Below, in pieces: positions 1 through 64,000 of a DNA stretch of 64,000 nucleotides (its first letter is position 1; the number at the start of each line of letters is the position of its first letter). The notes under the pieces are model-generated. The model was not told the DNA's origin and did not search any database. It worked only from the letters and a program-made list of their open reading frames with translations. The position numbers and the translations under genes are program-made. The DNA is from an uncultured Eubacteriales bacterium (lineage in GTDB: Bacteria; Bacillota; Clostridia; Christensenellales; Aristaeellaceae): the NCBI GenBank assembly GCA_902793325.1, contig CADBCY010000002.1, positions 1-64,000 of the forward strand. Reading direction: 5' to 3'.

Positions 1-19
1 CAATATCATACAAACGCTG

Positions 20-52
20 CCAGGTCTGCGCAAGACCTGGCATTACTTTTTT
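20..52 (+). terminator. Intrinsic terminator of an upstream gene
   Basis: A perfect 8-bp stem (CCAGGTCT/AGACCTGG, loop GCGCA, 20-40) is followed after five bases by a T-run at 47-52. It reads as a + strand terminator for a gene left of the window, because the minus direction has no T-run. Confidence 0.5.
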
Positions 53-65
53 CGTGTCCCATTAT

Positions 66-93
66 AAAGAGGCTGCCTCGTTTTGAGACAGCC
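66..93 (-). terminator. Terminator after the L,D-transpeptidase gene
   Basis: A 9-bp stem (71-79 with 85-93) lies about 20 bases past the stop codon of the L,D-transpeptidase. The one irregular pair is U-G on the minus RNA but C-A on the plus RNA, so it fits minus-strand transcription. The following T-run is short. Confidence 0.5.
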
Positions 94-113
94 CCTTCTG
101 TTTGTCGATGGCA

Positions 114-2051
114 CTATTCCACGACGACCGTGGTGCGCGCCGGGCAGTTCGTCCAGATCCACTTGGCGTCCTCGACGCTCAGCCGGACGCAGCCGTGGGA
201 GGCCTTTCGGCCCAGGTTGTTCACGGAGCTCTGGGTCACGCGGCCCTCCTTGCTGCCGTACAACACGGAATGGAACATGATGTCGCCCTGGATATAGTAG
301 GCGTACTGCGCCCAGCAGTTGAACTTCTTGAAGAAGTGCCAGCGCGCGCCGGGGCCGGTGCTGCCCGTGTAGGTGCCCTTGGGCGTCTCGGAGCCCGAGC
401 GGCCGGTGGAGCACTTCATGGTCTTTACCAGTTCGGTGTACTCCAGGTTGTCGTCGAGGGCATAGACGTACACGCGCTGCTTTTCCCGGCTGACGCGGAT
501 CTTGTAAGGCTTCAGGGCCTTCTGGGCGTTGGCGTTGAACAGCTTCGCCAGCGTATCGGCGTCGGCCCTGCCGGTCTGCTTCAGGCCGTTCAGTTTCTGG
601 AAGGCCTTTACGGCGTCGGCGGTACCCTCGCCGTAATCGCCGTCCACGGCGCTGTAGTAGTACTCCAGGCAATTCAGGCGGCGCTGGACCCGCGTCACGT
701 CGATGCCGGTGGAGCCGATGCCCATGGCGGCGGGAATGGCAGGAAAGCTGTTCGCGTAGAATGCGTCCAGCAGGATGGGGTCGGCGATGCCGTTCACGTC
801 GGAGATGCCGCCCATCAGACCCGCCTGCTGCATATACTGTTGCAGGTTCTCCACGCCGATCTTCGTGGTCGCGCCGTAGCTGCCGTCCACGGCGATGCTC
901 CCGAAGCCCAGCACGCGCAGCCTCCGCTGCAGGTTGGACACCGCGTCGCCGCTTGAGCCCACGGTCAGCATGGAGTTGTCGGGCTTCACGGCGCGGCCAG
1001 AGAACAGCACGCGCTGGGTCGCCTCGTCCGCGATGCCGGACTGCTCCAGGTCGTTGTAGTACTGGAAGATGCGCAAGGAGTAGGCCGTCGCGGAACCGAA
1101 CGCGCCGTCCGCCTCGCCCGCCAGGTAGCCCAGGTTGGCGAGCCGCGTCTGCACGCGCGATACGGTCGTGCCCTCATCTCCGAGGGCGGCGACGCCGCGC
1201 ACGGGCTGGAAGCGGTCGCTGAACAGGTACGCCTGCAAGAGCGCGCTGGCCGAGCCGTCGCCCGCCTTGTCTGCGGACGCTTCCGCCGTCTCCAGGAGTT
1301 CGTCCGTCGCCACCGGCATGTCGGCATAGCTGCCCGCCACGGTCGTGAGGGCGAAATGCCGCTGCGCTTCGGCGATGCGGTCGTCCTGCGCCAGCATCTG
1401 CACGTAGCGCTCCAGGCGCATCACCGCTTCCGCCGTCCTCGCGCCGTAGTAGCCGTCGGCGCGATCGTTGAGGAAGCCCAGCTGGATCAGCTTCTCCTGC
1501 AGCCGCTGCGTCGCCGCGCCGTCGATGCCCTCTGCCAGCGGCGGATAGTAGGGCACCGTGGCGGTGATCCGCCGCAACACCAGGTCTTCGCTGGCCCATG
1601 CGGGCATGCCCGTATCGCCGGGCTGCGCGCCGGCGCGCTGGGCGGCGTAGGCCTCGGAAATGACGTTCGCCAGGGACTCCGGGTCCGCCTGTACCTGCTG
1701 GACGGCATTCAGCACCAGCGCCTTCAGCCAGTCCGAAACCGTCTGCCACTGGGCCTCCGTCATGCCCTGGCGAAGCTCGAACTCAAAGTTGACCTTCAGC
1801 ACGTCGCCGTTGCTGCTGACGAGCTCTTGGGCATAGGTCTTGTTTTCCGTCGCGCCGAGGGCGATCGTGGTCGTCTGGAATTCGACCGACGCGGAGGCGG
1901 GGATGTCCGCCTCGTCCATCAGCCGCTCCAGCTCCGTCCGGCTCACGCCCGCCCGCGCCTCCTCCGCCAGCGCGGCAAATGCCGACGAAGGCAGGGCAGC
2001 GAGCAGCAGGAGCACGGCCAGTATCAATGACATGAATGCTTTGCGCTTCAT
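114..2051 (-). CDS. Secreted L,D-transpeptidase with four peptidoglycan-binding domains
   Basis: Likely forms 3-3 cross-links or remodels peptidoglycan outside the membrane. A signal peptide (MKRKAFMSLILAV..., Ala-rich end SAFA-ALAEE) is followed by a helical region. Four PG_binding_1-like repeats (roughly residues 155-210, 280-335, 370-415 and 450-495) carry the typical 'LGYL...DGxFGxxT' pattern. A C-terminal YkuD catalytic domain has the ASHGCVRL motif with the active-site Cys. The start at 2051 was chosen because GGGAGG lies six bases upstream; a longer reading frame exists but would remove this site. The total of 645 residues is long for YkuD enzymes because of the wall-binding repeats. 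Monocistronic, with a terminator just after it. Confidence 0.9.
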   Translation of the reverse strand: MKRKAFMSLILAVLLLLAALPSSAFAALAEEARAGVSRTELERLMDEADIPASASVEFQTTTIALGATENKTYAQELVSSNGDVLKVNFEFELRQGMTEAQWQTVSDWLKALVLNAVQQVQADPESLANVISEAYAAQRAGAQPGDTGMPAWASEDLVLRRITATVPYYPPLAEGIDGAATQRLQEKLIQLGFLNDRADGYYGARTAEAVMRLERYVQMLAQDDRIAEAQRHFALTTVAGSYADMPVATDELLETAEASADKAGDGSASALLQAYLFSDRFQPVRGVAALGDEGTTVSRVQTRLANLGYLAGEADGAFGSATAYSLRIFQYYNDLEQSGIADEATQRVLFSGRAVKPDNSMLTVGSSGDAVSNLQRRLRVLGFGSIAVDGSYGATTKIGVENLQQYMQQAGLMGGISDVNGIADPILLDAFYANSFPAIPAAMGIGSTGIDVTRVQRRLNCLEYYYSAVDGDYGEGTADAVKAFQKLNGLKQTGRADADTLAKLFNANAQKALKPYKIRVSREKQRVYVYALDDNLEYTELVKTMKCSTGRSGSETPKGTYTGSTGPGARWHFFKKFNCWAQYAYYIQGDIMFHSVLYGSKEGRVTQSSVNNLGRKASHGCVRLSVEDAKWIWTNCPARTTVVVE

Positions 2052-2164
2052 CATGAACCTCCCGATTGGAATTGCACCATATAGACGCATACCCGCCGGG
2101 TTTTGTTGCATACTGTCGAAATAACAAATCCACCCAGCGGCGCGTGATACGCATGTATGGTATC

Positions 2165-2170
2165 ATTATA
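2165..2170 (-). promoter_or_regulatory. Possible -10 element for the L,D-transpeptidase gene
   Basis: A perfect TATAAT on the minus strand lies about 110 bases upstream of the chosen start. No good -35 is seen at 16-18 bases spacing, so the promoter assignment is tentative. Confidence 0.35.
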
Positions 2171-2246
2171 GCGCAACCGCCGGGTTGGTATCGAGTCGCT
2201 CACCATGAAGAACCTGGTTCGACTTCATGAACAATTTGTGGACAGA

Positions 2247-2283
2247 CAAAAAACACACCCCGGAACGCCGTCCGGGATGTGTC
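2247..2283 (-). terminator. Terminator of the ATP synthase operon
   Basis: On the minus strand a stem of about 12 bp (ACAC.TCCCGGA with TCCGGG.TGTGT) is followed by a run of seven T. It lies about 75 bases past the atpC stop and ends the atp operon. Confidence 0.85.
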
Positions 2284-2357
2284 GATCCTTTGGAAAGTCG
2301 GTGCGTATTTCATTCATGGGGTACCCACGCAGCGGGGCGCTCCTTCGGAAACGCGCT

Positions 2358-2624
2358 TCATGCTTCCTTCCAGGTGAAGTGGTTGGTGATGATCTGCACG
2401 GCGTCGCTCGCGGCGTGGAGCATGCCGCCCTCGATTTCCGCGCGCCGCACCGTGCCGTCCGGCAGGGTCACGCGGCCCTCCCCCTTGCCGAGGGATGTGG
2501 AAAAGTCGATGTGCCGCGCCATGACGCACACGTCGCCGCCGGTGGCGCGCACGATGACGCGCTCCGCCGCTCCCTCGAAGAGCTTTCCCTCGGGAGTGAC
2601 CACGGTCAGTTGAATCGTCGCCAT
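2358..2624 (-). CDS. atpC: ATP synthase epsilon subunit, lacking the C-terminal domain
   Basis: Central-stalk subunit of F1, last gene of the atp operon, three bases after the atpD stop. The sequence (start MATIQLTVVTPEGK, with GDVCVMARHIDF and VTLPDGTVRRAEIEGG) matches the N-terminal beta-sandwich. The protein stops at residue 88, whereas the usual length is about 130-140. The C-terminal two-helix domain, which in many bacteria inhibits ATP hydrolysis, is absent, and the DNA after the stop does not encode it in any obvious frame. Start supported by GGGAGAG upstream. It looks like a genuine short form, not a recent frameshift. Confidence 0.88.
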   Translation of the reverse strand: MATIQLTVVTPEGKLFEGAAERVIVRATGGDVCVMARHIDFSTSLGKGEGRVTLPDGTVRRAEIEGGMLHAASDAVQIITNHFTWKEA

Positions 2625-2627
2625 GGG

Positions 2628-4082
<1,455 letters not shown>

Positions 4083-4928
4083 TTATGAATGCTCCGCACC
4101 GGCGACGATTTCCGTCAGCTCCTGGGTGATGGAGCTCTGCCTCGCCCGGTTGTAGCGCAGGTTGAGGTCTTCGATCATCTCGCCCGCGTTCTTCGTGGCG
4201 GAGTCCATGGCCACGCGCCGCGCCGCCTGCTCGCTGGCGAAGGCGTCGCACGCCGCGGAGTAGATCACGCCGGAAAGGTACTGGGGCATGAACTGCCGAA
4301 GCAGCGCCTCCGCCCCCGGCTCGCACAGCATCTGCCGCTGCCTGCCCTCCGCCTGCACGGGTTCGAGCGGCAGGAGGTTGCGCAGCACGGGCGTCTGCGT
4401 CAGCACGGACCGGAAGGTGGTGTAACAGAGGACGACCTCGTCGTACTCCCCCGCCTCGAAGCCCCGCAGAATCTCCCCGGCCAGGGGCTCGCAGTCCTCC
4501 ACCGAGAGGTTCTCCACGCGCTCGATCTGCGCGGGCATTTCCACCTTGCGGCGCTGGAAGAAGTCCCGCGCCTTGCGGCCGATGGTGATGACGCTGTAGC
4601 TGCCTTCGGGCATGCCGTCCCAGTCGATGCTCTTGTAGACGTTGGCGTTGTAGCTGCCCGCGAGGCCGCGATCGCCCGCGATCACCACGTACAGCCGATG
4701 CCTGACTTCGCGGCGCTGCGCATAGATGCTGTCCTCGGCCAGGTTATGGCTGACGATGTCCTTCATCGCGCGCTGGGCGATTTCCATGTAGGGACGGCTG
4801 GCCTCCATGCGGTTGCGCGCGCCCCTCAGCTTGGAGGATGCCACAAGCTGCATGGCCTTGGTGATCTGCATCGTGCTCTGCACGCTCTTGATCCGCAGCT
4901 TGATGTCCTTCATCGATGCTCCGGCCAT
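4083..4928 (-). CDS. atpG: ATP synthase F1 subunit gamma
   Basis: Rotary shaft of F1. N-terminal helix MKDIKLRIKSVQSTMQITKA and C-terminal NLRYNRARQSSITQELTEI are the paired helices that form the coiled-coil rotor and are diagnostic. Length 281 is normal. Start at 4928 follows GGAGTGATTCC; an internal Met five codons later is an alternative. Starts four bases after the atpA stop. Confidence 0.96.
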   Translation of the reverse strand: MAGASMKDIKLRIKSVQSTMQITKAMQLVASSKLRGARNRMEASRPYMEIAQRAMKDIVSHNLAEDSIYAQRREVRHRLYVVIAGDRGLAGSYNANVYKSIDWDGMPEGSYSVITIGRKARDFFQRRKVEMPAQIERVENLSVEDCEPLAGEILRGFEAGEYDEVVLCYTTFRSVLTQTPVLRNLLPLEPVQAEGRQRQMLCEPGAEALLRQFMPQYLSGVIYSAACDAFASEQAARRVAMDSATKNAGEMIEDLNLRYNRARQSSITQELTEIVAGAEHS

Positions 4929-4932
4929 GGAA

Positions 4933-7009
<2,077 letters not shown>

Positions 7010-7013
<4 letters not shown>

Positions 7014-7516
7014 GACGCGTCACCTGCATTTCGAATGAAGTCCTCGACCAGATCGCGGTGATCTTCCTCGTTGATCTCGCGCTCCACCATGCGGCCGGCG
7101 ATGTCCACGGCCATGCCGGAGATCTCGCCCACCAGCTCGGTGTAGGCCTTGTGCTTCTCCTGGGCGATCTCGGCCTCCGCCTTCTGCTTCATGTGCGCGG
7201 CCTCGTCCTTGGCCTCCTGCACGATGGCCTCGCCGCGGCGCTGCGCGTTGTCCACGGCGCTGCGCACCAGGCGATCCGCCTCGTCGCGGGCGTCGTGCAT
7301 GCGGCGGGCGTAATCCTCCTTGAGCTGCGCGGCCTCGTCCCGATCCTTGCCGGCGGCGTCGTAGATGCCGTCGATCTCCTGCTGGCGGGCGTCCAGCATG
7401 GCCATGACCCGCTTGAACAGGAACTTCTTGATGAAGTGAAACAGGATCAGCAGGTTGCAGATCTGAAAGACGATGGTCCAAGGCGTAATTGAAATAAACT
7501 CCTGTACCGCTTTCAC
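7010..7516 (-). CDS. atpF: ATP synthase Fo subunit b
   Basis: Membrane-anchored peripheral stalk. One N-terminal membrane segment (IVFQICNLLILFHFI) is followed by a long charged, Ala-rich helix (about residues 40-150) typical of the b dimer. Length 168 is normal. Stop overlaps atpH by four bases. Confidence 0.94.
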
Positions 7517-7561
7517 TTTACTTCCTCCTGGAAATCAAGCTGTTGCTGCCGGGTGGCAGGA

Positions 7562-7846
<285 letters not shown>

Positions 7847-7876
7847 CTAGATCGATTGATTGTTGTTGGGTTTATG

Positions 7877-8632
7877 TCAACCCTCCGCCGCCGAACCAAT
7901 GTACATCATGGTCAGCATGCAGAAGATAAACGCCTGCAGAAGGCTGGAGAACAGGTCGAAGTACACCGAGAACACCGCCGGGATGCCCACCTGAAGAATG
8001 GGGATCTGCGCGAGGAGCTGCCCGACCGCGCCGGGAATCAGCGACAGCAGCCCGTGGGAGGCGGCCGCCAGCGCCGCGTACAGCAGCGCCGTGATGACCG
8101 AGCCGGAGGCGATGTTGCCGAAGTGACGGAAGGCCATCGACAGGGGCGTGGCGAACTCGCTGATGATGTTGAAGGGCAGCAACACCGGGATGGGCTCAAA
8201 GTAGCCCTTGATGTAGCCCAGCACGCCGCCGGAGCGGAACTTGTTGTAGGTGATGAGCACGAACACCATGAGCGCCCAGCCGAGCAGCGTGGACAGATCC
8301 GAGGTCGGCGCGTACATACCGATCATGCTGGACAGGGAGCACAGCGCCGACAGGCTCATGATGGCGGCGATCAGCGGCGGATAGAACCCGCCCTTTTCAA
8401 AGCGCTTTCCCATGTTGTTGCCGATCATGGCGTTCACCTTTTTCACGATGAACTCGGCGATGATCTGCCGCTTGGTGCGGGCGTGCACCTGCATGTTGTG
8501 CGTCAGGAACAGGCAGAGGCCGATGATGACCGCCATCACGATCCAGGTGTTGACCACCGTCTCGGTAATGACGATGCCGCCCAGCGCGGGGATTTCGAGC
8601 AGTATTCTTGCGCCGTGGACGTCAAGACTCAA
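7877..8632 (-). CDS. atpB: ATP synthase Fo subunit a
   Basis: Stator ion channel of Fo. Hydrophobic with about five to six membrane segments. The essential arginine lies in SMAFRHFGNIASG, matching the conserved RLFGN segment. Start taken as TTG at 8632, overlapping the last 11 bases of atpI, since MSLDVHGARILLEIP is the usual beginning for this subunit; the RBS is weak, consistent with coupling. Length 251. Confidence 0.92.
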   Translation of the reverse strand: MSLDVHGARILLEIPALGGIVITETVVNTWIVMAVIIGLCLFLTHNMQVHARTKRQIIAEFIVKKVNAMIGNNMGKRFEKGGFYPPLIAAIMSLSALCSLSSMIGMYAPTSDLSTLLGWALMVFVLITYNKFRSGGVLGYIKGYFEPIPVLLPFNIISEFATPLSMAFRHFGNIASGSVITALLYAALAAASHGLLSLIPGAVGQLLAQIPILQVGIPAVFSVYFDLFSSLLQAFIFCMLTMMYIGSAAEG

Positions 8633-9077
8633 GGTTGTTCACATCCTTTGACTTATTGGAACGGAATGAACCGAAGATTCTTCTGAGATAGATGGTCGCC
8701 GTCGGGAACAGCGCCGGGAGCAGCGTCGCCAGCGCGTCGAATTTGAACACCGCGATGCCCACGATCAGCAGGGCGATCATCGCGAACTTCCGCAGCGTGA
8801 AGGAGGTCTGCATGCGGGCCTTCATCTTCGTCGTGAGGGCCTCGATCTCCTCGTCGCTGCGTTGACGCTTGCCCGCTTCGTCCGTGATGGACTGCACCGT
8901 CATGCCCATGACGAAGAAGTTGGCGACGGCGAGCAGCGCGCTGTAGAGGCCGCCGAGCAGCGCCTTTACGCTGAACTGGCCGAGCGCGACATAGATCGCC
9001 AGCATGAGCGCCGTCAGAACCGCTACGCCCGCGGCGATGCGGCCCGTCTCCCGAAGCACTGCTTTCTGCGGTTTCAT
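8622..9077 (-). CDS. atpI: AtpI-like membrane protein of the atp operon
   Basis: First gene of the operon. The 151-residue protein has about four hydrophobic segments (e.g. AAGVAVLTALMLAIYVALG, LLGGLYSALLAVANFFVMG). Subunit I homologues assist c-ring assembly or Mg/Ca handling; sequence conservation is low and the call rests on position and topology. The start at 9077 is fixed by the promoter at 9153-9181, because a longer reading frame would begin inside the promoter. GAGG lies five bases upstream. Confidence 0.7.
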   Translation of the reverse strand: MKPQKAVLRETGRIAAGVAVLTALMLAIYVALGQFSVKALLGGLYSALLAVANFFVMGMTVQSITDEAGKRQRSDEEIEALTTKMKARMQTSFTLRKFAMIALLIVGIAVFKFDALATLLPALFPTATIYLRRIFGSFRSNKSKDVNNLES

Positions 9078-9152
9078 GTCCACCTCGTCCGCGCGACCGC
9101 GATGTGTTTTACTTCGTTCATTTTGCCGGTGCGATACTTCGCCATATGTTCT

Positions 9153-9181
9153 TTTATAGCTGATATCACGGGCTTTGTCAA
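9153..9181 (-). promoter_or_regulatory. Sigma-A promoter of the atp operon
   Basis: TTGACA (9176-9181), 17-base spacer, TATAAA (9153-9158) on the minus strand, with predicted transcription start about 70 bases before atpI. Confidence 0.88.
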
Positions 9182-9188
9182 GCATGGG

Positions 9189-9233
9189 CGCATTAATTCT
9201 TTCAATAATGCGTCACATCTGCATCATGATGCA
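9189..9233. promoter_or_regulatory. Two palindromes upstream of the atp promoter
   Basis: CGCATTA-N10-TAATGCG (9189-9212) lies eight bases upstream of the atp -35, and a perfect 14-bp palindrome TGCATCATGATGCA (9220-9233) lies next to it. Position suggests regulator sites for the atp operon; no regulator is identified. Confidence 0.4.
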
Positions 9234-9355
9234 TGACCCGCTTGAAAAGCCGCGCGCCGAACGCTCATGAAGGTATGCTACTGCGCATCGTCCCCATGCG
9301 CAATGGGCAAAGCCCGCGCGGTGTCCGTTTTCCGTACATTCCGCCCCGTTTGCAC

Positions 9356-9389
9356 AAAAAGCGCACGACCGGGTGCTCCGGTCGTGCGC
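9356..9389 (-). terminator. Terminator of the liv operon
   Basis: A 12-bp perfect stem (GCGCACGACCGG, loop of five) is followed by TTTTT on the minus strand, 20 bases past the livF stop. Confidence 0.9.
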
Positions 9390-9408
9390 GAAAATGCTTT
9401 GCGCGTCA

Positions 9409-10119
9409 TCAGCCGCCGAGGTAGGCTTCCCGCACGCGGTCGTCGGCGAGGACCTCCGCGGCAGAGCCCTGGATGGTGATGCTGCCCGTACCGAGCACAT
9501 AGGCCCGGTCGGCGATGGACAGCGCCATCTGCGCGTTCTGCTCCACCAGCAGGATGGTGGTGCCCGCCTCGTGCAGCTCCTGGATGATGTTGAAGATCTG
9601 CTCTACCAGCAGCGGCGCGAGGCCCATGGAGGGCTCGTCCAGCATCAGCAGCTTCGGCTTGCTCATCAGCGCGCGGCCCATGGCCAGCATCTGCTGCTCG
9701 CCGCCGGAGAGCGTGCCAGCCACCTGCTTCTCGCGCTCCTTCAGGCGCGGAAAGCGCTGGAACACGTTCTCGAGCGAGGCGGGGATCTCCTCCGCCGGGC
9801 GGGTGAAGCCGCCCATCTCCAGGTTCTCCTTCACGGTCATCTGCTGGAACACGCGCCGCCCCTCGGGGCACAGCGCCATCCCCAGCCCGACCACCTTGCT
9901 GGCGCCGATGCCGATGATGTTCTTCTCGTCAAAGGTGATGGAGCCGCTCTTCGGCCTGAGCAGCCCGGCCACCGTGTTGAGCGTGGTGGACTTGCCCGCG
10001 CCGTTCGCGCCGATCAGCGTGACGATCTCGCCCTCGTTGACTTCGAAGGAAACGCCCTTGATGGCGTGGATGCTGCCGTAGTAGACGTGGATGTCGTTCA
10101 CCTTCAATAGCGTCGCCAT
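9409..10119 (-). CDS. livF: Branched-chain amino acid ABC transporter, ATPase LivF
   Basis: Cytoplasmic ATPase driving amino acid import, paired with LivG. Walker A GANGAGKS, signature LSGGEQQ, Walker B KLLMLDEPS. The 236-residue length and the MGLAPLLVEQIF segment are typical of LivF. Last gene of livJHMGF, four bases after livG. Confidence 0.95.
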   Translation of the reverse strand: MATLLKVNDIHVYYGSIHAIKGVSFEVNEGEIVTLIGANGAGKSTTLNTVAGLLRPKSGSITFDEKNIIGIGASKVVGLGMALCPEGRRVFQQMTVKENLEMGGFTRPAEEIPASLENVFQRFPRLKEREKQVAGTLSGGEQQMLAMGRALMSKPKLLMLDEPSMGLAPLLVEQIFNIIQELHEAGTTILLVEQNAQMALSIADRAYVLGTGSITIQGSAAEVLADDRVREAYLGG

Positions 10120-10123
10120 GCGG

Positions 10124-10981
10124 TCAGCCCTCCTTCTTCTTGCCCAGGTACGCCTCGATGACCACCGGGTTGTTCTGGACCTCCTCGGCGGTGCCCTTGG
10201 CGATGATCTTGCCGTAGTTCAGCACGCAGATACCCTCGCAGATGCCCATGACCAGGTTCATGTCGTGCTCGATGAGCAGTATGGCGATCTGGAACTGGTC
10301 GCGGATCTTGATGATGTTGTTCATCAGTTCCTCGGTCTCGTGCGGGTTCATGCCCGCGGCGGGCTCGTCCAGCAGCAACAGGGACGGGTTCGTCGCCAGC
10401 GCGCGCACGATCTCCAGCCGACGCTGGGCGCCATAGGGCAGCGAACCGGCGCGGACGTTCGCCACGTCCTGCATGTCGAACAGCGACAACAGCTCCAGCG
10501 CCTTCAGGTGCTGCTGGCGCTCCTGCTTCCAGTAGCCGGGCATGCGCAGTATGCCGGTGAACATGCCGTACCGGATCTGGTTATGCAGGCCGATGCGCAC
10601 ATTGTCCTCCACCGTCATGTTGTCGAACAGGCGGATGTTCTGGAACGTGCGGGCGATGCCCAGCTTGTTGGCCTGGACGGTGTTCATGCCTGCGGTATCC
10701 CTGCCGTTGACCATGATGGTGCCCATGGTGGGCTGGTACACCTTGGTCAGCAGGTTGAACACGGTGGTCTTGCCTGCGCCGTTGGGGCCGATCAGCCCGG
10801 CGATTTCCGTCTTGCCGATGATGAGGTTGAAGTCCTCCACGGCCTTCAGGCCGCCGAACTCGATGCCCAGGTGGCGCGCCTCCAGCACGGGGGTGCTCAG
10901 CAGGTCGCGCTCGGGGATGATGCCGTGGCTCGGCGCGGGCACCATCTTGGTCGCGGACCTTCTCTTGATCGATTCGCTCAT
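10124..10981 (-). CDS. livG: Branched-chain amino acid ABC transporter, ATPase LivG
   Basis: Second ATPase of the Liv transporter. Walker A GPNGAGKT, Walker B LLLLDEPAAG. The AAGMNPHET segment after Walker B is characteristic of LivG. The N-terminus has about 33 extra residues before the ABC domain. The start overlaps the livM stop (ATGA). Confidence 0.95.
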   Translation of the reverse strand: MSESIKRRSATKMVPAPSHGIIPERDLLSTPVLEARHLGIEFGGLKAVEDFNLIIGKTEIAGLIGPNGAGKTTVFNLLTKVYQPTMGTIMVNGRDTAGMNTVQANKLGIARTFQNIRLFDNMTVEDNVRIGLHNQIRYGMFTGILRMPGYWKQERQQHLKALELLSLFDMQDVANVRAGSLPYGAQRRLEIVRALATNPSLLLLDEPAAGMNPHETEELMNNIIKIRDQFQIAILLIEHDMNLVMGICEGICVLNYGKIIAKGTAEEVQNNPVVIEAYLGKKKEG

Positions 10982-12039
10982 TCTTCCGCGCCTCCCTTCG
11001 CTTCCACGATCTCCGTCCCGCTGTGCTTCTGCGGCACCAGGCGGGTGAACAGGCCGCGGATGGTGGGGTTGTTCGTCGCCAGCATGACCAGGATCAGCAC
11101 GATCGCGTAGATCAGCATGCGGTAGTCGTTAAAGGCGCGCAGCAGCTCGGGCAGCACCGTCAGAAGCGCCGCCGCGATGATGGAGCCGCGGATGTTGCCG
11201 ATGCCGCCGAGCACCACGAACACCAGCACGAGGATGGAGGTGTCGAACTTGAACTTCGCCGCGGTGATGGTGGAGAAGTTCAGGCCGTACAGCGCGCCGG
11301 CCATGCCCGCGAGCACCGCGGAGGTCACGAAGGCCATCATCTTGTACTTGGTGACGTTGATGCCCATGGCCTCCGCCGCGATGCGGTTGTCGCGGCTGGC
11401 CATGATGGCGCGGCCGGAGCGGCTGTTAATGAGGTTCAGCACCACGAACAGCGTGAACAGTATGAGCGCAAAGCCCACGGGGAAGGTGGCGATCTTGGCC
11501 ACGTCCTTGGCGCCGTTGGGGCCGTTCACCAGGATCGTGCCGGGCAGGTTGGGATTGTTGAACGACACGTGCAGCCGGCTCCCCTCCAGCGAGAAGTACA
11601 GGCAGTTCAGCACGTTTCGGATGATCTCGCCGAAGGCCAGCGTCACGATGGCGAGGTAGTCGCCGCGCAGCCGAAGCACCGGTATGCCGATCAGCACGCC
11701 CGCGACCCCGGCGACGACGCCGCCGACGACCATGGCCAGCAGCAGCCGGAGCAGTTCGTTTTCCATGGCAAACGCGCCGGCCATCCACGCGGACGCGATC
11801 ACGCCCGCGAAGGCGCCCACGCTCATGAAGCCAGCGTGGCCAAGGCTCAGTTCGCCGGAAATGCCCACGACCAGGTTCAGGGAAACGGCCATGACCACGT
11901 ATACGCAGATGGGGACCATCTGTCCCTTGAGCGAGCGGGTCATGCGTCCGGAGGCGATCAGCCACTGGCAGAGCACAAACGCCAGTATGACGATGGCGTA
12001 GGTGATGAGATTGCTCAGCGTTTTCTTCTTCATCTTCAT
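10978..12039 (-). CDS. livM: Branched-chain amino acid ABC transporter, permease LivM
   Basis: Integral membrane permease with about eight to ten hydrophobic segments. The SGELSLGHAGFMSVGA and PVLRLRGDYLAIVTL blocks are LivM hallmarks. ATG at 12039 chosen because GAGGTG lies six bases upstream; a GTG nine bases earlier is possible. 353 residues. Confidence 0.94.
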   Translation of the reverse strand: MKMKKKTLSNLITYAIVILAFVLCQWLIASGRMTRSLKGQMVPICVYVVMAVSLNLVVGISGELSLGHAGFMSVGAFAGVIASAWMAGAFAMENELLRLLLAMVVGGVVAGVAGVLIGIPVLRLRGDYLAIVTLAFGEIIRNVLNCLYFSLEGSRLHVSFNNPNLPGTILVNGPNGAKDVAKIATFPVGFALILFTLFVVLNLINSRSGRAIMASRDNRIAAEAMGINVTKYKMMAFVTSAVLAGMAGALYGLNFSTITAAKFKFDTSILVLVFVVLGGIGNIRGSIIAAALLTVLPELLRAFNDYRMLIYAIVLILVMLATNNPTIRGLFTRLVPQKHSGTEIVEAKGGAEE

Positions 12040-12049
12040 GGGCCGCACC

Positions 12050-12934
12050 TCACACTTTCTCGCGCATCGGCTTGCCCATCAGGCCCGCCGGCTTGAACAA
12101 CAGCACGATGATCAGCATGGCGAACACCAGCGCGTCGCCGAGCTCCGTGGAGATGTACGCCTTGCCGAGGATCTCGATGACGCCCAGCAGCAGCCCGCCG
12201 ATCATGGCCCCGGGAATGGAGCCGATGCCGCCGAATACCGCCGCGGTAAACGCCTTGATGCCCGGCATGGAGCCGGTGGTGGGCTGGAGCGTGGGATAGG
12301 CGGAGCACAGCAGCACGCCCGCGATGGCCGCCAGCGCCGAGCCGATGGCGAAGGTCATGGAGATGGTGCGGTTCACGTTGATGCCCATGAGCTCCGCCGC
12401 GCCCTTGTCCTCGGACACCGCGCGCATGGCCTTGCCCATCTTGGTGCGCCCGGTGAACAGCGTCAGGGCGATCATGATGACGATGTTGGCCGCGATGGTG
12501 AGCATCGTCTCGCTGGTGATGACCAGTTCGCCGCCGAACAGCCGGATCGCGCCCACGCTGAACACGGAGTTGAAGTTCTTCGGGTTGGAGCCCCAGATCA
12601 GCAGCGCTACGTTCTGCAGGAAGTAGCTGACGCCGATGGCGGTGATCAGCACCGACAGGGACGCCGCCTGGCGCAACGGCCGGTAGGCCAGCCCTTCGAT
12701 GATCACGCCCAGCGCCGTGCAGACCACCATGGCCGCGAGCACGGACACGATGGGCGGCAGCCCCATGTACTGCATGGCGCAGTAGGAGATGTACGCGCCG
12801 ACCATGATGACGTCGCCATGGGCAAAGTTCAGCATCTTGGCGATGCCGTAGACCATGGTGTACCCCAGCGCGATGACGGCATAGACGCTGCCCAGGCTGA
12901 TTCCGTTGATCAGAAATCGCAGGAACGATACCAT
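12050..12934 (-). CDS. livH: Branched-chain amino acid ABC transporter, permease LivH
   Basis: Partner permease of LivM. The LINGISLGSVYAVIALGYTM beginning and the NFAHGDVIMVGAY block are typical LivH. Start at 12934 follows GAGGAG by nine bases; the frame is open further upstream but without a ribosome site. 294 residues. Confidence 0.94.
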   Translation of the reverse strand: MVSFLRFLINGISLGSVYAVIALGYTMVYGIAKMLNFAHGDVIMVGAYISYCAMQYMGLPPIVSVLAAMVVCTALGVIIEGLAYRPLRQAASLSVLITAIGVSYFLQNVALLIWGSNPKNFNSVFSVGAIRLFGGELVITSETMLTIAANIVIMIALTLFTGRTKMGKAMRAVSEDKGAAELMGINVNRTISMTFAIGSALAAIAGVLLCSAYPTLQPTTGSMPGIKAFTAAVFGGIGSIPGAMIGGLLLGVIEILGKAYISTELGDALVFAMLIIVLLFKPAGLMGKPMREKV

Positions 12935-13029
12935 GAATTCCAACTCCTCATGAAAGTGATACAAGGTAACCAACAGCGACCAACACGCCCTCGTGTTGAC
13001 CATTGTTGATTACCTCTCTGTGCGATGAA

Positions 13030-13063
13030 CTCCCCCACCCCCGCCCGCGCGGGGATGGGAGAG
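13030..13063 (-). other. GC-rich intergenic hairpin between livJ and livH
   Basis: A long C/G stem lies between livJ and livH with no T-run on the minus strand. Such hairpins often stabilise the upstream binding-protein message and lower permease expression; that role is inference. Confidence 0.5.
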
Positions 13064-13073
13064 CATGGAATCA

Positions 13074-14216
13074 TCAACCGTTGAAGCCGACGTACACGCC
13101 GTTCTCGATGACCACGGCGGTGGGGGTCTTGGTAACCATGCCGGAAGCATCCCAGGTCATGGTGCCGGTAACGCCCTCGATCTTGAAATCGGGAGAGGTA
13201 AACTGCCCGATCAGCAGCTCGCAGGCGTCCTCGGGAGAGGTGCTGCCGTCGATGCCGGCGTTCACGCTGGCGGTGTACAGGGCATAGATGGCGTCGTAGG
13301 AGTCGGCGGCGAACTGGTTCGGGATCTCACCGGTCAGCTCCTTGTACTTGGTGACGAAGTTGACGGTCTGCTCGTCCTGAGCGTCGGCGGAGAAGGGGGT
13401 CAGCAGCATGACGCCCTCGGCCAGGCTGGTGTCGAAGCCTTCGATGGTCAGGATGCCGTCCATGCCGTCCACGCCGAACCACACGGGCGCATACTCCATG
13501 CCCTTGGCGGTCTGCAGGATCATGGAAGCGGGGGTGTAGTAGATCGGCAGGAACACCAGCTCTGCGCCGGCGTCCTTGGCCGCGGTCACCTGCACGGAGA
13601 AGTCCGTGGTCTCGTCGGTGAAGGTGGTCTCGGACACGACTTCGATGCCGACCTCGCCGGCCTTCTCCTTGAAGGTCTGGTAGATGCCGGTGGAGTAGGC
13701 GTCGGCGTTGTTGTAGATGATGGCGACCTTGGTGGGCAGGCCGTGGCCGCTGATGTACTCAGCGGAAGCGGCGCCCTGCGCGGGGTCGGTGAAGCAAACC
13801 TGGAACACGTTGTCCTTGCCGTTCACCACGTCCTCGGAGGAGGCGGAGGGGGTCAGCATGAACACGCGGTCCTCGTTGGCCTGCGCGCCGACGGCGATGC
13901 AGGGGGTGGTGGTGGTGCAGCCGTCCACCATCTGGGCGCCGTTGTCCAGGGCGTTGTTGTAGGCGTTGATGGACTTCTCGGGGTCGTGCACGTCGTCGCC
14001 CTCGATCAGCTTGACCTGCAGGCCGCCCTGAGCGTTGATTTCCTCAGCGGCGATCTGGGCGCCGTAGCGGCAGGAGTTGCCGTAGATGGCGGCAGCGCCG
14101 GTGAAGGGGCCGATGACGGCGATGGTGATCGCGTCCTCAGCCAGCGCGAAGGAAGACATCGCCATGGCCATCGCCATCACAAGGATGACGGCCAGGATCT
14201 TCTTGGTGTTCTTCAT
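13074..14216 (-). CDS. livJ: Branched-chain amino acid-binding protein LivJ-like
   Basis: Extracellular periplasmic-binding-protein type I fold (Peripla_BP_6) that delivers amino acids or related solutes to LivHM. Signal peptide MKNTKKILAVILVMAMAMAM ends FALA-ED. There is no lipobox cysteine near the cleavage site, unusual for a binding protein of a monoderm. The mature protein starts AITIAVIGPFTG, typical of the family. Start at 14216 follows GGGAGGAATTCGATT. First gene of the operon, behind a strong promoter. Substrate (Leu/Ile/Val versus other) cannot be told from sequence. Confidence 0.9.
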   Translation of the reverse strand: MKNTKKILAVILVMAMAMAMSSFALAEDAITIAVIGPFTGAAAIYGNSCRYGAQIAAEEINAQGGLQVKLIEGDDVHDPEKSINAYNNALDNGAQMVDGCTTTTPCIAVGAQANEDRVFMLTPSASSEDVVNGKDNVFQVCFTDPAQGAASAEYISGHGLPTKVAIIYNNADAYSTGIYQTFKEKAGEVGIEVVSETTFTDETTDFSVQVTAAKDAGAELVFLPIYYTPASMILQTAKGMEYAPVWFGVDGMDGILTIEGFDTSLAEGVMLLTPFSADAQDEQTVNFVTKYKELTGEIPNQFAADSYDAIYALYTASVNAGIDGSTSPEDACELLIGQFTSPDFKIEGVTGTMTWDASGMVTKTPTAVVIENGVYVGFNG

Positions 14217-14286
14217 AATCGAATTCCTCCCTGTTTGATTTCGCGCTATGCACATACACCCATGTATACACATATCGTTAAAGACA

Positions 14287-14315
14287 AATATACAATTCCG
14301 GTGCTTTTTTGTCAA
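14287..14315 (-). promoter_or_regulatory. Sigma-A promoter of livJHMGF
   Basis: TTGACA (14310-14315), 17-base spacer, TATATT (14287-14292) on the minus strand. The 65-base leader contains the palindrome TGTATACA (14263-14270), a possible operator. Confidence 0.85.
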
Positions 14316-14558
14316 GGCCGGGCGGCGGCGAAAAGTGTGTATTTTTCGTTATTTCTCAAATGAATCCCTCGCTGCCAAATCCTGCATTTTTCACGGCGTT
14401 TGCGCCGCGATTCAACCCGAATACGGTTTTTATCCCTGCCGGGGCGTCGTATTCGCCGCGATCCGGGATTTGCGCGTGCCATCCCGCGGGAAGCGGCGCG
14501 CGATGCATTTTTATGCGGTTTCCGGCCCGCGCCGCCTGCGCCGTTTTCGCCGGTCAAA
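14316..14558. other. Intergenic stretch, nothing recognised
   Basis: Between the liv promoter and the ncRNA terminator. Short open frames exist on both strands but lack ribosome sites and recognisable sequence. I see no gene here. Confidence 0.5.
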
Positions 14559-14831
14559 GAAAAACAGACCGATGTCTGTACAGACTCCAGTCTGTTTGTG
14601 TTGTAGAATGCGGTCTTCGCGCCCGACCTGGTCTTTGACCCCACACTCGCCTGCTGGGACGTTCGCTCCTAAGGACTCTGCCTCCCCACTACTGGCCCTC
14701 TCAACGAAAGAATTGTGTTGGCAGGACTTACATCTAAGCCGCACCATGCTCACCGGGACTTTGCCCGGCTTACGTGGATCGTTTCGCCTGCGACTGGCAT
14801 CGACTTTCAACCACGGACGCGCGAAGACCGC
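14559..14831 (-). ncRNA. Structured small RNA with own promoter and terminator (raiA-motif or 6S-like candidate)
   Basis: Transcription would start near 14831, just after a strong promoter. The 5' end (14819-14831) is perfectly complementary over 13 bases to 14610-14622, closing a body of about 220 nt. Inside are nested stems: CCGGG/CCCGG in TAAGCC/GGCTTA in GCAGG/CCTGC. Single-stranded-looking segments such as AGGAGCGAACGTCCCAGCAG follow. A hairpin ACAGACatcgGTCTGT plus TTTTT ends it. No open frame with a ribosome site lies within. Not tmRNA, RNase P or SRP RNA by their conserved motifs. The raiA motif is my first candidate and 6S RNA the second; both are from general impression, not an alignment. 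Confidence 0.7.
14564..14595. promoter_or_regulatory. Paired 16-bp palindromes, ACAGAC-N4-GTCTGT
   Basis: Two directly abutting copies, ACAGACCGATGTCTGT (14564-14579) and ACAGACTCCAGTCTGT (14580-14595). The same motif occurs three times in front of cbiD (39349-39407). On the minus strand the first copy also forms the terminator hairpin of the ncRNA, so it may be an operator, a terminator or both. Confidence 0.45.
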
Positions 14832-14837
14832 GCTTCT

Positions 14838-14866
14838 ATTATAATGGAACCGCGCGGGAACGTCAA
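14838..14866 (-). promoter_or_regulatory. Promoter of the structured small RNA
   Basis: TTGACG (14861-14866), 17-base spacer, TATAAT (14838-14843) on the minus strand. The -35 overlaps the stop codon end of the GNAT gene. Confidence 0.85.
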
Positions 14867-15435
14867 GCCGGGTCCTGGGGATTCACGCGATAATCGCAGG
14901 CCAGTATGGCGTAGCAGGCGGTATCGCGGACGCCGTTTGCGCCCCGGAAGCCTTGCCTGCGAACGCCCTCGAAGGTCATGCCGATCTTCTGCATCACGCG
15001 GCCGGACTTCGGGTTGTCCACGTCGTGCTTCGCGGAGATGCGGTTCGCGCCCACCTCGTCGAACAGAAACGCCAGTATGGCGCGCGCGGCTTCGGGCATG
15101 AGGCCCTTCCCCCACCATTGCCGCCCCATGCACCAGCCGAGCTCCAGCTCGTCGATGCTCTCGTCAATGCGCACGACGGAGCAGCTGCCGATGGCCTTCC
15201 CCGTTTCCTTCAATTCCAGCGCCCAGTTATAATTGGAGGGATTTTCGTAATCGCGCACCCACTGTTCGATGATCCCCCGCGACACGTCGACGGATTCGTG
15301 CGGCGACCAGGTCATGTAGCGGCAGACCTCGGGGTCGTTGGCCCAGTTTGCGTACATCACCGGGGCGTCCTCCGCGACGTACCGGCGCAGTACGAGCCGT
15401 TCGGTCTCCAGGCTTTTCGTTCCACAGTGCCGCAT
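14863..15435 (-). CDS. GNAT-family N-acetyltransferase (RimJ/RimL type)
   Basis: Acetyl-CoA dependent acetyltransferase of 190 residues. The LETERLVLRRYVAEDA start and the acetyl-CoA loop around WWGKGLMPEAARAIL fit the Acetyltransf_3 group that acetylates protein N-termini or small amines. Follows metA by 14 bases and has GGGGGG in front, so it is likely co-transcribed with metA and shares its attenuator. The substrate is unknown. Confidence 0.85.
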   Translation of the reverse strand: MRHCGTKSLETERLVLRRYVAEDAPVMYANWANDPEVCRYMTWSPHESVDVSRGIIEQWVRDYENPSNYNWALELKETGKAIGSCSVVRIDESIDELELGWCMGRQWWGKGLMPEAARAILAFLFDEVGANRISAKHDVDNPKSGRVMQKIGMTFEGVRRQGFRGANGVRDTACYAILACDYRVNPQDPA

Positions 15436-15449
15436 GCCGATTCCCCCCT

Positions 15450-16367
15450 TTACTTGATGTTGTTCAGATCGTAGGGCGTGTTCTGGTACACGAAGTAGTT
15501 CAGCCAGTTGGAGTACAGCAGGTTCGCGTGGCCGCGCCAGGTGACCTGCGGGCGGCGGCTGTCGTCGTCGTCGGGATAGTAGTGCTTCGGCATGTCGATG
15601 GGCAGCCCTGCGTTCTTGTCCCGCAGGTACTCCTTCTCCAGCGTGTCGGCGTCGTACTCCGCGTGGCCGGTGATGAACACCTGCCGGCCCTGGTCGGTCG
15701 CCATGGCGTAGAGGCCGGCGTCCGGAGAGCTCGCCAGGATCTTCAGCTCGGGCACCTTCTCCACTTCTTCCCTGACGATGGTGGTGTGGCGGGAATGCGG
15801 CGCCATGAACACGTCGTCAAAGCCGCGGAACAGTATGGAGGACTTGCGCTCCACCATGTGCGGGAACACGCCGAACAGCTTCCTGTCCAGCCCCACCTTG
15901 TGAATGCCGAAGTGGTAGTACAGCGCCGCCTGCGCGCCCCAGCAGATGTGGAACGTGCTGTGCACGTGGGTCTTGCTCCACTCCATGATTTCGCACAGCT
16001 CGTCCCAGTAGTCCACCTCCTCGAAGGGCAGGTGCTCCACGGGCGCGCCGGTGATCACCATGCCGTCGAAGCGCCGCTCCCGCACCTGGTCGAAGGTCTT
16101 GTAGAAAGCCAGCATGTGCTCCTGCGACACGTTCTTCGACTCGTGGCTGCTGGTCTGCAGCAGCTCGAGGTCCACCTGCAGCGGCGTGTTGCCGAGCACC
16201 CGCGCAAGCTGCGTCTCGGTGACGATCTTGGTGGGCATCAGGTTCAGCAACAGGATCTGCAGCGGGCGGATGTCCTGGCTCATGGCCCGGTTCTCGGTCA
16301 TGACGAATATGTTTTCGCTCTCCAGCACATGGGTCGCGGGCAGGCTGTTCGGAATCTTGATGGGCAT
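15450..16367 (-). CDS. metA: Homoserine O-acyltransferase MetA
   Basis: First committed step of methionine synthesis, acylating homoserine with acetyl-CoA or succinyl-CoA. 305 residues, begins MPIKIPNSLPATHVLESENI; the catalytic Cys lies in FHICWGAQAALYYHFGI and the catalytic His/Glu in FITGHAEYDADTL. Which acyl-CoA is used depends on residue 111 and neighbours; many Firmicute MetA proteins use acetyl-CoA. Preceded by a Met-rich leader peptide and terminator. Confidence 0.95.
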   Translation of the reverse strand: MPIKIPNSLPATHVLESENIFVMTENRAMSQDIRPLQILLLNLMPTKIVTETQLARVLGNTPLQVDLELLQTSSHESKNVSQEHMLAFYKTFDQVRERRFDGMVITGAPVEHLPFEEVDYWDELCEIMEWSKTHVHSTFHICWGAQAALYYHFGIHKVGLDRKLFGVFPHMVERKSSILFRGFDDVFMAPHSRHTTIVREEVEKVPELKILASSPDAGLYAMATDQGRQVFITGHAEYDADTLEKEYLRDKNAGLPIDMPKHYYPDDDDSRRPQVTWRGHANLLYSNWLNYFVYQNTPYDLNNIK

Positions 16368-16399
16368 GGACGATCACTCCTCGATTTTGTCGGTCCAAA

Positions 16400-16434
16400 G
16401 AAAAGGAAGAAGCGCCGTTCGGTCCGCTTCTTCC
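16400..16434 (-). terminator. Attenuator terminator in the metA leader
   Basis: On the minus strand a perfect 10-bp stem GGAAGAAGCG/CGCTTCTTCC with a 10-base loop is followed by TTTTCTTT. It sits 28 bases past the leader-peptide stop and 33 bases before metA, so it can only act on the metA transcript itself. Confidence 0.85.
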
Positions 16435-16462
16435 CCGTGTATGCAGAGGTTTGCGACGCGAA

Positions 16463-16519
16463 TCAGGCCGGCTGCCGAAGCATTCCAGCCATGCACATGT
16501 TGACAATGCGACGCGTCAT
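16463..16519 (-). CDS. Methionine-rich leader peptide of metA
   Basis: An 18-codon frame, MTRRIVNMCMAGMLRQPA, starts 22 bases or so after the predicted transcription start. A strong AAAAGGAG ribosome site (16527-16534) stands seven bases from its ATG. Four of 18 residues are Met, three of them clustered with a Cys (M-C-M-A-G-M). A hairpin can form over the cluster (GGCTG with CAGCC) and a terminator follows. This is the layout of a ribosome-mediated attenuator sensing charged tRNA-Met. A weak alternative pairing, GCTTC in the leader with GAAGC of the terminator arm, could act as antiterminator, but I could not settle it. Confidence 0.75.
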   Translation of the reverse strand: MTRRIVNMCMAGMLRQPA

Positions 16520-16547
16520 AACGGCACTCCTTTTCCTCAATGCATAC

Positions 16548-16576
16548 ATTCTATACCATTTCCCCCGCGCTGTCAA
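16548..16576 (-). promoter_or_regulatory. Promoter of the metA leader
   Basis: TTGACA (16571-16576), 17-base spacer, TAGAAT (16548-16553) on the minus strand. The transcript would begin about 22 bases before the leader peptide start. Confidence 0.85.
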
Positions 16577-16590
16577 CCGGTGGGCAGGAT

Positions 16591-17953
16591 TTAACCTACG
16601 AGCCGCGCGCAGGCCCGGGCCAGTTCGTCCAGCGTGCCGCAGGGCAGCATGTCACAGTGCCGCCGCAGCCGCGTGACGCCGTTCAGGTACTGCCACTTGG
16701 CCTCGGGGATGGGGTTCATCCAAAGCACGGTGCCCGCCTGCTTCGCCGCGCGCACCAGCGCGCCCTCCGCGCGGTCCAGGTCCACGGACTTGGCGTCGCT
16801 CAGCACCAGCAGCACCGTGCCCGGCGTGAGCACCGCGGGGCTGGCGGCGAGCACGGCCTCCAGCGCGCGACCGGCATTCGTGCCCCTGCCCCACACTCCG
16901 GAGGAGCGGACGTAGTTTTGAAACAGGTCCATGTTCTCCAGCGCGAAGGGATTGACCCGCTGCACCTGCTCGGAGAACAGGAAGATCTCCGAGTGGTCCG
17001 AAACCTCCGACAGGGACTTGACGAAGCGTATGGCGAACTCGGAGAACTGCATCATGGAGCCGGACACGTCGCACAGCATCACGATGCGTTTCCTGCGGCT
17101 GTGGCGCTTTTTGTAGTGCAGCCTGCACAGCGCGCCGCCCGTGGAGAGCCCCGCGCGGATCGTCTTGCGGAAGTCCAGCGCCGCGGCGCGGCCCGCGCTC
17201 TTTCGCCGGGCGACGATCTCGCCGTTGATGCGCCGGGTCACCTGGTCGATGAGCTGGTGGGCCCTGGGGATGTCCGCGTCCCTGAAGCTGGAGATGTCGC
17301 GGTACATCAGGTCCGCGTCGGCATCCGCCTGCGCCGCGCCTTCGGCGGCGTCCTCCAGGATCATCTGCTGCTCCAGCAGGCTGCGCATGAACACCGAGCG
17401 GATAAAGCCCTCGTACAGCTTGGGCGCGTGTTCCATCTTGCCCGAGAATTTGTCCACGATCTCCTTCAGCCGGTCGCGCTCGCTCTGGGGCATGCGGGCG
17501 TACACGTCCTTGAGATCCTCTCGAAATTCGATGGGCTTTCCGTTCACGCTGAGGCGCTCTTCCATCTCCCGGCGCCGGGCCTCCAGCTCCGCCTCCGCCT
17601 GCGCCGCCGCGGCCATGTTGGCCTCGAATTGCTCGCGGGAGACGAAGAACAGGTCGAAGCAGCGATCGAAGGTCGCCTGCTCGCGCCGCGTGCCCGCCAG
17701 CAGCGCCCGCAGCGCCGTGCGCACGACCTCCCGGTCCTCGAGCCCCACGAGCATCAGCGCCCGCAGCGCGTCCTCCTCCTCCCGGATGCCCACGTTGAAG
17801 CCCTGCACGCGCAGGTAGTCCACGAACCGCACCAGCCGCTCCATGGGCGCGGCGTCTGCGGGCCGCTCATGGCCGTGATGGCCGCAGCCGCAGCCGTGCG
17901 CGCAGGCGCCGTCATGAGCGCTTCCGCAGTCGCAGCCGCCGCAATCGTGCGCG

Positions 17954-17982
<29 letters not shown>
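16591..17982 (-). CDS. VWA-domain protein (CoxE-like) with Cys/His-rich N-terminus
   Basis: Partner of the MoxR ATPase encoded just upstream. A C-terminal von Willebrand A domain carries the MIDAS motif DVSGSM. The long middle region matches CoxE/DUF58-like proteins. The first about 45 residues are exceptionally rich in Cys and His (pattern HDCGGCDCG...HGCGCGHHGH), likely a metal-binding tail. MoxR-VWA pairs act as chaperones in metalloenzyme maturation; CoxD/CoxE act on aerobic CO dehydrogenase. The gene overlaps moxR by 29 bases and lies near the CODH genes, so a role in Ni/Fe enzyme maturation is plausible but unproven. 463 residues. Confidence 0.85.
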
Positions 17983-18817
<835 letters not shown>

Positions 18818-18863
18818 GGTTCATCATCCCTTCGCGGTTTTATATTGCTAACCCAACGGGGCG

Positions 18864-18898
18864 AAAAGGGCGTCCCGCCAATCCCGGCGAGGCGCCCC
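18864..18898 (-). terminator. Terminator of the ferredoxin gene
   Basis: GGGCG/CGCCC and GCC/GGC paired arms followed by TTTT on the minus strand, just past the ferredoxin stop. Confidence 0.7.
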
Positions 18899-18914
18899 TT
18901 CCGGTAAACGGGGT

Positions 18915-19301
18915 TTATTTCTCGATGATCTCCAGCAGATCCATGGGGCAGGCCTTGGCGCAGATGCCGCAGGCGATGCACTTGGAGACCGTCTCCGTGC
19001 CCATCACCATCACCTGCATGGGGCAGGCCTTCTTGCACTCGCCGCAGCCGGTGCACAGCTTCTTGTTGATCATGTACACGCCGGTCTTGGGGTTCTGGCT
19101 GATGGCGCCGTTGGGGCAGGTGCGCATGCACTTGCCGCACTGCAGGCACGCCTTCACCTTCGCGCCGCCGTTGTTGTCGCTGACGATCTGGATGCAGCTC
19201 TTGTCGGGGTCGAAGACCTTGTAGAACGCTTCGGAGCACGCGCGCACGCAGCTCAGGCACGCCATGCAATCGATACCCTTTTTCGCTACCAGCTTCTTCA
19301 T
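18915..19301 (-). CDS. CooF-like polyferredoxin with four Cys clusters
   Basis: Electron-transfer protein of 128 residues. Four cysteine motifs of CxxCxxC(x)nCP type (CMACLSCVRAC, CLQCGKCMRTCP, CTGCGECKKACP, CIACGICAKACP) would hold up to four 4Fe-4S clusters. This matches CooF-type partners of CODH. It is divergent from cooS, sharing a 420-base region with it, so it probably carries electrons from CO oxidation or to CO2 reduction. Own promoter and terminator. Confidence 0.85.
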   Translation of the reverse strand: MKKLVAKKGIDCMACLSCVRACSEAFYKVFDPDKSCIQIVSDNNGGAKVKACLQCGKCMRTCPNGAISQNPKTGVYMINKKLCTGCGECKKACPMQVMVMGTETVSKCIACGICAKACPMDLLEIIEK

Positions 19302-19342
19302 ATGTGTAACCCACCTTTATAAATTGAATTGTATTCAAAGCC

Positions 19343-19372
19343 ATTATACACATACAATCCGCAATTTGTAAA
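19343..19372 (-). promoter_or_regulatory. Promoter of the CooF-like ferredoxin
   Basis: TTTACA (19367-19372), 18-base spacer, TATAAT (19343-19348) on the minus strand, about 40 bases from the start codon. Confidence 0.8.
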
Positions 19373-19487
19373 TGCTAACATTTATTAGTTATCACAAACC
19401 AGGACTGTTTTCCTTGGATTTCCTATTTAACAGGGTAAAGCGAAACGGGCGTCTTTTTGCAGAAATACATGAATAATTCACACCAAA

Positions 19488-19508
19488 ATATGCTCCCCGG
19501 GGGGATAT
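19488..19508. promoter_or_regulatory. Near-palindrome upstream of the cooS promoter
   Basis: A 21-base near-palindrome, ATAT arms around CCCC/GGGG, ends four bases before the -35 and is centred near -49 to -50, a usual place for an activator. The regulator is not identified. Confidence 0.4.
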
Positions 19509-19512
19509 GTCC

Positions 19513-19541
19513 TTGACTTTGTGACAGGCATTTGATAAAAT
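19513..19541 (+). promoter_or_regulatory. Promoter of cooS-cooC-acsB
   Basis: TTGACT (19513-19518), 17-base spacer, TAAAAT (19536-19541). The predicted start near 19548 leaves a leader of about 175 nt. Confidence 0.82.
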
Positions 19542-19547
19542 AAAAAT

Positions 19548-19722
19548 TAACCATGGGTTGGTTTGCGCCACCGTGGGAACCGTTGTCCCGACCCGACGGG
19601 TTTGCGCCTTCTCCACACAGAAGATGTAACTTCCCGTGGGTCGCATCCGGCTGTCCGGGACAGCCTGCGCGGAGGTTCACCAGCCCCCGTTTACAACATT
19701 CTATAACTGGGAGGAAATCACA
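19548..19722 (+). promoter_or_regulatory. Long structured leader of the CODH/ACS operon
   Basis: About 175 nt without a convincing reading frame. It holds a ten-base direct repeat GGTTTGCGCC (19560-19569 and 19599-19608) and several possible stems, among them GGCTGTCC/GGACAGCC (19649-19665). I do not recognise a known riboswitch class, and no clear terminator lies before cooS. It may be a novel leader sensing a metabolite, metal or CO, or only an untranslated region. Confidence 0.45.
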
Positions 19723-21630
19723 TTGAGCGAGATCAACAGCAGCACCTTCATCACTCTCGAAGAGATGGAAGCCGCAACCAACCGACTGCTGGAAACAGCG
19801 GCGAAGGTTGGCGCGGACACCTGGCAGCAGCGCACCAAGAACCAGACGCCGCACTGTAAGTTCGGCGAAGAGGGCATCTGCTGCCGCATCTGCACGATGG
19901 GCCCCTGCCGCATCACACCCAAGGCTCCCCGCGGCATCTGCGGCTGCGACCGCGACGGCATCGTCGGCCGCAACTACCTGCGCTTCACCGCCGGCGGTTC
20001 CGCCACCCACTCCGACCACGGCCGTTCCATCGCGCATACGCTGTACCTGTCCAAGGACGGCGGCGACTATCAGGTGCGCGATCCCGAGAAGCTGATCCGC
20101 ATCGCCAAGGAATGGGACATCGAAACCGAAGGCCGCGACATTTACGACATCGCCCATGAGGTCGCCGAGACCGGCCTGCTGGAGTACGGCAAGCCCTTCG
20201 GCACCCAGCGCTTCCTGAAGCGCGCTCCCGAGGTTCGCCAGAAGAAGTGGCACGACGCGGGCATCGAGCCCCGCGCCATCGACCGCGAGGTTTCCCAGTC
20301 CATGCACATGACCCACATGGGTTGCTCCTCCAAGCCCGAAGCCCTGGTTCGCCAGTCGCTGCGCGCCGGCATGTCCGACGGCTGGGGCGGCTCCATGATG
20401 GGCACCGAGTTCTCCGACGTGCTGTTCGGCACCCCCAAGCCCAACGACACCAACGCCAACCTGGGCGTCATGGAAGAGGACATGGTCAACATCATCGTGC
20501 ACGGCCATGACCCGTCGCTGTCCGAGATGGTCGTGTTCTACGCCCAGGATCCCGAGATGATCGCCCTGGCCAAGGAAATGGGCGCCAAGGGCATCAACGT
20601 GTGCGGCGTGTGCTGCACCGCCAACGAGGTCGCCATGCGCCACGGCATTCCCATGGCCGGCAACTTCCTGGCCCAGGAGAACGTGGTGCTGACCGGCGCC
20701 TGCGAGGCCATCGTCGTGGACGTGCAGTGCATCTTCCCCGCCCTCGGCCCCCTGTCCAAGTGCTTCCACACCAAGTTCATCACCACTTCCGAAATCGCCC
20801 AGATGCCCGATTCCGAGTACATCGAGTTCCACGAGGAGAACGCCGGCGAGAACGCGAGAAAGATCGTCGAGATGGCCGTGCGGAACTTCCCGAACCGCAA
20901 CAAGGATCTGGTGTACATTCCCAAGCTGAAGACCAACGCCACCGTCGGCTACTCCCTCGAGGCCATCAAGAAGTGCCTGGACGGCGTCACCAACTCCCAC
21001 GTGGACGAGGTCGGCACGCTGAAGCCCCTGGTGGACGCGGTGCGTTCCGGCGTGCTGCGCGGCGCGGTCGCGCTGGTCGGCTGCAACAACCCCCGTGTGC
21101 GCCACGACTACGCCCATATCGAGCTGATGAAGAAGCTCATCGCCAACGACGTCATCTGCGTGGTGTCCGGCTGCTCCGCCCAGGCCGCTGCCAAGGCCGG
21201 CCTGCTGAGCAAGGAAGCCAAGTCGCTGTGCGGCGAGGGCCTGAAGCGCGTCTGCGAGCTGGTCGACATCCCGCCGATCCTGCACATGGGCTCCTGCGTG
21301 GACATCTCCCGCATGATGGTTCTGGTCGCCGACCTCGCCAAGGACTGGACCGAGGAAATCGACATCTCCGACCTGCCGGTCGTCGGCTGCGCACCCGAGT
21401 ACATGTCCGAGAAGGCCGTGTCCATCGGTAACTACGTCGTTTCCACCGGCATCACCACCTTCCTGGGCGTCAACCCCTACACCAAGGGCGGCCCCGCCAT
21501 CGAGAAGCTCCTGCAGGGCGACATCGACGAGTGGGTCGGCGCGCACTTCGTGGTGGAGACCGACATGGAGAAGATGTGCGACCAGATGATCGAGACCATC
21601 GAGCAGAAGCGCGTGGGCCTGGGCATCTGA
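19723..21630 (+). CDS. cooS: Anaerobic Ni-Fe carbon monoxide dehydrogenase, catalytic subunit
   Basis: Interconverts CO and CO2 with ferredoxin; as part of CODH/ACS it supplies CO for acetyl-CoA synthesis. 635 residues, as usual. Cys45 and Cys53 fit the D-cluster and Cys54, Cys57, Cys62 and Cys75 the B-cluster (pattern C...CCxxC....C...C). HMTHMGCSSKP and GVCCTANEVAMRHG belong to the C-cluster core, and VVSGCSAQAAAKAG contributes a Ni-site Cys. The start is TTG at 19723 with GGAGG eight bases upstream; the frame is open further 5' but without a ribosome site. Also named acsA when with acsB. Confidence 0.96.
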   Translation: MSEINSSTFITLEEMEAATNRLLETAAKVGADTWQQRTKNQTPHCKFGEEGICCRICTMGPCRITPKAPRGICGCDRDGIVGRNYLRFTAGGSATHSDHGRSIAHTLYLSKDGGDYQVRDPEKLIRIAKEWDIETEGRDIYDIAHEVAETGLLEYGKPFGTQRFLKRAPEVRQKKWHDAGIEPRAIDREVSQSMHMTHMGCSSKPEALVRQSLRAGMSDGWGGSMMGTEFSDVLFGTPKPNDTNANLGVMEEDMVNIIVHGHDPSLSEMVVFYAQDPEMIALAKEMGAKGINVCGVCCTANEVAMRHGIPMAGNFLAQENVVLTGACEAIVVDVQCIFPALGPLSKCFHTKFITTSEIAQMPDSEYIEFHEENAGENARKIVEMAVRNFPNRNKDLVYIPKLKTNATVGYSLEAIKKCLDGVTNSHVDEVGTLKPLVDAVRSGVLRGAVALVGCNNPRVRHDYAHIELMKKLIANDVICVVSGCSAQAAAKAGLLSKEAKSLCGEGLKRVCELVDIPPILHMGSCVDISRMMVLVADLAKDWTEEIDISDLPVVGCAPEYMSEKAVSIGNYVVSTGITTFLGVNPYTKGGPAIEKLLQGDIDEWVGAHFVVETDMEKMCDQMIETIEQKRVGLGI

Positions 21631-21669
21631 TCCGCCTGAGACGACATTGACCGAAAGGATTGTCTGCGC

Positions 21670-22440
21670 ATGAAAGTAGCAGTAACCGGAAAGGGCGGCG
21701 TCGGAAAGACCACCCTGTCCTCCGTGCTCGCAAGGCTGTACGCCGACGAGGGCCGCACGGTGCTGGCGGCGGACGTTGACCCGGACGCCAACCTGGGCCT
21801 GGCCCTGGGCTTCACCGAGGAGGAGGTCAACTCCATCACCCCCATTTCCAGGATGCAGAAGCTGATTCAGGAGCGCACCGGCGCGAACAACGCGGCCAAG
21901 CTGTTCAAGCTCAATCCCCAGGTCAGCGACATTCCCGACGCCTATGCCCGGGAGATCAACGGCGTGAAGCTGTTGGTCATGGGCACGGTGGAGACCGGTG
22001 GCTCCGGCTGCGTCTGCCCCGAGCACGTGATGCTCAAGGCCATACTGTCCAACCTGGTCTTCCGCAAGGACGACGTGGTGATCATGGACATGGAGGCCGG
22101 ACTCGAGCACCTCGGCCGCGGCACGGCCAGCATGATGGACCAGTTCATCGTGGTCATCGAGCCGGGCGCGCGCAGCATACAGACCTACCAACGGGTCAAG
22201 CAGCTCGCCGCCGACCTGGGCATCCACACGGTGCGCGTCGTCGCCAACAAGGTCCGCAACGCCGAGGATGAAGCCTACCTGAAGGCGCGCATCCCGGAGG
22301 AGGACCTGCTGGGCTTTATCCACTACGACGCGGACGTGATCGACGCCGACCGGCGCGGCATGTCCCCCTACGATACCAGCAGCAAAACCGTCGAGGAGAT
22401 CCGGGCCATCAAGGCGAGGATCGACAACGAGAAGAAATAA
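21670..22440 (+). CDS. cooC: CODH nickel-insertion ATPase CooC/AcsF
   Basis: MinD/ParA-like ATPase that matures the nickel cluster of CODH or ACS. Deviant Walker A GKGGVGKTT (residues 7-15). The metal-binding CxC motif, Cys114-Val-Cys116, corresponds to the Ni/Zn site of CooC dimers. 256 residues. It lies between cooS and acsB, 39 and 21 bases away, in one transcription unit. Confidence 0.94.
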   Translation: MKVAVTGKGGVGKTTLSSVLARLYADEGRTVLAADVDPDANLGLALGFTEEEVNSITPISRMQKLIQERTGANNAAKLFKLNPQVSDIPDAYAREINGVKLLVMGTVETGGSGCVCPEHVMLKAILSNLVFRKDDVVIMDMEAGLEHLGRGTASMMDQFIVVIEPGARSIQTYQRVKQLAADLGIHTVRVVANKVRNAEDEAYLKARIPEEDLLGFIHYDADVIDADRRGMSPYDTSSKTVEEIRAIKARIDNEKK

Positions 22441-22461
22441 TCGAAAGGAATGTAGATATAG

Positions 22462-24597
22462 ATGGGACTGTTTCAGAGAGTATTCCGTGGTTCCGATGAG
22501 ATGTACTTCAAGGCGGAGGAAGAGGTAAACGCCGTCATCGCCGAGCTCGGCGAGAACGCCCCCATGCAGATGCCCGACACCGCGTACTTCCTGGCCTGCT
22601 GCTATGCCTACCTGGGCAAGAAGGTCACTACTCTGGGCGAGCTGCGCGACGTGCTGACCAACGATGTCCGCGCCATGATGACCCGCGAGAACCGCACGAA
22701 GTCCATCTTCACCAGCGGCATCGGCACGGCCATCGCCGCCGAGATCATCGAGGCGACCAAGTACGCCCGCACCCCCACCCCCTATGAGAACACCCAGTAC
22801 CACGGCCACTTCTCCGACGCCGAGGTGCGCGAGCTGGGCGTTCCGCTGGTCACCCGCGACATCCCCGGCTTCGTGGTGCTGATCGGGCCCGCGCCCTCCG
22901 TGGAGGAGGCCGTTGAGACCGTGAAGGGCTACCAGAGCCGCGGTATCTTCGTATTCATGATCGGCGGCATCATCGACCAGGTGCACTCCGCCGGCATGAC
23001 CACCGGCTTCAACGTGCGCGCCGTCGCCGTCGGCCCCGACATCTGGTCCGTCGGCCACGTCATCAGCCTGGTGTGCCGCGCGTCCTTCATCTTCGGCGCC
23101 ACCGAGGCGGGCGATTACGACGCCTTCAATGAGTACAGCTTCAAGCGCATCTTCGCCTTCGTCAACGCCTATGCCCCGGTCAACGACATCACCGTGGCCT
23201 GCGGCGCGGGCGCCATCAAGATGGGCTTCCCCGTCATCACCAACGACACCGAGGACATGTGGTCCGTGCCCAAGTCCCTGATCATCAACACCAATACCAA
23301 GGACTGGATCGAGACTTCGCTGGAAGCCCGCGACATCAAGATCAAGATCACCAACATCGACATCCCCGTGGCCTTCTCCAACGCCTTCGAGGGCGAGATC
23401 ATCCGCAAGAAGGACATGCGCGTCGAGATGGACGGCTCCCGCGTGGACTGCGTCGAGCTGGTGCAGACCAAGGAGCCGCATGAGATCGAGGATCACGCCA
23501 TCATCGTGGAAGGCCCCGACTTCGACGCCTTCGAGCACGGCGCCAAGATTCCGATCGCCTACATCGTCGACGTGTGCGGCAAGAACATGCAGACCGACTT
23601 CGAAGGCGTGTTCGAGCGCAAGTTCCACAGCTTCCTGAACTGCATCGAGGGCGTCATGCACACCGGCCAGCGCGACATGATCCGCATTCGCGTCAGCGAC
23701 GCCGCCTTCGACGCCGGCTTCCGCGCGAAGCACATCGGCGAGGTGCTGTACGCCAAGGTCAAGAGCGAATACGACACCGTCGTGGACAAGTGCCAGGTGC
23801 GCATCTACACCGACCCCGAGAAGGTGAAGGAGCTCCGCGCCGAGGCCAACAAGACCTTCGACAAGCGCGACGAGCGCCTGAAGAGCATGACCGACGAGTC
23901 CGTGGACGTGTTCTACACCTGCATCCTGTGCCAGGCCTTCTCCCCCTCGCACGTCTGCATCGTCACCCCCGAGCGCCTGGGCCTGTGCGGCGCCGTGTCC
24001 TGGCTGGATGCCAAGGCCACCAATGAGCTGGATCCCAACGGCCCCTGCCAGATCGTGCCCAAGACCCGCCTGATCGACGAGCGCGTCGGCCGCTACGAGG
24101 ACGTCAACGAGGCCGTCAACAAGTACTCCCACGGCGCCCTGGAAGAGGTCACCCTGTACTCCATCATGGAGGACCCCATGACCTCCTGCGGCTGCTTCGA
24201 GTGCATCTGCGGCATCGAGCCCCTGTCCAACGGCGTGGTCATCGTCAACCGCGAGCACGTGGGCATGACTCCCATGGGCATGAGCTTCTCCGAGCTGGCC
24301 TCCATGACCGGCGGCGGCGTGCAGACCCCGGGCTTCATGGGCCACGGCAAGCATTTCATCTCCTCCAAGAAGTTCCTGAAGGCCGAGGGCGGCCTGGCCC
24401 GCATCGTGTGGCTGCCGAAGGCCCTGAAGGAGCAGATCGCGGACAACCTGAACGCTTCCGCCAAGGAGCTCTACGGCATCGACAACTTCACCGATATGAT
24501 CGCCGACGAGACCATCTGCACCGAGGATCCCGAGGAGCTCCTCAACTACCTGACCGAGGTCGGCCATCCCGTGCTGAGCATGGATCCGCTGATGTAA
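22462..24597 (+). CDS. acsB: Acetyl-CoA synthase, CODH/ACS complex beta subunit
   Basis: Joins CO, a methyl group from the corrinoid protein and CoA to acetyl-CoA at the A-cluster. 711 residues, with a full N-terminal CODH-contacting domain. A-cluster cysteines lie in CILCQAF (Cys487, Cys490), SPSHVCIV and LGLCGAV (about 499 and 509), and the distal Ni site is Cys576-Gly-Cys578 (TSCGCFEC). No acsC/acsD (corrinoid Fe-S protein) or acsE gene lies in this window, so partners must be elsewhere. Last gene of the unit, followed by a strong terminator. Confidence 0.96.
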   Translation: MGLFQRVFRGSDEMYFKAEEEVNAVIAELGENAPMQMPDTAYFLACCYAYLGKKVTTLGELRDVLTNDVRAMMTRENRTKSIFTSGIGTAIAAEIIEATKYARTPTPYENTQYHGHFSDAEVRELGVPLVTRDIPGFVVLIGPAPSVEEAVETVKGYQSRGIFVFMIGGIIDQVHSAGMTTGFNVRAVAVGPDIWSVGHVISLVCRASFIFGATEAGDYDAFNEYSFKRIFAFVNAYAPVNDITVACGAGAIKMGFPVITNDTEDMWSVPKSLIINTNTKDWIETSLEARDIKIKITNIDIPVAFSNAFEGEIIRKKDMRVEMDGSRVDCVELVQTKEPHEIEDHAIIVEGPDFDAFEHGAKIPIAYIVDVCGKNMQTDFEGVFERKFHSFLNCIEGVMHTGQRDMIRIRVSDAAFDAGFRAKHIGEVLYAKVKSEYDTVVDKCQVRIYTDPEKVKELRAEANKTFDKRDERLKSMTDESVDVFYTCILCQAFSPSHVCIVTPERLGLCGAVSWLDAKATNELDPNGPCQIVPKTRLIDERVGRYEDVNEAVNKYSHGALEEVTLYSIMEDPMTSCGCFECICGIEPLSNGVVIVNREHVGMTPMGMSFSELASMTGGGVQTPGFMGHGKHFISSKKFLKAEGGLARIVWLPKALKEQIADNLNASAKELYGIDNFTDMIADETICTEDPEELLNYLTEVGHPVLSMDPLM

Positions 24598-24626
24598 TCC
24601 GGAAAGGCAGTCTGCCATTGGCATCC

Positions 24627-24665
24627 CCTCCCGCCCGATATGCCTCTCGGGCGGGAGGGCGTTTT
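24627..24665 (+). terminator. Terminator of the CODH/ACS operon
   Basis: A 12-bp perfect stem CCTCCCGCCCGA/TCGGGCGGGAGG followed by GCGTTTTG, 30 bases past the acsB stop. Confidence 0.9.
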
Positions 24666-24699
24666 GTACCCGCCTCAAATCTACGCAACAGCGAGTTGC

Positions 24700-24728
24700 T
24701 TGTGTTGCCGGTATCTCTATAGTACAAT
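24700..24728 (+). promoter_or_regulatory. Promoter of the XRE/zinc-ribbon gene
   Basis: TTGTGT (24700-24705), 17-base spacer, TACAAT (24723-24728), 36 bases before the ATG. Confidence 0.6.
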
Positions 24729-24763
24729 GATTCTGCAATCAGATTTCGGGGGAGGTACTTGCA

Positions 24764-25528
24764 ATGAATGCGCAGAACGTGATCTATAAGCTCAGGACAA
24801 ACATGGGGCTTTCTCAGGACGAACTGGCCGAAAGGGTATTCGTCACCCGGCAGGCGGTATCCCGCTGGGAAAACAGCGAAACCGTGCCGAACACGGAGAC
24901 GCTGAAGCTCCTGTCAAGGCTCTTCCATGTCTCCATCAATACGCTGCTCGGCTCACCGGAAAAGCTGATCTGTCAGTGCTGCGGCATGCCGCTGGAGGAT
25001 GACATCATTGGAAGGGACAAGGACGGGACCCCCAACGAGCATTACTGCCAGTGGTGCTACGCGGACGGGACTTACACGTACAGCAATATGGACGACCTGA
25101 TCGACGTCTGCGTGGGGCACATGGTCAACGAAAACTTCTCTGAGGAACAGGCCCGCGCCTACCTGAAGCAGACGCTGCCGAAGCTGGATTACTGGAAGCA
25201 CTACGAGCAGCTCAGCGACGACGGACAGTTCGAATCGTTCAAGAAACAGTTGATCGATGAAATCAACGCGCTTCACATCGAAGGAATGCCCAGGCTCGAA
25301 AAGCTGAACGCCCTCGTGGGACGGTTTGTGAATCTGGAGTATCCGCTTCCCGGCGGGATCAAGGCCCGGTTTCTGAACGACCAGACGACTTACCTGGGGA
25401 ACCAGCTGGAATCGGAATTGGGCGACGAGCGTTGCTTTGGCATCGTGGCATGCATGGACTTCATACTGATTTGCACTTATGAAAAGGATGGCGTCAATCC
25501 GGAGCTCATACTGTATAAAAAGAGGTAG
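24764..25528 (+). CDS. XRE-type HTH protein with zinc-ribbon domain
   Basis: A 254-residue cytoplasmic protein. The N-terminal 65 residues form an HTH_3 domain (LSQDELAERVFVTRQAVSRWE). Then a zinc-ribbon region with CQCCGMPL...YCQWCYADG and a helical stretch (residues 65-140) resembles the 'putative zinc ribbon' family PF12674. The C-terminal 110 residues resemble no family I recognise. Probably a DNA-binding regulator; targets unknown. GGGGGAGG lies upstream. Confidence 0.8.
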   Translation: MNAQNVIYKLRTNMGLSQDELAERVFVTRQAVSRWENSETVPNTETLKLLSRLFHVSINTLLGSPEKLICQCCGMPLEDDIIGRDKDGTPNEHYCQWCYADGTYTYSNMDDLIDVCVGHMVNENFSEEQARAYLKQTLPKLDYWKHYEQLSDDGQFESFKKQLIDEINALHIEGMPRLEKLNALVGRFVNLEYPLPGGIKARFLNDQTTYLGNQLESELGDERCFGIVACMDFILICTYEKDGVNPELILYKKR

Positions 25529-25551
25529 ACGCCGCAATTGAGGGTGTGGTT

Positions 25552-26109
25552 ATGGATAAAAAGGCCCTGCGCCGGGAGATCGGCGCGAAAAAGCGCGCGC
25601 TGACGCCGGACCAGATCGAATCCCGGAGCGCCGTGCTGGCGGAAAAGCTCTACGAAACGGCCCAATACAAGGCGGCCAGATCCCTGTATGCCTATCTTTC
25701 CTTCAACCAGGAGGTGCGCACGAACCCCATCATCGAGCGCGCGTGGGCGGACGGCAAGCGCGTGGCGGTGCCGAAGGTGATCGGCAGGGACATGGTGTTC
25801 ATCTGGATCGACAGCTTCGACGGCCTCGCGCCGCAGGGCGCGTACAACATCACCGAGCCCATCACGGACGGCCCCGTCGCCGACGACGTGACCGCGCTGG
25901 TGCTGATGCCCGGCCTGGCCTTCGATCCGGCGGGCCACCGCGTGGGCTACGGCGGCGGTTACTACGACCGCTTTCTCGCCCGTGAGACCGGGCACCCGCT
26001 GGTGGCGCTCTGCTACGATTTCCAGCTTCTTAAGCACCTGGATGTGGAGGACTACGACGTGCCCGTGGACTGCGTGCTCACGGATTGCCGGGATCAGTCT
26101 CGCCCTTAA
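25552..26109 (+). CDS. 5-formyltetrahydrofolate cyclo-ligase
   Basis: Converts 5-formyl-THF plus ATP to 5,10-methenyl-THF, returning stored folate to one-carbon metabolism. The ATP/substrate loop VGYGGGYYDRFL and the MPGLAFD segment are diagnostic. 185 residues. ATG at 25552 chosen with GAGGG seven bases upstream; GTG at 25546 is in frame. A folate enzyme near CODH/ACS fits one-carbon metabolism but is a housekeeping function. Confidence 0.93.
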   Translation: MDKKALRREIGAKKRALTPDQIESRSAVLAEKLYETAQYKAARSLYAYLSFNQEVRTNPIIERAWADGKRVAVPKVIGRDMVFIWIDSFDGLAPQGAYNITEPITDGPVADDVTALVLMPGLAFDPAGHRVGYGGGYYDRFLARETGHPLVALCYDFQLLKHLDVEDYDVPVDCVLTDCRDQSRP

Positions 26110-26263
26110 CGCGCCGAATGTCACCTTTTCGGCGCCTTTTGGGCGCGCTATGGACGCGCTCCGCGCGCACAACTGCCGCGTTTTGAGGGCGGCTTTGCGC
26201 GTCTGTGATCGTTTTTACACTGCCCGGGTATAATGGAAACGACAAGATACAGGAAGGATCCCC

Positions 26264-28390
26264 ATGAAAGAGCGATTGTTTGAAGCCATCCGGGACGCCC
26301 GCCTCGCGCCTACGGCACAGGACCTGTCCGCACAGTTGGAGGTCTCCGCCGCGGCGATTCGCGACGACCTCAACGCGCTGTGCGCCGAGGGCCTCGTCGT
26401 GCTCACGCGCAAGGGCCGCTATGCGCTCCCTGCCGCCGTGGGGCTGATCCCCGCCCGCGTCGGTTTCCAGCGAAACGGCGCGCCCGTGGCCCATCCCCTG
26501 GACGGCGGGCCGTCCGTTCCCATCCACCTCACCGGCTCGCTGCGCCCCATGCCCGAGGACAGGGTGCTTGTGCGGATGCAGGGCGAGAAGTGCACAATCA
26601 ACACGCTGCTCGCCCGGGGGATATCCGCGCTGCCCGCATACGTGCGCATCGAGCGCAGGCTGCCCCGCGGCACGAGGCGGCGCGCGGACGCCCAGATGAT
26701 CGCCTCCGCGGTACCCTGCGACCCCCGAATTCCCTACGAGATCCGGCTCACCGGCGACCTCTCCTTCGTCCGCAACGACGAACTGGCGCTGCTGAGCATC
26801 GAGCGCTACCCCGAGGGCGGCCAGCCGATCCTCGCGAGCGTCGAGCGGGTGCTCGGCCGGGCGGACAGCATGCTGGCGCTGATGAAGGCCACCGCGGAAG
26901 CCCAGGGCTTCGCCACCGAGCGACCCGCGGAAGTGGACGCGGAATCCCTCGAAATGCCCGATTCCGTATCGCCGGAGGATCTCGACGGGCGCGAGGACCT
27001 GCGCGACCTGCTCGCCTTCACCATCGACGGCCCCACCGCCAAGGACTTCGATGACGCCGTGTCCATCGAGCGCATCGACCGGGGCTGGCGCCTGGGCGTG
27101 CACATCGCGGACGTGTCGCATTACGTCCGGCCCGGCTCCTCCATCGACGACGACGCCTTCCGGCGGGGCACCTCGCTCTACCTGCCCGGCTATACCGTGC
27201 CCATGCTGCCCGAGTGCCTGTCCAACAACCTCTGCTCGCTGATGCCGGACGTCGACCGGCTCGCGCTCAGCATGTTCATGGACGTGCGGGACGGCAGGAT
27301 CGTGGATCACCGGCTGGTGAAGTCGGTCATCCACTCCTGCGCGCGGCTGACCTACACCGCCGTCAACCGGCTGTTCGACGGGGAGGATGCCGATGGGATC
27401 GCCCCGGCGGTTCGCGACGCGCTCCTCGACATGCGCGCGCTCTCCCACCAGCTCCGCAGCCGCCGCCAGGCCGGGGGCGCCATCGACTTTGAGCTGGACG
27501 AGCCGGAATTCGTGCTCGACGAGCGCGGCGAACCGACCGACGTGCTGCTGGAGAAACGCGGCGAGGCGGAGCGCATCATCGAGGACTTCATGCTGGCCGC
27601 CAACGAGACCGTCGCGGCGCTGGCCCGCGATACGGAGCTGCCCTTCGTGTACCGCGTGCACGAGCCGCCGGACGGCGAGAAGCTCCACGACCTGGAGGCG
27701 TTTCTCTCCGGGCTGGGGCTGTACGTGCGCATCGGCGCGGAACCGCACCCGGGCGTGCTGCAGGGCATTCTCGAGCAGGTGAAGGACCATCCCGCGCGGG
27801 ACGTGATCCGTCGCCACCTGCTCCGCGCGCTCAAGAAGGCGCAGTACGACGCCCGACCGCTGGGGCACTTCGCGCTGGCGCTGCGGGATTACTGCCACTT
27901 CACCTCCCCCATCCGGCGCTATCCCGACCTCACGGTACACAGGATGCTGAAGCTGCTCATTGAGGGCGACGCCGAACGGGCGGAGCGCATGGCCGCGCAA
28001 ATGCCGGACATCGCGCGCATGTCCTCCCAGCGCGAGGCGGCGTCCGTTTCGGCTGAGCGCCAGGCCGACGGCATCATGTACGCCGCGTGGATCTCCCATC
28101 AGCTCGGCCGCAAGTTCGACGGCGTGATCTCCGGCGTCACCGGCTGGGGCTTCTACGTGCAACTGGACAACGGCGCGGAGGGACTGGTGCACGTCGCCAC
28201 GCTGGACGACTACTTTACCTTCAACAAGGACAAAAACTGCCTGATCGGCGATGCGACCGGCACGGTTTTCCAGTTGGGCGACCGCGTGCGGGTGCGCGCG
28301 GAGAGCGCAAACGTGCCGCTGGGCGAGATCAACTTCCAACTCCTCCCGCCCAGGCGCGAGGCGGACGAAGACCCGACGGCATCGGAATAA
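26264..28390 (+). CDS. rnr: Ribonuclease R
   Basis: Processive 3'-5' exoribonuclease for structured RNA. Order: winged-helix start (residues 1-60), cold-shock domains, RNB catalytic domain with the acidic motif DGPTAKDFDDAVSIE (about residue 246), and a C-terminal S1 domain (VISGVTGWGFYVQLDNGAEG). 708 residues, slightly short for the family and without a long basic tail. A perfect TATAAT lies at 26229-26234 without a clear -35. Confidence 0.95.
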   Translation: MKERLFEAIRDARLAPTAQDLSAQLEVSAAAIRDDLNALCAEGLVVLTRKGRYALPAAVGLIPARVGFQRNGAPVAHPLDGGPSVPIHLTGSLRPMPEDRVLVRMQGEKCTINTLLARGISALPAYVRIERRLPRGTRRRADAQMIASAVPCDPRIPYEIRLTGDLSFVRNDELALLSIERYPEGGQPILASVERVLGRADSMLALMKATAEAQGFATERPAEVDAESLEMPDSVSPEDLDGREDLRDLLAFTIDGPTAKDFDDAVSIERIDRGWRLGVHIADVSHYVRPGSSIDDDAFRRGTSLYLPGYTVPMLPECLSNNLCSLMPDVDRLALSMFMDVRDGRIVDHRLVKSVIHSCARLTYTAVNRLFDGEDADGIAPAVRDALLDMRALSHQLRSRRQAGGAIDFELDEPEFVLDERGEPTDVLLEKRGEAERIIEDFMLAANETVAALARDTELPFVYRVHEPPDGEKLHDLEAFLSGLGLYVRIGAEPHPGVLQGILEQVKDHPARDVIRRHLLRALKKAQYDARPLGHFALALRDYCHFTSPIRRYPDLTVHRMLKLLIEGDAERAERMAAQMPDIARMSSQREAASVSAERQADGIMYAAWISHQLGRKFDGVISGVTGWGFYVQLDNGAEGLVHVATLDDYFTFNKDKNCLIGDATGTVFQLGDRVRVRAESANVPLGEINFQLLPPRREADEDPTASE

Positions 28391-28413
28391 TGCCATTCCC
28401 GCATCAACAGAGC

Positions 28414-28449
28414 AGCGGCGGCGGTTCACGATCGAACCGCCGCCGCTTT
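28414..28449. terminator. Hairpin terminator between rnr and the TPM gene
   Basis: A 14-bp perfect stem (28414-28427 with 28434-28447) between convergent genes, with only a short CTTTG tail on the + side. It may serve both directions. Confidence 0.65.
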
Positions 28450-28462
28450 GTCGCGGATTCTA

Positions 28463-29452
28463 TCAATGCCTTCCCCGCCCGGCGCCGCCGCCAAAGGTGC
28501 GACCGCCGCCACCGCGGGCTCCGCCAAAGCCGCCGGAGCGCCGCGCGCCGCCGCCTCCGCCGAAGCCGCCGCCGAAGAAGCTGCCGCCGGAGGGCCGATG
28601 GCCGCCGCTCGGGCGATAGGTATGGGTGTTCTGCCAGAAGCTGTTCGGGCGATGGCTTCCCGCGCGGAACAGGCGGCTGAGCAGGAACAGGTCAAGAAGG
28701 CCGTTCCCCCGCCGCGGCGCCTGGTAATACGGGCCGCCCTGCCACGACGCGCTCTGCCGCCTGGCGCGACGGCCGCTGCGAATCTTCGCCCACACGAACA
28801 GGATCACCAGGATCGCCAGGATGTAGCGCAGGCGGAACAGGCTATTGCCCTGCTCGTGCGGCCTCTCATAGCCGCCGAAGCTCCCCGATGCATGCTCGTC
28901 CGCAATGTAGTTCTGGTAGGCGGCAATGCCCTGCTGCACGGTGACGTTGGCGTTGTAGGTGTCCGCCACGCGCGCGAAGGTCGCCTCGAAGAACTTCTTC
29001 ACGCCCGACTCGTAGTCCCCGGCGGCGAAATCGGCCTCCAGGTAGCGGTCAAAGGTATCCTTCAGCGCGCCCGCGGTGAATTTGCTCTGCAGGCCCGCGC
29101 CGCACACGGCGTAGTAGTCCTCGTCGCCGACGGCCAGCAGCAGCAGAAACCCGTTGTTGCGCTGGCTGTCGCCGATTCCCCAGCGGTTGAACAGCTCGTT
29201 GGCGTAATCGCCGATGTCCTCGCTGCCGGTGCTGTTCACGGTGACCACCACCACCTGCGCGCCGCACGCGCGGTCCAGCAGCCGGTTGGAAAAGTAAATC
29301 TCGCCCTCCAGCGCCTCGCTGAGCACGTTCGCATCGTCGAGGTAGTAGAAATCCTCCCCGGCGGACACCACCTTCGCCAGCGCGGAGGCGGAGCAAACCG
29401 CCAGCAGCAATAGGGTTGCCAGGGCGATTCTCGCCAGTCGATTTCCGGTCAT
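28463..29452 (-). CDS. TPM-domain membrane protein (YgcG-like)
   Basis: Secreted or membrane-anchored TPM_phosphatase-fold protein of 329 residues. A signal peptide (TLLLLAVCSASALA) is followed by the TPM domain (about residues 30-170, DDANVLSEALEGEI, LAVGDEDYYAVCG), then one membrane segment (LRYILAILVILFVWAKI) and a Gly/Arg/Ser-rich tail with FFGGGFGGGGG. The low-complexity tail is typical of bacterial TPM proteins. The start at 29452 was chosen because GGAGG lies upstream at the end of the preceding LemA-like gene. Exact activity unknown; TPM and LemA genes commonly neighbour each other. Confidence 0.82.
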   Translation of the reverse strand: MTGNRLARIALATLLLLAVCSASALAKVVSAGEDFYYLDDANVLSEALEGEIYFSNRLLDRACGAQVVVVTVNSTGSEDIGDYANELFNRWGIGDSQRNNGFLLLLAVGDEDYYAVCGAGLQSKFTAGALKDTFDRYLEADFAAGDYESGVKKFFEATFARVADTYNANVTVQQGIAAYQNYIADEHASGSFGGYERPHEQGNSLFRLRYILAILVILFVWAKIRSGRRARRQSASWQGGPYYQAPRRGNGLLDLFLLSRLFRAGSHRPNSFWQNTHTYRPSGGHRPSGGSFFGGGFGGGGGARRSGGFGGARGGGGRTFGGGAGRGRH

Positions 29453-29459
29453 AACGGCA

Positions 29460-30026
29460 TTATCCTCCAAATGTCTCCAGTGCGCCGCTGCCCGTCAGCG
29501 CCGCCGCGACACTGGCCGGAAATCCGGCGATCAGGCGGTTGTAGCTGCGCGCCAGCGCGGGATAGGGGTCGCGCCGAATGAGGTCGTCGTCGCCCCAGAA
29601 GTCGTCGTAGGCCAGCTTGAAATTGTGGAATTCGTCGCTGCCGACGGCGGTGTACATGTCGTTGTAGAGCTGCTCCACGTGGCCCTTGAGCTGCGCGTAG
29701 GTCGAATAGCGCGCCGCCGGGCCGTTCTCGTCACGGGCGAGCTCCGCGGCCTCGTCGCCCGCGTCCCGCGCGAGCTGGCTGTCGCCCAGGTGGAGGGCGG
29801 CTTCCGAAGCCATGATCTGCGCGGCCTCCGCGGCGTGATCCAGGTAGGCGTCCATGCTGTGGCGCACGGGCTGGGAGGGGTCCGCGCCGTCCGTAAACAC
29901 CCGGAGCGCGTGTTCGCGGGTCCGGGACAGGTACATGCCGCCCAGGCCGACCACGCTCACGGCGACGCACAGCGCCAGCGCGACCCAGGCCAGAGCGCGG
30001 TTCTCATACCACTTCACGGTGCGCAC
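29460..30026 (-). CDS. LemA-like membrane-anchored helical protein
   Basis: A 188-residue protein with one N-terminal membrane helix (LAWVALALCVAVSVVGLGGMYL) and a helical extracytoplasmic region. The C-terminus (ALARSYNRLIAGFPASVAAA) resembles the YN...FP pattern at the end of LemA proteins, and a TPM gene follows directly, as is common for LemA. Similarity is weak, so the family call is tentative. Located between telA and the TPM gene. Confidence 0.55.
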   Translation of the reverse strand: MRTVKWYENRALAWVALALCVAVSVVGLGGMYLSRTREHALRVFTDGADPSQPVRHSMDAYLDHAAEAAQIMASEAALHLGDSQLARDAGDEAAELARDENGPAARYSTYAQLKGHVEQLYNDMYTAVGSDEFHNFKLAYDDFWGDDDLIRRDPYPALARSYNRLIAGFPASVAAALTGSGALETFGG

Positions 30027-30050
30027 ACCTCCCCTTTCTCATGCTTGCGC

Positions 30051-31226
30051 TCAGGGACGAACCTCCAGAATCTTCCTGCGCAGCTCGCCCTCGATGGCGG
30101 CCAGCTCGGCCTCGGCGTTGCGGCGCTTCTCGCGGCCCTGCTGCTGGATGGTCAGCACCTCGTCCATGGTGTCGATGAGCAGCTGGTTGGTGTGCTTCAG
30201 CGTCTCGATGTCCACGATGCCGCGCTCGGCCTCCTTGGCGGACTCCACCGTGGCCATGTGCAGCTTCTCGGCGTTCTTGTTGAGCAGCTCGTTGGTCAGG
30301 TCGGTGACGGCGTGCTGGGCCTCCATGGCGCTCTGGGTGTGGGCCAGGCCCATCGCCAGCACCATCTGGCTCTTCCACAGCGGGATGGTGTTCACCAGCG
30401 AGGTCTGGATCTTCTCCGCCATGATCTGGTTGCTGGACTGGATCAGGCGAATCTGCGGCGCCATCTGGATGGAGATGTTGCGCGTCAGCTCCAGGTCGTA
30501 GAGCTTCTTTTCAAAGCGGTCGGCCTTGTCGGAGAGATCCTTGGCGGCCTGGGCATCCTCGGGCAGCTTGCTGCGGTCGGCCTTGTCCCGGGCCTCCTGC
30601 AGCTCGTGGGCGCGGAAGTCCTCCAGGCGCTTCTTGCCCGCCGCGATGTACATGGATAGCTCCTTGAAGTAGCTCAGGTTCTGATCGTACAGCTTGTCCA
30701 GCATGGCGATGTCCTTGAGGAGCTGGATCTGGTGCTGCTCCAGCGCCTCGACGATCTTGTTGACGTTGACCTCAGTGGCGTCAAAGCGCGCCTTCATGTG
30801 CTGGAGGTTGTTGCTCTGCTTCTTGAACAGCCCGAACAGGCCCTTGCTCTCCTTCTCGTCGGTGTCAAAGCCCTTGAGCTCGGTGACCAGGCTGGCGATC
30901 ATGTCGCCCACCTCGTCCAGGTCCTTGGTCTGCACGTTCTTGAGCGCCACGTCGGAGAACTGGGAGATGTTCTGCTGCGCCGCCGCGCCGTAGGCGAACA
31001 CGAGGTTGCTGTCGGTGACGTCGATCTTCTTGGAGAACTCATCGATCATCTTCTGCTCTTCCTCGGTGAACTGCTGGACCTCCTGCGCGTCCTGCTGGAC
31101 CTGTTCCTCGGCCTTCTGCTCCGCCTGGTCCAACTGCTGGGCGACTTCCTCCGCCGCCTGTACCGCCGCCTGCGCCTCGTTCTCTCCCTCAAAGGGGGTG
31201 AGCGTCAACTTGATGTCGTCTGCCAT
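30051..31226 (-). CDS. telA: TelA/KlaA toxic-anion resistance family protein
   Basis: A 391-residue, mostly alpha-helical cytoplasmic protein of the TelA family (PF05816), named for tellurite resistance but of uncertain function in envelope stress. An acidic, Gln-rich coiled N-terminus (residues 15-60) precedes the conserved core (MDKLYDQNLSYFKELSMYI-like and IRLIQSSNQIMAEKIQTS). Encoded directly after the xpaC-like gene, the usual pairing. Confidence 0.92.
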   Translation of the reverse strand: MADDIKLTLTPFEGENEAQAAVQAAEEVAQQLDQAEQKAEEQVQQDAQEVQQFTEEEQKMIDEFSKKIDVTDSNLVFAYGAAAQQNISQFSDVALKNVQTKDLDEVGDMIASLVTELKGFDTDEKESKGLFGLFKKQSNNLQHMKARFDATEVNVNKIVEALEQHQIQLLKDIAMLDKLYDQNLSYFKELSMYIAAGKKRLEDFRAHELQEARDKADRSKLPEDAQAAKDLSDKADRFEKKLYDLELTRNISIQMAPQIRLIQSSNQIMAEKIQTSLVNTIPLWKSQMVLAMGLAHTQSAMEAQHAVTDLTNELLNKNAEKLHMATVESAKEAERGIVDIETLKHTNQLLIDTMDEVLTIQQQGREKRRNAEAELAAIEGELRRKILEVRP

Positions 31227-31277
31227 GATATTAACCTCCTGTATTCTTCGTTCAACGCTGTGTCGTGCCGATTTGTA

Positions 31278-31970
31278 TTAACCGTTTCCGCCCATGGCGC
31301 CGGGCGTGCCCTGCGCCTCACCGGGTTGATCCGACGGGGATTCGTACCGGATGAGGTCGTCCCCCGCCAGCATGGTCTTCAGGACCCTGATCTCCGCGTC
31401 AACATCCATCTCCGCGTCCGCGAAGAGCTTGTCCGCACACTTTTCAAAGGCGTCCGCCACCATGTCCACGCTGCCCTCGATGGTGCCCATGGCGGAGCGT
31501 ATGTTCTCGCCCTGCGCCTGAGCGCCCATCAGCCGACGGTAGGTGTCCATCAGCTTCTCCGTGGTGGGCAGGTAATAGCTCATGAAGCGGCGCACCAGCG
31601 CGTACTTCTTCGGATCGCGCCCGAGCTCGTGGAAGATCTGTTCGCCCGCGCGCGTCATGCGGTCGAGCGCGGCGCTGATCTGCGGGTTGTCGATGGCCTC
31701 GTTCGCCTCGCGCAGCGCGCCCAGGCGCGCGCGGCCCTGCGCGATTTCCTCGTCCAGCCGGGCGTCGCCGGTGGCGATCTTTTCCTCTACCTCAATATCT
31801 CTGCCGGGGAAGAAGCGCCGGGAGAGCAGCCCCGCCGCCGCGGACAGCGCCGCGGTAACCAGCAGCCCCGGAAGCCCCAGCAGAAACCGCGGGAAGATCA
31901 GGCCGGCCAGCAGCCACACGGCCGCCGCGATATAGATCAGCAGAGCCGATTTCACGTGCACCTGTTTCAT
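31278..31970 (-). CDS. xpaC: XpaC-family membrane protein
   Basis: A 230-residue protein of the '5-bromo-4-chloroindolyl phosphate hydrolysis' family. Two N-terminal membrane helices (ALLIYIAAAVWLLAGLIF, LLGLPGLLVTAALSAAAGLL) precede a soluble helical domain with FMSYYLPTTEKLMDTY, the family signature. The start at 31970 has AAAGGAGG in front. The acidic, Gly/Pro-rich end is variable. Forms a unit with telA. Confidence 0.88.
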   Translation of the reverse strand: MKQVHVKSALLIYIAAAVWLLAGLIFPRFLLGLPGLLVTAALSAAAGLLSRRFFPGRDIEVEEKIATGDARLDEEIAQGRARLGALREANEAIDNPQISAALDRMTRAGEQIFHELGRDPKKYALVRRFMSYYLPTTEKLMDTYRRLMGAQAQGENIRSAMGTIEGSVDMVADAFEKCADKLFADAEMDVDAEIRVLKTMLAGDDLIRYESPSDQPGEAQGTPGAMGGNG

Positions 31971-32054
31971 CGCGCGCCTCCTTTCCTGAATGCATTGTAA
32001 CCGGTTCCGGCCGCAGTTACAACAGAAGCCGTCCAAAAACCGCGTTTCGGGGGA

Positions 32055-32825
32055 TCAAACGCCGTCTTCCGCGGCTGAAATGTCCAGCTCCACCGGGCAA
32101 TGGTCGCTGCCCATGATGTCGGGGTGGATCTTTGCGTCGATCATCCTGTCCCGCAGCTTCTCGGAAACGATGAAGTAGTCGATGCGCCAGCCCGCGTTCC
32201 GGGAGCGCGCGCCGCCGATGTAGCTCCACCAGCTGTACGCGCCGGTGACGTCGGGATAGAAGTAGCGGAAGCTGTCGATGAACCCGGCGTTCAGGAGCTC
32301 CGTCATCTTCCCCCGCTCCTCGTCGGTAAAGCCGGCGTTGCGGCGATTGGTCTTGGGGTTCTTGAGGTCGATCTCCTCGTGGGCGACGTTCAGGTCGCCC
32401 GTCAGTATGACCGGCTTCTTCGCGTCCAGCTTCACCAGGTAATCGCGGAAGTCGTCCTCCCACTTCATGCGGTAGTCCAGGCGCTTCAGCTCGTTCTGAG
32501 CGTTGGGCGTATAGCAGCACACCAGGTAGAAATCCCGGAATTCCGCGGTGATGACGCGGCCCTCGTGGTCGTGCTCGTCGATGCCGATGCCCGTGGCCAC
32601 CGACAGCATCGGCACGCGGGAGAACACCGCCGTGCCGGAGTAGCCCTTGCGGTCGGCGCAGTACATCACCTGCTCGTAGCCGGGCAGGTCCACGTCGCAC
32701 TGGCCCTTCTGCATCTTGATCTCCTGCAGGCAGATCACGTCCGCGTCCAGCGACGCCATGCTCTCATAGAAGCCCTTCTGCAGCACGGCGCGCATGCCGT
32801 TCACGTTCCAGGATATCATTTTCAT
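32055..32825 (-). CDS. exoA: Exodeoxyribonuclease III (AP endonuclease)
   Basis: Base-excision repair nuclease cutting at abasic sites. 256 residues with SWNVNGMRA, LQEIKMQ (metal Glu), GDLNVAHEEIDL and GSDHCPVELDI (catalytic Asp-His). Length and motifs are full. ATG at 32825; a second ATG two codons later is equally possible. Confidence 0.95.
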   Translation of the reverse strand: MKMISWNVNGMRAVLQKGFYESMASLDADVICLQEIKMQKGQCDVDLPGYEQVMYCADRKGYSGTAVFSRVPMLSVATGIGIDEHDHEGRVITAEFRDFYLVCCYTPNAQNELKRLDYRMKWEDDFRDYLVKLDAKKPVILTGDLNVAHEEIDLKNPKTNRRNAGFTDEERGKMTELLNAGFIDSFRYFYPDVTGAYSWWSYIGGARSRNAGWRIDYFIVSEKLRDRMIDAKIHPDIMGSDHCPVELDISAAEDGV

Positions 32826-32996
32826 GAAAATAACACCATCCGTCCGTCAGGTGTGGTACAATAACCACGCGGCGCGGGCCTGCCCCGCAAACGCCATATC
32901 CTGCCATTTTCGACCATTATACCACAGAATCGCCGTTTTGCCTATGGTTTTGCGGCGGATATGCAAACTATTTTCATCACGATGGGAGTGAACGCT

Positions 32997-33764
32997 ATGA
33001 CCCTGCGGGAAAGGGCGCAGCTCGCCGGGCGCGCGGCGCGGGCCTCCGGTGAAATGCTGGAGCACCACGGCAAGCTGCGCGTGCAGCGCAAGAGCGAAAA
33101 CGACTTCGTCACCGAAATGGACTTCAAGAGCGAGCAGCTTTTGAAGGAGATGCTGCTGGGCGCGTGCCCCGAGGATTGCTTCTTCGGCGAGGAGACCGGC
33201 GGAGCCACCGTCGCCCGGGGCCGCTGGATCGTGGACCCGATCGACGGCACGGCCAACTTCATGCGGGGGCAGCGGCTGTACACCATCTCCATCGCCTACG
33301 AGCAGGACGGCGAGCTGGTGATCGGCTGCGTGTACTGCCCCGGCACCGACGAGCTGTTCCTGGCGATCCGGGGAGAGGGCGCCACGCTGAACGGCAAGCC
33401 GATCCACGTCTCCGCCACGGAGAAACTGCGCGATTCCGTGGTGCACATCGGCCTCGGGCACCGAAACCCCGAATTGCTCGCGGAGACGGAGACTGTCTTC
33501 TTCCCCCTCATGCGCGCCGTCAGCGACATCCGCCGCTCCGGCACCGCCGCCTACGACCTTTGCTGCGTGGCCGCGGGTCGCGCGGAGGCGTTCATCGAGC
33601 AGGGGCTGAACCTCTACGACTACGCCGCGGGCTACGTGATCCTCACCGAAGCGGGCGGGCGCATGGACGGCTGGCATCCCTGGCTGGATCCCCTCCGGAC
33701 CGGCGCGCTGCTGGCGGGCAACGGCAGGGTAAACGACGGCATATCCGCCATACTTAACCCGTAG
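32997..33764 (+). CDS. Inositol monophosphatase family protein
   Basis: Mg2+-dependent, Li+-sensitive phosphatase fold of 255 residues. Metal-binding motifs: the first acidic site EETGG, WIVDPIDGTANF, and a C-terminal block with LYDYAAGYVILTEAGG (usual WDxAAG; here the Trp/Asp are replaced by Tyr-Asp). May dephosphorylate inositol phosphate, a sugar bisphosphate or PAP; sequence does not decide. Start at 32997 follows GGGAG. Confidence 0.88.
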   Translation: MTLRERAQLAGRAARASGEMLEHHGKLRVQRKSENDFVTEMDFKSEQLLKEMLLGACPEDCFFGEETGGATVARGRWIVDPIDGTANFMRGQRLYTISIAYEQDGELVIGCVYCPGTDELFLAIRGEGATLNGKPIHVSATEKLRDSVVHIGLGHRNPELLAETETVFFPLMRAVSDIRRSGTAAYDLCCVAAGRAEAFIEQGLNLYDYAAGYVILTEAGGRMDGWHPWLDPLRTGALLAGNGRVNDGISAILNP

Positions 33765-33768
33765 TCCC

Positions 33769-33797
33769 TTGACGTCCGCCCCGTATTCTACTATAAT
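33769..33797 (+). promoter_or_regulatory. Promoter of the cysS T-box leader
   Basis: TTGACG (33769-33774), 17-base spacer, TATAAT (33792-33797), overlapping the end of the upstream phosphatase gene. Confidence 0.88.
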
Positions 33798-33803
33798 ACT
33801 TGC

Positions 33804-34025
33804 ACAGGCGATGAGCGGGAGGAGTACGCGCCACGCCCACCACGAGAGAAGGCGGCCAAGGCTGGAAGCCGCCGGTGGGAGGACGCCGAAGGGTGCGCCC
33901 GCGAGCCTCCGCGCCGAGTTTGATCCAGGCGCGGACGGTCTGCCCCGTTATCGGCACGAGAGCAAAACACAGAGTGGAACCGCGGCCACGCCTCTGTCAT
34001 GGGGCTGGGCCGCGTCATTTTTTTC
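33804..34025 (+). promoter_or_regulatory. T-box riboswitch of cysS (Cys specifier)
   Basis: Contains the T-box core AGAGTGGAACCGCGG (33971-33985) and a terminator stem CGCGGCC (33981-33987)/GGCCGCG (34008-34014) with a run of seven T. Stem I is seen as GCGGGAGG...CCTCCGC with inner CCCAC/GTGGG and GGCGGC/GCCGCC. The AGTA/GAA pair of the specifier loop and a TGC (Cys) codon at 33894-33896 fit control by uncharged tRNA-Cys. Confidence 0.92.
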
Positions 34026-34042
34026 TGGGGAGGTATCACGCC

Positions 34043-35461
34043 ATGAAGCAAATGATGATCTACAACACGCTGACCCGCAAGAAGGAAGCCTTTGTGCCCG
34101 TGCACGAGGGCAAGGTGGGCATCTACGCCTGCGGCCCCACGGTGTACAACTACTTCCACATCGGCAACGCCCGTCCGTTCATCATGTTCGACACGCTGCG
34201 CCGGTTCCTGCGGCACCTGGGCTATCAGGTGACGTTCGTGCAGAACTTCACCGACATCGACGACAAGATGATCAAGCGCGCCAACGAGGAAGGCACCACG
34301 GTGGAGGCCATCGCCGAGCGCTACATCGCCGAGTACTTCAAGGACGCCGAGGCCATCGGCGTGGAGCGGGCCGACGTGCATCCCCGCGCCACGAGGCACA
34401 TCGGGGAAATCATCGCCCTGATCCGGAAGCTGGAGGCCAAGGGGCTCGCGTACAAGGCCGACAACGGCGACGTGTACTTCGACACGCAGGCCTGGCGCAG
34501 CAACTACGGCCGCTTGATCGGCCAGGACCTGGACGACCTGGAGTCCGGCGCGCGCATCGACGTGGACGAGAACAAGCGCCACCCCATGGACTTCGCGCTG
34601 TGGAAGGCGAAGAAGCCCGGAGAGCCCTTCTGGAAGAGCCCCTGGGGCGAGGGTCGGCCCGGCTGGCACATCGAGTGCTCCGCCATGTCCATGAAGTACC
34701 TCGGGGAGACCTTCGACATCCACTGCGGCGGCGTGGACCTGATCTTCCCCCACCACGAGAACGAGATCGCGCAGTCCGAAGGCGCGACCGGCAAGCCCTT
34801 CGCCCGCTACTGGATGCACAACGGGCACATCAACGTCAACAACGAGAAGATGTCCAAGTCCGCGGGCAATTTCTTCACCGTGCGGGACATCTCCAAGGAA
34901 TTCGACCCTGAGGTGGTGCGCATGTTCATGCTCTCCGCCCACTACCGCAGCCCCATCAACTTCTCCCGCGCGCTCATGGAGCAGGCCAAGGCCGGGCTGG
35001 AGCGGCTGTACACCGCGCGCGACAACGCCGCCTTCGCGCTGGATCACGCCCCGGACCGCGAGATGAACGAGGCGGAGCGCGCCTTCGTCGAGCGGGCGAA
35101 CAGCTTCATCGACCGCTTTGACGACGCCATGTGCGACGATATGAACACCTCCGAGGCGATGGGCGTGCTCTTCGAGTACGTGCGCGACATGAACACCGCG
35201 CTGTCCGACGCCAACGCGCCGTGCAGGGCCGTGATCGAGGAGGGGCTCAAGGTGCTGAACGTGATGGCGCACGAGGTGCTGGGGCTTCTCATGAAGGAAG
35301 CAGACACCACGCCGGACGACATCAAGGCGCTGGTCGAGGCCCGCACCGCGGCCAAGAAGGCGAAGGATTTTGCCGAGGCGGACCGCATCCGCGCGGAGGT
35401 GCTGGCGAAGGGCTATGTCATCGAGGATACCCCGAAGGGCCCGAAGGTGAAGAAGGCATAG
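34043..35461 (+). CDS. cysS: Cysteinyl-tRNA synthetase
   Basis: Class I aminoacyl-tRNA synthetase charging tRNA-Cys. HIGH-type motif FHIGNARP, zinc ligands with YACGPTVYNY and GWHIECSAMS plus HHENE, and KMSKS as KMSKSAGN. 472 residues. The start follows GGGGAGG. Expression is controlled by the T-box leader. Confidence 0.97.
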   Translation: MKQMMIYNTLTRKKEAFVPVHEGKVGIYACGPTVYNYFHIGNARPFIMFDTLRRFLRHLGYQVTFVQNFTDIDDKMIKRANEEGTTVEAIAERYIAEYFKDAEAIGVERADVHPRATRHIGEIIALIRKLEAKGLAYKADNGDVYFDTQAWRSNYGRLIGQDLDDLESGARIDVDENKRHPMDFALWKAKKPGEPFWKSPWGEGRPGWHIECSAMSMKYLGETFDIHCGGVDLIFPHHENEIAQSEGATGKPFARYWMHNGHINVNNEKMSKSAGNFFTVRDISKEFDPEVVRMFMLSAHYRSPINFSRALMEQAKAGLERLYTARDNAAFALDHAPDREMNEAERAFVERANSFIDRFDDAMCDDMNTSEAMGVLFEYVRDMNTALSDANAPCRAVIEEGLKVLNVMAHEVLGLLMKEADTTPDDIKALVEARTAAKKAKDFAEADRIRAEVLAKGYVIEDTPKGPKVKKA

Positions 35462-35537
35462 CGCGGGTTTTTCGGGAAAAGCGCAACATCATCCGCAGCG
35501 GCAACCGTACCGCTTCAAGAAAAAGAGGAATATTCGC

Positions 35538-36566
35538 ATGAAAGTGTTCGTTTCACTGCTGCTTGCCTGTCTGCTGGCGCTGGCGCCGTGCTTGGCCGAA
35601 GAGATCGTTTCCGGCAATTTCAGGTATGTCGTCCGGGAAGACGATACCGCGACCATCGTGGGCTATGAAGGAGAGGACGAAGCCGTCGATATTCCCGCCG
35701 AACTGGACGGACATCCGGTGACGGGCATCGGGAATTATGCCTTTTACAACGCCCGCATGCTGAAGCGCGTCGAATTGCCGGACACCCTGCGCAGCATCGG
35801 CGAGTGTGCCTTCGGCGGCTGTGGAAACCTGGAAAGCCTGCGCATTCCGGGAAGCGTGACCTCCATCGGCGCGTACCCGTTCCAGTGGTGCTACCACCTG
35901 TCCTATGAAATCGCGCCGGAGAACCCCGTTTTCAGCATCGTCGACGGCGCTTTGGTGGATTGGAATACGGGCACGCTGATCTGTTATCCGTGCGACAAGC
36001 CGGCCGCGTCCCTCACGATTCCCGAGGGGATCACCACCATCGGGGAGTGTGCCTTCAACAACTGCGAACTGGAGGAAATCATCATCCCCGAGGGCGTAAC
36101 CACCATCGAAAGAGGCGCTTTCACCGTATATGGCCTGACTGAGGTCGTCATTCCCGGCAGCGTCGTGAATTGGGGGATGGATTGCTTCAGCGGCTGCGAC
36201 GATCTCGTGCGCGTCGTGCTGTCCGACGGGGTGGAAATCGTTCCCGAGGATTGCTTCTTTCATTGCGATTCCCTGGCGGAAGTCTTCCTTCCCGCCACGG
36301 TGAAGGTCCTGGATATGAACGCCTTCACGGATTGCATCGCCCTCTCCGACATCGTCCTTCCGGAAGGGTTGCAGGAAATCAGGGGCGGATGCTTCGAGAA
36401 CTGCACATCGCTCCAATCGCTGCGCATCCCGGAAAGCGTTTCACTCATCGAGGACAATGCCTTCGACGGGTGCGACGCGCTGACGCTGACGGTCGTGGAG
36501 GGCTCCTACGCCTGGCAATTCGCGCAGGAGATGGAGATTCCCTTCGTCCTGGACGGACAGGAATAA
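35538..36566 (+). CDS. Secreted BspA-type leucine-rich-repeat protein
   Basis: A 342-residue secreted protein with signal peptide MKVFVSLLLACLLALAPCLA. About nine LRR_5 (BspA) repeats of 22-24 residues follow the pattern 'L..V.LP..L..IG..AF.GC..L'. No cell-wall anchor or membrane segment at the C-terminus, so retention is unclear. Repeats of this type are used in protein or host contact by gut bacteria; the ligand is unknown. Confidence 0.9.
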   Translation: MKVFVSLLLACLLALAPCLAEEIVSGNFRYVVREDDTATIVGYEGEDEAVDIPAELDGHPVTGIGNYAFYNARMLKRVELPDTLRSIGECAFGGCGNLESLRIPGSVTSIGAYPFQWCYHLSYEIAPENPVFSIVDGALVDWNTGTLICYPCDKPAASLTIPEGITTIGECAFNNCELEEIIIPEGVTTIERGAFTVYGLTEVVIPGSVVNWGMDCFSGCDDLVRVVLSDGVEIVPEDCFFHCDSLAEVFLPATVKVLDMNAFTDCIALSDIVLPEGLQEIRGGCFENCTSLQSLRIPESVSLIEDNAFDGCDALTLTVVEGSYAWQFAQEMEIPFVLDGQE

Positions 36567-36582
36567 TAACTTCTACAATGTA

Positions 36583-36617
36583 ATACGACATCCCCGGACG
36601 GGGATGTCGTATTTTTG
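36583..36617 (+). terminator. Terminator of the LRR gene
   Basis: A 13-bp perfect stem with GGAC loop (36583-36612) followed by TTTTG. Confidence 0.88.
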
Positions 36618-36626
36618 TGCCGTCGT

Positions 36627-38030
36627 TTACTCCCTGCCGTTCCAGCAGTAGGTGCACAGCTTGCACGGCGATACGCCGGTGGAGGCCAGCATGTCGTCCA
36701 GGCGGTGGTACTTCAGCGACGTGAAGTTCAGCCGCCGGCCGATCTCCTGCACCATCCGGGCGTACTCCGGCGCATCCGGGTCGGCGTAGGCGTCCAGCAT
36801 CGCTTCCGCGCGATCCCCCTCGAATTCGGCGATCACCCGCCGCGCGATCAGGTCCATCTCCGAGGCGGAGCGCGAGAAGTTCAGGTACTTGCAGCCGTAC
36901 AGGATCGGCGGGCAGGCGGCGCGCACGTGCACCTCCCGGGCGCCGCTGTTGTACAGGTACTCGGTGGTTTCGCGCATCTGGGTGCCGCGCACGATGCTGT
37001 CGTCGATCATCACGAGGCTCCTGCCCTTGATGAGCGCGTCCACGGGGATGAGCTTCATGCGGGCGATCAGGTTGCGCTTGCTCTGCATGGTGGGCATGAA
37101 GGAGCGCGGCCAGGTGGGCGTGTACTTGATGAAGGGCCGGGAGAACGGTATGCCCGCCTGGTTGGCGTAACCGATGGCGTGGGCGGTGCCGGAATCGGGC
37201 ACGCCCGCCACGTTGTCCGCGTCCACATGATCCCTTCGGGCCAGCATGGCGCCGCAGCTGCAGCGCATCGCCTCGACGTTCATGCCCTCGTAAGACGACG
37301 TGGGATAGCCGTAATACACCCACAGGAACGTGCAGATGCGCATTTCGTCCTGCGGCTCGACCACCACCTCCACCGAATCCGGGGTGATGAAGTCGATTTC
37401 GCCGGGCCCGAGCTCGTGGTAGTCCGCATAGCCCAGGTTCAGGTACGCCGAGGATTCAAACACGGCGCAGAAGGCGTCTTCCTTCCTGCCGATGATCACC
37501 GGCGTGCGGCCCATGCGGTCGCGGGCGGCGTACAGCCCCTCCGGCGTCAGCACCAGCATGGACATGGAGCCGTCGATCTTGCGCTGCGCGTGGCGTATGC
37601 CCTCCGGAATGGAATCCCTGGCGTTGATGAGCGCCGCCACGAGCTCCGTGGCGTTGATGTTCCCGCCGCTCATCTCCAGGAAGTGCGTCGTGCCGGAGGC
37701 AAACGCCTCCTTCACCAGCGCGTCCACGTTGTTGATGCGGCCCACGGTGGTGATGGCGAAGTTGCCCAGGTGGGAGCGCACGATCAGCGGCTGCGGCTCG
37801 GTGTCCGAGATGCAGCCGATGCCCAGGTTGCCGCGCATTTCGCTCATGTCCCGCTCGAACTTGGTGCGGAACGGCGCGTTCTCGATGTTGTGGATGGCTC
37901 GGTCGAACCCCCGCTCGCCGTAGACCACCATGCCGCCGCGCCGGGTGCCCAGGTGGGAATGGTAGTCCGTGCCGAAGAACAGGTCAAACACGCAGTCCCG
38001 CCTGGATGCGACCCCGAAAAAACCGCCCAT
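36627..38030 (-). CDS. PurF-like amidophosphoribosyltransferase lacking the glutaminase cysteine
   Basis: Has the two-domain layout of PurF, a class II amidotransferase domain (residues 1-250) and a phosphoribosyltransferase domain with PRPP motif VMIDDSIVRGTQ. The protein begins MGGFFGVASRRDC, whereas PurF exposes an N-terminal Cys (CGVFG...) as glutaminase nucleophile; here it is Gly, and no propeptide is seen. A C-terminal Cys cluster (CKLCTYC) suggests the Fe-S type of PurF. The start at 38030 follows AGGAGA by six to seven bases. It may use ammonia, use another ammonia source, or be a paralogue with a different job. 467 residues. Confidence 0.82.
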   Translation of the reverse strand: MGGFFGVASRRDCVFDLFFGTDYHSHLGTRRGGMVVYGERGFDRAIHNIENAPFRTKFERDMSEMRGNLGIGCISDTEPQPLIVRSHLGNFAITTVGRINNVDALVKEAFASGTTHFLEMSGGNINATELVAALINARDSIPEGIRHAQRKIDGSMSMLVLTPEGLYAARDRMGRTPVIIGRKEDAFCAVFESSAYLNLGYADYHELGPGEIDFITPDSVEVVVEPQDEMRICTFLWVYYGYPTSSYEGMNVEAMRCSCGAMLARRDHVDADNVAGVPDSGTAHAIGYANQAGIPFSRPFIKYTPTWPRSFMPTMQSKRNLIARMKLIPVDALIKGRSLVMIDDSIVRGTQMRETTEYLYNSGAREVHVRAACPPILYGCKYLNFSRSASEMDLIARRVIAEFEGDRAEAMLDAYADPDAPEYARMVQEIGRRLNFTSLKYHRLDDMLASTGVSPCKLCTYCWNGRE

Positions 38031-38060
38031 GCAATCTCTCCTTTGTCGGTGCAAGCCCAT

Positions 38061-38088
38061 AAAAATACCTGTGCATTATAGCACAGGT
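38061..38088 (-). terminator. Terminator after cbiD, with a TATAAT loop
   Basis: An 8-bp perfect stem (ACCTGTGC/GCACAGGT, 38067-38088) whose loop reads TATAAT on the minus strand, followed by TTTTT. It lies 100 bases past cbiD and 37 bases before purF. It may terminate the cbiD transcript and also supply the -10 of purF; no convincing -35 is seen. Confidence 0.65.
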
Positions 38089-38152
38089 CTGTTTTACTTC
38101 CGGCGAGAGCGTGTAAACTTTGCGAAGTATTTTCGCATTGAATCGGGTAATA

Positions 38153-38168
38153 TTCGTTATATTACGAA
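38153..38168. promoter_or_regulatory. 16-bp near-palindrome upstream of the purF-like gene
   Basis: TTCGTTATATTACGAA is symmetrical at 14 of 16 positions. CGAA half-sites resemble, loosely, the PurR box core CGAAC. Location between cbiD and the purF-like gene suggests an operator; assignment is weak. Confidence 0.35.
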
Positions 38169-38189
38169 CGTTTATTCCGAATTGTGCTT

Positions 38190-39332
38190 CTATTGTTCTG
38201 CTTTCCATTCGTTCGCCAGCGCGCGCGCATTGGGGCTTTCCACCAGCACGCCCGGATGGGGCCCGGCGTTGGTGAAGCAGATGAAGCCAATCTGCGTCCC
38301 TACGGGCACCTTGCGCTCCAGGCTGTCCTGGATGCGCCGCCCCAGGATGTCCATGGTGGGGCGAAGCAGGCCCGCCGCGTCCAGGGCGTCCAGCGCGGCA
38401 TCGGTGGTGACGCACCGCAGGATCGTCCTCAGCAGCTCGATCTCCCCGCCGGCCTCCAGCGCGCAGGCGATCAGCGTCTCCATGCGCCCGTCCCCGTAGG
38501 CGGAATGGGTGTTGGACAGGTTGATGCCCAGCTTGACCAGCTTGCCGACGTGGCCCACCAGCAGTATGCGCTCAAAGCCATAGGACACCGCCGCCTCGAT
38601 GGCGTCGCCGATGAAGTTGCTGGTGCTGACCTGCCGCTGCATGGAGAGGCCCAGCCGCTCCCGCGCAAAGACCTCGCCGTAGTTGCCGGGGCACAGCAGC
38701 ACGCCCTTTGCGCCTCCGGCGCTGAGCACACTCAGCTCCAGCCGGATGGTGTCCACCAGCGCGGCATTGCTCATGGGCTCCACGATGCCCGTGGTGCCGA
38801 TGACGGAGATGCCGCCCTCAATGCCAATCCTGGGGTTGAACGTTTTGCCCGCCAGCGCGCGCCCGTCGGGAATGGAGATGATGATTTCCACGCCGCCCTC
38901 GTAGCCGTGGGCGTTGCAGGCCGCTTCCACCTGTTCCGCGATCATCCGGCGGGGCGTTGAATTGATGGCCGCCGCGCCGACGGGCTGGTCGAGCCCCTCC
39001 TTCGTCACACGGCCCACACCCTCGCCGCCGTCAATGACGACGCCCGCCGCGCAGCGGCGCGCCGTGGCGTAGACGAGGATGCCGTTGGTGATGTCCGGGT
39101 CGTCGCCGCTGTCCTTCTGTACGGCGCAGCGCGCGCAATCGCCATCGATGCGCGCGTCCAGGATCTCGAGCGTCAGCCGGATGCCCTTGGGCGTATCCAA
39201 CTCCACGGTCTCGACCGGCCGACCGGTCAGCAGCATTTCCGTCGCCGCCCGGGCCGCGCCGGCCGCGCAGGAACCGGTCGTATAGCCGCAGCGCATGGTC
39301 CGGCCGCCCTTGGTGATGTAATGGCGAAGCAT
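38190..39332 (-). CDS. cbiD: Cobalt-precorrin-5B C1-methyltransferase
   Basis: Methylates C1 during anaerobic (early-cobalt) corrin ring synthesis. RCGYTTGSCAAGAARAA start and GTTGIVEPMSNAAL are CbiD hallmarks. 380 residues. Start at 39332 follows GGGAGA. Although adjacent to the other cbi genes, it has its own upstream region of 94 bases with three operator-like repeats. Confidence 0.95.
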   Translation of the reverse strand: MLRHYITKGGRTMRCGYTTGSCAAGAARAATEMLLTGRPVETVELDTPKGIRLTLEILDARIDGDCARCAVQKDSGDDPDITNGILVYATARRCAAGVVIDGGEGVGRVTKEGLDQPVGAAAINSTPRRMIAEQVEAACNAHGYEGGVEIIISIPDGRALAGKTFNPRIGIEGGISVIGTTGIVEPMSNAALVDTIRLELSVLSAGGAKGVLLCPGNYGEVFARERLGLSMQRQVSTSNFIGDAIEAAVSYGFERILLVGHVGKLVKLGINLSNTHSAYGDGRMETLIACALEAGGEIELLRTILRCVTTDAALDALDAAGLLRPTMDILGRRIQDSLERKVPVGTQIGFICFTNAGPHPGVLVESPNARALANEWKAEQ

Positions 39333-39348
39333 GTTCTCTCCCAAAGTT

Positions 39349-39407
39349 ACAGACTTTAGTCTGTTATGCACAAACTTCGGTCTGTTTTATCATAGACTAT
39401 GGTCTGT
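39349..39407. promoter_or_regulatory. Triple operator array in front of cbiD
   Basis: Three 16-bp imperfect palindromes on the + strand: ACAGACTTTAGTCTGT (39349-39364), ACAAACTTCGGTCTGT (39370-39385), ATAGACTATGGTCTGT (39392-39407). Starts are 21 and 22 bases apart, i.e. two helical turns. They overlap possible promoter elements on the minus strand (TTGCAA, GATAAA). The same motif occurs twice at 14564-14595. Looks like a TetR- or MarR-type dimer operator; no regulator gene is adjacent. Confidence 0.65.
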
Positions 39408-39426
39408 ATTTGCAAAATCGATGACC

Positions 39427-40056
39427 CTATCGCCCCAGCATGTACATCAGGGCGTTGCAGATGGCCGCGGCCACGTTGCTGCCGCCCTTCCTGCCGCGCG
39501 CCACGATGTAGGGCACGTCCGCCGTCATGATGAGCTCCTTGGACTGCACCACGTTGACGAACCCCACCGGCACGCCGATCACGAGCCTCGGGTTCAGCCT
39601 GCCCTCCCGGATCAGCTCGTAAATGCGCACCAGCGCGGTGGGCGCGTTGCCGATGGCGAAGATCAGCGGCCGGTCGATCTCCGCAGCCTTGTCCATGGCC
39701 GCCACGGCGCGGGTGGTGCCGTTGGCCGCGGCCCGCTCCGCCACGTCCGGGTCGGCGATGAAGCAGCGCGCCTCACCGCCGTGGCTCGCCAGCGCCTTTT
39801 TGTTGATGCCGGACATCGCCATGGTGGTATCGGTGACGATGAGCGCCCCCTCGCGAATGGCCGCGAGCGCCTTGTCCAGCACGCCCTCGGAGAAGCATAG
39901 GTTGTCGGCGTAGTCGAAGTCCGCCGTGGTGTGGATCACCCGCTTGATGATCGGCGCGAGGGCTTCGTCGATGGGATGGGGCAGTTCCTCCGTAATGATC
40001 TCAAAGCTGCGCCGCTCAATCTCCATCGGCGCGACGCGCTCCAGCTCGATTTTCAC
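39427..40056 (-). CDS. cbiC: Cobalt-precorrin-8 methylmutase
   Basis: Moves a methyl group from C11 to C12 to give cobyrinate. 209 residues with DTTMAMSGINKKAL and FAIGNAPTAL, and the catalytic-His region VIHTTADFDYADNL. The first bases overlap the end of the cbiJET fusion (ATGA). Confidence 0.95.
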   Translation of the reverse strand: MKIELERVAPMEIERRSFEIITEELPHPIDEALAPIIKRVIHTTADFDYADNLCFSEGVLDKALAAIREGALIVTDTTMAMSGINKKALASHGGEARCFIADPDVAERAAANGTTRAVAAMDKAAEIDRPLIFAIGNAPTALVRIYELIREGRLNPRLVIGVPVGFVNVVQSKELIMTADVPYIVARGRKGGSNVAAAICNALMYMLGR

Positions 40057-42053
40057 GCTTCATCCTCCCCTTTCAGCCGCTGTAAAGTGGCGATGTAGAT
40101 GGGGTTCTGGCCGCTCATCAGGTGGTAGCGGCCCAGCGCCCGGCTGCGGGCAATGCTGAGTTGCACGACCTCGTCCACGTCGAAACGCTTCTCCCGCAGG
40201 AGGGCGGCCAGCTCGCCCACGGTCTCCAGCGCGATGGCGTTCACCACGATCCGCGCCGACGGGTTCTTCGCCAGTATGGCGGCGATGATTTCGCCCAGGT
40301 TGCCGGAGCTCCCGCCGATGAAGGCGTGCGTCGGCGCGGGCAGTTCCGCCAGCGCCTCCGGCGCCGTGCCGCGCACCACGGTCAGGTTGCGCAGGGCGAA
40401 CCGCTCGGCGTTCTGCCCGATCAGCGAAGCCGCGTCTTCCCGGCATTCCACGGCGTACACCCGGCCCTCCGGGCACAGCAGCGCCGCCTCCACGGACACC
40501 GAGCCCGTGCCGGCACCGACGTCCCAGAGCACCGCGTCCCGGGTGAGGCCGAGCTTGGCGATGGACAGCGCGCGCACCTCGCTCTTGGTCATGGGTACGG
40601 CGCGTTGCTCCCCGTCGCCCAACTGGCGCAGGAACGCCTCGTCCGGCAGCCCGATGGGCAGCGGGCTGCGCTCCGCGGGATGTTCCAGCAGGATGGCGCT
40701 CAGCGGCGCGCAGGCATAGTCGACGAGTTCCGCCGCCGTGCCGCGGGTGATCTTCTCGTCGGGATAGGACAGTCGCTCGCCGATCCCGACCCTGGCCGCG
40801 CCCATGCCCGCGGCGACGAGGTCGGCGCAGATGCGCTTCACCGCGTCGGCGCCGTCCATCAGCGCAAACACCTTGCCGTGCGCCTTCAGCTCGGGCACGA
40901 CGGAGCCCTCGCGGCCGTGCAGGGAGACGGCTTTCGCATCGTCCCAGGGCGTTTGCAGCCGGGCGCATAGCACCTGCAGGGAGCTGAGGCCGGGCACCAC
41001 GCGCACGCGATCCCCCTCCAGCAGCGGCAACAGCTTCTTCGTGCCGCTGTAGAAGCCGGAATCGCCGGACATCACCACCGCGAAGCGTCGGTACTCGGGG
41101 TGCGCCGCCATGCAGGCGACGATCTTCGCCGGGGCGATCTCCGTGAAGCCGGGCTTGCCGTAGCGCGCCACCGCCTCCAGCATCCTGGACGCGCCGATGA
41201 CGCAGTCGCACTGACGCAGGGCGCGGTCGGCCTCGCCGGTCAGCGTGTCCGGCGATCCCATGCCGATGCCGACCACGGCGACCTCCCGCGGGATCCTCAG
41301 GCGGTACCGGCGCGCGATCAGCGCCAGCGCCTCGGCAAAGCCCACGCCCGGGCGCTGCGCGGGGCGACCGATGACCACGCACTGCGCCCCCGCCTGCCGC
41401 GCCGCCGCCAGCTTGTCCCGGAAGCCGCCGCTGTCGCCCGAATCCTTGGTGACCAGATAGCTCGCGCGAACGCTGCGGAGCATCGCCACGTTCATCTCCA
41501 CGCTGAACGGCCCCTGCATCGCCAGGATGTGCGACGGCGGGAAGCCCGCTTCGGCGCAGGCGGCGATGGACGACGCCACCGGCAGCACGCGCACATAGAA
41601 CCGCTCGGCAAAGCCCTCCACCGCCGCGTAGGGCGCGAGCTCCTTGCTCCCTGTGGCCAGCAGCGCGTTGCCGGGGCGACCGGCCAGGTATTCCGCCGCG
41701 GCCTTCAGGGAATCCACGTACACGGCCTCCGCGTCCTCGGCATCCTCGCCCCGGTTCAGCCGCAAATACTCCGTGCCCGCGGCCTTGCAGGCGGCGAACA
41801 CGTGCTCCGAGACCTCGGTGGCGAAGGGATGGGTGGCGTCCACCACGAGGTCGAAGCGCCGTTCGCGGAACAGCGCCTCCATCTCCGCCCGGTCGAGCCG
41901 TCGCGCGGAGACCTCGATGTTGCCCGCCTCGGGGATCAGCGCCTCGCCGTAGGCCGTCGCCACGCAGGCATACACGCCGATCGGCTGGTTTTCCAGGCAT
42001 TCCGCCAGCCGCCGGCCCTCGGTCGTGCCCGCGAAAATGCAGATCTCAGACAT
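40053..42053 (-). CDS. cbiJET: Triple fusion CbiJ-CbiE-CbiT (precorrin-6A reductase/precorrin-6B methylases)
   Basis: One 666-residue protein with three enzymes of corrin synthesis in pathway order. Residues 1-255: CbiJ reductase (CIFAGTTEGRRLAE, VVDATHPFA). Residues 258-465: CbiE C5-methyltransferase (VVGIGMGSPDTLTGEA, MSGDSGFYSGTKKLL). Residues 480-666: CbiT C15-methyltransferase/decarboxylase (WDVGAGTGSVSVEAAL, GGSSGNLGEIIAA). CbiE-CbiT fusions (CobL) are known; adding CbiJ in front is less common. ATG at 42053 overlaps the end of cbiH. Confidence 0.92.
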   Translation of the reverse strand: MSEICIFAGTTEGRRLAECLENQPIGVYACVATAYGEALIPEAGNIEVSARRLDRAEMEALFRERRFDLVVDATHPFATEVSEHVFAACKAAGTEYLRLNRGEDAEDAEAVYVDSLKAAAEYLAGRPGNALLATGSKELAPYAAVEGFAERFYVRVLPVASSIAACAEAGFPPSHILAMQGPFSVEMNVAMLRSVRASYLVTKDSGDSGGFRDKLAAARQAGAQCVVIGRPAQRPGVGFAEALALIARRYRLRIPREVAVVGIGMGSPDTLTGEADRALRQCDCVIGASRMLEAVARYGKPGFTEIAPAKIVACMAAHPEYRRFAVVMSGDSGFYSGTKKLLPLLEGDRVRVVPGLSSLQVLCARLQTPWDDAKAVSLHGREGSVVPELKAHGKVFALMDGADAVKRICADLVAAGMGAARVGIGERLSYPDEKITRGTAAELVDYACAPLSAILLEHPAERSPLPIGLPDEAFLRQLGDGEQRAVPMTKSEVRALSIAKLGLTRDAVLWDVGAGTGSVSVEAALLCPEGRVYAVECREDAASLIGQNAERFALRNLTVVRGTAPEALAELPAPTHAFIGGSSGNLGEIIAAILAKNPSARIVVNAIALETVGELAALLREKRFDVDEVVQLSIARSRALGRYHLMSGQNPIYIATLQRLKGEDEA

Positions 42054-42783
42054 CACGGTACCCCCTGGGCGTGACCATCTTTCCGCCCAGCGCCTTCGTG
42101 TGGCTGTTGCCGACGAACACCGTGGTGAACATGTCCGCTTCGTAGTCCCGCAGCTCGGCCAGCGTCATCACCAGCGCCTCCTCGCCCTCCCGGCCGATGT
42201 TGCGCACCACGCCGCACACGCGATCCGGGGAGGCGTGCCGGAGCAGGATATCGCAGGCCCTCTGCAGGTAGTCCCTGCGCTTCATGCTGCTGGGGTTGTA
42301 GAGCGCGATGCAGAAATCGCCCTTCGCCGCGCAGTCGAGGCGGTTCTCAATGGTCTCCCACGGCGTCAGCAGGTCGCTGAGGCTGATGCAGCAGAAGTCG
42401 TGGGTCAGCGGCGCGCCCAGCCGCGCGGCGCCGGAGAGCGCCGCCGTCAGGCCGCCGACGACCTCCACCTCGACCGCCGCGTCTTGGCCGAGCAGCTCGT
42501 AGATGAGCCCCGCCATGCCGTACACGCCCGCGTCGCCGCTGCAGATCATGGCCACGTCCCGGCCATCGCGGGCGAGCGCCAGCGCCAGGCGGCATCGGTC
42601 GACCTCCTTCTTCATGGGCGTCGTATGGAATTCTTTTCCCGGGAAATGTTCCTTTACAAGATCCACGTACACGTGATAGCCCACGATGACGTCGCAGTCG
42701 TTCAGCGCGTTCACCGCGCGCAGCGTCATCTCCTCATAGGCGCCCGGGCCGATGCCCACCACTCGTATCCTCGCCAAATTCAA
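42046..42783 (-). CDS. cbiH: Cobalt-precorrin-3 C17-methyltransferase
   Basis: SAM-dependent methylation at C17 with ring contraction. 245 residues, with VVGIGPGAYEEMTLRA start, GDAGVYGMAG and NPSSMKRRDYL typical of CbiH/CobJ. The start lies 50 bases inside the end of cbiG, indicating coupling. Confidence 0.94.
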   Translation of the reverse strand: MNLARIRVVGIGPGAYEEMTLRAVNALNDCDVIVGYHVYVDLVKEHFPGKEFHTTPMKKEVDRCRLALALARDGRDVAMICSGDAGVYGMAGLIYELLGQDAAVEVEVVGGLTAALSGAARLGAPLTHDFCCISLSDLLTPWETIENRLDCAAKGDFCIALYNPSSMKRRDYLQRACDILLRHASPDRVCGVVRNIGREGEEALVMTLAELRDYEADMFTTVFVGNSHTKALGGKMVTPRGYRDV

Positions 42784-43795
42784 TCCCCCATTTCCTCTCC
42801 GCCACGGCGACGGTCACGCCGTTCAGGGCGGTCTTGCGCGCGATCAGCGTCCCGCCGGACGCCGCCGCGGCGCGCTCGCAGACGTTGTCAACGCCCACGG
42901 TATTTTGAACAAACTCCGATTTTGAGAAATCGCCCTCGACCTTCGCCAGTTCCTGCGCGCTGTAGAATCGAAGCGGCCAGCCGTGGGCCTCGCAGCAGGC
43001 GATCAGGCCCGGCTCGTCGGCCTTCACGTCGATGCTGGCCGCCTCCGCCACGGCCTCGAGGCTGAGGTCACAGCGGTCGAACACCGCCCGTATCGCCGCC
43101 TCGACGGCGGCCTGCGGCGTTCCCCGGCGGCAGCCCAGGCCCACGCAGAGCGCCCGGGGCGTCAACAGCAGCGTGTCCCGAAAGGGCTTGCGGTTGCGGA
43201 CGGAGACGCATATGCCCAGCTCGCCCTTCTCGCCCCAGACGAGCCCGTCGGGCAGCGCGATGCCGGGATCGGCGCGGTCGGCGCAAAACGGGATCTCCCG
43301 CGTCAGGATCTCCGCGGACACCCGCTTTGCAAGCGCCATGGAGCCGATGCGCATGCCCCGCTCCGCCGCCCAGGCGTCCACGGAAAAGCGCCCGTTGACA
43401 TCCGTGGCGGTGGTGACCACCGGGATCGCGCCCAGCGCCGCCCCCAGCCGGTTCGCCAGCCGGTTCGCGCCGCCGATGTGCCCCGACAGCAGCGAGATCA
43501 CAAACCGACCGCGCTCGTCCGCGCACAGCACCGCCGGGTCGCTCAGCTTGCTGGCGACGTGCGGCGCGACGGCGCGCACCGCGATGCCGCAGGCGCCGAC
43601 GAATATGAGCGCATCGCGGTGAAACAGCGCGCCGACCTCGTCGGGCAGAGTCCCATGATAGCCCTCGAAGCCGTCGCCAGCGAGCTTTTCCGGGGCCCGG
43701 TACAGCACCGCGTCGCCCGCTTCCTCGAGCAGCGCGCCGATCCTGCGCGCCGTGGCCTTGCCGCGCTCGGTAAAGGCGAATACGGCGGCGTTCAT
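42734..43795 (-). CDS. cbiG: Cobalt-precorrin-5A hydrolase
   Basis: Opens the delta-lactone and releases acetaldehyde in anaerobic corrin synthesis. 353 residues. The CbiG N-terminal region and central LLSGHIGGANRLANRLG and the C-terminal VGLGCRRGTP block (CobE-like) are present. The ATG at 43795 overlaps the cbiF stop. Confidence 0.93.
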   Translation of the reverse strand: MNAAVFAFTERGKATARRIGALLEEAGDAVLYRAPEKLAGDGFEGYHGTLPDEVGALFHRDALIFVGACGIAVRAVAPHVASKLSDPAVLCADERGRFVISLLSGHIGGANRLANRLGAALGAIPVVTTATDVNGRFSVDAWAAERGMRIGSMALAKRVSAEILTREIPFCADRADPGIALPDGLVWGEKGELGICVSVRNRKPFRDTLLLTPRALCVGLGCRRGTPQAAVEAAIRAVFDRCDLSLEAVAEAASIDVKADEPGLIACCEAHGWPLRFYSAQELAKVEGDFSKSEFVQNTVGVDNVCERAAAASGGTLIARKTALNGVTVAVAERKWGIEFGEDTSGGHRPGRL

Positions 43796-44547
43796 TGCTC
43801 GGCCTGCCGGAACTCGGTGGTGAAGGTGGGATCGTAGAGCTTCGAGCGGTCGTACACGTCGCCCAGGAAGCCGCCCACCACGATGAGGGAGGTCTTCGTG
43901 AGGCCGTTTGCCGTCACGGTCTCCGCCAGGTTTTTCAGCCTGCACCGATAGATGCGCTGGTCCGGCCAGGTGGCCTTGTATACGATGGCCGCCGGGGTTT
44001 CGGGGTCATAGCCGCCCTCGACGAGCTGGTCCTGCACGCTCTGCGCCAGCGACGTGCTCAAAAACAGCACCATGGTGGACCTGTGCTGCGCAAAGGATCG
44101 TATGGATTCGCGCTCCGGCACTGGCGTGCGGCCCGCCGCGCGCGTGATGATGACCGACTGGCTGACGTCCGGCAGCGTATACTCCGCCTTCAGCGCCGCC
44201 GCCGCGCCGCAGAAGGCGCTGACGCCGGGGCAGACGTCGTATTCGATGCCCAGCTTTTCCAGCTCGTCGAACTGCTCGCGCACCGCGCCGAAGATGCTGC
44301 TGTCGCCGGTATGCAGGCGCACGGTGGTCTTGCCCGCCGCCTCCGCGGCCTTAATGACCTCCAGCACGTCCTCCAGGGTCATCGTCGCACTGTCGTGGAT
44401 TTCGCAATCCTTCCGGGCGTATTGCAGCACGTCGGGGTTCACCAGCGAACCGGCGTAGATGATCACGTCCGCCTCGCCCAGTAGTCTCGCCCCGCGCACG
44501 GTGATGAGATCCACCGCGCCGCTGCCCGCGCCAACAAAATGCACCAT
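43792..44547 (-). CDS. cbiF: Cobalt-precorrin-4 C11-methyltransferase
   Basis: SAM-dependent C11 methylation. 251 residues; starts MVHFVGAGSGAVDLITVRGA and contains HTGDSSIFGAVREQ and PGVSAFCGAAAALKAE. First gene of the cbi operon (FGH-JET-C, then D). GGGGAG lies upstream; the frame is open ten codons earlier without a ribosome site. Confidence 0.95.
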   Translation of the reverse strand: MVHFVGAGSGAVDLITVRGARLLGEADVIIYAGSLVNPDVLQYARKDCEIHDSATMTLEDVLEVIKAAEAAGKTTVRLHTGDSSIFGAVREQFDELEKLGIEYDVCPGVSAFCGAAAALKAEYTLPDVSQSVIITRAAGRTPVPERESIRSFAQHRSTMVLFLSTSLAQSVQDQLVEGGYDPETPAAIVYKATWPDQRIYRCRLKNLAETVTANGLTKTSLIVVGGFLGDVYDRSKLYDPTFTTEFRQAEQ

Positions 44548-44582
44548 AATGAGCACGCTCCCCTTCGTTGAATTCATCTTTC

Positions 44583-44611
44583 ATATTATCACAGTGCCGG
44601 ATGCCTGTCAA
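44583..44611 (-). promoter_or_regulatory. Promoter of the cbiF operon
   Basis: TTGACA (44606-44611), 17-base spacer, TAATAT (44583-44588) on the minus strand. The leader is only about 30 bases, so there is no room for a B12 riboswitch. Confidence 0.85.
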
Positions 44612-44624
44612 TGCAAAACGCGCC

Positions 44625-44653
44625 TTGACGGGCGCGCGGCGGCTTGCTATAAT
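44625..44653 (+). promoter_or_regulatory. Promoter of the Nudix gene
   Basis: TTGACG (44625-44630), 17-base spacer, TATAAT (44648-44653), divergent from the cbi promoter with about 14 bases between the two -35 elements. Confidence 0.87.
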
Positions 44654-44676
44654 GCCGTTGTGAAGGAGATGAAACC

Positions 44677-45303
44677 ATGCGTTCAGACGATCGGTGGCTG
44701 GAGTGGGTCAAGGAGCTGCAGGCGCTCTCCCAGTCGGCGCTGGCCTATTGCAAAGACGTGTACGACATCGAGCGCTTCCGCCGCATCCGCGAAATCTCCG
44801 CCTGCATGATGGCCAGCCTCACCGAGCTTCCGCTGGAGCGGGTGCGCGCGCTGTTCACGGCCGAAAGCGGCTACCAGACGCCCAAGCTGGACACCCGCGC
44901 GGCGATCATCCGGGACGGCAGGATCCTGCTCGCGCAGGAAAACAGCGGCCTGTGGGCCATCCCCGGGGGCTGGTGCGACGCCGACCGTTCCATCGCGGAA
45001 AACGTCGTGAAGGAGGCTTTCGAGGAGACCGGCGCGACGGTGCGCCCCATAAGGCTGATCGCGCTGCTGGACCGAAACCGCCACCTCACCCCGCCCTACG
45101 TCTGCGAGATCACCACCGCGATGATGCTTTGCGAGTACCTCGGCGGATCGTTCCGGCCGAATCCCGAGACCGTCGGCAGCCGCTTCTTTACGCTGGAGGA
45201 GGCCGTAAAGCTGCCCCTCGCCACCGGCAAGACCTGCGTGGAGTACCTGGAGCTGTGCTTCCGCGCCGCCGCCGACGGGCGCTGGCAGCCGATCGTCGAT
45301 TGA
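44677..45303 (+). CDS. Nudix hydrolase with N-terminal Nudix_N domain
   Basis: Hydrolyses nucleoside-diphosphate-linked compounds, probably ADP-ribose-like. 208 residues. An N-terminal helical domain (residues 1-60, WLEWVKELQALSQSALAYC) is of the type seen in YjhB-like ADP-ribose pyrophosphatases. The Nudix box follows at about residues 90-115 (IPGGWCDADRS...KEAFEETGA); the usual Arg before Glu is Lys. AAGGAG lies upstream. Monocistronic. Confidence 0.88.
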   Translation: MRSDDRWLEWVKELQALSQSALAYCKDVYDIERFRRIREISACMMASLTELPLERVRALFTAESGYQTPKLDTRAAIIRDGRILLAQENSGLWAIPGGWCDADRSIAENVVKEAFEETGATVRPIRLIALLDRNRHLTPPYVCEITTAMMLCEYLGGSFRPNPETVGSRFFTLEEAVKLPLATGKTCVEYLELCFRAAADGRWQPIVD

Positions 45304-45375
45304 TATTCGGACCGCCTGCGCCGCAGCCCGGGAAACCTTCATGGCATGAAAGGCTCATGTACCATCCGCGTCCAA

Positions 45376-45417
45376 ACGAAAATCCCGCCCGTCGGACAGC
45401 CTCCGGCGGGCGGGATT
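45376..45417 (-). terminator. Terminator of the HD gene
   Basis: An 11-bp stem AATCCCGCCCG/CGGGCGGGATT (45381-45391 with 45407-45417) followed by TTTTCGTTT on the minus strand; may also end the Nudix transcript. Confidence 0.78.
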
Positions 45418-45420
45418 CGT

Positions 45421-46407
45421 CTATTCTCCGAGCACCCAGTAATCCTGCGATTCGGCGAGGAACGCCGCCAGCGCGTCGCCGAAATCCGGGAACAGCGCGG
45501 AGGCGCGGCCCACGTCCCGGACCATGGGGTCGATGCAGCGCTTCTTGGCGGGAATCTTCATCCAGCCCGCCGCGCCGTCGGGCGCCTCCGACCGGCGGGT
45601 GGCGCGCATGGCACAGTAGTCGCGCCAGCGGTCCGCCCAGTCGCGGTGGCGGCAGAGCTTGTCCAGCAGCCGGGGTTCGGTGCCCATGAAGTCGTCCTCC
45701 GACAGCACGCCCGCCGCCACCGCGTCCCGGAGCAGATTTGCCAACGCCTGCATGGCGTAGCGGTCGGCGTCGCTCACGTAAACGCGGCTGCACCTGAGCG
45801 CGTCCAGCGCGAAGCCGCGGGCACGCGCGGGGCTTCGGAACATCAGCTCTTGCTCGCCCGCCTCGTTTTCGCCCACGGCGAGATCCGCGTAGTACGCCGC
45901 GACATCGTCCCGGAAGCGATAGCCGAAGTTTACCAGGTTGCCCAGCGTGTACTCCAGCCGGTCGGCGGACAGCCGCGGGGTGTCGTTGTCGGCGATGGGA
46001 TAGCGATGATAATCGCACACGTCCGACGTGCGCAGGCCCATGGCGCTCAGCGCTGTCTGCAGCTCCATGCTCTCGTCGATGATCCGCGTCGTGCCCGCCT
46101 CGGTGGCCTCCTGTCGCAGGTAATCGCCCTTCAGAAAGTCGATCACGTGCGCGAAGGTCGGCGAGGCCACGTCGTGCAGCAGGCCCGCCATTGCCTGCTT
46201 CGGGTCGCGGGTGAAGCGCCAGACGATGGCCGCGACGCCCAGGCTGTGCTCCCACCGGCTGTAGGGCGCGAGGGCGCCGAGCATGGGAAAGGACGTGTAT
46301 TCGCAGCCGCAGTTCATGCCCACTTCCTTCAGCCGCCGCAATGGCGGTGCCTCCGCGGCGCGGCACAGGAAGTCCGGCAGTTCCCCGTAGCATTCCAGCA
46401 TGTTCAT
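45421..46407 (-). CDS. HD-domain phosphohydrolase
   Basis: Metal-dependent HD hydrolase of 328 residues. The pattern is H...HD...D: SRWEHSLGVAAIVWRF and AGLLHDVASPTFAH. Resembles bacterial HD proteins related to dGTPase/YfbR or eukaryotic HDDC groups; substrate unknown. Start at 46407 follows GGGAGG by five bases. Downstream of the 2-oxoacid oxidoreductase genes in the same direction with a gap of 76 bases, so it could share their transcript. Confidence 0.82.
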   Translation of the reverse strand: MNMLECYGELPDFLCRAAEAPPLRRLKEVGMNCGCEYTSFPMLGALAPYSRWEHSLGVAAIVWRFTRDPKQAMAGLLHDVASPTFAHVIDFLKGDYLRQEATEAGTTRIIDESMELQTALSAMGLRTSDVCDYHRYPIADNDTPRLSADRLEYTLGNLVNFGYRFRDDVAAYYADLAVGENEAGEQELMFRSPARARGFALDALRCSRVYVSDADRYAMQALANLLRDAVAAGVLSEDDFMGTEPRLLDKLCRHRDWADRWRDYCAMRATRRSEAPDGAAGWMKIPAKKRCIDPMVRDVGRASALFPDFGDALAAFLAESQDYWVLGE

Positions 46408-46483
46408 AGGCACCTCCCAACGATCATCGCCGTTCAACGAAGGACAGGCATGGCGCTGCCATGCCTGTCCCTTCCTTTCCGAA

Positions 46484-47020
46484 TTATTCCGGCTTCCAGG
46501 TGTGGAACGCCTGCTTGTTCAGGTCCAGCAGGGCGGCCTTGCGGCCGGAGAAGGTCTTCTCCATGATCTTGTAGATCATCTCCACCGGCACCACGTTGGT
46601 GGTTCGCACCAGCGCGCCCAGCATCACCACGTTCGCCGTGCGGGCGTTGCCCAGCTGCATGGCGAGGTCGTTTGCGGGAACGTTGTAGACGTTGATGTCC
46701 GTGCGAGTGGGCTTCTGCTCGATGAGCGAGGTGTTCACGAACAGGTTGCCGCCGGGCTTGACCATGCCTTCGAACTTGATCAGCGAGGGCAGGTTCATCA
46801 CCACCAGGTTGTCCGCCTCGTAGATCAGCGGGCAGCTCACGGGCTTCTCCGGGCTGATTACCACGGTGCAGTTGGCGGTGCCGCCGCGCATCTCCGGGCC
46901 GTAGGAGGGCAGCCACGTGGCGTTCATGTCCGCGTACATGGCGGCGTAGGTCACCATCTGGCCCATGGTCAGCACGCCCTGGCCGCCGGAACCGGCAAAA
47001 AACAGCTTGTTGGTCGGCAT
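46484..47020 (-). CDS. 2-oxoacid:ferredoxin oxidoreductase, gamma subunit
   Basis: Subunit of a heterotetrameric enzyme that oxidises a 2-oxoacid plus CoA to acyl-CoA, CO2 and reduced ferredoxin. 178 residues, with GSGGQGVLTMGQMV start and YGPEMRGGTANCTV, typical of the gamma domain (VorC/KorC). One base from the beta gene. Confidence 0.92.
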   Translation of the reverse strand: MPTNKLFFAGSGGQGVLTMGQMVTYAAMYADMNATWLPSYGPEMRGGTANCTVVISPEKPVSCPLIYEADNLVVMNLPSLIKFEGMVKPGGNLFVNTSLIEQKPTRTDINVYNVPANDLAMQLGNARTANVVMLGALVRTTNVVPVEMIYKIMEKTFSGRKAALLDLNKQAFHTWKPE

Positions 47021-47021
47021 A

Positions 47022-47761
<740 letters not shown>

Positions 47762-47765
<4 letters not shown>

Positions 47766-48838
47766 CGCACTTCCTCCAATATCTTCCGCGTCTTTTCCAC
47801 GATGTCCAGGGAGGTGGGCAGCATGCCGCCCACGCGGTGGATGAGGCGAACGGGCCAGCGGCCCTCCACGCCCAGCTTCACGTCCTGCACCATCTGGCCC
47901 ATGCTCAGCTCCGCGGAGATGACGGCCTTGCAGTTCTTGCCGATCTTGTCAAAGGCTTCGTAGGGATAGGGCCACAGGCTGATGGGGCGGATCATGCCGG
48001 CCTTCACGCCCTGGCTCTCCAGGATCTCCATGGCCTCCTTCACCAGGCGCGCCATGGTGCCGAACGCGACGAACACCACCTCGGCGTTCTCGACGTTCTC
48101 GGTCTCGACGCGGACGAGCTCCTTTTCCATGCGCCCGTACTTCTCGAACAGGTGCTCCACGTGCTCCTCCAGCACCTCGGGCTGCAGGCGCAGGGACTTC
48201 ACCACGCTGCGGGTGCCCTTCTCGCTGCCGGAGATGGCCCAGGGCTTGACGGTGGGAATATCCGCGCTCTCGAGGGGCTTCTTGGGTTCGGGCATCAGCA
48301 CCGGCTCCATCATCTGGCCCATCAGGCCGTCCACCAGCACCATCACGGGGTTGCGCCACTGGTCCGCGAGCGCCGGGGCGTCGTAGAGGATGTCGATGGC
48401 TTCCTGGATGCTGGCCGGCGCGAACACGGGCATCTTGTAGTCGCCGTTGCCGCCGCCGCGGGTAACCTGGTTGTAGTCCGCCTGGCCGGGCTGGATCGAG
48501 CCGATGCCCGGGCCGCCGCGGGAAGCGTTCAGCAGCACCACCGGCACCTCCGCCGAGCACAGGAAGCTCATGCCCTCCTGCATCAGCGCGATGCCAGGAG
48601 ACGAGGACGAGATAAAGCCGTTGCCGCCCGCCGCGCCGCAGCCGTAGGCCATGTTGATGGCGCCCAGCTCGCTCTCGGCCTGGAGGAACTTGCCGCCCCA
48701 CTTGGGCAGCTCCCGGCTCATGAACTCGGGAATCTCGCTCTGGGGCGTGATGGGATAGCCGAAGTAGAAGCGAACGCCGCCGCGAATGACGGCCTCCGCG
48801 AAGGCTTCGTTGCCCTTCATCAGAACCTTTTCACTCAT
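47762..48838 (-). CDS. 2-oxoacid:ferredoxin oxidoreductase, alpha subunit (VorB-like)
   Basis: Pyrimidine-binding alpha subunit of 358 residues, beginning with MKGNEAFAEAVIRGGVRFYF and YPITPQSEIPEF. SSSPGIALMQEGMSF and SRGGPGIGSIQPGQADYNQ are characteristic. The length and sequence resemble proteins annotated VorB (branched-chain 2-oxoacids) or KorA (2-oxoglutarate). With a Liv transporter in the same window, a branched-chain or other amino-acid 2-oxoacid is favoured. Confidence 0.92.
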
Positions 48839-48841
48839 GGG

Positions 48842-49063
48842 TCATTCCTCCTCCTCGAAGATTTCGATAGCGCAGTCCGGGCAGACGGTGGCGCAGCTCT
48901 GGCAGCCGATGCACTTCTCCTGCTCGGTAATCATCGCAGGACAGTAGCCCTTGGCGTTTACCTGGGTGTCCATCTCGATGATCTTCTTGGGACAGAAGCT
49001 CTTGCAGAGCTCGCAGCCCTTGCAGCGCTCCCGGTCGAACACGACCTTGAATTTTCTTGCCAT
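48842..49063 (-). CDS. 2-oxoacid:ferredoxin oxidoreductase, delta (2x4Fe-4S) subunit
   Basis: A 73-residue ferredoxin-like subunit with two clusters, CKGCELCKSFCP and CIGCQSCATVCP. It is the electron-exit subunit of the complex. Three bases ahead of the alpha gene and first of the four subunit genes. Confidence 0.93.
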   Translation of the reverse strand: MARKFKVVFDRERCKGCELCKSFCPKKIIEMDTQVNAKGYCPAMITEQEKCIGCQSCATVCPDCAIEIFEEEE

Positions 49064-49134
49064 GGAAGTACCTCCCTGGTTTCTGGCTTATGCGAAGGAA
49101 GCGGAACCCGCCTCCTGATCACCCTGTACAGCGG

Positions 49135-49860
49135 TTATTGAAACCCGATGTCCAGCCATGCGGGGCGCATGTAGAGCCCCAGCGGCATCGGATGCGCGTA
49201 CCTGCCCTCGATTTCATCGGCCGATACGACGCCCCGCGGATAGCAGTCGCACCACAGCTCGAGCCCCGTGCGCCGGCAGACCTCCTCGCAGAGGGCGTGG
49301 CCCTTCCCCACGCACGCCGCGTCCGTCTCGCGCAGCAGGTGGGTGTTGTTGACGAGGCCGTCCACGCGCATGCCCATGTTGGCCTCGATGGCGCGCAGGT
49401 GCTCCATCACGCCTTCGGCGTCCCGCGTCTCCGGGCGGTTGGCGTTCACCACGCACAGGTTGAGCGTCTCCCCGGGCCTCAGGTACTTGCCGAACTGCCT
49501 GAGCACCAGCGCGCCGGAATCGTTGCCGCCCACGTCCACGATCACGCGGCAGCCCGCGTCCACCAGCGGCGCCTTGATGTTGGCCGCGAGCTCCGGGATC
49601 TCCGCGGTGACCTCGTGGCCGTAGGCGCTGCCGTACACCGGCACGCCCGCCCGTTCGAGCTGCGCGCGCCGCTCGCGGGAGCGGAAGTAGGGGTTGATGA
49701 TGTCCAGGTCCGCGAGCGCGAGCCGTTCATAGGGTCGATGGCCCTGCTTCGCCAGCCCCAGCGCGAGGCTGACGCAGAACTCGGTCTTGCCGCTTCCGTA
49801 GTGGCCGGTGACCACCAGGATGCGCCGTTCGGGCACCCGCAGGCGCAAAGCCTCCCCCAT
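49135..49860 (-). CDS. P-loop ATPase next to the 2-oxoacid oxidoreductase genes
   Basis: A 241-residue P-loop protein with Walker A GHYGSGKTE, a Mrp/MinD-like DLDIINPYFRSRER switch region and a VIVDVGGND Walker B-like strand. It looks like a ParA/MinD-related ATPase. First gene of the operon before the four oxidoreductase subunits, so it may help assemble their Fe-S clusters or the complex; this is inferred from position only. Ends 71 bases before the delta subunit gene. Confidence 0.72.
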   Translation of the reverse strand: MGEALRLRVPERRILVVTGHYGSGKTEFCVSLALGLAKQGHRPYERLALADLDIINPYFRSRERRAQLERAGVPVYGSAYGHEVTAEIPELAANIKAPLVDAGCRVIVDVGGNDSGALVLRQFGKYLRPGETLNLCVVNANRPETRDAEGVMEHLRAIEANMGMRVDGLVNNTHLLRETDAACVGKGHALCEEVCRRTGLELWCDCYPRGVVSADEIEGRYAHPMPLGLYMRPAWLDIGFQ

Positions 49861-49910
49861 GCGCTCATCCTCCGACGCTGATTGTGATGCTTTACCGCAA
49901 TGTACTTTTA

Positions 49911-49939
49911 AATCTATCAGCTAGAAGGGTGGTTGTCAA
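49911..49939 (-). promoter_or_regulatory. Promoter of the ATPase/2-oxoacid oxidoreductase operon
   Basis: TTGACA (49934-49939), 17-base spacer, TAGATT (49911-49916) on the minus strand, with a leader of about 45 bases. Confidence 0.82.
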
Positions 49940-50034
49940 GGCTGTTTTTTTGAATTCTGCAAGTAACGCGCTCGTTTCCTGCATTTTTCAACGGAAATGC
50001 GCGCCGATTCATCAAAATTTTACACGTCCGGGAT

Positions 50035-50063
50035 TTGACAACGACAGGCATGCGTGTTAGAAT
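50035..50063 (+). promoter_or_regulatory. Promoter of the T-box/XRE-cupin-ligase gene
   Basis: TTGACA (50035-50040), 17-base spacer, TAGAAT (50058-50063). Confidence 0.87.
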
Positions 50064-50069
50064 AGCGTC

Positions 50070-50353
50070 AATCGAATAACACCAAAGGCAATGACGAAGA
50101 CGGCGGAATCGCACTGCGCGCAGAGAGCCGGCCACACGCTGCAAGGCCGGTCACAGCGGGTTCAGGAGCCCATCCCTTCCGAGCCGGAAGTCCGAAAGCG
50201 AGGGTTCGCAAGTAGGCGCTTCCCGTGATCGCTGCGTAAAGGCAAAGGGCTTGATGGAGCCTGAAGAGTGGCGCCGACACGGCGCAAGTTGAGTGGTACC
50301 GCGGGCAATGGCTCGCCTCAACGGTGTGATGTTCACACGTTGAGGCGTTTTTT
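50070..50353 (+). promoter_or_regulatory. T-box riboswitch in front of an acyl-CoA-ligase fusion gene
   Basis: T-box core GAGTGGTACCGCGGG (50291-50305) with UGGUACC at 50294-50300. Downstream is a terminator with arms CGCCTCAAC/GTTGAGGCG (50314-50347) and TTTTTT. Stem I has GCCGGCC/GGCCGGT with apical GCTGCAAG, and a base pairing CGGAA with TTCCG. By analogy with the cysS T-box the specifier is ATC (Ile) at 50172-50174; TTC (Phe) at 50161-50163 is the alternative. T-boxes usually control tRNA ligases, amino acid biosynthesis or transport. Confidence 0.88.
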
Positions 50354-50424
50354 GTTGCCGCCCTTCGAAATGCCATCATCCCCGAGCGGTTTCGAGGACC
50401 CAGGAAAAAGGAGGATGCACCCCC

Positions 50425-52689
50425 ATGGAAAACGCAACCAGCATGCTGCACGAGGTTTCGACCCGTATCCGCGCGCTGCGCGAGATCGCCGGCTATTCCA
50501 TCCCCTACATGGCCGAGCAAACGGACCTGGATGTGGAGACGTATTACAAGTATGAATCCGGCACGGTCGATCTGCCCTTTACCTTTATCCACAACTGCGC
50601 GAAGATCTTCGGCGTGGACATCACGGACATCATGGAGGGCCGCAGCGCCAACCTGTCCAGCTACACCGTGACCCGCAAGGGCACCGCCGCCACCACCGCG
50701 CATGAGGAGGGCATCGAGATCCGCAACCTGGCGCCCGAGTTCAGCAAGAAGCTGGCCGAGCCGTTCTGGGTGACCTACAGCTACAGCAAGGAGCTGCAGG
50801 ACAAGCCCATCCACACCACCACGCACTCCGGCCAGGAGTTCGACCTCATCATCTCCGGCGAGCTGCTGGTGCGCGTGGGCGACCACGTGGAGCACCTGTA
50901 CGAGGGCGACACCATCTACTATAATTCCTCCACCCCCCACGGCATGATCGCCACCGGCGGGCGGGACTGCACCTTCTGCGCCGTGGTGCTGCCCGGCGAG
51001 GACGCGGAGCCCGGGGAGGTCACCCAGACGGTGATGGCCGTGCGCCCCGTGAAGCAGAAGCTGATCTACGACGAGTTCGTGAAGCTGGAAGAGGACGACA
51101 ACGGCCAGTTGAAGCACATCAGCTTCCCCAACGCCGAGCGCTTCAACTTCGCCTTCGACATCGTGGACGCCCTGGCGGAGAAGAAGCCGGACAAGCTGGC
51201 CATGCTGTACGTGGACCGCGACAAGAACGAGACGCGCTTCACCTTCGAGGACATCAGCCGCAAGTCCAGCCGCGCGGCCAATTACTTCAAGGCCCTGGGC
51301 ATCAAGCGGGGCGACCGCGTGATGCTGGTGCTGCGCCGCAACTGGCAGTTCTGGGTGACGATGATGGCGCTGCACAAGCTGGGCGCCGTCGCGATCCCCG
51401 CCACCGACCAGCTTCTGAAGAAGGACTACGAATACCGCTTCGAGACGGCCAGGGTGACCGCCATCTGCGTGACCGCCGAGGGCGACGCGGCCTCGCACGT
51501 GGAGGAGGCCTTTGAAACCTGCCCCTTTGTCGCCACGCGCATCCTCTGCGGCGGCAGGCGCGAGGGCTGGCACGACTTCGACGAGGAGTACCTGCGCTAC
51601 CGCTCCACCTTCCCGCGCACGGCGGACGCGCCCTGCGGCAGCGACCCGATGGTCATGTTCTTCTCCTCCGGCACCACCGGCTATCCGAAGCTGGCCATGC
51701 ACAACCACAAGTACCCCCTGGGCCACTTCATCACCGCGCACTACTGGCACTGTGTGGAACCGGACGGCCTGCACCTGACCATCTCCGACACCGGCTGGGG
51801 CAAGGCGCTGTGGGGCAAGCTGTACGGGCAATGGCTGAACGAGGGCGCGGTGTTCACCTACGATTTCGACCGCTTCAACGCCCACGACATCCTGCCCATG
51901 TTCGCCAAGTATAACATCACCACCTTCTGCGCGCCGCCTACGATGTACCGCTTCCTGATCCGCGAGGACATCTCGAAGTACGACCTGAGCAGCATCCACT
52001 ACGCCTGCACCGCGGGCGAGGCGCTGAACCCCGAGGTCTTCAACCTGTTCAAGAAGACCACGGGCCTGTCCATCATGGAGGCCTTTGGCCAGACCGAGAC
52101 GACGCTGGTGCTCGGCAACTTCTACGGCATGACGCCCAAGGTGGGCAGCATGGGCAAACCCAGCCCGATGTACGACGTGGATCTGGTGGACGCGGACGGC
52201 AACCCCGTACAGCTCGGTACGCCGGGCGAAATCGTCATCCGCACGGACAAGGAGACGCCCTGCGGCCTGTTCATGGGCTACTACGGCAACCAGGAAGCGA
52301 CCGACACCGTGTGGCACGACGGCCTCTACCACACCCGCGACATGGCCTGGCGCGATGAGGACGGCTACTACTGGTATGTCAGCCGCACGGACGACGTCAT
52401 CAAGTCCTCCGGCTACCGCATCGGGCCGTTTGAGATCGAGAGCGTCATCATGGAACTGCCTTACGTGCTGGAGTGCGGCGTCTCCGCCGCGCCGGACGAG
52501 GTGCGCGGCCAGGTCGTGAAGGCGTCCGTCGTGCTCACCAAGGGCACCGTGGGCACCGACGAGCTGAAGAAGGAAATCCAGAACTACGTCAAGAAGCGCA
52601 CCGCGCCGTACAAGTATCCCCGCATCGTGGTCTTCCGCGACGAGCTCCCCAAGACCATCAGCGGAAAGATCCAGCGCAACCAGCTCTGA
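50425..52689 (+). CDS. XRE HTH-cupin-acyl-CoA synthetase fusion
   Basis: One 754-residue protein with three parts. Residues 1-70: XRE-type HTH (IRALREIAGYSIPYMAEQT, YYKYESG). Residues about 90-200: cupin (HTTTHSGQEFDLIISGELLV, GDTIYYNSSTPHG). Residues about 225-754: adenylate-forming acid:CoA ligase with A3 FFSSGTTGYPKLAM, A5 EAFGQTET, A7 RDEDGYYWYVSRTDD and A10 PKTISGKIQ. The ligase half resembles medium-chain or acetyl/propionyl-type acyl-CoA synthetases. All catalytic motifs are present, so it should be active. Its T-box leader suggests control by the level of one amino acid. GGAGG lies upstream of the start. Confidence 0.9.
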   Translation: MENATSMLHEVSTRIRALREIAGYSIPYMAEQTDLDVETYYKYESGTVDLPFTFIHNCAKIFGVDITDIMEGRSANLSSYTVTRKGTAATTAHEEGIEIRNLAPEFSKKLAEPFWVTYSYSKELQDKPIHTTTHSGQEFDLIISGELLVRVGDHVEHLYEGDTIYYNSSTPHGMIATGGRDCTFCAVVLPGEDAEPGEVTQTVMAVRPVKQKLIYDEFVKLEEDDNGQLKHISFPNAERFNFAFDIVDALAEKKPDKLAMLYVDRDKNETRFTFEDISRKSSRAANYFKALGIKRGDRVMLVLRRNWQFWVTMMALHKLGAVAIPATDQLLKKDYEYRFETARVTAICVTAEGDAASHVEEAFETCPFVATRILCGGRREGWHDFDEEYLRYRSTFPRTADAPCGSDPMVMFFSSGTTGYPKLAMHNHKYPLGHFITAHYWHCVEPDGLHLTISDTGWGKALWGKLYGQWLNEGAVFTYDFDRFNAHDILPMFAKYNITTFCAPPTMYRFLIREDISKYDLSSIHYACTAGEALNPEVFNLFKKTTGLSIMEAFGQTETTLVLGNFYGMTPKVGSMGKPSPMYDVDLVDADGNPVQLGTPGEIVIRTDKETPCGLFMGYYGNQEATDTVWHDGLYHTRDMAWRDEDGYYWYVSRTDDVIKSSGYRIGPFEIESVIMELPYVLECGVSAAPDEVRGQVVKASVVLTKGTVGTDELKKEIQNYVKKRTAPYKYPRIVVFRDELPKTISGKIQRNQL

Positions 52690-52726
52690 TCGACAAAACA
52701 CGCTGCAGAGCGGCGAGAAAGGCCGG

Positions 52727-52902
52727 CGCAAAGCTTCGAATTTCAATTCGAACCTTTGCGGTTTTCAGCTTCGCTGAAAACTGGAAATCCCTTCGGGATT
52801 GCGGGAGCTTACCTAAACGTAAGTGACCAAATCCGCAGGGCGGCCTGACGCAGCAAGCGGAGATTTCCTCCGCGTCAGCGGTGTCTTTCAGGAAATCTCC
52901 GC
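52727..52902 (+). repeat. Cluster of five consecutive stem-loops
   Basis: In the 285-base gap after the ligase gene: 52727-52760 (15-bp arms with TTCGAATT), 52761-52781 (GTTTTCAGC/GCTGAAAAC), 52786-52800 (AATCCC/GGGATT), 52808-52823 (CTTAC/GTAAG) and 52857-52902 (GCGGAGATTTCC arms). The last overlaps a competing stem CTGACGC/GCGTCAG (52845-52878). It could be a palindromic repeat element or a structured RNA; no reading frame is convincing. Confidence 0.55.
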
Positions 52903-52926
52903 GGTTGCGGCCTTTATCGACGATCT

Positions 52927-52967
52927 GGCCCGCCCTGGACTGTCGTCCGGGGCGGGCCGTGGTTTTT
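52927..52967 (+). terminator. Terminator of the XRE-cupin-ligase gene
   Basis: A 9-bp stem GGCCCGCCC/GGGCGGGCC with GTGG then TTTTT; reads on the + strand. Confidence 0.82.
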
Positions 52968-52974
52968 ATTTCGT

Positions 52975-53658
52975 TTATTGCAGGCTTCTGTGCGCGCTTC
53001 CGAAGTCCGGCCGGTACATCTGCGCGCCCACGGGCACGCGGACGGCGTCGGCTTCGGCGGGCTCGAGTGTGAAGGCGGAGACCTCGTAGGCGTTGCGCAC
53101 CATGTACTCGCCGTTCTCCAGCAGCTTCTGGTATTCCCGGGACTGGAGCCGGCCCGTGAGCCGCACCCGATCCCCCACGCTGAAGCGGGAAGCGTACTGC
53201 GCGTTGCGGCCCCAGGCGATGCAGGGAATGTAGTCGCTCTTGCCAAAGGCCCGGTTCACCGCCAGCATCATGTCGCAGATCTCCCGCCCGAAGGGCGTGG
53301 AGCGGTAGATGGGCGGCTTGCACAGCGCGCCGGTCAGGCTCACGCGGTTCAGCGTGTCGTTTTCATCGGTCTCGGTGATGCTCTGGGCGAACAGCGTGAC
53401 CATCAGCCGGCCCGCGCCCTCCACCACCTTGTTGTAGGAGCGCACCTGTCCGGTGAGCAGCAGCAGCTCGTCCCGCTCCCGCGGCAGCATGGGCATCAGC
53501 TTGCCGGGTATGGTCACCGGCAGGTGGTCCGCCGTGCCGGAAAGGCGCTTCACCATCAGCGTGCCGGTGTAGAAGGGCTCGTTCATGACCTCGTGACTCA
53601 GGGTGAGTTCGCCCTCCAGGCGGCCCACCACGGTGATCTTGTTGCCAGGATTCTCCAT
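52975..53658 (-). CDS. SSB-like protein with two OB-fold regions
   Basis: A 227-residue protein related to single-stranded DNA-binding proteins. The C-terminal part (about residues 100-200: LNRVSLTGALCKPPIYR, FGREICDMMLAVNRAFG, CIAWGRNAQYASRF) is a typical SSB OB fold. The N-terminal 95 residues look like a second, divergent OB fold. No acidic SSB tail (DDxxF) at the C-terminus, which ends FGSAHRSLQ, so the main replicative SSB is probably elsewhere. Role likely in DNA metabolism; target unknown. Confidence 0.75.
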   Translation of the reverse strand: MENPGNKITVVGRLEGELTLSHEVMNEPFYTGTLMVKRLSGTADHLPVTIPGKLMPMLPRERDELLLLTGQVRSYNKVVEGAGRLMVTLFAQSITETDENDTLNRVSLTGALCKPPIYRSTPFGREICDMMLAVNRAFGKSDYIPCIAWGRNAQYASRFSVGDRVRLTGRLQSREYQKLLENGEYMVRNAYEVSAFTLEPAEADAVRVPVGAQMYRPDFGSAHRSLQ

Positions 53659-53812
53659 CGTATCCCTCCGGTTTGCGCAGCGGCCCCGACGGGCCGCCCG
53701 AAATGTGATTCATCCCTATCTATCCTATGCCGTCCCCTCCCCTTTCATTCCAGGCAGCTGTAATAAAGTCGTCACGCGCCGCCGAGGCCGTCCGCTCCCG
53801 CGCGGTCGCCGC

Positions 53813-53896
53813 TCAACCAGCCGTTCGCGCGATGTGGCAGGTGGAACCCACGTGGCTCTGTCCGTAAATAACGACCGTACTGATCGCCTTTTCCAT
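53813..53896 (-). pseudogene. Flavodoxin/FMN-reductase N-terminal remnant (27 codons)
   Basis: A short frame after a clear GGAGG (eight bases from the ATG) encodes 27 residues, starting MEKAISTVVIYGQSHVG and ending with STCHIAR before a stop four codons later. The 'VVIYGQSHVGST..IAR' pattern is the first beta-strand and phosphate loop of flavodoxin-like NADPH-dependent FMN reductases. The rest of the gene is missing; neighbouring frames do not restore it. It follows the MBL gene by 41 bases, so it looks like a truncated former partner, not a functional small protein. Confidence 0.55.
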
Positions 53897-53937
53897 ACCG
53901 TTATTCCTCCGTCCCGGATCTGCCGCGGGGCTGCTCC

Positions 53938-54621
53938 CTAGGCTTCCTCCAGCAGGGTATGCAGCAGTTCCCGCTTCGTCTGCGGGATCCAGTGGCTTTC
54001 CAGAAGGGTGTCCGCGTCGATGCCTTCGATGGCGTCCGCCAGTTTCCGCGCGAGGGCGGGATCCTTCTCCCAGCCGGGGAACGCCCCGCACGCGGCGTCG
54101 CCCAGGAACAGCACGCCTTCGCCCGGAGCATATACCAGCGCCGCGTCATCCGTATGCGGCGAATCCGCCTGAAAGACCCGGACGGGACAGTTGCCCGCGT
54201 CCAACAGCATCTCCCCCGAGAACACCAGGTCGGAGAGCGTCACGACCACGGGCCGACCGCCCTCGTACTCCCTGCGGATGCGATCGTCCAGGGCGAAGAA
54301 CATCTCCGTCCCCTCCCTTTCGATCCGCTCCCGGAAGGCGCGCAGGTGGCCGTTGGTCCGCGCGTTGGCCAGGCACAGGCCGTGCACGACATGCATGCCG
54401 AAGGTGTGGTCCCAGTGCCAGTGCGTCAGCACCGTCAGGCTCGGAAGCGGCAGTCCGGCCTCTTCCAGCGCCCGGTAGAACGCCGCGGTGTGGTCGTCCG
54501 AGTGCCCGGCGTCCACCGCCAGGCTCCAGCGGTCTCCGCGGATATAGCCCAGGTTCGGGCGGTCGCGCTCCTCCTCATGCGGGTAGACCCATATGCGCTC
54601 CGTCAGTCTGTTCAGCTTCAT
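53938..54621 (-). CDS. Metallo-beta-lactamase-fold hydrolase
   Basis: A 227-residue MBL-fold protein. The zinc motif is HWHWDH (residues about 66-71), with further ligands likely in the ADSPHTDDAALVY and LFLGDAACG segments and a final His at ESHW. No membrane segment. Likely a hydrolase for a thioester, sugar or quinone-type substrate; sequence does not decide. AAGGAG lies upstream of the ATG. A flavoprotein remnant follows. Confidence 0.88.
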   Translation of the reverse strand: MKLNRLTERIWVYPHEEERDRPNLGYIRGDRWSLAVDAGHSDDHTAAFYRALEEAGLPLPSLTVLTHWHWDHTFGMHVVHGLCLANARTNGHLRAFRERIEREGTEMFFALDDRIRREYEGGRPVVVTLSDLVFSGEMLLDAGNCPVRVFQADSPHTDDAALVYAPGEGVLFLGDAACGAFPGWEKDPALARKLADAIEGIDADTLLESHWIPQTKRELLHTLLEEA

Positions 54622-54665
54622 TGCGCACGCTCCTTTTCATTTCGATTCTGTCGGCCCGTTTGCCG

Positions 54666-54698
54666 AAAAAGAAAGGGAGGAGGAACGCTCCCCCTCCC
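54666..54698 (-). terminator. Terminator of the diguanylate cyclase gene
   Basis: GGGAGG/CCTCCC arms with extra G/C pairs, followed by TTTCTTTTT on the minus strand, just past the stop codon. Confidence 0.78.
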
Positions 54699-54711
54699 AT
54701 CGGCCCTGCGG

Positions 54712-56406
54712 TCAATTCCCGCGGGACGACTTGCACCTTCGCTTGTCCTCGTACATCAGCTCGTCCGCGCGGTGCAGCACCTGCTCGACGCTCGTATCCG
54801 CATACGGCTGGTACACCGCCATGCCCTTCGCGACGTTGATGCACTGCCAGGGGTGTTCTGCCGTGGCGTTGCGCTCCTCGGCGCAGGCGTCGAAGGTCTT
54901 AAGCAGCTCTTCGCGGTTGTTGTAGTCCGAGCGCTGCAATATGACCGAGAATTCGTCGCCGCCCATGCGGAATACGGGGCTGTGGGCAAAGACCTTGCAG
55001 ATCATCGTGCAGGTCGCCTGCAGGTAGATGTCGCCGCAGTCGTGGCCGTACTCGTCGTTGATCTGCTTCAGGTCGTTGCAGTCGAACGTGACGATCGAGA
55101 ACTGGGGGGGCTTGTCCTGTCCGCCGAGGCGGATCGTATCGTTCAGCCTGGCCATGGAGGCGGTGAAGGCGCCCTTGTTCTTGACGCCCGTCATCGCGTC
55201 CTTGTAGGCGCGGCTGTTCAGGTCGCTGATGTAAAGCTGCAGGTAATTGCGCATCTGGCGGAAGGCGGCGGTCAGTATGCCCACTTCATCCCTGCCTTCA
55301 TAGTCGAGCTCCACGTCGTAATCGCCGGCCAGCAGCTTCTGCGACGCCATCGTAAGGCGCAGCAGCGGCTTGGTCAGCGCGTTCATCAGGAAGAGTATGG
55401 CGAGGGTAAACACGGCCAGGATCACCGCCGCGACCAGAAGGATAATCAGCATCAACTGCCGCTGGGATGCGGTGATCTCGGAGACCGGCGCCGTGACGGC
55501 GACCTTGTGGTCGTCGGTCAGCGTGGCGAAGGCGAGCTGCCACTGCTTCTGGTTCCTGATGTAGCGGATCATCATGTCCCCGCTGCTCCTGCGCCGCAGC
55601 AGCTCCTCGTCGAGGCTCTGGCTCATCGAGACCGGCACGCCCCTGGACTGCATGTCCGGGTGATAGATCACGTGGCCGTCGCGGTCCATCAGGAACGCAA
55701 AGCCGCTGTCGTATGCCCGGAGCGAGCTGATCTGGCTGATCATGGTGTCGAACAGGATGTCCATGCCCAGCACGCCCACCACGAAGCCCTGGTGGTAGAT
55801 CGGCGCGACGTAGGAGATCGTCCACTGCTCGCCCAGGAAGTGCGCCTTGTACGGGCCGACCCACACGGCGCTGCCGGCCTTCAGCGGGGAATAATACCAC
55901 GTGGTGTGATCGATGTCGCCGCGGTCGAGCTCCCTGGAGTCCAGCGGCGGCTGCTTCTGGAATTCATCGCCGTCGAGCTTGGACCAGAAGAAGCCGTGCT
56001 CGTTCGAGCCGTAGTCCGAATTGATGCAGTAGTAATACGTCACGATGCCGTTCGTGCTGTTGGCGATGCTGCCGAAGGCGTGCTCCACATCCGCACAGTG
56101 CTTCTTCATGGCGGCGTCCAGTGCCTCCACCTGCTCCGGGGTGCCGGAGTTGCCGAGGTACTCTATGTCCAGGTCGTCGAGGGAGTCCCCCGCGATCCGG
56201 ATCGCCATGTTCACCGATTGCTTGAGGCTGTCGAGGTAGGCGTCCAGCTTTCGCTGCATGTTCTCGCTGATCAACCGCATTTTCTCCGTGGAACTGCGGT
56301 CGCTCTCCATGCCGATGCTGAGCACGCCGAGTCCGCCGAGCGCGAGCACGCTGGTGAGAATCGCGGCGATGGTCACCGCTGTGATTTTTATGCGAATCGA
56401 ATGCAT
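54712..56406 (-). CDS. Membrane-bound diguanylate cyclase with Cache sensor
   Basis: Makes cyclic di-GMP. Order: N-terminal membrane helix, extracellular dCache-like region (residues about 40-300, WYYSPLKAGSAVWVGPY), a second membrane helix (LMLIILLVAAVILAVFTLAI), a HAMP segment, and a C-terminal GGDEF domain with FRMGGDEFSVIL. The active-site motif is intact. An I-site (RxxD five residues before GGDEF) is not seen, so product inhibition may be absent. 564 residues. Promoter at 56487-56515. Confidence 0.92.
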   Translation of the reverse strand: MHSIRIKITAVTIAAILTSVLALGGLGVLSIGMESDRSSTEKMRLISENMQRKLDAYLDSLKQSVNMAIRIAGDSLDDLDIEYLGNSGTPEQVEALDAAMKKHCADVEHAFGSIANSTNGIVTYYYCINSDYGSNEHGFFWSKLDGDEFQKQPPLDSRELDRGDIDHTTWYYSPLKAGSAVWVGPYKAHFLGEQWTISYVAPIYHQGFVVGVLGMDILFDTMISQISSLRAYDSGFAFLMDRDGHVIYHPDMQSRGVPVSMSQSLDEELLRRRSSGDMMIRYIRNQKQWQLAFATLTDDHKVAVTAPVSEITASQRQLMLIILLVAAVILAVFTLAILFLMNALTKPLLRLTMASQKLLAGDYDVELDYEGRDEVGILTAAFRQMRNYLQLYISDLNSRAYKDAMTGVKNKGAFTASMARLNDTIRLGGQDKPPQFSIVTFDCNDLKQINDEYGHDCGDIYLQATCTMICKVFAHSPVFRMGGDEFSVILQRSDYNNREELLKTFDACAEERNATAEHPWQCINVAKGMAVYQPYADTSVEQVLHRADELMYEDKRRCKSSRGN

Positions 56407-56486
56407 GGCTATTCCTCCCGCCGGAAAGGGATGCGCGCCGGGCGTCCGTCACCCAGGCAATTCACATTCAGAAACCGACATTATAT

Positions 56487-56515
56487 ATTATATATGAAAT
56501 CCGGCGAAATAGCAA
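56487..56515 (-). promoter_or_regulatory. Promoter of the diguanylate cyclase gene
   Basis: TTGCTA (56510-56515), 17-base spacer, TATAAT (56487-56492) on the minus strand. Confidence 0.75.
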
Positions 56516-56631
56516 TAACATTTTAACAATAATCGCGCGTTGCGGCACATGTTTTTGCGCCCCGGGACGCCTCGGACGCGCACATCCTCCCTCCTTCGCA
56601 GCGCATCCGGGCGATCCGCCTCCCTTCCGCG

Positions 56632-56859
56632 CTACAGCTCGCCGTAGCGTACCGCAAGAACCTCGTCCCGCTTCATGAGATTCCGCCCGCGGTTGGCCTC
56701 GAGGAACGCCTCCATGACATCCCGCCGGATGACCATGCGCCGCCCGGCCTGGAGCACCGGCAGCTTTCCCCAGCCGATCAGCAGCCGCAGGCCGTCGCGG
56801 TCGATGCCCGTGCGCACCTCCGCCTCGTTGAGCGTATACACCAGCTTCGAAGCTTCCAT
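56632..56859 (-). CDS. Small excisionase-type HTH protein
   Basis: A 75-residue winged-HTH protein of the excisionase (HTH_17) kind: VYTLNEAEVRTGIDRDGLRLLI, GRRMVIRRDVMEAFLEA. Third gene after dinB and the 83-residue protein; overlaps neither. The start at 56859 was chosen with AGGAG upstream; an ATG 18 bases earlier overlaps the previous stop. Likely a DNA-binding accessory protein of the SOS operon; function unknown. Confidence 0.65.
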   Translation of the reverse strand: MEASKLVYTLNEAEVRTGIDRDGLRLLIGWGKLPVLQAGRRMVIRRDVMEAFLEANRGRNLMKRDEVLAVRYGEL

Positions 56860-56873
56860 GTTCACCTCTCCTC

Positions 56874-57125
56874 TCATTCCGCCGCCGCGTCCCTGGCTTC
56901 CACGAACCAGCGGCCGTCGTCCTCGAACAGGCGGATCTCCCGGCCCCGCACCCGGCAGGTATACCGCATGCCCTGGCCGCCCGCCTTTGTGGACGCCGCC
57001 CGTCGCACGTCCAGCAGCCGGTCCACGGCGAAGCTGCGGCCGTCCTCCCAGAAGATGCGCAGGGGCCGGGTTTTGCCGCTCTCGTCCACGTCCACCTGCA
57101 CCCGCACGTACACCCTGTGCGCCAT
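56874..57125 (-). CDS. Small protein of the dinB operon (DUF6504-like)
   Basis: An 83-residue protein, mostly beta by pattern (RVYVRVQVDVDESGKTRPL, WEDGRSFAVDRLLDVRRAAS). It resembles short proteins often encoded next to Y-family polymerases in Firmicutes, as I recall, but I cannot name the family firmly. It lies 19 bases after dinB and just before the HTH gene, so it is part of the same LexA-controlled unit. Confidence 0.5.
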   Translation of the reverse strand: MAHRVYVRVQVDVDESGKTRPLRIFWEDGRSFAVDRLLDVRRAASTKAGGQGMRYTCRVRGREIRLFEDDGRWFVEARDAAAE

Positions 57126-57144
57126 TCGAATCGCCTCCTTCGCT

Positions 57145-58335
57145 TCAATTCTCCTTCAGAAAGTGGATCTCCCCGCCGCCCAGCAGGCTGGCCCGCCGCA
57201 GCGCGTCGTGGCCGAAGCGGCGCCGGATGTCGCCCACGGCGTTCTCCAGGTCGTACCTCCGGTCCCGCGCGTCCGCGAACAGGCTCAGCTGCACATCCCC
57301 CTCCAGGCTCTCCAGCGCCGAAACGCTCACGCCCAGACTTCGCACGGGCCGCTCCCAGCGGTAGTGGGCGCGAAACAGCGCCATGGCGCAGGTACAGATC
57401 TCCGACGCCAGCGCCGTGGCGTGGTCCAGCCTGTGGCGGACGCTGGTGGTGTACAGCGCGCAGTCCCGCACCGATACGCACACCGTCCGCCCCTGGAGCC
57501 CCTGGGCGCGGAGCCGTTCCGCCACGCTGTCGGCGAGCGCCATCAGCACGCGGTGCGCGCCCGCGTCGTCCACGATATCCCTGGCCGTGGTGGTGCTGTT
57601 GCCGACGGACTTGATCGCCTCGCCCTCTCCCTCGCGCAATACCGGCGACTGGTCCAGGCCGTTGGCGAACACCCACAGCATCTCGCCGCTCTTCCCGAGC
57701 GCCGTCCGCAGCAGCTCCCGCGGGCTCCTGGCGATGTCGCCGATGGTGCGGATGTTCCGCGCCGCCAGCCGCCGCCGGGTGGAGGGGCCCACGTACAGCA
57801 GGTCCCCCGCGGGCAGGGGCCATACGCGGTCGCGGTAGTTCTCCGGCGTGATGACGGTGGTGGCGTCGGGCTTCTTCATGTCGCTGCCCAGCTTGGCGAA
57901 GATCTTGTTGTAGGAGACCCCCACGGACACCGTCAGCCCCAACTCCTCCCTGGCGCGCCGCCGCAGTTCCCCCGCGATGGCCTCGCCGCCGCGCTCGTGG
58001 CCGGTGACGTCCATCCAGCACTCGTCCAGGCCGAAGCTCTCCACCGCGTCGGTGTACTCGGCGCAGATCGCCTTCATCATCCGCGCGAAGCGCAGGTACT
58101 TGGGGTAGTCCGGCGGGATGATCTTCAGGTTCGGGCACTTGCGCACGGCCTGCCAGACGGCCTCGCCCGTCTGCACCCCGGCGCGCTTGGCCAGCATGTT
58201 TTTCGCCAGCACGATGCCGTGCCGCACGGCGGGGTCGCCGCACACCGCCATGGGGACCGCCCGCAGCGACGGCTCGTACACGCACTCCACGCTGGCGTAG
58301 AAGTTGTTCAGATCGCTGTGCAGTATGGTTCGCAT
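57145..58335 (-). CDS. dinB: Y-family DNA polymerase IV
   Basis: Translesion polymerase. Catalytic motifs: HSDLNNFYASVE (metal Asp), FGLDECWMDVT (Asp-Glu) and VGVSYNKIFAKLGSDMKKP. The C-terminal little-finger domain runs from about residue 240. 396 residues. The start at 58335 gives MRTILHSD, the normal beginning; the longer open frame upstream runs across the promoter and LexA box and is excluded. No clear beta-clamp motif was checked at the end. Confidence 0.95.
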   Translation of the reverse strand: MRTILHSDLNNFYASVECVYEPSLRAVPMAVCGDPAVRHGIVLAKNMLAKRAGVQTGEAVWQAVRKCPNLKIIPPDYPKYLRFARMMKAICAEYTDAVESFGLDECWMDVTGHERGGEAIAGELRRRAREELGLTVSVGVSYNKIFAKLGSDMKKPDATTVITPENYRDRVWPLPAGDLLYVGPSTRRRLAARNIRTIGDIARSPRELLRTALGKSGEMLWVFANGLDQSPVLREGEGEAIKSVGNSTTTARDIVDDAGAHRVLMALADSVAERLRAQGLQGRTVCVSVRDCALYTTSVRHRLDHATALASEICTCAMALFRAHYRWERPVRSLGVSVSALESLEGDVQLSLFADARDRRYDLENAVGDIRRRFGHDALRRASLLGGGEIHFLKEN

Positions 58336-58351
58336 GGTATTCGCCCTCAAA

Positions 58352-58365
58352 AGAACATTTGTTCG
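58352..58365 (-). promoter_or_regulatory. LexA (SOS) box of the dinB operon
   Basis: On the minus strand CGAACAAATGTTCT, matching CGAACNNNNGTTCG at all but the final base. It lies just downstream of the dinB -10, where LexA would block transcription. Confidence 0.82.
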
Positions 58366-58377
58366 ATTTACGTTTTT

Positions 58378-58406
58378 ATCATAGCATCTCCGCGGCCAAA
58401 ATGCAA
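58378..58406 (-). promoter_or_regulatory. Promoter of the dinB operon
   Basis: TTGCAT (58401-58406), 17-base spacer, TATGAT (58378-58383) on the minus strand. Confidence 0.75.
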
Positions 58407-58524
58407 TCGAACATGATATGAAATTTCTTCCAGGAAAAATCACACCATTTTCAGGGAACCCGGGGCGATTCCACCCCGTCAAAGGGGTAACAATTTGGAA
58501 GTCTGTCAGAAGGAGGCTCCAGTC

Positions 58525-61500
58525 ATGAAGAAGATCGTGGTCATACTGCTCTGCCTGCTGTGCCTGTTGTGGGCCGGCTCCGCGCTGGCGGAAAAGCCCC
58601 TCATGGCGCGCAGCGGCGGCCTCGCGGCCTATTACGACGGCGCGGGCGGCATCGCCATTCCCGGCAAGAGCGGCGTCATCAACGCCAATACCGCCGCGGG
58701 CATCGTCGCCGTCGACAACTATCGCGCGTCCTACCTCACCGAAGTCACCGAAGGCGAGGACTTCGCGCCGGGGGATCTGCGCCTGGTAAGCCTGGAGAGC
58801 TTCGAGGATACCCTGGCCGCCCGGCAGGTCTACGCCGCCTGCGAGCTGAACAGCGACAGCATCTATTTCGTCCCGGACGAAGCGCGCACGGAGCTGCGCC
58901 GGCTGAACCCCGCGACGCTCGAGACCGAGACGGTCTACACCTCGAACGAGCCCATCGACCGGCTCTACGCCTCCGCCGAGGGCATGGTGTTTGAACTGGC
59001 CGAGCAGGCGGGCACGCTGGTGTACAACCCCGAGGCGGGCAGCGTGGACTTCTATCCCGGCGGCATCCCGAAGCAGGGCATGCTCACGGACACCCACGAG
59101 CTGTACCTGACCGAGGAGGATATCCTGTACGCGCGCGACCTGGGGAGCCTCGTGGCGCGCGCCGTGGACGCGGGCGTCTCTTCCTTCGCCCCGCTGAACG
59201 GCGGCGTGTATTACATCGCGGACAGCGGCACGGTGCAGTCGCTTCGCTTCTATGACCCCGCGAGCCGCAAGGTGACCGCGCTCTCAAAGAGCCTGCCCGA
59301 GGGCAGCGGCCAGTTGACCGCCAGCGCCGGGAAGCTGTACGCGCTGGACACCGCCCGCAACCTCTACGCCGTCTCCCCCGACACCGGCGCGGCGACGAAG
59401 ATCGGCAGCTACGCGGACCTGGGCAAATTCTCCCTGCCGAGCGGCATGAACGCCACCGGCGTGCGCATCGAGGCCATGCCCGGCGCCGTGAACGTCTACG
59501 CGGAGCTGGAGGAAGCCGACGCGCTCCCCGACTTCACGTTCATCGAATTCGAGTCCGACATGAACGCGGGCGAGAAGTCCTACGCGCTGGTGAACACGCT
59601 GCCCATCGAGGGTGAAGCGAGCGTGTGGGACGCGCTCAAGCCCGCCCCGCAGTACACGACCCTGGCCCGCGGCAGCCGCGGCGACGCCGTGCGCGCCATC
59701 CAGCAGCCCCTGTACGACCTGGGCTACTACGATTACAAAGTAGACGGCATCTTCGGGCCCCGCACCCAGTGGGCCGTGCGGCTGGTACAATCCGACCTGG
59801 GGCTGAGGGACGACGGCATCGCCGACGCCGACCTGCAGCGGACGATACTGTCCGGCAGGCTCTCGGCCTATGATCCCTACCTCCCGCTGGCGCGCGGCAA
59901 CCGGGGGCTGCGGGTCCAGCTGATGCAGCAGCGCCTGCGCGACCTGGGCTATCTCGCCGACGCCGCGGACCGCATCTTCGGGCCGCGCACGCAGAAGGCG
60001 GTCCAGCTCTTCCAGCGCGAAAACGGCCTCGCGGTCGACGAAAGCGCGACCCGCGAGACCCTGCGCCGCCTGTTCAGCGACCTCGCGTCGCCCTGCTCCA
60101 GCTACATCGACCTGTACCGCGGGGACACCGGCTACCGCGTGCGCGAGCTGAATAACCGCCTGCGCGAGCTGTACTACCTGGAGTCCGCCATCGGCAGCGC
60201 CTATACCGCCGAGACGGCCTCCGCCGTGCGCGTGTTCCAGCGCACCGCGGGCCTGCCCGAGACCGGTGCGGCGACCATCCCCGTGTTGAAGGAGCTCTTC
60301 GCGGAGGACGCCCCCGAGGCGCCCGGCTATATCCCGCTGCGCCGCGGCGACGAGAACGACCGCGTGACAGCCCTGCAGAAGCGCCTGAAGGAGCTGGGCT
60401 ACTACGATTCCCGCATCACCGGCTACTACGGCCGCGTGACCCAGGACGCCGTCGCCCGCTTCCAGCAACGCGCGGAGCTGAAGCCCACCGGCGTCGCCAC
60501 CGTGCGCACCCAGCAGCTCCTGTTCGCGGACGACGCGCCGCGCTACGTGAAGCCGACCTTCATCGGCACGCCCGTCATCACGCTGGACGCCTATGAATAC
60601 CAGGACGGCAGGGTCTTCCGCATTGCCGACGACAGCGCGCCCAACGGCGTCGTCACCTTCACCTGGTACGCCGACGGCGACGTGCGCACCTACAACGTGC
60701 GCATCGAGGACGACAAGGGCCGCATCTACATGGACAGCGATACCCTGCTGAACCGCACCGGCGTCTCCGTCGCCACGTTGAAGTACAAGCGCACCTATAC
60801 GCTGACCGTCACCGCGTACCCCGAGGACGGCGACAGCCGCCACATCACCTCCGCTTCGCTGAAGTTCGCCCGCATCAAGCCCGAGCCGGAGAAGCCGCAG
60901 GTGGCGAAGATCGGCAACCCCGAGCTGAACGTGGAGCCCGTGGCCCGCGTGGAAAACGGCATCCACTACATCCTGCCCGGCGAGGTGGAGCTGCAGTGGT
61001 ACGCCGAGGGCGACGTGGCCTTCTACCGCGCCATCGTGCTGGACGAGGCCGACCACGCGCTGCTGGAGAGCGGCGACACCACCGATCTCAGCATCGCCTT
61101 CGGTTCCGACCTGCTGACCCAGGGCGAGGTCTACACGCTGTACGTGTACGCCATCCCCCGGAACGGCACCATGGACAACGCCAGGATGCGCACGCTGCGC
61201 TTCTCCCTGCCCGTGGTGGAGCTGCCCGAGCCGGAGCCCGAGACCAACACGGAGCAGGAGGAGACCTTCGCCTCCGCGGACGCGCCGGAGCTCAGCTTCG
61301 CGCCGCTCGCCGAGGAGCTGGACGGCGTGGCCTACCTCAACGGCGACATACTGACCCTGGGCTGGGCGGCCGAGGGCAGCGTGGACCACTACGACGTCAC
61401 CATCTCGGACGACGCCGGCCACACGCTGCTCTCCGGCAGCACCAGCAAGCCCGGCGTGGCCTTCAGCCGCGACAAGCTGACCGAGGGCGCCGTGTACACG

Positions 61501-62886
61501 CTGGATGTCACCGCCACCTTCGCAAACGGCAGCATCGAGGAAACCGCCTCCACCTCCGCGCTGTTCGCGCTGTACGAGGACGTGGTGGACCAGGTCATCG
61601 ACGCCCCGGACGCCGAAGGCGAAGAGACCCCCGATTCGGACGAAGAGGAAGTCGAGCAGACGGACACCTACTCGCAGGAGCAGCCGCCCATGTCCGGCGG
61701 CATCGGCGCGCCGACCATCGACTTCGACCCCATCGAGGCCTACGACGGCGACATCGCCCTCGTGGAAGGCAGCACCGTCACGCTGTCCTGGTTCGCCGAA
61801 GGCGACATTTCGACCTACAACGTCGAGGTCCGGAACAGCCAGAACCAGCAGATGGCCAGCGCCAGCACCGACAAGACCTCCCTCTCCATCCACGGCGACG
61901 TGCTCGTCCCCGGCGAGACCTACACACTGATCGTGGAGGCCGTCCCGGCCGACGGCGCGGCCCAGACCGCCACGGCCTCCGCCCGCTTCGCCAAGGCCGC
62001 GACCGCGGAACCCGCGCCGGAAGCGCCCGCCGTCGAAGCGGTTGAAACAGCGCCCGAAACCGATGATACGCCCCAGGCCGAGGAACCCGAGCCGGAGGAG
62101 ATCGTCGCGCCCGAGCCGGAGGAAACCGTACCGCAACCGGAGCAGCCCGCGGAAGAACCGACCGAAGTCGAACGATCTCCAGAAGAACCGACCGAAGTCG
62201 AACAGCCTGTTGAGGCGCCGGAGGAACCCGCCACCGAGGAATCCGCCCAGGATTCCGAGGAGGAAACCTATACGGAGGAATCCTTCGACGATTACGAGGA
62301 GGAAGCCTACACGGAGGAACCTTCTGACGATTACGAGGAAGAAACCTACACGGATGAATCTTCTGACGATTACGAGGAAGAAGCCTACACGGAGGAATCT
62401 TCCGACGATTACGAGGATGAAACCTACACGGAGGAATCCTTCGACGATTACGAGGAAGAAGCCTACACGGAGGAACCTTCCGACGATTATGGGGAAGAAA
62501 CCGACGGCGGCGAGACTGCCATGGGCGGTGAACCCCTCCCCGACCCCGTGATCGGCTTCGAGCCCGTCGCGGAGATCATGGGCGATGTGACCTATGTGGC
62601 AGGCGATAACGTCACCCTGTCCTGGAGCGTCGCGGGCGACGCGCAGTCCTACACCATCTCCATACTGGACGCGGACGGCCTGCCCATCGCCAGCCAGTCC
62701 ACGGAACAGAGCGCGCTCACCGTCCCCGCCGACATCTTCGAGCCCGGCACGGTGTACACGCTGAGCGTCACCGCCGTCCCGGCGGACGGCAGCGGCCTGA
62801 CGTCCGCCACCGCCTCCGCGAAGTTCGCGATCCGCGCAGGCGAGGCCGTCGAGGGCGACGACTACGAGGAAGCCGAAGACTTCTGA
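58525..62886 (+). CDS. Giant secreted peptidoglycan-binding protein with Ig-like repeats
   Basis: A 1453-residue extracellular protein. Signal peptide MKKIVVILLCLLCLLWAGSA. Residues about 30-360 look like a beta-propeller-type sensor region. Four PG_binding_1 repeats (about 372-672, 'LGYYD..VDGIFGPRTQ') bind cell wall. Five Ig/FN3-like repeats of about 100 residues follow (near 680, 796, 920, 1058 and 1339), each with 'W.A.GD...Y.V.I.D' and 'PG..YTL.V.A.P.DG'. Residues 1160-1240 are Glu/Pro-rich, and 1245-1322 are six 13-residue Asp/Glu/Tyr repeats. No LPxTG; wall binding may replace it. Start at 58525 follows AGAAGGAGG. A surface role is likely; the ligand is unknown. Confidence 0.85.
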   Translation: MKKIVVILLCLLCLLWAGSALAEKPLMARSGGLAAYYDGAGGIAIPGKSGVINANTAAGIVAVDNYRASYLTEVTEGEDFAPGDLRLVSLESFEDTLAARQVYAACELNSDSIYFVPDEARTELRRLNPATLETETVYTSNEPIDRLYASAEGMVFELAEQAGTLVYNPEAGSVDFYPGGIPKQGMLTDTHELYLTEEDILYARDLGSLVARAVDAGVSSFAPLNGGVYYIADSGTVQSLRFYDPASRKVTALSKSLPEGSGQLTASAGKLYALDTARNLYAVSPDTGAATKIGSYADLGKFSLPSGMNATGVRIEAMPGAVNVYAELEEADALPDFTFIEFESDMNAGEKSYALVNTLPIEGEASVWDALKPAPQYTTLARGSRGDAVRAIQQPLYDLGYYDYKVDGIFGPRTQWAVRLVQSDLGLRDDGIADADLQRTILSGRLSAYDPYLPLARGNRGLRVQLMQQRLRDLGYLADAADRIFGPRTQKAVQLFQRENGLAVDESATRETLRRLFSDLASPCSSYIDLYRGDTGYRVRELNNRLRELYYLESAIGSAYTAETASAVRVFQRTAGLPETGAATIPVLKELFAEDAPEAPGYIPLRRGDENDRVTALQKRLKELGYYDSRITGYYGRVTQDAVARFQQRAELKPTGVATVRTQQLLFADDAPRYVKPTFIGTPVITLDAYEYQDGRVFRIADDSAPNGVVTFTWYADGDVRTYNVRIEDDKGRIYMDSDTLLNRTGVSVATLKYKRTYTLTVTAYPEDGDSRHITSASLKFARIKPEPEKPQVAKIGNPELNVEPVARVENGIHYILPGEVELQWYAEGDVAFYRAIVLDEADHALLESGDTTDLSIAFGSDLLTQGEVYTLYVYAIPRNGTMDNARMRTLRFSLPVVELPEPEPETNTEQEETFASADAPELSFAPLAEELDGVAYLNGDILTLGWAAEGSVDHYDVTISDDAGHTLLSGSTSKPGVAFSRDKLTEGAVYTLDVTATFANGSIEETASTSALFALYEDVVDQVIDAPDAEGEETPDSDEEEVEQTDTYSQEQPPMSGGIGAPTIDFDPIEAYDGDIALVEGSTVTLSWFAEGDISTYNVEVRNSQNQQMASASTDKTSLSIHGDVLVPGETYTLIVEAVPADGAAQTATASARFAKAATAEPAPEAPAVEAVETAPETDDTPQAEEPEPEEIVAPEPEETVPQPEQPAEEPTEVERSPEEPTEVEQPVEAPEEPATEESAQDSEEETYTEESFDDYEEEAYTEEPSDDYEEETYTDESSDDYEEEAYTEESSDDYEDETYTEESFDDYEEEAYTEEPSDDYGEETDGGETAMGGEPLPDPVIGFEPVAEIMGDVTYVAGDNVTLSWSVAGDAQSYTISILDADGLPIASQSTEQSALTVPADIFEPGTVYTLSVTAVPADGSGLTSATASAKFAIRAGEAVEGDDYEEAEDF
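62257..62490 (+). repeat. 39-bp tandem repeat, six units, inside the surface-protein gene
   Basis: Six in-frame 39-base units encode 13-residue repeats with consensus EEEAYTEEPSDDY. The unit length is a multiple of three, so copy-number change would lengthen or shorten the protein without a frameshift. An acidic, Tyr-containing linker is the coded result. Confidence 0.93.
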
Positions 62887-62913
62887 TCCGCGAACGCACC
62901 CTGACTGAACGAC

Positions 62914-62971
62914 AATCTCCCCGCCTTTCGCTGGCGTGCCCGATGGGCGCCTCCGCGACGGCGGGGAGATT
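62914..62971 (+). terminator. Hairpin downstream of the surface-protein gene
   Basis: A 12-bp perfect stem (AATCTCCCCGCC with GGCGGGGAGATT, long loop), 27 bases past the stop; the T-run is weak. Confidence 0.6.
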
Positions 62972-63021
62972 TGTGTTGTCGTATGGATTTGCCTGCCTCC
63001 GGCGGCGGGGCTTCGCCGGCG

Positions 63022-64000
63022 CTATCGCCGCAGCTTCACCGTGTCGAGCGTCGCCTCGGGCAGCAGCTCCGGGTGGATATGGGTGTCGTTTCGCCGGGCG
63101 AGCGCCTCGAGATAGCCCTCCATCAGCCGCCGGTAGTCCTCCAGCGCCTCGATGCCGTTGAGCCGCTCCAGCACGTCCGCCGCGCCGGTCAGCCCAGGCA
63201 GCAGCCAGCCGCTGAACTTGCGCATCTCCCGCACGGCCACCTTTTCCGGGCGGTGCAATGTCGCGCGGGTGGCGAGCGTCACCAGCAGCCGGATGCGCTC
63301 CTCCGCCCCGCGCTCCGGGATTTCCTCGCCCCGGCGCAGCCTTCGGATGTCGTCGAAGATCCAGGGCTGCTTCAGCGCCGCGCGCCCGATGGACACCCCC
63401 GCCGCGCCGGTATCCGCCAGGAAGGCGAGCGCGTCGCCGGCGCAGGTGACGCCGCCGTTGGCGTACACGGGGATGCGCGCCTCGCGGCAGATCGCGCGGA
63501 TGCCCGCCGCGTCCACCGGCCCGGCGTAGAGCTGCTCCCGTGTGCGGCCGTGGATCGTCACCGCCTGAAAGCCCAGCTCCTGCGCCGCCCGCACCAGCTC
63601 CGGCGCGGTGATGTGCCCGGCGTCCCAGCCCATGCGCAGCTTGAGCCGCACCGGCAGGTCCGTGCTCTGCTTCACCGCCGCCATAATCGCCACCGCCAGC
63701 TCCGGCTTCTCGAGCAGCGCTGCGCCGTTGCCGCTGCCCACCACGGTGCGCGCCGGGCAGCCCATGTTGATCTCCAGCGCGTCGAATCGGTGCAGCGCGG
63801 TCAGCCTTTCGGCGGAAGCGGCCATCAGCGCGGAATTACAGCCGATGAGCTGCGCGGCCAGGTTCCCCTCGCCGGGCAGGCGCACCAGCGTCTCCAGGTA
63901 CTTGTCGCTCATCCTGCGCTTCGCGCGGCCCAGCGCCTGGGAGAGGATCATCTCCGTGGTGGCCCCGTCCGCGCCGTACTCAAAGCAGACGGTGCGGAAG
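63022..64000 (-). CDS. dus: tRNA-dihydrouridine synthase (N-terminus beyond the window)
   Basis: FMN enzyme reducing uridine to dihydrouridine in the tRNA D-loop. Only about 326 residues are inside; the frame is open to the window end (FRTVCFEYGADGATTE before the first Met), so the first part lies at higher coordinates. The catalytic Cys lies in INMGCPARTVVG. Further marks are KLRMGWD, VTIHGRTREQLYAG and PVYANGGVTCAGDAL with the FMN-phosphate region GVSIGRAALKQPW. Most like DusB of Firmicutes. Confidence 0.9.
   Translation of the reverse strand, partial: FRTVCFEYGADGATTEMILSQALGRAKRRMSDKYLETLVRLPGEGNLAAQLIGCNSALMAASAERLTALHRFDALEINMGCPARTVVGSGNGAALLEKPELAVAIMAAVKQSTDLPVRLKLRMGWDAGHITAPELVRAAQELGFQAVTIHGRTREQLYAGPVDAAGIRAICREARIPVYANGGVTCAGDALAFLADTGAAGVSIGRAALKQPWIFDDIRRLRRGEEIPERGAEERIRLLVTLATRATLHRPEKVAVREMRKFSGWLLPGLTGAADVLERLNGIEALEDYRRLMEGYLEALARRNDTHIHPELLPEATLDTVKLRR

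Follow-up and report, generated by a model that had tools for sequence, protein, structure and literature searches.

The metA gene of the window, i.e., of the whole stretch of 64,000 nucleotides that was analysed, is preceded by a short frame rich in Met codons and by an intrinsic terminator. Comparison with relatives and folding models indicate that this leader is probably a ribosome-mediated transcription attenuator of the trp/his type, by which metA would respond to the charging of Met-tRNA. The textbook regulators of bacterial methionine genes are SAM riboswitches, T-boxes and repressors. The logic of leader peptides is well known for tryptophan and histidine and hardly described for methionine.

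Layout and conservation of the metA leader

The elements of the leader and the two genes that follow it are all on the minus strand:

16548..16576, minus strand: sigma-70-type promoter TTGACA-N17-TAGAAT (sequence and promoter scan)
16527..16532, minus strand: Shine-Dalgarno sequence of the leader, AAGGAG, 7 nt before the leader ATG at 16519
16520..16537, minus strand: Shine-Dalgarno region, which can pair (16 bp) with 16419-16404, i.e., the end of the terminator loop and the 3' arm (folds and shuffles)
16463..16519, minus strand: leader peptide frame MTRRIVNMCMAGMLRQPA plus TGA, 18 codons (sequence; equal length in 6/6 leaders)
16481..16498, minus strand: control codons Met8 (16498-16496), Cys9, Met10 (16492-16490) and Met13 (16483-16481)
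16466..16490, minus strand: 1:2 hairpin GGCUGG..CCGGCC with inner UGC-UUCG-GCA (-14.6 kcal/mol in the window)
16455..16474, minus strand: region 2, i.e., the codons Q-P-A-stop and the bases after them, the antiterminator side in the relatives
16406..16433, minus strand: intrinsic terminator stem-loop GAAGAAGCG-N10-CGCTTCTTC, then CTTTTCTTT (sequence and folding)
16397..16404, minus strand: T-rich tract TTTTCTTT (sequence)
15450..16367, minus strand: metA, homoserine O-acyltransferase (acetyl type), with its ATG at 16367 and its own Shine-Dalgarno sequence
14863..15435, minus strand: GNAT-family acetyltransferase (PF13302), starting 14 nt after metA

The terminator stands between the leader frame and metA, the first gene, whose product matches PF04204 (5.5e-141) and NF047918 (homoserine O-acetyltransferase; 500.5 bits, above the cut-off of 460.5). 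Upstream of the leader, a VWA/CoxE-like gene is encoded on the same strand and ends at 16591. The promoter, the ribosome site, the 18-codon Met frame and the terminator before metA had been described in the first-pass annotation and are confirmed here. The whole 64 kb was scanned for a Shine-Dalgarno sequence followed by a frame that starts with ATG, spans 9-45 codons and contains M-(x)-M, and by a terminator within 110 nt: the metA leader is the single match, and none of 60 dinucleotide shuffles contains any. The terminator is absent from the output of the consensus terminator scan, probably because that scan permits loops of 8 at most (the loop here is N10). The fold stability of the whole leader is ordinary (z -0.39).

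A perfect 8-bp inverted repeat (TGTATGCA/TGCATACA, at 16548-16541 and 16445-16438) flanks the leader frame, and its first copy overlaps the last base of the -10. The window holds 2 matches of this repeat vs. 0.66 expected, a number equalled in 17 of 100 shuffles; no such repeat was seen by eye around the leader in the relatives.

Of the 28 same-genus genomes, 26 have metA (51 of 60 relatives overall). Upstream DNA is readable at 25 same-genus metA loci, L030 being left out with its metA start missing. The check proposed with the first-pass annotation, i.e., a search of relatives for the frame and its Met cluster, gave both in 6 of these 25 loci (the window's genome, G000, and G015, G023, G021, G024 and G019), while the other 19 have no such leader frame. 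When the pattern was searched in all 28 genomes of the genus, the same six were found, each with a single place, before metA; the reversed control pattern gave 0 matches in the 28 genomes. On the MetA tree the leader is clustered: at least 2 changes are needed, and 0 of 500 label shuffles are as low. The MetA branch of the window's genome is long on this tree (0.22).

The six leader peptides (MTRRIVNMCMAGMLRQPA, MTRNRRSMRMGRMPQQPA, MTRNRRSMCMGRRPKQPA, MARGIVNMCMRRRQRQPA, MTRNRFFMCMCRRQQRPA and MARFFREMYMCRWQKQPA) align without gaps, with 18 codons each and a Shine-Dalgarno sequence in 6/6. Residues M1, R3, M8, M10, P17 and A18 are invariant. Codons 4-7 and 11-15 vary; codon 9 reads C, R, C, C, C, Y across the six genomes, i.e., Cys in four and otherwise Arg or Tyr. 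Met13 of the window's leader is common to G015 only. The promoter was aligned by eye in the five leader-bearing relatives, where it reads TTGAC[AT] and TACAAT. The codons for P17 and A18 in the window differ from those of the relatives at the third base only, so that the amino acids are unchanged; this hints at selection on the peptide. Since ATG has no synonyms, a conserved Met codon and conserved RNA letters are indistinguishable within the metA set.

A further sequence, TTTAAAnCnTTGTAAAnCG, recurs just before TTTGACA, upstream of the -35, in same-genus metA promoters (L004, L008, L009 and L018). It occurs at metA loci both with and without the leader and is perhaps an operator or an UP-like element.

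Alternative pairings and the proposed mechanism

The first-pass annotation had not described an antiterminator. Such an element is clear in the five relatives and broken in the window, which may use its Shine-Dalgarno region instead. The frame, Met8 and Met10, the 1:2 hairpin and the terminator are present in all six genomes, the Q-P-A-stop antiterminator in the five relatives.

In these relatives the codons Q-P-A-stop (CAGCCTGCTTGA; CGGCCTGCTTGA in G024) pair over 9-10 bp with AAGCGGGCT(G), i.e., the inner part of the terminator 5' arm plus the loop. In alignment A1 (columns 69-77/117-125) the 9-pair helix is whole in the five relatives, and 4 of the 9 pairs are disrupted in the window's genome. 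Of all cells in these columns, 92.6% are paired, vs. 32-55% after the partner was slid by 1-3 columns. No compensatory changes occur in this helix among the six leaders of A1. When the upstream stretch was shuffled 500 times, a duplex as strong was obtained 2 times for G021, 5 for G024, 5 for G019 and 15 for G023, and at chance level for G015 (193) and the window (352); the helix thus exceeds shuffles in four of the five relatives. The competing 1:2 hairpin is found in all six leaders (-10.9 to -13.5 kcal/mol in the five relatives, and strongest in the window), its 5' side starting with the third base of the Met10 codon or immediately thereafter.

The effect of a ribosome was modelled by folding the RNA left free before the terminator 3' arm exists, a distance of 12 nt being assumed between the leading edge and the first base of the A-site codon. 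In the relatives, the modelled antiterminator energy is flat for A-site codons 8-12 (-21.8 to -28.3 kcal/mol), the structure is lost from codon 13 on, and -2.5 to -8.5 kcal/mol are left at the stop codon. The codon-10 fold energy is matched by 0 of 200 shuffles for G021, 1 for G019, 7 for G024, 8 for G023, 106 for G015 and 154 for the window's genome. The paired share of the terminator arm gave a weak result, with 11 to 70 of 200 shuffles across the six leaders. When the 3' arm is included, the equilibrium model gives a terminator probability of 1.0 in every ribosome state of the five relatives, so that the switch would have to be kinetic. In kinetic attenuation the antiterminator is formed before the terminator 3' arm is made.

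The window's own copy differs. Positions 16537-16520, which hold the Shine-Dalgarno sequence of the leader, can pair with 16419-16404 in a helix of 16 bp (-22.8 to -23.9 kcal/mol), matched by 3 of 1000 shuffles of the Shine-Dalgarno region and by 2 of 1000 shuffles of the arm. In the five relatives this helix is missing (-6.6 to -11.3 kcal/mol, chance level). It was first spotted in a fold and tested afterwards, and it is confined to one genome. The terminator hairpin forms in window folds beginning at the leader ATG or later; when the Shine-Dalgarno region is included, the 3' arm prefers that region. Without a ribosome, the equilibrium probability of the terminator is 0.04. It is 0.01-0.03 for a ribosome at codon 8, 10 or 13 and 0.02 for one at the stop codon when the start is empty, and it rises to 0.99 once a ribosome occupies the start codon. 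These models suggest that the Shine-Dalgarno region may be an alternative antiterminator in the window's copy, seen there alone; it would permit read-through also under poor ribosome loading for any reason, and with a ribosome at the stop codon while the start is vacant. This pairing, peculiar to one genome, differs from that of the relatives. The case for the metA leader is mainly a comparative one.

The proposed mechanism is thus as follows. Transcription would start near 16541, a position inferred from the -10, and a ribosome would trail the polymerase on the 18-codon leader. When charged Met-tRNA is scarce, the ribosome would wait with Met8 or Met10 in its A site, and Cys9 may contribute a cysteine input. 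In the relatives, the 1:2 hairpin would have its 5' side covered by the stalled ribosome; codons 16-18 would stay free together with the stop codon and capture the terminator 5' arm before the 3' arm exists, with read-through into metA. With ample Met, a ribosome at the stop codon would cover region 2, and the terminator would form. In the window, a stall at Met8 or Met10 would bare the leader's own Shine-Dalgarno region and block the next ribosome; the bare region would capture the terminator loop and 3' arm, whereas ribosome loading at the start codon would restore the terminator. Since such a stall would leave the Shine-Dalgarno sequence bare and bar the next ribosome, Met shortage would again favour read-through.

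Unrelated and sibling leaders

Met-rich frames were also searched upstream of metA in a wider set, in which 104 of 110 loci have a recognisable start and 5 of the 80 named loci come from genomes already in the first set. One locus of another phylum (L114, Synergistaceae UBA6101) has the leader MSKNSYTMMLMCCMMMRGSAFGVYNGSSRP with AGGAGG and a terminator before metA. Many other frames upstream of metA in the same scan, some with a motif like Shine-Dalgarno, seemed to be fragments or alternative frames of upstream genes. In the order of L114, metA was detected at E <= 1e-40 in 48 of 149 genomes; 30 loci were fetched, 29 of them with upstream DNA, and a leader of the MSKNSYTMMLMCCMMMRGSAFGVYNGSSRP type is found in five of the 29 (L228, which is the L114 genome, L229, L231, L232 and L233), with identical upstream sequence in L231 and L232. 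This type reads LMC(C/S)MMMR(G/R)SAFGVY.GSSR, is followed by a terminator before metA and is unrelated in sequence to the window's leader. Its antiterminator pairs GGAGTGCCTT with AAGGCAGTCC with one mismatch, and 6-17 of 500 shuffles are as strong in the four tested. The Met reading is thus supported by an unrelated Met-rich leader at metA in this order. Mere conservation of the RNA is unlikely, because two unrelated metA leaders both carry Met clusters. The Met-sensing attenuation proposed in the first-pass annotation is in this way supported both by the invariance of Met8 and Met10 and by the Synergistaceae leader.

Within the genus, weak leader-model matches led to a second type of leader, e.g., MMRSFRVENMCCMCRQRRPMPCR, in front of an amino-acid ABC binding-protein gene that belongs to SBP_bac_3. 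The best NCBIfam matches of this gene, all below cut-offs, are lysine/arginine/ornithine and cystine binding proteins. It is found in 18 of the 28 genomes, and (M/L)CC(M/F)xR leaders stand before 18 of 18 (L185-L202), the 18th displaced further upstream; the window's genome has no such gene at the cut-off used. The modelled antiterminators range from -21.8 to -35.7 kcal/mol in the 17 leaders folded. A swap control of own vs. foreign arms gave no separation (mean -28.0 vs. -27.1 kcal/mol), because the arms are alike. Among 8 distinct cores, changes on both sides occur in 3 of 7 pairs, two of which pair in 2-3 of 8 only. This leader is a candidate Cys/Met sensor.

Cys-rich leaders with a motif like Shine-Dalgarno, e.g., MIRVYNGKIYMCTSCVMRGRCCRARQTGNLPSPQA, are found before cysK in 5 of 25 loci (L203, L204, L205, L224 and L227), 4 of the 25 being without a recognisable start. 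In the window's genome, two cysK copies have readable upstream DNA, and neither showed a Cys leader. One cysK copy of this genome follows, as judged by eye, a gene like O-acetylhomoserine sulfhydrylase. Pieces of cysK lie at four contig ends of the same assembly (C10, C22, C27 and C31 of G000), as if two cysK copies had broken it.

Weak matches of model R1 in the genus were fetched at 28 loci (L047-L060 and L141-L154), and five of these have other Met/Cys leaders. A few further frames with scattered Met/Cys at such loci were taken for chance, and a weak match on C10 of the window's genome is a terminator without a leader. Among 396 genomes of the order, R1 has weak matches in 8 genomes outside the genus: two of these loci (L263 and L265) have frames with scattered Met/Cys at about 100-200 nt from the match, taken for chance, and the other six have none.

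A wider picture may tentatively be drawn, possible rather than probable: (i) the genus would have a regulon of leader peptides for sulfur amino acids, with separate attenuators for Met (metA), Met plus Cys (uptake of amino acids, perhaps cystine) and Cys (cysK); (ii) mixed clusters would add both tRNA charging levels; (iii) the SAM riboswitch would be kept for metK; (iv) the metA leader would have an independent origin in the Synergistaceae lineage; (v) in the window's copy, the antiterminator would have shifted from the frame's end to the ribosome-binding site of the leader itself, with occupancy of the start deciding on termination.

Competing explanations, known systems and the downstream gene

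Riboswitches and T-boxes control methionine genes in Firmicutes, and both types exist in the genus (SAM riboswitches in 23 of 28 genomes, T-boxes in 28 of 28), so that the leader frame might overlap one of them through chance. This is extremely improbable: Rfam models give no match to the leader up to E 10, the sole match of the search (E 6) being inside metA, and the leader fold is of ordinary stability. A covariance match to a SAM riboswitch or a T-box, the other check proposed with the first-pass annotation, is thus absent, and such an identity of the leader was rejected. At E <= 0.001 the window's genome has 19 T-box matches, some of which do not reach the cut-off; it has a single SAM riboswitch, which precedes a gene whose protein, judged by eye, looks like MetK. 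The supplies of SAM and of methionine thus seem to be sensed by different devices in the same genome. The genome of L114 has no SAM riboswitch. A sensor of Cys, or of Cys and Met jointly, instead of Met is unlikely, though the least so of these alternatives: Cys9 stands between both Met codons in four of the six leaders, and the genus has sibling CCMC leaders and Cys leaders at cysK, but Met8 and Met10 are invariant where Cys9 gives way to Arg or Tyr in two of six, and the product of MetA is a precursor of methionine.

The invariance of P17 and A18, and the changes at the third base only in the window although the RNA pairing there is broken, recall an arrest peptide. TnaC is such a peptide and senses tryptophan; the leader peptide would in the same manner respond, at its stop codon, to SAM or to free methionine. 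This explanation is very unlikely, since the antiterminator accounts for the conservation of Q-P-A-stop in the five relatives, residues 9 and 11-15 vary, and the metA leader resembles the Synergistaceae-type and binding-protein leaders in its Met/Cys cluster and not in its C-terminus. It is also rather unlikely that the window's copy is a decaying attenuator, in which promoter, frame and terminator are kept, the switch is lost and metA has a fixed level of read-through. The broken register with Q-P-A-side pairing at chance, the long MetA branch and the lack of the leader in most of the genus would agree with decay. On the contrary, the Shine-Dalgarno sequence, the frame length, Met8 and Met10, the 1:2 hairpin (-14.6 kcal/mol) and the terminator are kept despite divergence, and the new pairing of the Shine-Dalgarno region, far above chance, lowered a probability that had been slightly higher. 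Attenuation by the charging of Met-tRNA remains the preferred reading.

As in the trp/his/leu attenuators, a short frame with control codons, alternative hairpins and a terminator would here precede a gene for the same amino acid. The differences are the Met control codon, the metA gene, the occurrence in uncultured gut/rumen Clostridia and, in the window's copy, a Shine-Dalgarno region that may act as antiterminator. If the reading is true, (i) the amino acids that leader peptides with a terminator and an antiterminator can read would include Met; (ii) amino-acid sensing (metA) and SAM sensing (metK) are split within one genome; (iii) a compact test becomes available for whether two charging signals are combined by mixed Met/Cys clusters.

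His leader peptides occur in Firmicutes (PMC9413887; PMC2965389). Another close system is metL, a Met/Cys-rich leader (..CMCRRMC..) of metNIQ in Streptomyces lividans, proposed to be methionine-dependent (PMC8079986). It shares with the metA leader a leader peptide with a Met/Cys cluster and differs by its leaderless start, its transporter operon, its occurrence in Actinobacteria and, according to its authors, the lack of a typical Rho-independent terminator (PMC8079986). The first-pass annotation had called the layout unfamiliar for metA. This holds for metA itself: the open-access literature, with subscription journals mostly outside its scope, gave one proposed Met leader (metL) and none before metA; for methionine genes at large, metL is a precedent. 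A 2005 survey of Actinobacteria describes Cys leaders without obvious terminators at cys operons and found methionine operons to lack a conserved upstream RNA structure (PMC1262725). In Rhodobacterales, cysS is preceded by the Cys attenuator uORFC-8-2 with an intrinsic terminator (PMC8632094). These actinobacterial leaders, uORFC-8-2 and the mycobacterial polycysteine sORFs have in common with the metA leader sulfur-amino-acid codons in a short frame before sulfur genes; they differ in that they use Cys only and belong to other genes and phyla. In Xanthomonas, uncharged initiator tRNA-Met is bound by the SAM-I riboswitch of the met operon (PMC7270179): here also met genes respond to uncharged Met tRNA, but by direct binding and at the level of translation, and the abstract mentions no leader peptide. 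Initiator tRNA was also speculated to act on a streptococcal uORF before a folate gene (PMC11109978).

The GNAT gene follows metA in four of the six leader-bearing genomes. With this order kept and the distance of 14 nt in the window, its joint control with metA is plausible. Just downstream of the GNAT gene, at 14614-14827 on the minus strand, lies a raiA RNA (RF03072, 201 bits), the sole Rfam gathering match in the 64-kb window, together with a promoter-like TTGACG-17-TATAAT at 14866-14838.
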